From: Nitrospira sp.
GTDB taxonomy: Bacteria > Nitrospirota > Nitrospiria > Nitrospirales > Nitrospiraceae
Length of the DNA: 33,953 bases
Direction of reading: 5' to 3'
Assembly: GCA_029881435.1 (NCBI GenBank)
Contig: JAOUMR010000031.1
Location: forward strand, 1-33,953
Both the position numbers and the translations under genes were made by a program. Positions 1 through 33,953 of this stretch are shown here, one piece after another (position 1 is the stretch's first letter; every line of letters starts with the position of its first letter). The notes under the pieces were generated by a model, which worked only from the letters and a program-made list of their open reading frames with translations, was not told the DNA's origin and ran no database searches.

Positions 1-34
1 CTTATCTCCACAAAATCGTGAACCCTGATTCACT

Positions 35-88
35 ATCATGCAGTCATTCCCCTGATCGATCATGAGGGGAACCTCTTGCTGCATTGAT
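35..88. other. Two-tier stem-loop
   Basis: An inner perfect 7-bp stem pairs TTCCCCT (47-53) with AGGGGAA (65-71) around an 11-base loop that itself contains the palindrome GATCGATC. An outer stem pairs ATCATGCAG (35-43) with CTGCATTGAT (79-88), with one bulged base. No T-tract follows on either strand, so it is not a textbook terminator. It could be an RNA structure, an operator, or the 3' end of a transcript that enters from outside the window. Confidence 0.5.
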
Positions 89-92
89 AATA

Positions 93-111
93 GATCTACC
101 TCTTGTAGATC
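93..111. other. Perfect 7-bp stem-loop
   Basis: GATCTAC (93-99) pairs with GTAGATC (105-111) around a CTCTT loop. It lies directly after the two-tier stem-loop and about 140 bases before the CBS gene start. As DNA it could be a dyad operator; as RNA it would be a short hairpin. Function is unknown. Confidence 0.45.
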
Positions 112-251
112 ACTGTCCCATTGCCGAATCGTTAATACCGTGTGACATGTCTCTCGCTTGAAAAGTTTACAGTCCTGTAATGGCCACCTAACGCCGGTGC
201 AACGAGCGCTTGGTAGTGTGAAGCCAATACAAATATTAAAAGGAGGATTCC

Positions 252-635
252 ATGGTGACAGTCGGCAATCTGATGCGGAAAGAAATGGTGACGGTGGACG
301 TCGGCACCTCGGTCGTCGAGGCGGCGAAGTTAATGAGAGCCTGCAATGTTGAGAGCGTACTCGTCGCGCGTCAAGCGCAGATTATCGGCATCGTGACCGA
401 ATCAGATATCGTCAAAAAGTTCGTCGGAGCGGAGAAAGCCGCGTACTTCGTGTCCGTTGAAGAGATTATGAGCAGCCCGATCCCAGGCATCGAAGAGCGG
501 CGGCCATTGACGGAAGCTGCAGACCTCATGGACCGGCATTGTACGCTCCACCTTGGTGTGACCAAAGGGGGTGCACTCGTCGGTCTGGTGTCGGTCCGGG
601 ACTTTCTCCGGCCGGTTTCCATCGACGATTTCTAA
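252..635 (+). CDS. CBS-domain pair protein
   Basis: This is a 127-residue protein made almost entirely of two CBS motifs (about residues 5-60 and 70-122), which usually fold together as a Bateman module that binds adenine nucleotides. The first repeat contains the typical end ...IVTESDIVKKFV, and the second ends ...GLVSVRDFLRP. There is no catalytic domain, so it is probably a free-standing nucleotide-sensing or regulatory subunit in the cytoplasm. The ATG at 252 has an ideal AGGAGG five bases upstream, which fixes the start. The gene is followed, after 145 bases, by the CYTH-CHAD gene on the same strand. Its ligand and partner cannot be read from sequence. Confidence 0.9.
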   Translation: MVTVGNLMRKEMVTVDVGTSVVEAAKLMRACNVESVLVARQAQIIGIVTESDIVKKFVGAEKAAYFVSVEEIMSSPIPGIEERRPLTEAADLMDRHCTLHLGVTKGGALVGLVSVRDFLRPVSIDDF

Positions 636-780
636 TCTTTCTCCGCTCCTTAAGCCCGCTGCCTGCTCGGCTAGGCAGCCCCTCCCTTCTCCTCTACTTC
701 ACCGGTCGCGCGGGGAGTTGCAACTCCCACCCTCACACGTCCACACTAGGACAATCCACTTCTGCGACACAGCTCCTACA

Positions 781-2265
781 ATGACTCGATCAGACACACA
801 TTTCTCGCCTCGTCACCGCTCCTCCCCGATGTCGTCACAACCCGAACGAGAGCTCAAGTTGGGCGTTGATCCCGACTTCCGTCTGCCTCGCCCACCCGGC
901 ACTCCGTTGTCTCGACGGCTGCTGATCTCAACCTATTACGACACGGCCGCCTATGATTTGGCCCATGCGCGGATGACGTTCCGCCATCGCATCGAACGGA
1001 GGAAAAAGACGTGGCAGCTTAAACTTCCGTTGGGTGACGATCGACAGGAGGTGGAAGCGCCGGGTGACCAGGCAGGGCCACCTGCCTCGTTGCGTCGTCT
1101 GCTCGCTCTGCATCTTGGACATCGGAAACTGGAACCGGTCGTGACGCTGCGAGTCTGGCGGACCAGCATGCTGGTGCACCATGGCCGAGTTCCCGTCGCG
1201 GAGATCGCCCTGGACACGGTGTCGGTCATCAAAAACGGCTGTCCCATTCAGCAATTTCGCGAGCTTGAAATCGAACAACGACAGGGCGATGAGACTTCGC
1301 TTCGTTCCCTTGAACGGCAGATGCGTGAAGCCGGCGCCACTGATCACGACGGACGACCAAAGTTCTTTCGTGCCCTCTCGCTGCAGACTCCAGTCCCAGT
1401 CCCCCAACCTGACCCCAAAGCGCCGGTGGCTGAGCATTTGACGTGGACACTCGCCCAGCACGTCAGGTGGCTCCTCGCCCATGATCCCGGCACGAGACTC
1501 GGGACTGAGCGTGAGAGCCTGCATCAAATGCGCGTCGCAGCGAGGCGCCTGCGGGCAGTGCTTCGCACAGCTCGTCCAATCCTGTTGTCAGAATGGGCTG
1601 CATCATTAGACCAGGAGCTCGATTGGTTGAGCGAGCTGCTGGGGCCCGCCCGCGATCTCGATGTCCAGATCGCATATTTTTTGGAGGAATCAACGGGATT
1701 GCAGGCACGAGATCGCAAGCTGTTGGCCGACTTCATCTCCCACCTTCGATCACAACGGGATGCCGTACAACAGGTGGTTCTGCGCGAACTTACCAGCACC
1801 CGATACTTCGATCTCATTAGGCGATTGCAGCAAGCCGCACACGATCCTCCAGTCGTCGAGTCTCTATTGACTGTGCGTCAGCTCGCTAGGCGGGCCTTCA
1901 AGAAATTGCGCAAGGCGATCAGGGGTCTGAGAGCATCCCCGTCGGATACCGCACTCCACACAATCCGGATCAAGACAAAACGCGCGCGCTATGCAGCGGA
2001 ATTTGCTCGCGTCTCGGTCGGCAAGCCTGCCACGCGTTTCATCAAAGCAACTCGGGCAATCCAAGATCGGTTGGGTTTCCATCAGGACGCGATTCAAGCA
2101 GAACGTTATGTCAGACAGTTCCTCAAGTACTCGACCAGCGTCCGATCCGGATTTGTCGCTGGACGCATGGTCGAACGCCAACATCAACGATGCCATAGCG
2201 TCCGCAAGGATATGAAACCACTGTTCAAGACGCTGTTGAATCTGGGGAAGAAGGCGTGGGGATAA
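781..2265 (+). CDS. CYTH-CHAD domain protein
   Basis: The protein has about 494 residues from the ATG at 781. The N-terminal half is a CYTH (triphosphate tunnel metalloenzyme) domain: it opens with an ExExK-like motif (ERELK, about residues 22-26) followed by STYYDT, and has alternating charged strands such as RHRIERRKKTWQLKLP. The C-terminal half (about 215-490) is a CHAD domain with the basic helix LHQMRVAARRLRAVLR, LGPARDLDVQ and the later HTIRIKTKRARYAAEF. CHAD domains bind inorganic polyphosphate and often travel with CYTH, so a role in polyphosphate or triphosphate metabolism is inferred. The frame stays open upstream to 571, inside the CBS gene; that extension lacks CYTH similarity, and 781 or 829 are the likely starts. 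The gene converges with the next one, leaving 7 bases between the stops. Confidence 0.88.
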   Translation: MTRSDTHFSPRHRSSPMSSQPERELKLGVDPDFRLPRPPGTPLSRRLLISTYYDTAAYDLAHARMTFRHRIERRKKTWQLKLPLGDDRQEVEAPGDQAGPPASLRRLLALHLGHRKLEPVVTLRVWRTSMLVHHGRVPVAEIALDTVSVIKNGCPIQQFRELEIEQRQGDETSLRSLERQMREAGATDHDGRPKFFRALSLQTPVPVPQPDPKAPVAEHLTWTLAQHVRWLLAHDPGTRLGTERESLHQMRVAARRLRAVLRTARPILLSEWAASLDQELDWLSELLGPARDLDVQIAYFLEESTGLQARDRKLLADFISHLRSQRDAVQQVVLRELTSTRYFDLIRRLQQAAHDPPVVESLLTVRQLARRAFKKLRKAIRGLRASPSDTALHTIRIKTKRARYAAEFARVSVGKPATRFIKATRAIQDRLGFHQDAIQAERYVRQFLKYSTSVRSGFVAGRMVERQHQRCHSVRKDMKPLFKTLLNLGKKAWG

Positions 2266-2272
2266 TCGAGGC

Positions 2273-2920
2273 TTACTTCACTTTCGACAACTCGGCGGGA
2301 ATTCTAATTTCTGTTCCGTCTTGCAGGTTAACCACAAACACCGACGTGGCATTGGGGTCAAACTGTTCATAGGCAAAGAGGGCGGTGAACCGGGATCGGA
2401 AGGCCGGGCCGTTGCCTTCGTTCTTTCGTCCCCGCTCAGCTTTACCGATGTCGATCGCCTTGATGCGTTTCGACTCTTGGTGCAGCTCGATCAAGGCCCC
2501 TTCGGCGAAATACTCGTCATCGCCGCACAACTGCACCTCAATCTCCATGTTGGGCATGTCCATCACTTTTCGGATGAACTCCTCGGGCATGCGCACGTCT
2601 ATCTTTCGCTTCTTCGATTCCGCCGCTTCTTGCCGACCAAACGCTTCCAACCGGTAGTGCTTAGTGCGCAGAATGGCACTCGCACCGCAGGGCTCTTTCT
2701 CCGGATCGGCGCCCACACGACTCGCTAAGGACGCTTGCTGTAGGACTTTCCTCACATCTTCCGGAGAATTGGCTTTTTCCATCGGCACTCGACCGGTTTC
2801 GAGCGCCTTGTGCGCGTCTTCCGACGACAAATTGACCTCGATCGCCCAGGCGGCACTCTGCCCAATCACCACGGCTCCAATCAGTCCCCATGCCAGTGTG
2901 ACTTGTTTACGAAGAATCAT
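2273..2920 (-). CDS. Exported hypothetical protein
   Basis: This is a protein of about 215 residues that I do not recognise. From the ATG at 2920 it begins with a basic end and a hydrophobic stretch ending in an A-x-A-like site (MILRKQVTLAWGLIGAV..SAAWA), a classical Sec signal peptide of about 25 residues. The frame is open further upstream (to 3055) but would place charged sequence before the signal. An AGGGAAGG Shine-Dalgarno just before 2920 supports this start. The mature part is charged and helix-rich with a pair of cysteines (EKEPCGAS and VQLCGDDEYF), possibly a disulfide. It lies 113 bases downstream of maf on the same strand and may be co-transcribed. Likely periplasmic. Confidence 0.75.
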   Translation of the reverse strand: MILRKQVTLAWGLIGAVVIGQSAAWAIEVNLSSEDAHKALETGRVPMEKANSPEDVRKVLQQASLASRVGADPEKEPCGASAILRTKHYRLEAFGRQEAAESKKRKIDVRMPEEFIRKVMDMPNMEIEVQLCGDDEYFAEGALIELHQESKRIKAIDIGKAERGRKNEGNGPAFRSRFTALFAYEQFDPNATSVFVVNLQDGTEIRIPAELSKVK

Positions 2921-3033
2921 ACCTTCCCTCTTGTACACCGCTGTACACCGCCAGACGAGCTTGTCGCGAACGCAAGCAGCGAGGCGACTGGCGAGCATCG
3001 AAGCATTGTAGGGGAACAGCCTAGCCGTTGCAA

Positions 3034-3666
3034 TCACACCGCGAAGCGAAACCAATTCGCATAAGGACGTCGCCGGTAGAGCTCTTCGACATGCACGGGA
3101 ACGGGATACCCGGCTAACCCCAGCAAGCGCGCCACGAGCTTGAGCGGAAGTCCCACCACAGTCGTATAGTCGCCATCAATACGATCCACTAGATCCCCGC
3201 CAAGCCCCTGAATTGCATAGGCCCCGGCCTTCCCCAACGATTCTTGCGATGCAAGATATCGGTCATACCGGTGATCAAGATCGAGTTTCATTCTTACCTT
3301 CACCGTATCACTCTCGACGAACTCCATCTCTCGCTCACGACTGCACAGAGCCACAGCGGTATGGACGTGGTGTGAGCGGCCGGCCAACCGTGCGAGCATG
3401 ATGCGAGCGTCCTGAAGATCGACTGGTTTTCCCAAGAGCTGACCGTCGAGCTCAATGACCGTATCGCTGCCCACTACCAACCCATGTAGCTCCGGAGCGG
3501 CTATCACTCGCGCCTTTTCGAGAGCGAATCGTCTGACCTGTTCAATGGGTGCCAACTCAGGCGTCGGTTGTTCATGGACATTCGGCGGGATAACGTGAAA
3601 GGACAGGCCCAGCAGTGCCAACAGTTCTTGGCGGCGCGGCGAACTCGATGCCAGGATTAGCTGCAT
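3034..3666 (-). CDS. maf: Maf family nucleoside triphosphate pyrophosphatase
   Basis: The protein has 210 residues, normal for Maf. It begins with the family signature LILASSSPRRQELL (residues 3-16), has EKAR at about 50 and the conserved GSDTVIELDGQLLGKP (about 66-81), and carries a Tyr-containing segment IDGDYTTVVGLPL near the end. Maf proteins hydrolyse non-canonical or methylated nucleoside triphosphates to monophosphates plus pyrophosphate in the cytoplasm; which subfamily (dTTP/UTP or m7GTP) this is cannot be decided here. Its ATG at 3666 overlaps the end of the dihydrouridine synthase gene by 10 bases, so the two are probably translationally coupled. Confidence 0.93.
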   Translation of the reverse strand: MQLILASSSPRRQELLALLGLSFHVIPPNVHEQPTPELAPIEQVRRFALEKARVIAAPELHGLVVGSDTVIELDGQLLGKPVDLQDARIMLARLAGRSHHVHTAVALCSREREMEFVESDTVKVRMKLDLDHRYDRYLASQESLGKAGAYAIQGLGGDLVDRIDGDYTTVVGLPLKLVARLLGLAGYPVPVHVEELYRRRPYANWFRFAV

Positions 3667-4835
3667 CGTGACGCCAAGAGGCTCATGCCATCGGTCGATT
3701 CAGATGGTGGAGACTCCTCTTTCTCCTGTACCCGTCCCTTGAAGTCCGCGAGCACCTGGTTCAACTCATCGACCGAAGAAACGCGCACCATTTGCGCGCG
3801 AAGCGAGGCGGCATGCGAAAAGCCTTTGCAATACCAGGCTAAATGCTTTCGCATCCGGTAGAATTGTTGTTGACCAAAGAGAGCCCGGAACTGTTGTGCA
3901 TGGTCCACCAGAATAGCAAAGCGCTCTTCCTGCGGCACCACAAGGCCAAGATCCGCAGGGTTGCTAACTGTACATGACTCACACGCTTGCTGCCGCACCT
4001 GTTCCTTCGCGTGAAAAAACCATGGCGCGCCCAGAGCGGCGCGCCCCACTAACACGCCGTCCACACCTGTCTCACGGACACGCGACACAATGTCCTCTGG
4101 GCGTTGAATGTCACCGTTCCCCAGCAATAACGTCCCTGATCCCTTCGCCATCGCAGCTGCGCGCGCGATGGCCGACCAGTCCGCAGATCCTCGATACATC
4201 TGCTTGAGCGTCCGTCCATGAAGGGAGATCACGGTCGGCTGTTCTCTCAGCAGGTCGTCAAGCCAGGTTTCGACCGTCACTTCGTCATAGCCAGCTCGGG
4301 TTTTCACAGAGAGAGGCAACTTGCGTCGCGAAGCTGGAGTGACGCTGCCGCGCCGGCAATTCAGACGGTGGAACGCGTCGATGCGAGCCTGTTTAAATCC
4401 GGCTTGTTGGAGAGTCTGTCCTTGCACCCAATCATCGATACCGCGCCTGGCCGCCTGAATGATGGAGCGAGCCAGATCCGGGGTGCGGATCAGTCCGGCC
4501 CCCGATCCAGACGAAGCGACGCTCTTCGACGGGCAGCCCATGTTAATGTCCAGCCCATCAAATCCTAGTTCGCATACGGCATGGGCCGCCTGGTAGAAGA
4601 GATCCGGGTCCTTTCCATAGAGCTGGGCGACGATCGGACGTTCGACTTCGCTATAGAGGAGAGTCTCCAGTTGGATCTCAGGCCCACGGCAGACATCATG
4701 CACATGCGTGAATTCTGTAAAGGTGACATCCGGCTTCCCCTGGGTGGCGATCACAGATCGGAAGCAGGCGTCGGTGACACCATCCATCGGCGATAGCCCT
4801 ATGATTGGGCGTGGAAGATTGAGCCAGAAATTCAT
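3657..4835 (-). CDS. dus: tRNA-dihydrouridine synthase
   Basis: The enzyme reduces specific uridines in tRNA to dihydrouridine using FMN and NADPH. The sequence shows the TIM-barrel start GLSPMDGVTDACFR, QLYGKDPD, DINMGCPSKSV with the catalytic Cys, LPLSVKTRAGYDE, SLHGRTLKQMYRGSADW and GNGDIQ..GVDGVLVGRAALGAPWFF. At about 392 residues it is longer than typical DusA/B/C (~320-340). Part of the excess is a roughly 45-residue Arg/Gln-rich insert between the catalytic loop and the next barrel strand (about residues 130-175). I chose ATG 4835, which follows the upstream gene's TGA by one base (TGAGATG), rather than the overlapping start at 4856. The frame ends 10 bases inside maf. Confidence 0.9.
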   Translation of the reverse strand: MNFWLNLPRPIIGLSPMDGVTDACFRSVIATQGKPDVTFTEFTHVHDVCRGPEIQLETLLYSEVERPIVAQLYGKDPDLFYQAAHAVCELGFDGLDINMGCPSKSVASSGSGAGLIRTPDLARSIIQAARRGIDDWVQGQTLQQAGFKQARIDAFHRLNCRRGSVTPASRRKLPLSVKTRAGYDEVTVETWLDDLLREQPTVISLHGRTLKQMYRGSADWSAIARAAAMAKGSGTLLLGNGDIQRPEDIVSRVRETGVDGVLVGRAALGAPWFFHAKEQVRQQACESCTVSNPADLGLVVPQEERFAILVDHAQQFRALFGQQQFYRMRKHLAWYCKGFSHAASLRAQMVRVSSVDELNQVLADFKGRVQEKEESPPSESTDGMSLLASRCS

Positions 4836-4836
4836 C

Positions 4837-6348
4837 TCACTGCACCTGCGCGACAACGTGTGATTCGTTTACAGATCGGTAGGCAAGCCGAAGCTCACAA
4901 GCTTCCCGGTCCACCATGCCCTGTAGTTCCGGCGCAACCTCATGTACAAACTCGACAAACCGTTCGATTTTCAGCAAAAAGAAATCATACGCTCCAGAGA
5001 GAGGCCGTGTCTCCCGAAACCAGAAGGTGACAAATCCATCGAGGGACACTCCTATCTCTTCGAGACGACGACAGGACTCTACGAACATATCCTCCAGCTC
5101 GCCTCCCCAATGGAGAATCTCATGCGGAAGATAGCTGCCTCGATAACGACCCAACTCTTCTCCATATGCCCAAGATTGCTCCCATTCCGGTCCCACCGGC
5201 TCGGCCTTGCCTGTTAGGACACGGACATACTGATCATAGGCGTCGTTCAGGTCAGATCCGGTCCTTGTTACACTCTGGTCCTCATGAATGGAACCGGCTT
5301 CGATCGTGCACGAGCGTTTGTCGCCCACCGGCATACGATCGAACGCTGATGCGTAGCGTTGCGAGAACTCGGCAAATTCCTCGACGATCAGTCCAACAGG
5401 TTTCGTGTCGACCTCCAACGCGAGGCCTTTCAGACTGATGAGCCGTGGATGGTTCAGGATCTGATCCAGCATCTCGAACAAGACAGGGGGGATGGGGGCT
5501 TCATGCGCATCGATCCATGCAGGAAGGACATCACCGTTCGTGTGGCCTGCGGGAATTGAGAAGAGGGGTTCGGTTGAAACATGAATGGCCAGACCTGCAA
5601 CATGAATCTCTACAACTCGCTCCATGGGGAGTTCATCGAGAAACGCGCTCACAAATTGCACGAGCGACTGAGTTCGAGATGCCCCAGAGTAGCGGAAGAC
5701 CGTCCAGAGATGACCAACATCCAACACCAGCCCACAAGACGCCTGTTCACAGACGATCCGATAAAATGATGGAACAGACAGAGTACCGGCAACGAAATAG
5801 GTGAGTGGCGGCATTTCGAGCAGCACCAGCGGCGTGCTGCCACGTTCCAGTTCACACTGTTGATCAAGAAGGCTTTGGATCTCCCTGATATTCTCGCTCA
5901 CGATCTCTGCGCTTGATCGAATGTAGAGCGGAGGGAGATAGGTTCCAAAGTAATGCCCGGCGAGAACCTTCGTCGCACATTCGTGATTCAACCAGGCACT
6001 CTGCAAGATGGAAAGATGCTCGACCGTTTCTCGGAGGGCCTCTTGAAAAGACCTCGTTTCCGTCACCTCGGGTTGGGTGACCCACAACCCTTCTCCGTGA
6101 TAGGCTAGTAACTCGTCGCCAAGGTCTTTCTTTATCGTCGACAAGGCCATGGCGGTCGTACTGAAGACCTCCAAATAGCCGAGCGGAAGGTGTCGTTCCT
6201 GGAGAGCTCCCCGCAAACTCGCGAGGGCAGGAGCATGGATATCGACGGAAAGGCCTAGCCCGTGCCTAGGAATTGCTTCGAGCCGGTCAAGGAACTCATG
6301 ATGGAAACACCTTCGAACTGTCATTGTTCTACTCATTCCGTCGGTCAC
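4837..6348 (-). CDS. Divergent DUF692/MNIO-type TIM-barrel protein with C-terminal extension
   Basis: The N-terminal ~350 residues follow the order of motifs of the DUF692 (MbnB/TglH/ChrH) family of multinuclear non-haem iron oxidases: GLGLSVDIH, YHGEGLW, WLNHECAT where the family has SEH, LPPLY..SAEIVSENIREIQ, LLEMPPLTY in place of ENPSSY, GLVLDVGHLW, VVEIHVAGL, WIDAHEAPIP and LALEVD. Most candidate metal-binding His/Asp/Glu positions are therefore present, but several signature Asn/His residues are changed. Known relatives modify peptides; no precursor peptide is evident nearby. The last ~130 residues (from about GSDLNDAYDQYVR) are a separate helical, acidic and aromatic-rich extension that I do not recognise. 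The start is uncertain: GTG 6348, or ATG 6336 or 6324. It leads directly into dus with one base between stop and start. Function is not assigned. Confidence 0.65.
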   Translation of the reverse strand: MTDGMSRTMTVRRCFHHEFLDRLEAIPRHGLGLSVDIHAPALASLRGALQERHLPLGYLEVFSTTAMALSTIKKDLGDELLAYHGEGLWVTQPEVTETRSFQEALRETVEHLSILQSAWLNHECATKVLAGHYFGTYLPPLYIRSSAEIVSENIREIQSLLDQQCELERGSTPLVLLEMPPLTYFVAGTLSVPSFYRIVCEQASCGLVLDVGHLWTVFRYSGASRTQSLVQFVSAFLDELPMERVVEIHVAGLAIHVSTEPLFSIPAGHTNGDVLPAWIDAHEAPIPPVLFEMLDQILNHPRLISLKGLALEVDTKPVGLIVEEFAEFSQRYASAFDRMPVGDKRSCTIEAGSIHEDQSVTRTGSDLNDAYDQYVRVLTGKAEPVGPEWEQSWAYGEELGRYRGSYLPHEILHWGGELEDMFVESCRRLEEIGVSLDGFVTFWFRETRPLSGAYDFFLLKIERFVEFVHEVAPELQGMVDREACELRLAYRSVNESHVVAQVQ

Positions 6349-6492
6349 AATTTTCGCCTAGTGTATGTCGTAAAACCATTGAATGACAACCCTTTCCCCT
6401 CTTCGTGGGCACACCAGACCTTCTGCTATACTTGGCATACATCGCAACGGCCAGGGGAACAAATTACTGGTGAAAAAGGACCTGGCTGAGCA

Positions 6493-7269
6493 ATGTTGGA
6501 CAAGGACGATCAACAGCGGAACGAGACAGAACAGCAGATCGCATTGGTTGCACACATGATGACACCCGGCGTCGTTCAGATTCCTGGAGATGTCTCCGTC
6601 ACCGAAGCGGCATCTCTCTTAGAGCGTGAACGGATGCCCTGTCTCCTCGTCAAAGACTCGGAGTCTCGTTTTGGACTCATGACGCCGACCGATATCGTGA
6701 AAAAAGTGGTTGCCCAGGGCCTTGAGCCGGATGATATTGAAGTTCGTACGATCATGACCCGACCGGTCCAATTCATCGAATATGATCGAGCCCTGGAGGA
6801 CGCGTCGACTCTCATGATGTCCACTGGGACGCCGATCCTGATCGTCACCAAACAAGCTCAACCGGTTGGAGTCCTGACTGCCCGAGACCTGGTGCTTTCG
6901 CCGAAGCGGTGCGTGACAAACATGGCAGCAACCATCAGCATCATGGATGGAGAGTCAGTGGGTGCAGAACATCAAGGTACCGTCACCCAACTCAGTCATG
7001 CCGGTGCTTCTGTGAAGTCTCCAGCTTTCCTCCTTTCAGGAACAAAAGTTATCCTGAGCTTTTCCCTTTCCCAAGCAATGAGTCCGCTGACGATACGAGG
7101 TACGGTCCTGAATAATGCTCTGGTCGAGCAGGTCTCAGGCGCAACCCGTTCTGCCATCTCCACGCCTCCTGGCATCGAAGTTCAATTTACGGATCTCTCT
7201 CCGGCCGATCAGTCCAGAATCAAAGCATGGGTGCTGGCCAATCTTCCTAAGTCGTTCGACCCATCTTAA
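6493..7269 (+). CDS. CBS-domain pair protein with PilZ-like C-terminus
   Basis: The protein has 258 residues. Residues about 20-140 hold two CBS motifs (AHMMTPGVVQIPGDVSVTEA..TPTDIVKKV and RTIMTRPVQFIEYDRALEDA..GVLTARDLVL). Residues about 150-250 resemble a PilZ beta-barrel: TVTQLSHAGASVKSP is like the second half of the c-di-GMP motif ([D/N]xSxxG), and the strands and length fit. The RxxxR half of the motif is not visible, so binding of c-di-GMP is doubtful. The first CBS repeat shares the phrase DIVKK with the CBS protein at 252, but the two are otherwise distinct. AAGGA (6476-6480) is a plausible though rather distant ribosome binding site. It is probably a cytoplasmic nucleotide sensor; its partner is unknown. 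Confidence 0.78.
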   Translation: MLDKDDQQRNETEQQIALVAHMMTPGVVQIPGDVSVTEAASLLERERMPCLLVKDSESRFGLMTPTDIVKKVVAQGLEPDDIEVRTIMTRPVQFIEYDRALEDASTLMMSTGTPILIVTKQAQPVGVLTARDLVLSPKRCVTNMAATISIMDGESVGAEHQGTVTQLSHAGASVKSPAFLLSGTKVILSFSLSQAMSPLTIRGTVLNNALVEQVSGATRSAISTPPGIEVQFTDLSPADQSRIKAWVLANLPKSFDPS

Positions 7270-7346
7270 ATCGGTCTAGATCGACTCAATCTTTGACCAA
7301 CCTCCGTTCCACTGATACAATTTCCTCACTCGGCGCAAGGACGACC

Positions 7347-8402
7347 ATGCCTACAACGGGAAAATCATCACAGAGTCGATCTCGTCCAGTCTTGTCACCA
7401 GACGAGATTCTTCATCACATCAGCACGCTTCTGAATCGTCCGGAAGATGACTTACATGCGGCGCTCATGCGAGAACTCCTGACGGGGCTATTGAAACTCA
7501 ACGACGCACACCTCGACCTTCTGGATATCAAGATCGTCAATCGGGCCGTTAAAGAGTTGCGTCATGCCTTTGGCGTGTTTCATGGCTATCGTGATCGTCG
7601 GAAGGTCAGTATCTTTGGCTCGGCACGGACGCCATCGGACGATCCCAATTATCAATTGGCCCACCAATTCGCCCACGCCATTGTGCGAGAAGGGTTCATG
7701 GTCATCACCGGAGGGGCAGATGGGATCATGCGCGCCGCTCAGGAGGGTGCAGGGCGTGAGAATAGCTTCGGTGTCAATATCATGCTGCCGTTTGAGCAAG
7801 GGCCGAACTCGACCATCGCCGATGACGAGAAACTGATCACCTTCAAGTACTTTTTCACGCGAAAGTTGATGTTCCAAAAGGAAGCGAACGCCATTGCGCT
7901 CTTTCCGGGTGGATTCGGTACGCACGACGAAGGCTTTGAGATCCTCACCTTGGCCCAGACCGGAAAGAGTGATCCTCAGCCTATCATTTGCCTACAGGCT
8001 CCTGGCTGCGACTACTGGAATGACTGGTCGGCGTTCGTGGTACGACAACTGTTAACACGGAAACTGATCAATGAAGAAGACATGAGTCTCTTTGTCATCG
8101 TCGATTCTGCAGAAGCGGCGGTCGGTCATATTCTCCGATTCTACCGGCAATATCACTCTATGCGGTTTGTAGGACGACAGCTCGCCATGCGACTCAGACA
8201 AACCATCTCTTCCGAGAAACTTGAGCAAATCCGAGACCGATTCACGGATCTTCTTTCCGACGGGACATTCGAACTCTGTGGCCCTCTCGAGGAAGAGCTC
8301 GATGAACCGGCCTTGCGTAACTTGCCAAGACTCGTGTTCAACTTCAACCGACGCAGTGCCGGCCGACTTCGCCAATTGATTAGCCACCTAAACGGGCTGT
8401 AA
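7347..8402 (+). CDS. LOG family (TIGR00730-type) Rossmann-fold protein
   Basis: The LOG/YgdH-like domain (about residues 90-260) shows KVSIFGSART, VITGGADGIMRAAQEGAG and the hallmark PGGFGTHDEGFEILTLAQTGK, the PGGxGTxxE motif of nucleotide 5'-monophosphate nucleosidases and cytokinin-activating LOG enzymes. An N-terminal helical segment of about 85 residues and a C-terminal helical tail of about 90 residues flank the domain, so the protein (about 351 residues) is larger than minimal LOG proteins (~190). The likely reaction is cleavage of purine or pyrimidine nucleoside monophosphates to base and ribose-5-phosphate; substrate is unknown. I prefer ATG 7347, preceded by AAGGAC, over the TTG at 7293. 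It follows the CBS/PilZ gene on the same strand. Confidence 0.85.
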   Translation: MPTTGKSSQSRSRPVLSPDEILHHISTLLNRPEDDLHAALMRELLTGLLKLNDAHLDLLDIKIVNRAVKELRHAFGVFHGYRDRRKVSIFGSARTPSDDPNYQLAHQFAHAIVREGFMVITGGADGIMRAAQEGAGRENSFGVNIMLPFEQGPNSTIADDEKLITFKYFFTRKLMFQKEANAIALFPGGFGTHDEGFEILTLAQTGKSDPQPIICLQAPGCDYWNDWSAFVVRQLLTRKLINEEDMSLFVIVDSAEAAVGHILRFYRQYHSMRFVGRQLAMRLRQTISSEKLEQIRDRFTDLLSDGTFELCGPLEEELDEPALRNLPRLVFNFNRRSAGRLRQLISHLNGL

Positions 8403-8455
8403 TCGACCCCCTTCCTGGCTAGACCAGAAAGATACCTTTTCGTCACGACGTAGGC

Positions 8456-9349
8456 ATGGTATCTTCTTTCATTGTTATGGATACCGTGTCGTCTGCTCCT
8501 CCATTTCATAGTTCTCCCGACATCGTCCTGTACCATGCGGACTGTTCCGATGGGTTTGGAGCCGCCTGGGCTCTCTGGAGGAAATTTCCAAGCGCCAGCT
8601 TTGTGCCCGTCAAACACGGTCACCCTCCTCCACCTGAGCTCAAGGATCGACGAGTTGTCATCGTCGACTTCAGCTATGGCCGACCAATTCTGGAAGCCAT
8701 GGCCTCTGAAACCAAGGAACTCCTGATTCTGGACCACCATATCACGGCAGAGAGAACGCTGGAGGGCTTTCCCAACGCATACTTCGATCAAACGAAGTCC
8801 GGTGCTGTTTTGGGTTGGGAGTGGGCACATGGCTCCACCGCGCCCTGGTTGCTTCAATATATTCAAGACAAGGATCTCTGGACGTGGGCCTTACCGGGAA
8901 GTCGTGAAATCAACGCAGCCATCGCCTCCTATCCGTTCGACTTCACTGTGTGGGACCGCTTTACGCAATCCTCGCTCGAGCAAGAGGGGCGAGCAATTTT
9001 ACGCTATGAACATGAGCTGGTCGGCAAGCTCGCAGCACAGGCCGCCTTGGTTGAGTTTCAAGGTGTCGTCGTTCCCTCAGTACAAAGTGCGATCCTGACG
9101 AGCCAAATCGGCGAACGACTCTCACCACATCATCCGTTTTGCTTGATCTGGCATGATCGTGATGGCCGTCGCTATTTCAGCATGCGTTCCCGTGCGGATG
9201 GGACGGACGTCGGTACCATTGCGGCTTCGTTCGGCGGGGGAGGCCATACCCACGCGGCTGGATTTTCCGTTCCTCTACAGGGCGATGGTGCCCCACCAAC
9301 TGATCCCAGACTGCCACGTTTAGTTATTGATCGACGCCTCAATCCCTAG
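8456..9349 (+). CDS. DHH/DHHA1 family phosphoesterase
   Basis: The protein has about 297 residues. The N-terminal half shows YHADCSDGFGAAWAL (first metal-site Asp), VVIVDFSY and LLILDHHIT, which is the DHH motif that names the family. The C-terminal DHHA1 part contains GTIAASFGGGGHTHAAGFSV, the substrate-binding GGGH motif. The family hydrolyses phosphodiesters in oligonucleotides or cyclic dinucleotides with Mn2+; the length fits NrnA/Orn-like or uncharacterised single-domain members. The substrate cannot be read from sequence. ATG 8456 and ATG 8477 are both possible; neither has a strong ribosome binding site. Only 12 bases separate it from the rhomboid gene, suggesting co-transcription. 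Confidence 0.88.
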   Translation: MVSSFIVMDTVSSAPPFHSSPDIVLYHADCSDGFGAAWALWRKFPSASFVPVKHGHPPPPELKDRRVVIVDFSYGRPILEAMASETKELLILDHHITAERTLEGFPNAYFDQTKSGAVLGWEWAHGSTAPWLLQYIQDKDLWTWALPGSREINAAIASYPFDFTVWDRFTQSSLEQEGRAILRYEHELVGKLAAQAALVEFQGVVVPSVQSAILTSQIGERLSPHHPFCLIWHDRDGRRYFSMRSRADGTDVGTIAASFGGGGHTHAAGFSVPLQGDGAPPTDPRLPRLVIDRRLNP

Positions 9350-9361
9350 CTTGGAACCACC

Positions 9362-10066
9362 GTGATTCCGCTTCACGACGATAACCCCACGAAACTTACT
9401 CCAGTCGTTACGGTGACCTTCATCGGCATCTGTGTCGCCGTGTTTCTGTACCAAGTCAATCTTCCCCAAGAACCGGCCGACCTCTTCGCGTTCCAATACG
9501 GCGCGATTCCCTCTGTTTTCTTCGGACACGCCTCACTTTCGGAGGAAGTCCGAATCGCTTTTCCAGCGTCTCTGACTCTGATCACAAGCATGTTTCTTCA
9601 CGGAGGGTGGATGCACCTATTAGGAAACATGCTCTATCTCTGGATTTTTGGGAATAACATTGAGGATGTGATGGGTCATGCGAAGTTTGTCGTCTTTTAT
9701 ATCCTCTCCGGTATCCTTGCTGCACTGAGTCATGCACTCACCGATCCTTCCTCACAAATTCCGATGGTTGGAGCTAGTGGCGCCATCTCTGCAGTATTAG
9801 GGGCCTACCTGTTGCTCTTTCCACGGGCTCACGTACTGGTCTTCCTACCCGGACTTGGAATGACCAGAGTCCCGGCAGGAATCGTCCTTGGGATGTGGTT
9901 CATCACTCAACTGATCAGCGGAGGGATGAGTGTCGGTGCCACTGGAGGCGGCGTTGCCTTCTTTGCTCACATCGGAGGGTTTATCGGAGGCATGGTTCTC
10001 ATTGGGTTCTTCAAGCGGAGAGACGTGAAATTTTTTGCTTCATCTCGATCAACGTGGCATGACTAA
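9362..10066 (+). CDS. Rhomboid family intramembrane serine protease
   Basis: The 234-residue protein has about six hydrophobic membrane segments. It carries the family landmarks HGGWMHLLGNMLYLWIFG (His and Asn of the oxyanion region), VGASGAISAVLGAYLL with the catalytic Ser of GxSG, and AHIGGFIGGMVL with the catalytic His. It should therefore be an active rhomboid that cleaves transmembrane segments of membrane proteins within the inner membrane. The start is GTG 9362, 12 bases after the DHH gene stop, with only a weak GGAA upstream. The extra loop after the first helix (FQYGAIPSVFFGHA) is typical of the larger bacterial rhomboids. Substrates are unknown. Confidence 0.93.
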   Translation: MIPLHDDNPTKLTPVVTVTFIGICVAVFLYQVNLPQEPADLFAFQYGAIPSVFFGHASLSEEVRIAFPASLTLITSMFLHGGWMHLLGNMLYLWIFGNNIEDVMGHAKFVVFYILSGILAALSHALTDPSSQIPMVGASGAISAVLGAYLLLFPRAHVLVFLPGLGMTRVPAGIVLGMWFITQLISGGMSVGATGGGVAFFAHIGGFIGGMVLIGFFKRRDVKFFASSRSTWHD

Positions 10067-10106
10067 CGCCGCGCGTTCCGTTCCACCCACGCTGCCTACG
10101 CGGCGT
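10066..10106. terminator. Possible shared inverted repeat between convergent genes
   Basis: ACGCCGCG (10066-10073) is an exact inverted match to CGCGGCGT (10099-10106). The two arms overlap the ends of the convergent rhomboid and histidine kinase genes, whose stops are 29 bases apart. The 25-base loop and lack of a T-tract make it a weak terminator candidate; a bidirectional role is only inferred from position. Confidence 0.3.
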
Positions 10107-11943
10107 CCAACGCCTCTCTTACCTTTTCGACAAGACCAGATTGGCGGTAAGGATGTTGCAATACAAACCGCTGATTGATCCGATGGTGTTGAATCGTTTC
10201 GTCGTCATATCCAGACACAAACAGCGCCTTCATCTTTGGATGTTGATTCATGAGACGGCTTGCTAGTTCACGCCCGCCGATCTCGGGCATGAGCAATGGG
10301 CTCACCGTGAGATGAAGAATGCCGTCATACTGCTGCGTAAGCATTAAGGCTTCTACTGACGACGCTGCTTCCAGAACCCGATAGCGATACCGTTGCAGGG
10401 TTGACAGCGCGAGCTTGCGCTCGATCTCATTCTCTTCCACGAGCAGAATGGTTTCATTTCCTTTGGCTGCCATGGCGGTTGAAAGAAGCTCGTCACCTAT
10501 CCCCGTGGGTGAGGCAACAGGGAAGAACAGGCGGACGGTCGTTCCGTGCCCTGGTCGGCTATTAACGTCGAGTGAGCCTCCATTCTGTTTAACAATTCCA
10601 TACACCGCTGTGAGGCCAAGGCCGATGTTCGTTTCCTTCGTCGAAAAGAACGGCTCGAACATGTACGCTTGAGTATCTAGATTCATCCCCGTTCCGGTAT
10701 CCATGATCTCAATTACCGCCTGTGGGTACTTCATGCCTGTCGGCAACGGCAGATTCGATTGTGACGCGTTCTCGAGTATCTTGACGTCGATCGACAAGCG
10801 ACCTCCCTTCGGCATGGCATCCCGTGCATTCACCACAAGATGAAACATGACGGTTTCTAAACCTTCTCGATCCACTTCGGCCTGCACCACCTGTTTCGGT
10901 GTTCGGATGAGCAGTTCAATACCTGAGGGTAGTAGACTCTTCATCAATCCTTGCAAGTCGGCTATTGCTGCATGAACGGAGACCATATGACAAACCGGTC
11001 GGTCTTCGAGATTGAGTGCGATCAACTGTGCCGTCAAGGTAGCGGCCTTTTCGCCGATCTTAAAGATCTCGTCGGCAGATGATCTGAGAGGGTCGTTCGC
11101 CTGAAAACGCGACAGCATGATACCGGTCTGCTTTCCAATGCCCGCGAACAACACGCCGAATTCTCCAGCTATCCTCGCCGTGACCCGGCCGACAGCTTCC
11201 ATTTTCTGTGCTTCCTGAAGTCGTCGTTCCAGTCCTTGTCGGACAATCTGGCCTTCGCGCAGCTCGGCGTGTGCCCTCGTGAGGTCCTCTTTGATGGTTT
11301 TGATTCGAGTTTCGAGCTGAGTTTTTGTGGTCGATAACTCACCCTCTATCCGTTTCAGCCCCTCAACATCTTTCAGCAGCGATGCTTTTTCTTCTTGAGC
11401 AATGGCCGTGTTTTCCAGGGCGACACCGTAGAACACCGCCATCACGAGAAGAACCGGAATCCCCAAGAGTTGCCCAGTGGCCGTCGCGCCGGTTTGGAGA
11501 ATGCCTTCATAGAGGACAACCGCATATCCGGCGCTCAATAAGAGGGAGAGACCAAGCACGTGGCTCAACCGCCTTACGGAAGCTGCCACAAGCACGAGAA
11601 CAAAGTACGCAATATAGAGATCGGATCGGGCATTGCCCGAAAGGTAGATAGCGGAGGTTACCAGAATCGTATCGACGGTCACCAGGCCGGCACTGAACCA
11701 AGCAGATGCCAGTACAGTCCGAGGCAACATCGCAATTGCGACCAGGGCTAACCAGAATCCTATCACCAACGTGTTGCTCATGCCTCGACTGATGATTGAC
11801 TGCACACCAAACAGCAATTCGTAGGACACGATAATGGTGACAAGGCCTTGAAGGACGAGGTAACGAGATCCAGGATCCGTGAGCAATTGGTAGAGTCTGT
11901 TAACCGCTTGACTATGGCTGGTTTGCACTGAGTCGTTGGTCAT
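10096..11943 (-). CDS. Membrane hybrid histidine kinase lacking its phosphorylation residues
   Basis: The protein has about 615 residues from ATG 11943, which has a GGAGGG site upstream; the longer frame to 12030 adds an unlikely leader. The N-terminal ~175 residues form about six hydrophobic segments, followed by a coiled coil (about 185-245). The H-box region reads AVGRVTARIAGEFGVLF, where relatives have IAHDFNNLL, so the phospho-accepting His is replaced by Gly. The ATPase domain looks intact: NARDAMPKGG (N box), IMDTGTGM (G1), FEPFFSTK (F box) and IGLGLTAVYG (G2). A C-terminal receiver (about 490-612) starts LLVEENE but reads LTVSPLLMPE where TDVVMP is expected, and VLQHPY in place of the Lys motif, so both the Asp and the Lys are missing. 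It is probably a pseudokinase that binds ATP rather than a phosphorelay enzyme. Confidence 0.88.
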   Translation of the reverse strand: MTNDSVQTSHSQAVNRLYQLLTDPGSRYLVLQGLVTIIVSYELLFGVQSIISRGMSNTLVIGFWLALVAIAMLPRTVLASAWFSAGLVTVDTILVTSAIYLSGNARSDLYIAYFVLVLVAASVRRLSHVLGLSLLLSAGYAVVLYEGILQTGATATGQLLGIPVLLVMAVFYGVALENTAIAQEEKASLLKDVEGLKRIEGELSTTKTQLETRIKTIKEDLTRAHAELREGQIVRQGLERRLQEAQKMEAVGRVTARIAGEFGVLFAGIGKQTGIMLSRFQANDPLRSSADEIFKIGEKAATLTAQLIALNLEDRPVCHMVSVHAAIADLQGLMKSLLPSGIELLIRTPKQVVQAEVDREGLETVMFHLVVNARDAMPKGGRLSIDVKILENASQSNLPLPTGMKYPQAVIEIMDTGTGMNLDTQAYMFEPFFSTKETNIGLGLTAVYGIVKQNGGSLDVNSRPGHGTTVRLFFPVASPTGIGDELLSTAMAAKGNETILLVEENEIERKLALSTLQRYRYRVLEAASSVEALMLTQQYDGILHLTVSPLLMPEIGGRELASRLMNQHPKMKALFVSGYDDETIQHHRINQRFVLQHPYRQSGLVEKVREALDAA

Positions 11944-12118
11944 CTTGTAGACCCTCCAGAAAGAACAGCAGGTGAGGAGAAGCAAATTACATACCCTCCC
12001 ACTCCCTATTAACCTGTTATTTTCCCACATGTTTCTGCGCTCTTTCGACCTCTAGCGCACTAACTAGTGACAAAATAGAACGGCACAAGTGATAGAGCGG
12101 ACTGCTCACCGGATATCC

Positions 12119-12128
12119 GGGGGGGGGG
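12119..12128. repeat. Homopolymer run of ten G
   Basis: Ten consecutive G residues lie in the 207-base gap between the purK stop and the kinase start. In the direction of the genes (minus strand) it is a C-run. It lies 22 bases downstream of the purK stop and about 175 bases upstream of the kinase start, so slippage could alter spacing in the kinase leader, but no promoter was recognised next to it. Confidence 0.6.
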
Positions 12129-12150
12129 ATGAGTGCTGGGTGGGAACCAG

Positions 12151-13314
12151 TTAGACGGGCTTTTTCAGAGTCGCGACGAACTGCTGAGCCGTTGCAATTG
12201 CCATCTCCCTTTGCGGAGCTGTGAAGGTCACGTGACCCATTTTTCTGCCAGGACGAATCATCGGCTTGCCGTACAGATGAAGTGCCGCGCCTGATGTCGA
12301 GTAGAGCGCGGAACAGGCCTCTGCGGATATCACCGATCTGACTTCCTCGCCGATAAGATTCACCATGACTGCAGGACTCAAGAGCCTGACCTCTCCCAGG
12401 GGCAATCCACAGGTCACTCGTACTTGCTGTTCGAATTGGGAGACCGTGCAGACATCCAATGTATAGTGGCCGGAATTATGTGGCCGCGGAGCGATCTCAT
12501 TAATGAGAAGAGGTCCCTCTTCTGTGTGGAAGAGCTCGACACAGAACACGCCAATGCCCTGTAAGGCCGCTACGGCTTGTAGTGCCAGGTCCTGGGCTTG
12601 TTCAGCTACACCTACAGCAATGGATGCAGGCACGAGCGTGTCGCGCAAGATCCCCTGCTCATGCCGATTTTCGACAGCCGGATAGACTCGGCACTCCCCC
12701 CGCTCATTGCGTACCACGAGAACAGAGAGCTCTCTGGTAAATGCAATGAACTGTTCAACAATCCACCGCTGGCCGGATTCGGCCTGTCCAAGGATCGCTT
12801 CAACCACCTTCACATCGGAGTGGCTTCGAAGAACCCACTGCCCTTTTCCATCGTAGCCACTCTTCGCCGTTTTACAGACAACAGGAAGCCCAAGACGGTT
12901 GACTGCTGTGATCAGCTGACTGGCAGATTCCACAACAGCAAATGACGGGACCGAGAGTTGACGAGACGACAAGAATTGTTTCTGTTCAATCCGATCTTGG
13001 AGAGTACGAAGAATCGTGCTGGTTGGCAGCATCCTACAACGCTCTTCCAACCACCCGCACAGCTCCGCCGGAACGTTCTCCCATTCCAGGGTAACAGCGT
13101 GGACAACACTGGCAAACCGTTCGCGGCTGGTGGGATCGGAAAAGGGTGTTGTGTACGAGTGAGCAGCTAGCTGATGGGCCGGGGCATCACGATCCGGATC
13201 CCAGACGGCCACACGATAGCCCATTCGGCGTGCGGCTGTGGCAAACATCGCCCCTAACTGTCCACCACCCAGCACACCAAGAATTGAGCCCGGCTCAAGG
13301 ATTGGCGTGGTCAC
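12151..13314 (-). CDS. purK: N5-carboxyaminoimidazole ribonucleotide synthase
   Basis: The 387-residue ATP-grasp enzyme converts AIR, ATP and bicarbonate to N5-CAIR in purine synthesis. Visible landmarks are the N-terminal [34 protein letters not shown] (nucleotide-binding loop), [27 protein letters not shown] and the metal-site stretch [17 protein letters not shown]. The start is GTG 13314, which overlaps the purE TGA as GTGA, a 4-base coupling that argues for one transcript and co-translation with purE. Length and motifs are normal. Confidence 0.97.
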
Positions 13315-13880
13315 CGTCGGCGGCTCGCCTCAGTGATCCCCTTTGCCTCAGGTGAATTGAGGATGCTTTCTGTTTGAGCCGTACGATAGCGCTGAATGCG
13401 TCGGGCTATATCGGGATGGGAGACAGCAAGAATCTGTGCTGCAAGGAGACCCGCATTCTCTGCACCACCGATCGCAACGGTCGCCACGGGAATACCCTTC
13501 GGCATCTGCACAATCGACAGTAATGAGTCGAGCCCACGCAGGTTTTCTGTTGGAATAGGGACGCCGATCACCGGCAAGTACGTCTTGGCTGCCAGCATGC
13601 CGGGAAGATGAGCCGCGCCTCCGGCTCCAGCAATGATAACTTTGATCCCTCGATCTGGAGCGTTGGTCGCGTATTCAAAAAGGCGGTCCGGCGTTCGATG
13701 GGCAGAGACGACGAGAAATTCGTATGATATACCAAGTTGGGCCAAGACTCCCCCAGCTTTCTCTAAAATGGGAAAATCTGATTTGCTCCCTCCAAGCACA
13801 CCGACAATCGGCCTATGAATGGGAGTTTTTCTTCTGACCTTACTCGGTGATCCACTCGGCGTCCTTCCGATCCTAGGCAT
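13311..13880 (-). CDS. purE: N5-carboxyaminoimidazole ribonucleotide mutase
   Basis: This class I PurE moves the carboxyl group of N5-CAIR to give CAIR, the step after PurK. The protein shows [26 protein letters not shown] with the catalytic His, [12 protein letters not shown] and [34 protein letters not shown] start it at ATG 13880, because GAGGAAG lies just upstream on the coding strand. The open frame to 13943 would add a basic leader without similarity to PurE. From 13880 the protein has about 189 residues, including a ~23-residue basic N-terminal extension before the domain. The gene is upstream of purK with a GTGA overlap. Confidence 0.96.
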
Positions 13881-14100
13881 TCTGGACTTCCTCTCCCTCT
13901 TGGTGAGAAACATGATCCCACTCGAAGGCTTGGCTGCAAACATTAGCCGGTCTGCTCGTCGTGGTCAAGAAAAGCATTCGTAGCAGGAATGACGGAAGAT
14001 TCTCGCGAAGAAACGACAGAGCACCACTTCGTACCGCACCCTGGCCTCATCATGCGCACGGTCTGTGGTTTTCAGAAATGTGCGATCTGCCACTAAACGC

Positions 14101-14137
14101 GAAGATGACCCAGGAGAGGAACTCCTGAGCCATCTTC
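14101..14137 (-). terminator. Long imperfect stem-loop downstream of the secretion operon
   Basis: The arms 14101-14116 and 14122-14137 form a 16-bp stem with two mismatches (outer part GAAGATG/CATCTTC, inner part CAGGAG/CTCCTG) around the loop AGGAA. It lies 46-82 bases past the stop of the HlyD gene and before purE on the same strand. A clear T-tract is absent (GCGTTTAG follows on the minus strand), so it may be a processing or protective structure rather than a simple intrinsic terminator. Confidence 0.5.
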
Positions 14138-14153
14138 ACAGAGGTACCTTCGT

Positions 14154-14175
14154 GCGTCGCACAGTCGTGCGGCGC
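14154..14175 (-). terminator. GC-rich hairpin after the HlyD stop
   Basis: GCGTCGCAC (14154-14162) pairs with GTGCGGCGC (14167-14175) with one G/T-type mismatch and the loop AGTC. It begins eight bases after the HlyD stop on the minus strand. No T-run follows. Together with the stem-loop at 14101-14137 it makes a tandem structured 3' end for the operon. Confidence 0.45.
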
Positions 14176-14182
14176 AATTCGA

Positions 14183-15628
14183 CTACTTGATTCCTTGCCC
14201 AGCTGACCTTGGAGCAAACATCTCAAAGATGCTTGGTTCCCGCTCCATATAGTCTGGTGGGAAGAAGTTAAATCGTCGCCACAGTTCGTACCAGAGAGGG
14301 ACACGATTGAGGATCACCCACCCTAAGACTCTCGTTCCTTGCCGCACCTGCGCTTGATCCGGCCAGGGTTGAGAATCCTCAGGGTCAGGCACGACCCAGA
14401 ATCGGTAGTTCCCTTTGCCATCATCGATCTGATCGACCACCTTGATCACACCAGAGCGAGTACCAGCCATGAGCCCTGGCCAGGCCGGCAATGGAATGGC
14501 CGGCACTCCGAAGAACAGGATCTTGACCTTCCGCCCAGGAACCAAGAGGGGAGCATCCAACCCTTCGGCCGTCATTTCGATCGCTGGATCGGACGCAAGT
14601 GGTGAAATAGTAACTAGATTATCTCCCTGCTTGACCGTTTCGTTAATTCCAACTCGGGCCATTTTGACAACGGTCCCATCCATAGGGGCATAGAGCTGGG
14701 CGGCCTCGATACGTTGTTGGACACCCTGCTGCTTGTAGGACATGTCGGCCAACTGTTCAGTGGCCTTTGCAGCTTCGGCTACCGCAGCATCGCGTGATGC
14801 CACCGCATCCAGGAGTTTCTGATTCACATCGGCTGTAATCTGATCGCGACCGAAGTTAAGAGCTGAACGGCCCTGTTCCGCCGCTAGAAGATTAGCCTGA
14901 GCTGCCTGCAGAGCCGCTTTGCTCCCGATTTCAGTTTGGATCGTCAATTCGAGCTCTCGTTGTGAAACGAGTCCATCCCTCACCAGTTGTCGATGCCGAT
15001 CAACGTTCAGTTGGGCTGTATCGACGTCGATCTTGGCCGCTTCGACCTTCTGCTGGGCTTCCCGTATTCGGTTATCGGCCTCGACCACACGGGCTTCAGC
15101 CGACGGTACGGCGGCTTGGACCAGTTTCTTCATCTCACCGATCCGTTTGGATAGCTGGTCGGCCTTGGCCAAAGCTGCCTGGCGCGTTTTCCCCAGTGCA
15201 TCCTTACGTTGTTCGAACAGGGGAAGGATCTCAGGCGCCATATAGGTCGGGTCATAGTCCTCAAGCTCACCGATGAGGTCCCCCTTTTTAACCTTGACAC
15301 CTTCATAGATATGCCAAGCCTTAACCCGTCCAGTGATTCGGGATTCGATCTTTTGTGGTCGATCGTAAGGCGTATAGGCCGAGACTTGGCCCTGCGCACT
15401 GATCGTCTGTGTCCAGGGCACGAACTCAAGGATGATCAGAAACACGAGAAGGATCGTGAGGATAGCTCGCGACGCCGTGAACATCCCACCGGAAAGTTTC
15501 ACAGCCTCCCAACAGGACAATGTCGACAAGGCTGATCCCTGTTCGATCGTGATTGCCTCCAACCCAACACCCTTCGTTGCGAGCGCACGCTCTCCACTTC
15601 TTTCGAGACCACCACCTAGACTAGCCAT
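14183..15628 (-). CDS. HlyD family periplasmic adaptor (membrane fusion protein)
   Basis: The protein has 481 residues. A cytoplasmic N-terminal ~48 residues precede one membrane helix (AILTILLVFLIILEFVPW). The periplasmic part starts with a lipoyl-like half (KIESRITGRVKAWHIYEGVKVKKGDLIGEL), has a long coiled-coil hairpin (about residues 145-310, with heptads such as VVEADNRIREAQQKVEAAK), and then the second lipoyl half (IEAAQLYAPMDGTVVKMARVG) and a beta-barrel. The C-terminus has an unusual Trp/Pro-rich tail (VPLWYELWRRFNFFPPDYMERE). Such adaptors link an inner-membrane transporter to a TolC channel. It lies 51 bases downstream of the ABC gene; ATG 15628 has GGAGG upstream. Substrate unknown. 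Confidence 0.92.
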   Translation of the reverse strand: MASLGGGLERSGERALATKGVGLEAITIEQGSALSTLSCWEAVKLSGGMFTASRAILTILLVFLIILEFVPWTQTISAQGQVSAYTPYDRPQKIESRITGRVKAWHIYEGVKVKKGDLIGELEDYDPTYMAPEILPLFEQRKDALGKTRQAALAKADQLSKRIGEMKKLVQAAVPSAEARVVEADNRIREAQQKVEAAKIDVDTAQLNVDRHRQLVRDGLVSQRELELTIQTEIGSKAALQAAQANLLAAEQGRSALNFGRDQITADVNQKLLDAVASRDAAVAEAAKATEQLADMSYKQQGVQQRIEAAQLYAPMDGTVVKMARVGINETVKQGDNLVTISPLASDPAIEMTAEGLDAPLLVPGRKVKILFFGVPAIPLPAWPGLMAGTRSGVIKVVDQIDDGKGNYRFWVVPDPEDSQPWPDQAQVRQGTRVLGWVILNRVPLWYELWRRFNFFPPDYMEREPSIFEMFAPRSAGQGIK

Positions 15629-15679
15629 GGAGCCTCCATAAATTTACCTGTATTGATGGGCCAATTTAACCATTGCTCA

Positions 15680-17356
15680 CTATGCATGGGCATGGTGTAG
15701 CATAATCCGACGATCGGCATGATCCGTCAGGTTTGGATCCGTTGATACAAAGATCACCGACCATGCTTCGTCCTTAGAGCACAGGCGACGCAGCACCCTT
15801 TCTCTCAACGATGGCTCGAGCGCGTGAATAAGCCCATCGAATATCAGAACTTGTGGATGGCCCAGGATAGCGCGGGACAACAAGATCTGCACGATGTGCG
15901 TCGGCGAAAGCGATTCTCCAAGTGAAGAGACCTCTGATTTCACCCCGCGTGGCAAGGCGTCGATATCTTCCTCCAGTTCGGTAAAGCGGAGGGCCCAGCT
16001 CAGGTCGTCATAGGTCACATAGGAACGTCCCATGACGATGTTTTCTTCGATCGTTCCCTGGACCAACGTCAATTGAGAATCAAGCATGACGCTGCGGACT
16101 TGGTTGAGACCATTGGGATCCATGTAACGCAGATCCACCCCGTTGTACTGCACAACTCCGTTGGTCGGGGTTTCGAGACCCCCTAAGACTCTAGCCAGCG
16201 CGGTTTTGGCCATCGTAGTCTTGGCGTAGATGCCAAGCTTCTCTCCGGGCGCCACATCCAAGTTGAAGCCATCAAATACGGAGGCTCCACCGTGAATCAG
16301 GCTGACAGCTTTGCAGGTAACTCGGACACCCTGGGTTAAATGCTTCGGCATTCCCACCGGTGATTCAACCGAGACGTAATCTTGCTCTTGCTGAAAGACC
16401 GTATCAAGGTGAGTGAGGGCTGTGAAGAAGTAGTACACGAACCCCATGTTCTTGATGAGCGTGTCAAAATTAATAACCAGCGCACCGACCACCGCTTGGA
16501 CGGCGACTAACTGACCGAGGGTCAACTGGCCAATGGACATAAGATAGGCCGCTATGCCAAGTGCGCCTGCCTGTGCGAACGCTTGCCCTCCCACAGAACC
16601 GACGTACTGACGCACGAGGACACGAAATCGTGCCTTTCGAGCGTCAACATAATGGTTCACGAGGTCATTCGTCTTCTGCAGGATATACGCACGGCTGTCG
16701 GTCGCTTTAAATTGCAACGAATTCTGCGCAACCTCCTGAACCCATCGAAAGGTATCGTACTTCGCGTGAGACATGTCGAGGGTTGTCCTCAGTGCCCCGC
16801 GAGAGAGGACAAAGAATGTGATTGCGAACCCCGCCAGAAGAAGCAAGTTGAACATGAGAAAATACGGGTGGTAGACCATCAGCAAGAGCATCCCGACCGT
16901 CCCACCCACGACCACATTGATCAAATCGAACAGCAGGGTGGACAACGCCCGCTGCATAAAGACCGTTTCCATGAAGTAGTTCGCAATGTGAGTCTGCGAG
17001 GCCTTAAATCGATTCCGAGGAAGCTGTTCAACCATCGCCACTGTGATTCTGGCAAAGACGCGACGTTGGATGACGTCTATCGCATAAAAGTGGAATGTCT
17101 TGAACAAGCCGACGAACAACAACACCAACAGCATGACCGCCGTCAATGTCCAGATCATGACTGGCTGAACCGCATAGGAGAAGGTGCTAACCAACTCCTG
17201 TACGGTCAACGGAATGATCAGCGAAAAGAACGCGACCGCCAAGGCGTAGGAAAAGATCAGGTACATGATCCTTTTCTCAGCCTTCATGGCCACGGACAGC
17301 TGCTTCATCAACGCTTCAAACAGGCCCGGATAACGATTGCCCTGAGGTTCTTTCAT
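15680..17356 (-). CDS. ABC exporter (permease-ATPase fusion) with degenerate nucleotide-binding domain
   Basis: The 558-residue protein has a type 1 secretion/exporter layout: a six-helix transmembrane domain (about residues 25-310), then a nucleotide-binding domain (about 345-555). The NBD keeps its fold-level landmarks (APGEKLGIY, GVVQYNGVDLRYMDP, GTIEENI, DALPRGV, LLSRAILGHPQVLIFD), but the catalytic motifs are eroded. Walker A reads AKTTMAKTAL in place of GxSGSGKSTL, keeping only Lys and Thr. The signature LSGGQ is LSPTH. The Walker B aspartate is followed by Gly instead of the catalytic Glu (LIFDGLIHALE). The H-loop His is Thr (FVSTDPN). It probably cannot hydrolyse ATP in the normal way. 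It may pair with another half-transporter or act as a scaffold. No N-terminal C39 peptidase domain is present. It lies between TolC-like genes and the HlyD gene. Confidence 0.9.
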   Translation of the reverse strand: MKEPQGNRYPGLFEALMKQLSVAMKAEKRIMYLIFSYALAVAFFSLIIPLTVQELVSTFSYAVQPVMIWTLTAVMLLVLLFVGLFKTFHFYAIDVIQRRVFARITVAMVEQLPRNRFKASQTHIANYFMETVFMQRALSTLLFDLINVVVGGTVGMLLLMVYHPYFLMFNLLLLAGFAITFFVLSRGALRTTLDMSHAKYDTFRWVQEVAQNSLQFKATDSRAYILQKTNDLVNHYVDARKARFRVLVRQYVGSVGGQAFAQAGALGIAAYLMSIGQLTLGQLVAVQAVVGALVINFDTLIKNMGFVYYFFTALTHLDTVFQQEQDYVSVESPVGMPKHLTQGVRVTCKAVSLIHGGASVFDGFNLDVAPGEKLGIYAKTTMAKTALARVLGGLETPTNGVVQYNGVDLRYMDPNGLNQVRSVMLDSQLTLVQGTIEENIVMGRSYVTYDDLSWALRFTELEEDIDALPRGVKSEVSSLGESLSPTHIVQILLSRAILGHPQVLIFDGLIHALEPSLRERVLRRLCSKDEAWSVIFVSTDPNLTDHADRRIMLHHAHA

Positions 17357-17484
17357 GAGTACCCCCGGTTATTAATCAGGATGTGAATCATTGGTCCCTT
17401 ACTGAATTTAATGACGCCGGCACTTAACCACATTCACGATTCTGCAGCCAAGCCCCCCGAATGAACTATCTACCCATGCGAACG

Positions 17485-19056
17485 TTAATCACGCCCACGA
17501 GCCACACGGCCAGACGAACCAGCCGCATGCAATGCATCACCGTATTTGGCGAGTACGTTCTCCGCGAGCGGCTTCGACAACGATCCTTTGGCCCACAACA
17601 TCCCTCCCCGGGACACTGCATAGTCGGCTTGGGCACGGTAGAGCTCGTAAGCCGCCTCGACGACCGCACGCTCCCGCAAGTTGACGAACAGCACACTCGT
17701 CGCCCCCATATTGAACCGAGCCCGTTCGCCCTCTTCTAACGTCTTGGCCAAGCGAAGGGCTTCCGTTCCAGCTTTCACTCGGTCCCGAGCGCGCACAATC
17801 GCTGAGAGCCAGTTGTCTACGTCGATCTCGACCTGACGCTCGGTGTAGGCTTGCTTCCAGGCCAATCGTTCCTGCTCAGCCTGAGCGTGAAGGACCTTCC
17901 CGCGGGGGCCCCGATTGAACAACGGCATACTGAAGCGAACCTGCATATTGTAGCCGAACCCGCCAATCCAATAGAGAGAGCCCACTGCCGGCCCACCTGA
18001 AAACGTTAGCTTTGGAAGCAAACTATTCTTGGCCAATTTTAGTTCGATATTGTTTAATCTGGCTTCGATGTAGAGATCGCGTACTTCCGGGCGATCCTCC
18101 GCAGCTTCCACCTTAAAGGCCGCTACATCCTCTTCGCTCGGCAACGGCGTTTCCCCCTGAAATTCCGGGGCCCATTCAGGGCGAGGTGTCACAGGTTGGC
18201 CGTCTTCCCAGAGAAAGAGCGCAAGCTTATATTGCTCATACTCGACCTTCCGTTGCGCGGCAATGGCAGCCTCTCGACGCCGCTGAACTTCTTCTTGGGC
18301 CTCGACCACGTCGATCGGAGCGACCGCACCGCCTTTTGATCTCCCCTCAACCATGCGATACCGGTCTTCCGCGACGGCCAACGCACGCTTCACCATCTCG
18401 GCCTGTTTGACGGCGACCTGCCAATCCCAGTATTGCACGGCGCCGGCGAGATAGAGATCTTGCCGTTTCTGGGCCACCTTCACTTCGGCTTGCGGCCCGG
18501 CGAGCTCCGCCTGTTGAAACTCGGCATACTCTTCGTTGATCATGAATCCCCGCAGGAGATTCATCGCTCCGCCGACGATCAGCATTTGCTGCGGCCAGTA
18601 CAGTTGGAGGTCTTGAGGGAAGGCTACCAAACTCCCGCGGGTTCCTGAATTGATAGTGTGGCGATCACCGAAACCATTGCGAATACCCCCGAACACCTCA
18701 ATGCCCCAGGGATGCGCCACTTTGAGCATGGTATCGCTATAGCCGCTCGTCAAGTCATTCGGTATGCCGGACACGTTCGTCAGATTATAGGTGACATACC
18801 GATCCATCTCGACCTCGTTCCGAACCCTCGGCTCCCATGCACCCAACGCTTTCAGCACTTTCGCGCGAGCCTGCGACCGCTCCAGCCCGGTGGCCCGGAG
18901 CAACGGATGGGTCAACTCAATTCTGGCCAACACCTCTTCAATGGTCAGGGGAGCTGTCCGCACAGACTCGGCGCTTGGTGCACTCGCCGAGGCGTGAGGT
19001 TCTGCCGCGACGGCCGCCGGGACAATCATCAACGAGATCAACAATAGAAGAATCAA
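17485..19056 (-). CDS. TolC-family outer membrane factor, third in tandem
   Basis: The protein has 523 residues: a Sec signal peptide (MILLLLISLMIVPAAVAA), then two outer-membrane-efflux repeats with long helices. It shares with its two neighbours the blocks EEVLARIELTHPLLRATG, QKRQDLYLAGAVQYWDWQVA, RPEWAPEFQGETPLP, DVDNWLSAIVRARDRVKA and LAKTLEEGERARFNMGA. It is the most diverged of the three copies. Its start is TTG 19056, exactly where the other two copies have ATG relative to a shared GGAGCATCC leader, so it may be translated less efficiently. It is transcribed after the other two copies and 128 bases before the ABC gene. Expected role: trimeric channel across the outer membrane and periplasm. 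Confidence 0.92.
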   Translation of the reverse strand: MILLLLISLMIVPAAVAAEPHASASAPSAESVRTAPLTIEEVLARIELTHPLLRATGLERSQARAKVLKALGAWEPRVRNEVEMDRYVTYNLTNVSGIPNDLTSGYSDTMLKVAHPWGIEVFGGIRNGFGDRHTINSGTRGSLVAFPQDLQLYWPQQMLIVGGAMNLLRGFMINEEYAEFQQAELAGPQAEVKVAQKRQDLYLAGAVQYWDWQVAVKQAEMVKRALAVAEDRYRMVEGRSKGGAVAPIDVVEAQEEVQRRREAAIAAQRKVEYEQYKLALFLWEDGQPVTPRPEWAPEFQGETPLPSEEDVAAFKVEAAEDRPEVRDLYIEARLNNIELKLAKNSLLPKLTFSGGPAVGSLYWIGGFGYNMQVRFSMPLFNRGPRGKVLHAQAEQERLAWKQAYTERQVEIDVDNWLSAIVRARDRVKAGTEALRLAKTLEEGERARFNMGATSVLFVNLRERAVVEAAYELYRAQADYAVSRGGMLWAKGSLSKPLAENVLAKYGDALHAAGSSGRVARGRD

Positions 19057-19060
19057 GGAA

Positions 19061-19072
19061 GGATGCTCCTTT
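19061..19072 (-). promoter_or_regulatory. Shared Shine-Dalgarno leader, copy at third TolC gene
   Basis: AAAGGAGCATCC precedes the TTG start by a few bases; from GGAG to the start codon there are nine bases, the same as in the two sister copies. The conservation of the bases after GGAG, not only the ribosome binding core, reflects the tandem duplication. Confidence 0.7.
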
Positions 19073-19081
19073 GTTGCTGAA

Positions 19082-20626
19082 TTAATCGCGTCCTGACACT
19101 GGATGACCCGAAAGACCAGCCGCCGTTAGCGGATTGCCATACTTCGCCAAGGATTCCTCCGGCCATGGCTTCGACAGCACGCCCCGTGCCCACAACATCC
19201 CTCCACGCGCCACGGCGTAGTCGGCCTGCGCCCGATACAGTTGGTACGCCGATTCCACCACGTTGCGTTCACGGAGGTTCACAAAGAGCACGGTGGTCGC
19301 GCCCAAATTGAATCGGGTCCGTTCGCCCTCTTCCAGCGTCTTGGCCAGCCGCAGCGCTTCCGACGCGGCTTTCACCCGATCCCGGGCCCGAACGATCGCC
19401 GAAAGCCAGTTGTCCACGTCGACGCTGACCTGTTGCTCGGCATACAGCTGGCTGAAGACCAATTGTTGCTGCTCCGCCTCTGCAGTCAGGACCTTTCCCC
19501 GCCCTTCCCGCTGGAGCAGCGGCATCGCAAACTGTAGTCCAAAATGATACCCCACGCCCACAGCCCAGTCTCCGGGGGTATCCATCCGTCCCCCCTCAAA
19601 ATTCAACTTCGGGAGGAGGTAGTTCTTGGCCAGCTTGAGATCAATATTGTTCATCTTGGCTTCGATGTAGTAATTGCGCACTTCCGGCCGATCTTCCTTT
19701 GCCTCCACTTTATAGCCCGCGATCTCCTCCTTAGTCGGAAGCGGCGTTTCGCCCTGGAATTCCGGCGCCCATTCAGGGCGCGGCGTCACTGGCTCGCCAT
19801 GCTCCCAGAGAAAGAGGGACAGGTTGTACTGCTCATACTCCACCTTCCGTTGCGCGGCGATCGCCGCCTCGCGCCGATTCTGCACCTCTTGGTTCACCTC
19901 GACGACATCGAGCGGCGCGACCTTCCCACCCTTGGCCAGCCCTTCGACCTGGACCAAGCGGTCTTCGGCCACGGCCAAGGCGCGCGTCACCATCTCGGCC
20001 TGTTTAACCGCGACCTGCCAATCCCAGTACTGCACGGCCCCGGCGAGATAGAGGTCTTGCCGTTTCTGCGCCACCGCGATCTCCGCCATCGGCCCGGCGA
20101 GCTGGGCCTTCTGGTACTCCGCGTACTCGTCGTTGATCATGAAGCCGCGCAGCAGCTTGAACTTTCCGCCGAAAATCATTTGCTGCTGTTCCCAGAAGAG
20201 ATTTAAATCAGTGATGAAGCCAGATTGATTGAAAAAGGAGCGATCCCCGAACCCGTTGCGGATCCCGCCATGGACCTCGAAGCCCCAGGGATGCCCGACC
20301 ACGAGCTTACTGTCGTTATAACCCACCGTGTGCTCATGCAAGTTGGATAGAAAATTGTAATCCTGATACCGATCGACTTCGGTAAAGTTATTGAACTTCG
20401 GTTCCCAGGCCCCGAGCGCCTTGAGAATTTTCGCCCGAGCCTGTATCCGCTCGACCCCGGTCGCCCGAAGCAAGGGATGCGTCAACTCGATTCGAGCCAG
20501 TACTTCATCGATGGTCAGAGGTTCGGTGCGCGTCGCCTGCTCCTGCACGACACTCGAATCGATCACCGGTTCCGCCAGTGCCGTCACTGGGAGCAAGATC
20601 AGAATCACGAATAATAGAGCGGCCAT
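19082..20626 (-). CDS. TolC-family outer membrane factor, second in tandem
   Basis: The protein has about 514 residues from ATG 20626 (the frame also includes a TTG one codon upstream). The signal peptide is MAALLFVILILLPVTALA. Domain order is as in the neighbouring copies: LTIDEVLARIELTHPLLRATG near the N-terminus, then a variable stretch (about residues 78-165) around the constant GGIRNGFGDR, then helices with QKRQDLYLAGAVQYWDWQVA and DVDNWLSAIVRARDRVKA. It is closest to the first copy: an 81-base stretch (19900-19980) differs from 21481-21561 at only two bases. It lies 25 bases before the third copy and 36 bases after the first on the same strand. Predicted outer membrane channel. Confidence 0.92.
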   Translation of the reverse strand: MAALLFVILILLPVTALAEPVIDSSVVQEQATRTEPLTIDEVLARIELTHPLLRATGVERIQARAKILKALGAWEPKFNNFTEVDRYQDYNFLSNLHEHTVGYNDSKLVVGHPWGFEVHGGIRNGFGDRSFFNQSGFITDLNLFWEQQQMIFGGKFKLLRGFMINDEYAEYQKAQLAGPMAEIAVAQKRQDLYLAGAVQYWDWQVAVKQAEMVTRALAVAEDRLVQVEGLAKGGKVAPLDVVEVNQEVQNRREAAIAAQRKVEYEQYNLSLFLWEHGEPVTPRPEWAPEFQGETPLPTKEEIAGYKVEAKEDRPEVRNYYIEAKMNNIDLKLAKNYLLPKLNFEGGRMDTPGDWAVGVGYHFGLQFAMPLLQREGRGKVLTAEAEQQQLVFSQLYAEQQVSVDVDNWLSAIVRARDRVKAASEALRLAKTLEEGERTRFNLGATTVLFVNLRERNVVESAYQLYRAQADYAVARGGMLWARGVLSKPWPEESLAKYGNPLTAAGLSGHPVSGRD

Positions 20627-20630
20627 CAAA

Positions 20631-20641
20631 GGATGCTCCTT
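20631..20641 (-). promoter_or_regulatory. Shared Shine-Dalgarno leader, copy at second TolC gene
   Basis: AAGGAGCATCC sits before ATG 20626 with the same GGAG-to-start distance (nine bases) as in the other two TolC copies, and this fixes the start at 20626 rather than the preceding TTG. Confidence 0.75.
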
Positions 20642-20662
20642 GTGCCTGATGAATGTACCTGA

Positions 20663-22267
20663 CTAATCGCGGCCCGGCTGTTGAAACCCGTACGTACCGG
20701 CCGCCGTCATCGGATTCCCATACTTCGCCAAGGACTCCGTCGGCCATGGCTTCGACAGTACGCCCCTGGCCCACAACATCCCTCCACGCGCCACCGCATA
20801 GTCGGCCTGCGCCCGATACAGCTGATACGCTGATTCCACCACGTTACGTTCACGGAGGTTCACAAAGAGCACGGTGGTCGCGCCCATGTTGAACCGGGTC
20901 CGTTCGCCCTCTTCCAGCGTCTTGGCCAACCGCAGCGCTTCCGTCGCCGCTTTCACCCGATCCCTGGCCCGCACGATCGCCGAGAGCCAGTTGTCCACGT
21001 CGAGGTTGACTTGCTGCTCGGTATATTGCTGTTTCAACGCCAATTGTTGCTGGAGCACCTCCGCGCCCATGACCTTCCCACGCGCTCCCCGCTGGAACAG
21101 CGGCTGCTCAAAGTGAAGATTGACATGGTAGCCGACTCCCACAATCCAGTCGGTGGCAGCATCCGCCGGCCCCCCCTCAATATCCAACTTCGGGAGCAGG
21201 TGGTTTTTGGCGAGCTTGATGTCGATATTGTTCATCTTGGCTTCGATGTAGAGGTCCCGCACTTCCGGCCGAGCTTCATTCGCCTCCACTTTATAGGCCT
21301 CGACCTCGTTTTCGGTTGGAAGCGGCGTTTCGCCCTGGAATTCCGGCGCCCATTCCGGTCGTGGCGTCACCGGCTCGTTCTGCTCCCAGAGAAAGAGAGA
21401 TAGTTTGTACTGCTCGTACTCCACCTTCCGTTGTGCAGCAATCGCCGCCTCTCGCCGCTTCTGCACCTCTTGATTCGACTCGACGACATCGAGCGGCGCC
21501 ACCTTCCCGCCCTTGGCCAGCCCTTCGACCTGGACCAAGCGGTCTTCGGCCACGGCCAAGGCCCGCTTCACAATCTCGGCCTGCTTGACGGCGACCTGCC
21601 AATCCCAATACTGCACCGCCCCGGCAAGATAGAGATCCTGCCGTTTCTGTGCCACCTTGATCTCCGCCTGCGGCCCCGCGAGTTCAGCCTGTTGATACTC
21701 GGCGTACTCTTCGTTGATCATCAGGCCGCGCAGCAGCTTGAACGACCCACCGACGATGAATTGCTGCCACTTATGGAGCCCCTGTAGGTCAGGGATAGCA
21801 GAAAGAATATTACTGCCGCGATCCCCGAAGCCGTTGCGGATCCCGCCATGGACCTTGAATCCCCAGGGATGCCCGACCTCGAGCTTGCTGTCGTTAAATC
21901 CCGCCATCAACCTTTGCGGCTGAAGCGGGTCGCATAATGGGTCGGGCGAACTTGGTGAGGCGCAGGTTAAGCCGGCGACGGGAGCCGTCGTGAGATTCCA
22001 CGTTTCATACCGTTCAGCCTCTGTAATGTTATGGAACGTCGGTTCCCAGACCCCGAGTGCCTTGAGAATTTTCGCCCGGGCCTTGGTTCGCTCGGCTCCG
22101 GCCGCCTGAAGCAGCGGATGCGTCAACTCGATGCGAGCCAGCACTTCATCAATGGTCAATGGAGCAGTGCGCGTCGACTGGGCCTGCACGGCACGCGAGT
22201 CGATCACCGGTTCCGCCAGTGCGGTCATTGGCAGGAGAGTCACAAGGGCCAATACCAGAGCGATCAT
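20663..22267 (-). CDS. TolC-family outer membrane factor, first in tandem
   Basis: The protein has 534 residues, slightly longer than the sister copies because the variable surface-like stretch after EAERYETWNLTT has an insertion of about 15 residues with two cysteines (LTCASPSSPDPLCDPL), possibly a disulfide-closed loop. The signal peptide is MIALVLALVTLLPMTALA. The common TolC blocks are all present. It is the promoter-proximal gene of the run TolC-TolC-TolC-ABC-HlyD and is divergent from the LysR-type regulator, 143 bases away. ATG 22267 has AAAGGAGCATCC upstream. It should form a trimeric channel with an HlyD-type adaptor. Confidence 0.93.
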   Translation of the reverse strand: MIALVLALVTLLPMTALAEPVIDSRAVQAQSTRTAPLTIDEVLARIELTHPLLQAAGAERTKARAKILKALGVWEPTFHNITEAERYETWNLTTAPVAGLTCASPSSPDPLCDPLQPQRLMAGFNDSKLEVGHPWGFKVHGGIRNGFGDRGSNILSAIPDLQGLHKWQQFIVGGSFKLLRGLMINEEYAEYQQAELAGPQAEIKVAQKRQDLYLAGAVQYWDWQVAVKQAEIVKRALAVAEDRLVQVEGLAKGGKVAPLDVVESNQEVQKRREAAIAAQRKVEYEQYKLSLFLWEQNEPVTPRPEWAPEFQGETPLPTENEVEAYKVEANEARPEVRDLYIEAKMNNIDIKLAKNHLLPKLDIEGGPADAATDWIVGVGYHVNLHFEQPLFQRGARGKVMGAEVLQQQLALKQQYTEQQVNLDVDNWLSAIVRARDRVKAATEALRLAKTLEEGERTRFNMGATTVLFVNLRERNVVESAYQLYRAQADYAVARGGMLWARGVLSKPWPTESLAKYGNPMTAAGTYGFQQPGRD

Positions 22268-22271
22268 TGAG

Positions 22272-22283
22272 GGATGCTCCTTT
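22272..22283 (-). promoter_or_regulatory. Shared Shine-Dalgarno leader, copy at first TolC gene
   Basis: AAAGGAGCATCC precedes ATG 22267 with nine bases between GGAG and the start, as in the other two copies. Confidence 0.75.
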
Positions 22284-22347
22284 CACATTGGGTGGCGGAC
22301 GGCGCCCACACTAGCAATCTCCCGTTCGTTTTTCAAAATAGATAAAA

Positions 22348-22372
22348 CGGATTGGAGTTATCGGCTAATCCG
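22348..22372. promoter_or_regulatory. Dyad, likely LysR-type operator
   Basis: CGGATT (22348-22353) and AATCCG (22367-22372) form a perfect 6-bp inverted repeat with a 13-base spacer, in the divergent region between the first TolC gene and the LysR-type gene. LysR-type proteins bind such interrupted dyads (often T-N11-A; here the spacing is 13). The dyad overlaps the presumed -35 box of the regulator gene, which would fit autorepression. Binding itself is an inference. Confidence 0.55.
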
Positions 22373-22381
22373 ATGTATAGT
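22352..22381 (+). promoter_or_regulatory. Putative sigma-70 promoter of the LysR-type gene
   Basis: TTGGAG (22352-22357) and TATAGT (22376-22381) are separated by 18 bases and lie 30-60 bases upstream of ATG 22411. The -10 box is a 5/6 match to TATAAT; the -35 box is weaker. The promoter overlaps the CGGATT dyad. Confidence 0.45.
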
Positions 22382-22410
22382 GTCTCCCTCAATTGGAGCA
22401 CTAGAGCCAT

Positions 22411-23310
22411 ATGGAATGGCTGAACTATCATCACTTATTGTATTTCTGGTCCGTCGCCAAACACGGCACCATGACGAAGGCGTGCGAGGAGCTCCGCCTC
22501 GCGCAACCCACGATCAGTGGACAGATCCGTCTCTTGGAAAACACGCTGGGGGAAAAGTTATTTATCCGCACCGGACGCCGCCTCGCGTTGACGGAGATGG
22601 GCCACCTGGCCTTCAAATACGCAGAAGATATCTTCGCCACCGGCCAAGAGCTCCTGCACACGGTCAAGAGCCAAGGGCATGAGCACCCTACCCGGCTGGT
22701 CGTGGGTATCGCAGACGCCATCCCGAAACCCCTCGCGACGCAGCTCCTCAAATCGGCCCTAAAACTGTACCGGCCGACTCGCTTGATCTGTCAGGAAGAC
22801 AAGCTGCGCCAACTGCTAGCCGATCTGACTGCGCATCGGTCGGATTTGGTGATTGCTGATACCCCGGCTCCGCCGGGGATTAAGGAGCACATCTACAACC
22901 ATCCGTTAGGTGAATCTGGAGTGACACTCTTCGCGACTGCGAGGTTGGCCGGCCAGTATCGTCGAGATTTTCCGCGCTCGTTACGCAGCGCGCCCATGCT
23001 GTTGCCCACCCCGAATGCGATGCTTCGACGGTTATTGGATCAATGGATGGTCCAGCATGGCCTCCATCCGGTCATTGTTGGTGAGTTTGACGACAGCGCA
23101 ACCTTGAAGGCGTTCGGCCAGGACGGATATGGCATCTTCCCCGGCGCAACGGTGATCGAGAAGGAGATCTGCCGCCAGTACCGGGTGCAGGTGGTCGGAC
23201 AGTTGGAGGCGCTCAAGCAACATTTCTATGCGATCACGGTGGAACGACGCGTCAAACACCAGGCCGTCCTGGCGCTCGTGCGCACGGCCCGGCGAGAACT
23301 GCAGGGCTGA
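22411..23310 (+). CDS. LysR-type transcriptional regulator, NhaR-like
   Basis: The 299-residue protein has an N-terminal winged helix-turn-helix (about residues 3-62) with NYHHLLYFWSVAKHGTMTKA and LAQPTISGQIRLLENTLGEK, closely matching the NhaR branch of the LysR family. An effector-binding domain follows (about 90-295), with DLVIADTP and LLPTPNAMLRRLL. NhaR relatives sense Na+ or pH and activate antiporter or surface-structure genes, but the ligand here is unknown. The gene diverges from the TolC-ABC-HlyD run, and the intergenic dyad suggests it controls that run as well as itself. It converges with rluF, with 72 bases between stops. Confidence 0.92.
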   Translation: MEWLNYHHLLYFWSVAKHGTMTKACEELRLAQPTISGQIRLLENTLGEKLFIRTGRRLALTEMGHLAFKYAEDIFATGQELLHTVKSQGHEHPTRLVVGIADAIPKPLATQLLKSALKLYRPTRLICQEDKLRQLLADLTAHRSDLVIADTPAPPGIKEHIYNHPLGESGVTLFATARLAGQYRRDFPRSLRSAPMLLPTPNAMLRRLLDQWMVQHGLHPVIVGEFDDSATLKAFGQDGYGIFPGATVIEKEICRQYRVQVVGQLEALKQHFYAITVERRVKHQAVLALVRTARRELQG

Positions 23311-23382
23311 CTCCCCCTCGACCTTGTGGCACCCGGTATTTCTGCTCGACTCGCAGCTATGACCTTTATCCGACCGCGATAG

Positions 23383-24096
23383 TCAGCCCAGACGACGCCC
23401 TATCGCAGCCAGCAACGACTCTCGTTCCTGCGTCGTGAGCTCCTTCCATTGCCCCACGTTCAACCCCTCGACGGTAATGTGCATGATCCTCGTGCGATGC
23501 AACTTGATTACCCGATAGCCCAGCGCTTGGCACATACGCCGGATCTGCCGGTTTCGCCCTTCTGTGAGAACAATACGAAACCGATCGCCTCCCACTCGAA
23601 TCATTCGGCACGGCTTCGTTTGACTCCCAAGAATCAGCACGCCTCGAGACATCTGATCGAGAAATGTGTGGTCAAACGGGCGATCCACTTGCACAAGATA
23701 TTCCCGCTCATGACCGAATTCGGTACGGAGAATTTCGTTGACGATATTGCCGTCATTCGTCAACAAGATGAGGCCGGATGAATCCTTATCCAGCCTGCCG
23801 ATTGGGAAAATCCGCTCAGGGCACCCGATCTCCGCAATAATATTGCGGGCGACATGGGGCTCACTCGTCGTCGTCACCCCGACCGGCTTATGGTACTTGA
23901 CATATAGCGCGGCCTGACCCCAGGGGATCACACTGCCCTCGCGGGCAACGATGTCTGAGGGTTCTACTTGGTCGCCGAGTATGGCCACCCGACCATTAAT
24001 GGTGATGAGGCCCGACTCGATCAGACGGTCGGCTTCGCGCCGGGAACAGATCCCATGTTCCGTGAAGAACTTATTGATGCGGATGGTGTGAGCCAC
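23383..24096 (-). CDS. rluF: 23S rRNA pseudouridine synthase, RluF type
   Basis: The 237-residue protein has an N-terminal S4 RNA-binding domain (RINKFFTEHGICSRREADRLIESG) and a RsuA/RluB/RluF-type catalytic domain with the sequence FPIGRLDKDSSGLILLTNDG, where the Asp of GRLD is catalytic. TEGRNRQIRRMCQALGYRV and LHRTRIMHITVEGL are also typical. The overall pattern (KPVGVTTT, PIGRLDKDS, GVLILG..TKPC) is closest to E. coli RluF, which makes pseudouridine 2604 in 23S rRNA, rather than RluB or RsuA. The C-terminal basic tail of the E. coli protein is absent. Start is GTG 24096, with a weak ribosome binding site, 34 bases after the ureohydrolase stop. Confidence 0.9.
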   Translation of the reverse strand: MAHTIRINKFFTEHGICSRREADRLIESGLITINGRVAILGDQVEPSDIVAREGSVIPWGQAALYVKYHKPVGVTTTSEPHVARNIIAEIGCPERIFPIGRLDKDSSGLILLTNDGNIVNEILRTEFGHEREYLVQVDRPFDHTFLDQMSRGVLILGSQTKPCRMIRVGGDRFRIVLTEGRNRQIRRMCQALGYRVIKLHRTRIMHITVEGLNVGQWKELTTQERESLLAAIGRRLG

Positions 24097-24130
24097 AGAA
24101 TGACGACTCTATCGACGTGTGAGGCTGGCC

Positions 24131-25063
24131 CTAGTGAACGCGCTTGCCGGCCTTGATCCGACCGAGCATACGATAGATCAAACGCGCGACGGAGAACTGC
24201 GGCGCGACGAAACCTTCGATTGGGGCGATTTCACTGACATCCATTCCTACGATTCCCGGCCCATTGGCGAGCGCAGTGATGAGATTGAGCGTATCGTACC
24301 AGCCGAGTCCGCCCGGCTCAGGAGTCCCAAGCGCGGGCACGAGCGACGCATCCAATCCGTCGCAGTCGAATGTGAGATAGACAGGCGTTCGGCAAGCGGC
24401 CACCACGTCCGGTATCCATTTCGCGGCCCTACCTTCATACGGACCTGACGGATCAAGGATGTTGGCCGCAAAAAACGTCTGGATCCGATCCGTGGCGTTG
24501 ATACGAGCCACCTCTTCCGGACTGATCGATCGGATCCCCACCTGGACCAGGGGCAAACCATCTTCCACGACCCGCGCCATGACGCTAGCATGGCTGAACG
24601 GATTGCCGAGATAGGCATCCCGCAGATCTCCGTGGGCATCGATCTGTACGACCGTCATCTGCTGGTATTGTTTGGCGTGGGCTCGGATCGCCCCTAAGGC
24701 ACCGGTGTGTTCGCCCGTCAGCGTGACCAAAAACCGTCCGGCTCCGACGTGCGGCGAGACAAACGCTTCAATGGCATCGACTGCGGAGCGATCGACCTTC
24801 CCATTGAGATTCAACGGCGCAGTCGTCGCAATCCCACCCCATTCACGATAGGGTTCACATCGGAGCTGTTCATCATAAAATTCGACCTGGCTGGAAGCTT
24901 CCAGGATGGCCGACGGCCCGCGGTCCGATCCGCGGATGTAGCTGGAGGTGTGTTCGTAGGGAGCCGGCAGCACGTAGACACCCGCTTGGTCCGGATGGCA
25001 CCAGGGTTCATCAATGCCGAGAAAGTTGTGGCTCGGCCCCTCCCAACCAGCGGGAAGCGTCAC
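24131..25063 (-). CDS. speB: Agmatinase-family ureohydrolase
   Basis: The 310-residue ureohydrolase shows the binuclear Mn site: LTGEHTGALGAI in place of GGDHS, QIDAHGDLRD and LTFDCDGLDAS, plus FSHASVM and GMDVSEIAP. Agmatinases hydrolyse agmatine to putrescine and urea. The neighbouring arginine decarboxylase makes agmatine, so the pairing supports a polyamine role. Because a SpeY-like gene is also nearby, hydrolysis of a bis-guanidino polyamine intermediate is an alternative substrate. Start is GTG 25063 with AAGGGGAGGAC upstream. The gap to the decarboxylase gene is 65 bases. Ligand residues look intact; substrate specificity is not decided by sequence alone. Confidence 0.88.
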   Translation of the reverse strand: MTLPAGWEGPSHNFLGIDEPWCHPDQAGVYVLPAPYEHTSSYIRGSDRGPSAILEASSQVEFYDEQLRCEPYREWGGIATTAPLNLNGKVDRSAVDAIEAFVSPHVGAGRFLVTLTGEHTGALGAIRAHAKQYQQMTVVQIDAHGDLRDAYLGNPFSHASVMARVVEDGLPLVQVGIRSISPEEVARINATDRIQTFFAANILDPSGPYEGRAAKWIPDVVAACRTPVYLTFDCDGLDASLVPALGTPEPGGLGWYDTLNLITALANGPGIVGMDVSEIAPIEGFVAPQFSVARLIYRMLGRIKAGKRVH

Positions 25064-25128
25064 GGGCGTCCTCCCCTTAAGTTAGGTGATCAGCTGAGGT
25101 CTCACCAACGCAGCCAACCCTATCGACC

Positions 25129-25701
25129 CTATCTGCGGGGACGGTTGGGAACATTCTCTGGTGGAATGAAGACCGCCAGCGCGATGACCGTCGTCCACTT
25201 CCCCTTCTTGCCGACGGCGGATTGGGTGATGTTCAGCGTCTTCACGATTTTCCCACCCATCTTAAAGACCTGTTCGCGCTCTTTCCACGCGACATTCGGA
25301 TCAAACTCGACCCCTAAGGTCGTCGCGAGCATCTGCGCAGCCAGATCTTCCGTATACTCTCCGGTCTCCTCATCCGTCTCACCATGCGCATGGTGCTCTG
25401 AGAGGTAGCCGTATGTGCCGAGATCCGTGGGCTTCGCAAGGCCGACCGACGCCGAAATCAGCTGGTTCCGCTCGTTGGTTTCTGAACGAGCCATCACGCA
25501 GAACGTAATCTCGCCAGGCTTCAACAATTGCTCTCCGCGTTTTCTGGGGACGACCTTACAATGTGGTGGGAGGATGGACGACACACTGACGAGGTTGCAG
25601 TACGCCACACCGGCGCTGCGCAACGCTTCTTCGAAGGAGGCCAATTTCTCCCTGTGAACTCCCACACCTCTCGTGAGGAACATGTGCGTAGGTACCATCA
25701 T
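25129..25701 (-). CDS. pdaD: Pyruvoyl-dependent arginine decarboxylase
   Basis: The 190-residue proenzyme belongs to the PvlArgDC family. It opens [19 protein letters not shown] and contains the self-cleavage region [13 protein letters not shown], where a serine is expected to become the pyruvoyl group that splits the chain into beta and alpha subunits. Later family segments are [18 protein letters not shown] and the acidic [29 protein letters not shown]. The product of arginine decarboxylation is agmatine, feeding the adjacent ureohydrolase. AAGGGGAG lies directly before two consecutive ATG codons (25701 and 25698); the second gives better spacing. The gene is on the same strand as, and upstream of, speB. 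Confidence 0.93.
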
Positions 25702-25854
25702 CTCCCCTTTCGTCTGGCAATCGACTTTTCTGGCTGCTTGGAAGTTGTTTGGTGACGTGTTCGCGAGCGGTCAGCCAGACAAACAAACCGGACCAGATTA
25801 ACTGCGATATCGGGCGTTTGTTGTAGCAAGATTGGACTGGCTTCGCAATATCTT

Positions 25855-27309
25855 CTAGACACTTTTTTCGGTTGAGCTGGGTGGGTCCTTCAAATTCATG
25901 ATGAGCATACGCGGCTCCGTCATATCTTCGATCGCCGCGCGGATGCCTTCGCGTCCTAAACCGGAATCTTTCACCCCGCCGTAAGGCATATGATCCGCAC
26001 GAAATGTGGGAATCTCGTTCGCCAAGACTGCACCGACTTCTACGTGACGAAAGGCATGAAAAATCTTATTGATGTCCTGCGTGAAAATGCCGGCCTGTAG
26101 TCCGAAGTCCGATTGGTTGAGCAACGCGACGGCCTCACTCAGCTGTCGATAGGGCGTGACCGTCACGACCGGTCCGAACACTTCTCGGCACGAGACCTTC
26201 ATCTCAGGGTTCACATTCGACAGTACCGTCGCCTCAACCAGCGATCCCATCCGCTTTCCGCCCAGCAACACGCGCGCCCCACCTGCCACAGCTTCGCCGA
26301 TCCAACCTTCCACTCGTTCAGCGGCAGCATGGTCAATGAGGGGTCCGATGCTCGTCGTCTCGTCGGTCGGATCGCCCGTCTTCAACCGAGCGACATGCAT
26401 GAGCAACTTGGTCGTAAACAGGTCGGCGATCGAATGGTGCACGAAGATTCGCTGCACGGAAATGCAGGTCTGGCCGGCGTACCCAAATCCGCCGGCAGCG
26501 CAGCGCTGGGCGGCAAGCTCGATATCCGCATCCGATTCGATCACGACACCCGCATTGCCGCCCAGCTCAAGTGTGACTTTTTTCTTTCCGCACTTGGCCT
26601 TCAACATCCATCCCACCGCGACACTGCCGGTGAAACTCAGCAACTTGAATCGCGGATCGACCACCATCCGTTCAGCCAGGAGATTGTCGCACGGGACAAC
26701 ATTGAGCCCACCCGGAGGAACTCCCGCCTCTAGGGCAACCTCTCCAAGCAAGAGGGCGGTCAGTGGTGTTTGAGGAGCTGGTTTGATCAGAATCGAATTA
26801 CCAGAGGCGAGCGCCGGCGCAACCTTGTGCGCCACCAGATTGAGTGGAAAATTGAAGGGCGTAATCCCGAGAATCGGACCGATGGGAAAACGGCGAAGCA
26901 GGCCTATATGCGTATCGAAGCCGGGGGTCCAATCGAGCGGCACCACTTCCCCTGGAATGCGTCGTGCTTCTTCGGCCGCGACCGTGAACGTTTGAATGGC
27001 CCGGCTGACTTCCCGCTGCGCATCGGTGATGGGCTTGCCTGCCTCCACTGTCATCGTCTGCGCAAACTCATCTCGACGTCGATAGAGAAGTGCGGCTATC
27101 TGTTGGAGAATATTGTATCGGGCATGGGACGGTAGTTGACCCATCGGACCAGCCGCGCTGGATGTCGATGCCATGGCCTGGTCGACGTCGAGCTCCGTCG
27201 CTTGAGCAACCCGCGCGACAAGCTTCCCGGAGAACGGATCCACGACCGGGGCCGCAATCTGCCCCTGCTTCCATTGGCCATGAACGAGGAATGGTCGGAA
27301 TTGCTGCAC
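25855..27309 (-). CDS. NAD(P)-dependent aldehyde dehydrogenase
   Basis: The 484-residue ALDH-superfamily enzyme has TPFNFPLNLVAHKVAPALA (cofactor-binding region), SFTGSVAVGWML, the catalytic-Glu motif LELGGNAGVVIE and the catalytic Cys in GYAGQTCISVQRIFVH. It also shows EVFGPVVTV and the C-terminal PYGGVKDSGLGREG. All catalytic residues appear intact. The sequence resembles NADP/NAD-dependent aldehyde dehydrogenases of the glyceraldehyde-3-phosphate/lactaldehyde type; the aldehyde substrate is unknown. Next to polyamine genes it might oxidise an aminoaldehyde, but this is only contextual. The start is uncertain: GTG 27309 lacks a clear ribosome binding site. It follows the zinc-ribbon gene by 35 bases. 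Confidence 0.9.
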   Translation of the reverse strand: MQQFRPFLVHGQWKQGQIAAPVVDPFSGKLVARVAQATELDVDQAMASTSSAAGPMGQLPSHARYNILQQIAALLYRRRDEFAQTMTVEAGKPITDAQREVSRAIQTFTVAAEEARRIPGEVVPLDWTPGFDTHIGLLRRFPIGPILGITPFNFPLNLVAHKVAPALASGNSILIKPAPQTPLTALLLGEVALEAGVPPGGLNVVPCDNLLAERMVVDPRFKLLSFTGSVAVGWMLKAKCGKKKVTLELGGNAGVVIESDADIELAAQRCAAGGFGYAGQTCISVQRIFVHHSIADLFTTKLLMHVARLKTGDPTDETTSIGPLIDHAAAERVEGWIGEAVAGGARVLLGGKRMGSLVEATVLSNVNPEMKVSCREVFGPVVTVTPYRQLSEAVALLNQSDFGLQAGIFTQDINKIFHAFRHVEVGAVLANEIPTFRADHMPYGGVKDSGLGREGIRAAIEDMTEPRMLIMNLKDPPSSTEKSV

Positions 27310-27344
27310 AGGAAGACTCGCTGGAGTCCGTCGTGAAGTTGGTC

Positions 27345-27617
27345 TTAATCCGCCGCTTCAATCGGCTCGGCAGATTCAACGGGAGGTGGAGTTGAATTCG
27401 CTGTCTCTTGTTCGGCAACAGCCTTCGCGATCAGCTCTTCTGTTCCCCAATCGCGAATTGCCTCCAAAGTAAAGCCTTCATACGTTGACACACCATGACA
27501 GGATGGACAACCCGGCATGGGAACTTTTCGGTAGAAGACTTCTGTCAGACAAGACATGCAGACCCAGAAGTCATCATCACGATGGGAAACGGGCCAGAAC
27601 GATTGTATCGACGCCAT
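27345..27617 (-). CDS. Small zinc-ribbon protein
   Basis: This 90-residue protein has two CxxC knuckles (VCMSCLTEV and PGCPSCHGV) separated by about 13 residues, which should bind one zinc ion. A conserved-looking middle segment (YEGFTLEAIRDWGTEELIAKAV) and an acidic, Pro-rich tail follow. It has no signal peptide and is cytoplasmic. A GGGGGG ribosome-binding-like run lies just upstream of ATG 27617. I do not recognise a named family. It is in a same-strand run, 95 bases after the DsbA-like gene and upstream of the aldehyde dehydrogenase gene. Possible roles include binding RNA, a protein partner or serving as a metal-sensing subunit. Confidence 0.75.
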   Translation of the reverse strand: MASIQSFWPVSHRDDDFWVCMSCLTEVFYRKVPMPGCPSCHGVSTYEGFTLEAIRDWGTEELIAKAVAEQETANSTPPPVESAEPIEAAD

Positions 27618-27712
27618 ACGCCCCCCTACCTTTGCTTACGCAACTGGACTATTGAACCGGAACACACATCAACATCACTCACGTTGGCCCACCCACCTCC
27701 AGCACAATCCCG

Positions 27713-28354
27713 CTACGGTTGGGAACTCGCCAGAAGTCGGTCAATTTCTTCCGCGAACATCTCGAAGGGAAATGCGCCAGGTATCGCGACGGCCGGCTCT
27801 TTCTCAGTCGGTTCACTGGCCGTTCTCATAAGAATGAACCCAGGAGTTCCATGGAACCCCCACCGGTTGGCTTCCTGGCGATCTTCGAAAATCGCGCTGG
27901 TGTATCGTCCATCCTTGAAACATCGCTCAAATGCGGGCTGATCAAGACCGATGGCCGATGTATGGCGAAGGTACACGTGCTTGTCAAGTCGGCCCCCTTC
28001 GGCAAACAAGCGATCATGCATCGCCCAATACTTGCCCTGCGCTCCGGCACAGCGCGCCGCCGTCGCCGCGTCGACGCCCGGACCTTGATCAGCACGGGGA
28101 TAATCGCGGTAGATAAATCGGACCTTCCCGGTATCGACATACCGAGCTTGAATGTGCGGCCAGGTGTCTTTGAAAAATTTCAGACAGTACCCACAGGTGA
28201 AATCGGAGTATTCGATCAAGGTCAGGGGCGCATTGGCCTGCCCCCTCACCCGGACGTCGGTATCCGGCGAATCTCCGGCGGAGGCTGCTGAAGACCATAC
28301 GAGGATGCTACCGACACACAGGGGAACCAGCCATCGGCCAATCGTCCGTCTCAC
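27713..28354 (-). CDS. DsbA-family periplasmic thiol-disulfide protein
   Basis: From GTG 28354 the protein has 213 residues. It starts with RRTIGRWLVPLCVGSILVWSSAASA, a signal peptide, then a thioredoxin-fold domain with the active site FTCGYCLKFF and the cis-Pro region HGTPGFILM. Helical insertion sequences (VDAATAARCAGAQGKYWAMH) are like those in DsbA/FrnE and BdbD types. The start is chosen because GTG 28354 overlaps the TGA of the upstream deoxyhypusine-synthase-like gene as GTGA, giving a 4-base coupling; the longer frame to 28414 would overlap by 64 bases. It should oxidise or isomerise cysteines in exported proteins. The redox partner (DsbB-like) is not in the window. Confidence 0.9.
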   Translation of the reverse strand: MRRTIGRWLVPLCVGSILVWSSAASAGDSPDTDVRVRGQANAPLTLIEYSDFTCGYCLKFFKDTWPHIQARYVDTGKVRFIYRDYPRADQGPGVDAATAARCAGAQGKYWAMHDRLFAEGGRLDKHVYLRHTSAIGLDQPAFERCFKDGRYTSAIFEDRQEANRWGFHGTPGFILMRTASEPTEKEPAVAIPGAFPFEMFAEEIDRLLASSQP

Positions 28355-29457
28355 GAGTGACGCACCACGCCGGCCTTTTTTCTCTCGAGCAGCCCCATCA
28401 TTAACAAGGGCCATACGACCGTGGCATCGCTCAACACTTCGGCAAATTGTCCGCCGTCCTTGGGAGTCACAAATTTTCCCCAGGAGAGCCCCTCTTGATA
28501 CGTGCAGCCACTGAGCCCACCCCAGTAGTCCGGTTCTGGGCAGATCCTCACCCCATACTGAAATCGAGGAGGCTTCACGGACAGCCCTAACCGCAAATTG
28601 CCGATTTCGATGTACGGACCAACTTGTTGCGCCCAGTTCCGTGGGACGCCCCCTCCGATCGTGAAGATGCCAAGACGTTTGGCCGAGAGAATATGGTCGG
28701 CATAGCTATTAAGATCAAGATACGGGTTAAACGACGGATAGGATTGCAAAATGGTTTGCAAGACGGCCAAATCGCCCTTGTGACCGGCCTGCGATCGTAC
28801 CCGATCAACCTCTCGGGCCATCGCCCAGGTTCCCATATCGAGTCCCACTTCCGAATCGGTGAAGGCCGGGATATACACCGGCACCTTTTTCAAATAGGCG
28901 CTCTTCAGAATCCCCTCGCCATCAAACTCCTCGGCCAAGGTCTTCCCCAATTCTCTCGTGAGGACTTCTGATGACAGCGGCCTATCATCGTTGAGGCGCT
29001 TCACTGTTCGGGTGACGACATGCTCGACATAATTCAAATTCGATTCCATCTCGAGGGTATCATAGACCCGGTTATATCCCTTCTTGAAGAGTTCTTCGTC
29101 GCTCATCGACGGGTCATGTCGATAGTGTGTCTTTCCAACAGACTCACTGAGCCCATGCGCCATCAACGCCCCGGTCGAGATGATGCAGTGCACCATGCCT
29201 TCATCGATCATCTTCGTGATGATCTTCCCCATCTTGGCAATGGTCATGGCGCCGGATAACGTCATGACGACTCGGCAGTCCGGATCCTCGATCATCGCCC
29301 AGAGCACATCGAAGGCTTTGCCGAGATGCCGTCCGCCAAAAGCGGTCTTGCCCATGGCCTCGAGTAGATCAGTAAACGAGGTGATTTTGTCGGGATCGAG
29401 CGGCTCCAGCGCCTCTAACCCATCTTTTGCACCGTCACGAAACTCACGCGCGTACAT
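28351..29457 (-). CDS. speY: Deoxyhypusine-synthase-like polyamine enzyme (SpeY type)
   Basis: The 368-residue protein belongs to the deoxyhypusine synthase (DHS) family: TLSGAMTIAKMGKII, ISTGALMAHGLSESVG, VPVYIPAFTDSEVGLDMGTW, FTIGGGVPRNWAQQVGPY and the C-terminal SWGKFVTPKDGGQFAEV. Bacteria lack the eIF5A substrate of DHS; bacterial homologues make polyamines, and a group named SpeY (as I recall) condenses two agmatines into 1,9-bis(guanidino)-5-aza-nonane. An Arg stands where eukaryotic DHS has its imine-forming Lys (GGGxxK becomes GGGVPR), so the chemistry differs from DHS or Arg is normal in this subgroup. The nearby arginine decarboxylase and ureohydrolase support an agmatine route. ATG 29457 has GAGGGACG upstream. 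It is translationally coupled to the DsbA-like gene. Confidence 0.82.
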   Translation of the reverse strand: MYAREFRDGAKDGLEALEPLDPDKITSFTDLLEAMGKTAFGGRHLGKAFDVLWAMIEDPDCRVVMTLSGAMTIAKMGKIITKMIDEGMVHCIISTGALMAHGLSESVGKTHYRHDPSMSDEELFKKGYNRVYDTLEMESNLNYVEHVVTRTVKRLNDDRPLSSEVLTRELGKTLAEEFDGEGILKSAYLKKVPVYIPAFTDSEVGLDMGTWAMAREVDRVRSQAGHKGDLAVLQTILQSYPSFNPYLDLNSYADHILSAKRLGIFTIGGGVPRNWAQQVGPYIEIGNLRLGLSVKPPRFQYGVRICPEPDYWGGLSGCTYQEGLSWGKFVTPKDGGQFAEVLSDATVVWPLLMMGLLERKKAGVVRHS

Positions 29458-29528
29458 ACGTCCCTCGGAAAGAGTTCGGCACTGTACGTTCGGTTATACA
29501 CAACCAAGAACGGAGGCGTCAATGAAAG

Positions 29529-29544
29529 GTTCGCTCACGCGAAC
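29529..29544 (-). terminator. Weak hairpin between ftsH and the SpeY-like gene
   Basis: GTTCGC (29529-29534) pairs perfectly with GCGAAC (29539-29544) with the loop TCAC. On the minus strand it follows the ftsH stop by 40 bases and is followed by CTTTCATT, which has only a short T-rich end. It may attenuate read-through from ftsH. Confidence 0.3.
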
Positions 29545-29583
29545 ACGCAGACACCATTCGAACAACTACCGGCTCAGGTGTTG

Positions 29584-31395
29584 TTAGGCAGGCACAGTCC
29601 CCGCGGAAGACTCCGCAAGAATTCGGTCGATGTCTAACGCATCCAGCGATTCTTTGACCAACAGCGCCTCGGCTAACGCGTTCAAGCCGGCCATGTGGTC
29701 GGTCAGCACTCGCTTGGCTCGCTCGTAGTTTTCGGTGACAAACTGCTTGATCTCGAGATCAATCTCCTTCGCGACTCGTTCGCTGAGGTCCCGTTTGGCG
29801 GTCCAGTCCCGCCCCAGGAATACCGAGTCGTTTTTCTGCCCGAACGTCAACGGCCCCAATTTGTCACTCATGCCCCACTCACAGACCATCTTGCGGGCGA
29901 GATCCGTTGCCTGATTGAGATCGTTCCCTGCGCCTGTCGTCACATGTTTGAATACCAGCTCTTCTGCCACTCGACCGCCCATCAGCACGGCCAGCCTGTT
30001 GCACAGGAATTCTTTGGTATAGCTATGCCGATCCTCCGTCGGTAACTGCATCGTCACACCCAGCGCCCGCCCGCGAGGGATAATGGTGACTTTGTGCACC
30101 GGATCCGTCCCTGGTAAGAGCCTGGCCATGAGGGCATGGCCCGCTTCATGATAGGCGGTAACCCGTTTCTCTTCTTCGGTCAGAATCATGCTCTTCCGTT
30201 CCGCTCCCATCAGGATCTTGTCTTTCGCCATCTCAAAATCGACGGCGTCGACTTCGGTCTTGTTCTGACGAGCGGCCCACAACGCGGCCTCGTTGACCAG
30301 GTTTTCGAGATCGGCTCCTGAAAATCCGGGCGTCCCGCGCGCAATCGTATTCAGCTCCACGTTGGCTGCCACCGGCACCTTTTTCGTATGAACTTTGAGA
30401 ATCTCCGCTCGGCCACGAAGGTCCGGCCGATCGACCACCACCTGGCGATCAAAGCGCCCGGGGCGGAGTAGGGCCGGATCCAGGACATCCGGTCGATTGG
30501 TCGCCGCGACCAAGATGACGCCTTCCGTCGTGTCGAACCCATCCATTTCGACCAGCAGCTGATTCAGGGTTTGCTCTCGTTCGTCATGGCCGCCGCCCAA
30601 GCCTGCTCCCCGCAGGCGACCCACCGCATCAATTTCATCGATGAAGATGATGCAGGGGGCGTGTTTCTTCCCCTGTTCAAACAGGTCGCGCACCCGCGAT
30701 GCCCCGACCCCGACAAACATCTCCACAAAATCAGACCCGCTGATGCTGAAGAAGGGCACACCGGCCTCGCCTGCGACAGCCTTCGCCAACAAAGTCTTCC
30801 CCGTGCCGGGTGGACCGACCACCAACACCCCCTTGGGAATACGGCCTCCGAGCGACTGAAACTTACGAGGATCTTTCAGGAATTCGACGATTTCCTGCAC
30901 GTCGTTTTTCGCCTCATCGACTCCAGCCACATCAGCAAAGGTGACCTTCTTATGCTCCTCCGTCAGCATCCGCGCACGGCTCTTGCCGAACGACAACGCG
31001 CTATTGCCACCGGCTTGCATCCGCCGCATGAAGAACAGGAAGAGTCCGAGAAACAGAATAAAGGGACCCCATGTATACAGAAACGTGATGTACCATGGGG
31101 TCTCACCAGCCGGTTTTACCTCGATCTGAACTCCCCGTTCCCGCAACATCGTGATCAGTTCAGGATCATCCGCGGCATAGGTGTGAATTCGTGTGTTGTC
31201 CTTCAGGACTCCACTGATGTGATGGCCTCGGATGATGACCTTTACCACCGCACCTTGGTCCACCTTCGCTATAAAATCACTGAAATAGACTTCTTCTTCC
31301 GGCACATGCGTCGGAACGGAAAACATATTCAACAGCAAGGCTATGAACAAGCCGATCATGCCCCATAACAGCAGATTTTTTACTTTGGAATTCAT
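29584..31395 (-). CDS. ftsH: ATP-dependent zinc metalloprotease FtsH
   Basis: From ATG 31395, which has GGGGGGAG upstream, the protein has about 603 residues, typical for FtsH. It has an N-terminal membrane helix ([18 protein letters not shown]), a short periplasmic domain, a second helix (about 105-125), then the AAA+ module with [20 protein letters not shown] (Walker A), [14 protein letters not shown] (Walker B) and [18 protein letters not shown] (second region of homology). The protease domain carries the zinc motif HEAGH with the further ligand in the downstream helix ([13 protein letters not shown]). It degrades membrane and short-lived proteins as a hexamer. A frame extending to 31440 adds 15 residues without support. 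No catalytic residue is missing. Confidence 0.98.
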
Positions 31396-31747
31396 AGCTC
31401 CCCCCACTCTATCGAACGGAGCGGCCCACCGAGCATTCACCGCCCCTTCTCGTGTCGTTGCTCCTCACGATTCATCCTGAACTTCTACAGGCTTAGCTTA
31501 TCAGTAGTGACCCTCTTACGCAAAGCAAGTTCTGCGTCATGCAGAGTAGCCTCCGTGACCACCGATTGCACGCAACATTCTCCATGGACGAGCAACGTAT
31601 CCGAATTTTCTCAGGCATGATGGACTGCGCTCCACATGAGCCGGCGCTGCACAATCCTAACAACAAGAATCTTACGTGAGGTGTTTATTCAGCGCCTTCA
31701 ATTACGATACGTCGCTGAACAGGCGCCGGTTCAACCAAAGGTTGGTG
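31396..31747. other. Intergenic region upstream of ftsH
   Basis: I see no gene here. It should contain the ftsH promoter (minus strand), but no convincing consensus pair was found. A short hairpin CAACC-AAA-GGTTG lies at about 31733-31745, just beyond the CCA end of the tRNA fragment. The stretch appears to be native chromosomal sequence outside the putative attachment site. Confidence 0.4.
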
Positions 31748-31777
31748 TGGTGGTCCCAACGGGATTCGAACCCGTGT
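31748..31777 (-). other. 3' end of a tRNA gene (tRNA-Glu-like), probable attachment site
   Basis: On the minus strand this reads as AC, a T-stem ACGGG, loop TTCGAAT, stem CCCGT, the acceptor strand TGGGACC, discriminator A and CCA. All pairings of a T-arm are present. The sequence upstream (higher coordinates) contains no matching anticodon arm, D-arm or 5' acceptor strand (GGTCCCA expected), so it is not a complete tRNA. From memory of bacterial tRNA-Glu (5' GGTCCCATCGTCTAG), this end fits that isotype best. A lone tRNA 3' end is the classic duplicate left by site-specific integration, with the element on the side where the 5' half is missing, here to the right. Confidence 0.7.
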
Positions 31778-32355
31778 TTAAGCCTTGAGAGGACCGACCA
31801 AATTGAAGAAAATCAACAAGATGACACTTCGGAATCGTCCAATGAGTAGCATGGTTTTACAACGATTTACAAGACCCGTGTCCTATATAGGACAGCGATT
31901 AGGTCTCTACCGTTGCCAACGAGCCGAAGGGTTTCCTCATCCCGACTGATATCATCACGCAGACCGTCACTATCCTGGCTCGAAAGCGCGGAAGGGAAGA
32001 CCCGCATGGCTTCTGTGATCACAGACGAGCTTTGCAAGACCAAGCTGCCGTTTATTGAACACCAGACCATATCACATCACCCAGAACATCTGCGTTGCGG
32101 GCCAGCGGACGTTGCACCTGTTCATATGTAAAGATCCATCCCCAGCCAAAATCGTTCTTCAGGTGAAAAGTACCGATTGTACCCAGGAGACACTCGCGTT
32201 CTACGGCGCAGTGGCCCAGAGGATCATGTCGTGCTCATTGAGAGCCACTCTTGCCGCTAATGGGTCCTCCAGGGGACAGCCGCCCGTGACGTGGTGGTCG
32301 TAGAATTGCAACTCAAGCTTGCGGAGGTAAATTCGCATGGAGTACACATGAGCAC
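31778..32355. other. Gene-poor stretch next to the attachment-like site
   Basis: I found no supportable gene. A 67-codon minus-strand frame (31867-32070) and overlapping plus-strand frames resemble nothing I recognise and lack ribosome binding sites. A perfect 14-bp palindrome is at 31880-31893. At 32321-32325 GGAGG is followed by a five-codon frame (32338-32352) ending in TGA just before the DUF433 start, so the GGAGG may serve a leader peptide or be a remnant. The stretch looks like decayed mobile-element sequence. Confidence 0.45.
31880..31893. promoter_or_regulatory. Perfect 14-bp palindrome
   Basis: GTCCTATATAGGAC is a perfect inverted repeat with no spacer. It is too short-armed to be a terminator. 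A protein-binding site (operator or recombination accessory site) is possible; no neighbouring gene explains it. Confidence 0.35.
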
Positions 32356-32625
32356 ATGTCTACAATAGTCCACCCGCATATCACGAGCGATCCAAACATT
32401 TGTGGTGGGAGTCCGTGTATTGAAGGAACGCGCATTACCGTGCGAACCATTGCGATTTACGCGTTGCATCACGGGCAGACTCCGGAAGAGCTACTCACGC
32501 ACTATCCTCACCTCAGTCTCGCATCGATTTATGATGCCCTGTCCTATTACTACGACAATCGTGACGTACTGGATAAGGACATTGTCGAGCATCTGTCAGC
32601 ACCACAAATTGATTCACGACCGTAA
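32356..32625 (+). CDS. DUF433 domain protein, possible antitoxin
   Basis: The 89-residue protein has the DUF433 layout: ITSDPNICGGSPCIEGTRITVRTI (the P-x-I/C-G-G-x-P-x-I-x-G-T-R-I motif, residues 9-32) and a C-terminal helix-turn-helix-like part with GQTPEELLTHYPHLSLASIYDALSYYYDN. DUF433 proteins commonly form toxin-antitoxin-like pairs with DUF5615 PIN-like proteins encoded just downstream. Here no intact partner follows; the 206-base gap contains only a doubtful frame starting MKAYLDEQI at 32661. ATG 32356 has GGAG at a slightly long distance. It may be an orphan antitoxin in an accessory region. Confidence 0.85.
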   Translation: MSTIVHPHITSDPNICGGSPCIEGTRITVRTIAIYALHHGQTPEELLTHYPHLSLASIYDALSYYYDNRDVLDKDIVEHLSAPQIDSRP

Positions 32626-32831
32626 TCCCACACCCCGTCTTGCCTCATGAGCCTTGTGGCATGAAAGCCTATCTGGATGAACAGATCCATCTGACCATGG
32701 GGTCGTTGTTTCACGGGCGATGGAAAAAGGAGCGGGAGCACACTGTCCTCTCTTCCTGCTTCACATCAGCCATCTCTTTCATTGCTGCGGATCTTCCGAT
32801 ACAATTTGAAGAGTTCCAATGATGAGGTGAC

Positions 32832-33122
32832 ATGATGGGCCATACCATACGGTTTGAATGGGAGTTGCCTGAGCCATTCCTTGGCATGATGGCAATAGAC
32901 GACGCGACACTGGCCGAGGATGTCAAACGAGCAGCCGTGCTTGATTGGGTGCGCACGGAGCAGCTTTCTTGGCGAGCAGGCGCCGAGTTGTTAGGGATGC
33001 CTCTGCGCGAGTTTTTGACGCTAATGGCCGCACATAAGATCCCTGCCGCAGAATACGAAGCCGGATGGTTAGACAAGGAGTTGGAGGCCTTCAAAGCAGC
33101 CACATCTCAGGATACCGCGTGA
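32832..33122 (+). CDS. UPF0175 family antitoxin
   Basis: The 96-residue protein matches the UPF0175 pattern: a beta-strand-rich start (TIRFEWELPEPF), then LAEDVKRAAVLDWVRTEQLSWRAGAELLGMPLREFLTLMAAHKIPA, the helix-turn-helix that is diagnostic. Such proteins are antitoxins of PIN-domain toxins. ATG 32832 is preceded by GAGGTGA. The toxin gene starts with GTG inside its stop codon (GTGA overlap), so expression is tightly coupled. A weak promoter-like TACAAT is at 32800-32805. The pair lies in the accessory region near the tRNA fragment. Confidence 0.9.
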   Translation: MMGHTIRFEWELPEPFLGMMAIDDATLAEDVKRAAVLDWVRTEQLSWRAGAELLGMPLREFLTLMAAHKIPAAEYEAGWLDKELEAFKAATSQDTA

Positions 33123-33622
33123 TCGTCGTCACAGATAGTGGCCCGCTGATTCACCTTGCCGCTGTCAACCAGTTCCGTCTCCTCAACCAATTCTTCCAGC
33201 ACCTGCTGATCACCCCGCAAGTCCATGAAGAAGTGGTCACTCAGGGAACAGGTCGCGCCGGGAGTCTTGAATTGCAGCAAGCCCTCCAGGAGAAGTGGAT
33301 CACGGTCGAGGATGTGGCCGATCGCGCGTTGATCGACCGGCTCACAGTGCCGAACATCTCGAAAACAGATGCCACGGTGATTGCCACTGCACTTGTCCAT
33401 CACGCCACAGTGCTGTTGGCTGATGACATCGCCGTCAGGACAGTGGCCATGCGTGAAGGGCTCACCGTCATGGGAACCATCGGTATCCTCGTGCATGCTC
33501 GGTTGGAAGGAATCATCGATAGGCTACAACCAGTGCTCGATCAACTCAGGGCATCCGGGTTTTATCTCGACCCGGCAGGGCAAGTCTACCAAGATGCCCT
33601 CCGCCGCGTGCAAGAACGCTGA
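33119..33622 (+). CDS. DUF3368 PIN-like toxin
   Basis: From GTG 33119 the protein has 167 residues and a PIN-like nuclease fold: the first acidic residue in VIVVTDSGPLIHLAAVN, PQVHEEVV, SKTDATVIATALVHHATVLLADD with further acidic residues, and a C-terminal region GTIGILVHARLEGIIDRLQPVLDQLRASGFYL that is characteristic of DUF3368. It is expected to be a Mg2+-dependent RNase neutralised by the UPF0175 protein. The GTG start overlaps the antitoxin TGA; the frame further upstream (33065) is inside the antitoxin gene and has no similarity. The acidic positions look intact, so the toxin may be active. Confidence 0.9.
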   Translation: MIVVTDSGPLIHLAAVNQFRLLNQFFQHLLITPQVHEEVVTQGTGRAGSLELQQALQEKWITVEDVADRALIDRLTVPNISKTDATVIATALVHHATVLLADDIAVRTVAMREGLTVMGTIGILVHARLEGIIDRLQPVLDQLRASGFYLDPAGQVYQDALRRVQER

Positions 33623-33712
33623 TGAGTCCCCACGAGGATCGCCTCCCATGGCACGCCTATCGACCTCTATTTTTTCTTGACGATCACACAAAGACTCCCG
33701 GCCCCGTTGATT

Positions 33713-33844
33713 TCAACTGAGGATCGGACGCTCACCACGCGACTGCGAGAAGCTGGAGACCTGCTGGGCATCAGACTGCTCGACCATCTCATTCTCGGTG
33801 ACGACCGTCTCTATAGTTTCGCCGATCAGGGCTGGCCGCTGTGA
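33713..33844 (+). pseudogene. 3' remnant of a radC-type gene
   Basis: In this frame 43 codons read STEDRTLTTRLREAG, then DLLGIRLLDHLILGD and DRLYSFADQGWPL before TGA. This is the C-terminal end of RadC-family JAB/MPN proteins, following the usual HNHPSGDPTPS motif. The upstream part is not readable: the same frame gives unrelated sequence, and a CACAAAGACTCCCGGCCCCG stretch looks like a frameshifted, degraded HNHPSGDP segment. No start codon or N-terminal domain is found between the toxin gene and this fragment (about 90 bases). RadC genes are common cargo of phages and genomic islands. Confidence 0.75.
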
Positions 33845-33874
33845 GGCGACAGCGAAAGTCCTGTCGCACCTCAC
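33841..33874. terminator. Strong stem-loop overlapping the radC remnant stop
   Basis: GTGAGGCGACAG (33841-33852) pairs with CTGTCGCACCTCAC (33861-33874), giving a 12-bp stem with a two-base bulge and the loop CGAAAGTC. The stem begins within the last codons of the radC remnant. CCTTTT occurs nine bases after the stem on the plus strand, so it may be the old radC terminator; it may also be a small mobile repeat. Confidence 0.5.
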
Positions 33875-33953
33875 GTCGATAATCCTTTTGAGCACATGAC
33901 GCATGTCGACAGATTCGGAAAATTCAAGTTCCCTACCACACGTAGTGGTCTGC

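Follow-up and report, generated by a model that had tools for sequence, protein, structure and literature searches.

An ABC-exporter-fold protein of 558 amino acids encoded in the 33,953-nucleotide stretch of Nitrospira DNA analyzed here (the window) belongs to a family in which no member examined, across three phyla, has a complete ATP site. Judging from its conservation among relatives, the protein is a genuine member of this conserved family, and neither decay nor an error of sequencing accounts for it. Best read as the inner-membrane part of a tripartite exporter, it has, on strong comparative support, no ATP hydrolysis at its own sites, and analogy with known systems suggests that the family is probably powered by another energy source than ATP. 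The nucleotide-binding domain (NBD) is constrained in one lineage (Nitrospira), drifting in another (sphingomonads), and deleted in a third (three species of Nitrospirales). Taken as a whole, we lean slightly toward the reading that this is a nonhydrolyzing ABC-fold subunit of a tripartite exporter, with a transmembrane domain (TMD) that would be driven by an ion gradient and an NBD that, in Nitrospira, would serve a structural or regulatory role.

Fold and altered motifs of the window protein

The gene (positions 15680 to 17356, minus strand, as are all of its parts given below) is a single intact frame of 558 codons and encodes a TMD (residues 1 to 330; 16367 to 17356), the counterpart of which stands alone in three species, followed by a degenerate NBD (residues 343 to 558; 15683 to 16330). 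The Pfam model PF00005 (ABC_tran) matches residues 362 to 507 with 34.1 bits against a cut-off of 25, and no Pfam match to the ABC_membrane domain was obtained in the protein. With NCBIfam models, the protein aligns end to end with NHLP and type I secretion exporters (E of about 1e-32), at bit scores six to eight times under the respective cut-offs; the scores against the type I secretion models TIGR03375 (110.1, cut-off 693.1), TIGR01846 (88.1, cut-off 725.55), and TIGR01842 (86.8, cut-off 510.15) are all below. These matches bear out an earlier, sequence-only reading of this DNA, which held that the protein aligns across the NBD. In an AlphaFold2 model of the full-length protein (pLDDT of 69.5), the NBD is well predicted, and the best foldseek match is HlyB in the HlyB/D complex (7sgr and 8dck; E of 4.9e-19). 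Because the AlphaFold2 models are of moderate quality (pLDDT of 69.5 here and 64 for a TMD-only relative), we used the fold alone and not side-chain geometry.

All of the changes that the sequence-only reading had quoted, in Walker A, the signature, the catalytic Glu, and the H-loop His, are present in the protein. The Walker A position (residues 377 to 387; 16196 to 16228) reads YAKTTMAKTAL, and the signature position (residues 483 to 487; 15896 to 15910) reads LSPTH. At the Walker B/D-loop position (residues 503 to 514; 15815 to 15850), the catalytic Glu is G508 and the D loop is replaced, with a family motif, DGxxH, in this region. The Q-loop position (residues 425 to 435; 16052 to 16084) has lost its Gln (S427), and the H-loop position (residues 538 to 541; 15734 to 15745) reads STDP, with T539 in place of His.

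Conservation of the altered NBD in Nitrospirales

Homologs were collected from the window's own genus and order, a phylum sample of 396 genomes, and named GTDB contigs, mostly from Nitrospira MAGs, and motifs were counted over 174 distinct full-length homologs of the order Nitrospirales at 37 to 100% identity. Gly occupies the position of the catalytic Glu in 174 of 174 homologs, and a His three residues past this Gly (H511 in the window protein), which completes the new DGxxH motif, is present in 173. The H-loop His, replaced by Thr or Asn, and the first Gly of Walker A are retained in none of the 174, and the Q-loop Gln is retained in 2. None of these homologs contains GxxGxGK[ST], and the signature position never reads LSGGQ; both regular-expression matches to it fall in the TMD. 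The complete set of Walker A, LSGGQ, Walker B Glu, and H-loop His is thus present in 0 of 174. The Lys of Walker A is retained in 150 homologs, and G-K-S/T is found in 24, from which nucleotide binding without hydrolysis appears possible. The NBD also has nearly invariant residues proper to the family, namely, N405, R421, N439, R444, R495, G508, H511, W532, and D540.

Over 249 pairs with dS of <1.2, the NBD has a median dN/dS (NG86) of 0.042, compared with 0.097 in the TMD, 0.041 in the membrane fusion protein (MFP) encoded by the neighboring gene, and 0.188 in the adjacent outer membrane efflux protein (OEP1). By these values, selection maintains the altered NBD in Nitrospira. The view of the sequence-only reading that this is a conserved noncanonical NBD and not a pseudogene is therefore upheld, with intact frames in 174 homologs, no canonical member among those aligned, and purifying selection on the NBD (dN/dS of about 0.04). 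A canonical ortholog at the same locus, which that reading had named as the sign of a decaying or erroneous copy, was found in none of the 396 genomes of the phylum. Its description of the motifs as eroded is only partly apt, as in Nitrospira the changed motif has become fixed and evolves under constraint. Within the phylum sample, matches to the family occur in just two families, both in the window's own order.

A five-gene operon for a tripartite exporter

The window gene lies within a five-gene same-strand run, OEP3-OEP2-OEP1-ABC-MFP (22267 to 14183, minus strand), and the intact frame within such a run had been correctly described from the sequence alone. Three genes for TolC-type outer membrane efflux proteins, OEP3 (534 amino acids; 20663 to 22267), OEP2 (515 amino acids; 19082 to 20629), and OEP1 (523 amino acids; 17485 to 19056), lie upstream, and a gene for an HlyD-type MFP (481 amino acids; 14183 to 15628), a family that tracks the degenerate ABC protein across phyla, lies downstream. 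ABC, MFP, and OEP genes are kept together in the main groups (the window group, the 50 to 60% group, and family f3). In the phylum sample, the ABC gene was found in 111 and the MFP gene in 111 of the 396 genomes, with 110 genomes common to both. The genes purE/purK and rluE adjoin the operon in much of the order Nitrospirales. OEP1, OEP2, and OEP3 (17485 to 22267) are tandem paralogs that are mutually 67 to 75% identical, beside one ABC gene and one MFP gene; OEP1 evolves faster (dN/dS of 0.19) than the ABC protein and MFP, and relatives of other groups have a single OEP.

A divergent gene (22411 to 23310, plus strand) encodes a LysR-type regulator of the NhaR family (NF008284; 231.5 bits, cut-off 219), which probably regulates the operon; a homolog of this gene lies next to the operon in numerous relatives. 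An NhaR-type LysR gene adjoins the operon in both Nitrospirales families (the window and loci L069, L072 to L075, and L087 to L089), which hints at a link to ion or pH stress. Other LysR genes occur near the sphingomonad and Aureibacter loci, and a gene for a Na+/H+ exchanger lies beside one solitary ABC copy (L079). Members of this solitary group, which are 37 to 46% identical and occur without MFP or OEP genes, are often found beside histidine kinase/response regulator genes (L071, L076 to L081, L211 to L220, L234, and L235). In many loci of family f1, a conserved membrane protein of about 262 amino acids with a 4HB_MCP_1 chemoreceptor-like sensory domain is encoded directly 3' of the ABC gene (for example, L047, 7192 to 7980, minus strand). 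Two contigs labeled Acidimicrobiia (L165) and Nitrosospira (L160) hold typical Nitrospirales family members, which suggests misbinned or mislabeled MAGs.

Seventeen loci carry tandem ABC paralogs, both of which are degenerate, and no canonical ABC half-transporter was found in the family's operons. The window's own genome encodes a second copy of the family (54%) and five other ABC exporters, located elsewhere, with normal motifs. No substrate gene adjoining the operon was recognized. Type I-like systems powered by SecA_DEAD offer the idea of an alternative ATPase (PMC4452313); no SecA_DEAD gene was recognized in the annotated neighborhoods of family loci.

Natural relatives that consist of the TMD alone

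In three species of one genus (f3/g3; genomes G078, G080, and G094), the ABC gene ends right after the TMD, at 337, 337, and 346 residues, respectively. These genes sit in the usual MFP-OEP-ABC order with the MFP and OEP genes upstream, and their products are 61 to 68% identical to the nearest full-length degenerate proteins, with which they nest in trees. Splitting of the NBD into a separate gene was ruled out, as the NBD is absent both at the locus and genome-wide: tblastn found no NBD remnant at the three loci, and no family NBD was found elsewhere in the three genomes, where the best profile matches (1e-29 to 1e-31) are ordinary ABC exporters that are also present in sister species. True family NBDs score 1e-89 in sister species with full-length genes. 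Apart from contig-end fragments, the TMD-only form was not found in the other f3 genomes searched.

In ABC exporters, two cytoplasmic loops of the TMD touch the NBD. The corresponding windows, intracellular loop 1 with coupling helix 1 (residues 108 to 125; 16982 to 17035) and intracellular loop 2 with coupling helix 2 (residues 208 to 226; 16679 to 16735), are diverged in the TMD-only homologs, the second also being shortened. Within these windows, TMD-only proteins share 19 to 38% identity with full-length proteins of their own clade, compared with 69 to 77% over the rest of the TMD and 51 to 97% in the same two windows between full-length proteins of that clade. Conserved positions are lost preferentially in the loop windows (Fisher P = 0.0025), including L112, P113, K217, and S221 together with a deletion of two to three residues, and the conserved charged TMD residues E27, E54, R99, R103, E130, R136, D144, H163, R240, and R243 are retained. 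Divergence of the loops with the rest of the TMD preserved is the pattern that a true loss of the NBD would leave in a TMD that remained in use.

The TMD-only genes have a dN/dS of 0.24 to 0.30, above that of Nitrospira TMDs; two full-length genes compared within this genus give 0.23. The operon of G094 has an in-frame TAG in its MFP gene (L088, about 5248), and the MFPs of the other two species are intact. From these dN/dS values and the stop in G094, the TMD-only branch may be partly decaying. The AlphaFold2 model of a TMD-only protein (pLDDT of 64) gave weak structural matches, which were again ABC exporters. The gene after the TMD-only ABC gene encodes a proton-antiporter-type (DabB-like) subunit and is followed by DabA (L087, L088, and L089), and DabB-like and DabA genes, for inorganic carbon uptake, also adjoin the module in Sphingobium sp. 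KCTC 72723 (L279, 77 to 3909). This proximity in two phyla may reflect a functional link or a shared regulator.

Relatives in Bacteroidota and sphingomonads

A tblastn search of plasmids recovered full-length ABC relatives at 24 to 26% identity, and the ABC-HlyD-TolC arrangement is found in Persicobacter, Aureibacter, and Riemerella (Bacteroidota) and in sphingomonads. This spread of the family over three phyla was out of reach of the sequence-only reading. With the window MFP as the query, 20 plasmid records were matched, all from Bacteroidota or sphingomonads, and a degenerate ABC gene lies beside the MFP homolog in 14 of the 14 records read. The NBDs of all these relatives are broken, each differently from those of Nitrospirota: Persicobacter has GYSNSGKN, LSTST, and LLLLND at its motifs; Riemerella keeps GDTASGKS and has LPYST, KE, and a Gln in place of His; and sphingomonads have lost Walker A and Walker B outright. 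The sphingomonad NBD evolves faster than the TMD (for example, 0.13 versus 0.07 and 0.35 versus 0.21), the opposite of Nitrospira. On a plasmid of Sphingopyxis sp. 113P3, the degenerate ABC gene is interrupted inside its NBD, beside an IS3-family transposase gene (L272, 4001 to 5428 and 5373 to 6736).

In trees, the clade of each phylum is supported at 90 to 100, and Nitrospirota plus Bacteroidota is supported at 100 in the full alignment. The degenerate clade of three phyla receives a weak UFBoot support of 71 to 72 against eight canonical exporters, which is compatible with either one ancestral loss or parallel losses.

Proposed mechanism and rival explanations

We propose that the protein would act as a homodimer or, where the gene is tandem, as a pair of two degenerate paralogs. 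The TMD would alternate access and use a gradient of H+ or Na+ to drive substrate efflux, as reported for NBD-less MsbA and LmrA and for SbmA, and HlyD and TolC would then take the substrate over the periplasm and outer membrane. That the NBD is so strongly constrained in Nitrospira implies that this domain does something important; our guess is that it may be a pseudo-ATPase docked on the coupling helices, holding the dimer or regulating its opening. The family has conserved acidic residues in the TMD (E27, E54, E130, and D144), and a comparison with the canonical exporters of the window's own genome singled out no convincing SbmA-type glutamate ladder among them. Of the two options in the sequence-only reading, a permease that is energized or gated differently fits best, given the TMD-only operons of three species, but we infer the energy source. 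More broadly, we see about an even chance that these genes represent a cross-phylum class of tripartite exporters in Nitrospirota, Bacteroidota, and Alphaproteobacteria, with an ABC-fold permease turned secondary transporter and caught at several stages: NBD repurposed (Nitrospira), drifting (sphingomonads), and deleted with the coupling loops released (three Nitrospirales species).

The main rival, which we take seriously even as we doubt it, is a ligand-gated or regulated conduit similar to CFTR or SUR, in which the NBD would gate the TMD by binding, but not hydrolyzing, a nucleotide or by binding some other ligand, with export proceeding down the substrate gradient or pulled by HlyD-TolC. 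The tight conservation under selection of the Nitrospira NBD, the nearly invariant residues proper to it, the Walker A Lys in 150 of 174 homologs, and the retention of most of Walker A in Persicobacter and Riemerella would all suit such gating, but the phosphate-wrapping glycines are gone in Nitrospira, and three species retain the operon with the NBD missing. The other option of the sequence-only reading, a nonhydrolyzing half of a heterodimer with a canonical half-transporter encoded elsewhere (of the TM287/288, TmrAB, or BmrCD type), is in our view unlikely. The five canonical exporters elsewhere in the genome could in principle supply a partner, and the 17 tandem loci make pairing inside the family plausible. 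However, the canonical exporters have a Walker A, Glu, and His of their own, the second half that was to be looked for is present in none of the operons, the tandem partners are degenerate as well, and TMD-only orthologs exist. A composite ATP site combines Walker A and Walker B of one subunit with the signature of the other (PMC7756269); as the window subunit has lost all of these, no complete composite site could form even with a canonical partner.

We consider it very improbable that ATP is hydrolyzed by a re-engineered site with new catalytic residues, such as His511 of DGxxH. Near invariance of this motif and strong purifying selection on the NBD could be read this way, but Gly replaces the general base in 174 of 174 homologs, the other ATP-contact motifs are changed too, other phyla carry different changes, and three species have no NBD. 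Least credible of all is a pseudogene, sequencing error, or slow decay. Although the faster NBDs of sphingomonads, the MFP stop in one TMD-only operon, and the Sphingopyxis copy cut at IS3 speak for decay, intact frames in 174 homologs, tighter purifying selection in the NBD than in the TMD, and order-wide conservation with a conserved operon speak against it. For Nitrospira, sequencing error and decay are refuted by a dN/dS far below 1 and the conserved altered motif.

Implications and comparison with known systems

ABC exporters are defined by ATP-driven transport. If the preferred reading is true, an ABC permease can be re-energized inside a tripartite exporter, and the family would offer naturally occurring stages of the transition between ABC and secondary transporters, a step implied by SbmA. 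Proteins annotated as ABC transporter ATP-binding proteins in Riemerella and sphingomonads may not be ATPases. In the full-text collection searched, which covers a minority of subscription papers and no bioRxiv preprints, we found no description of such a family.

Type I secretion ABC transporters (HlyB/LssB/PrtD; TIGR01846, TIGR03375, and TIGR01842) with HlyD and TolC are alike in fold, domain order, and three-gene module, and the family likewise co-encodes HlyD and TolC partners. NHLP and LssB exporters are the best NCBIfam matches of the window protein. However, the family is without any ATPase motif and scores about 110 bits against cut-offs of 693 to 853, the window protein is without the N-terminal peptidase-like domain, and some family members are without an NBD. 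In HlyB, the C39-like domain has no peptidase activity, yet secretion cannot do without it (PMC11026475); by analogy, the Nitrospira NBD may be an inactive domain retained for a different function. Heterodimeric exporters (TM287/288, TmrAB, BmrCD, and TAP) and Pdr5, in which all motifs of one site are changed (PMC7756269), likewise have degenerate motifs kept by selection, but they keep one complete hydrolytic site, whereas the family has none, even with a tandem paralog, and has neither a co-encoded canonical partner nor one complete composite site.

MsbA-MD, which lacks the NBD, uses a pH gradient to export ethidium, and LmrA is cited for the same (PMC4979069); these are laboratory truncations of working ABC transporters, whereas the TMD-only proteins of the family are natural. 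SbmA/BacA (SLiPT) is a proton-driven, ABC-derived TMD for which descent from a full-length ABC transporter has been proposed and which is now without an NBD and coupling helices (PMC13316013). The TMD-only Nitrospirales proteins resemble it in that their NBD is gone and the corresponding loops have diverged. However, SbmA is an importer and has a glutamate ladder and additional TM0 helices, which our comparisons did not show for the family, and it does not figure among the top structural matches. Members of SLiPT have no NBD, whereas the window protein has one and three of its relatives do not; the coupling helices lost in SLiPT are retained in the full-length forms of the family and diverged or shortened in the TMD-only forms. 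Unlike in SbmA/BacA, a form with a constrained but noncanonical NBD is widespread in the family. By these analogies, the family would be a tripartite ABC-fold exporter with a pseudo-ATPase rather than a member of SLiPT, working perhaps like SbmA or NBD-less MsbA.
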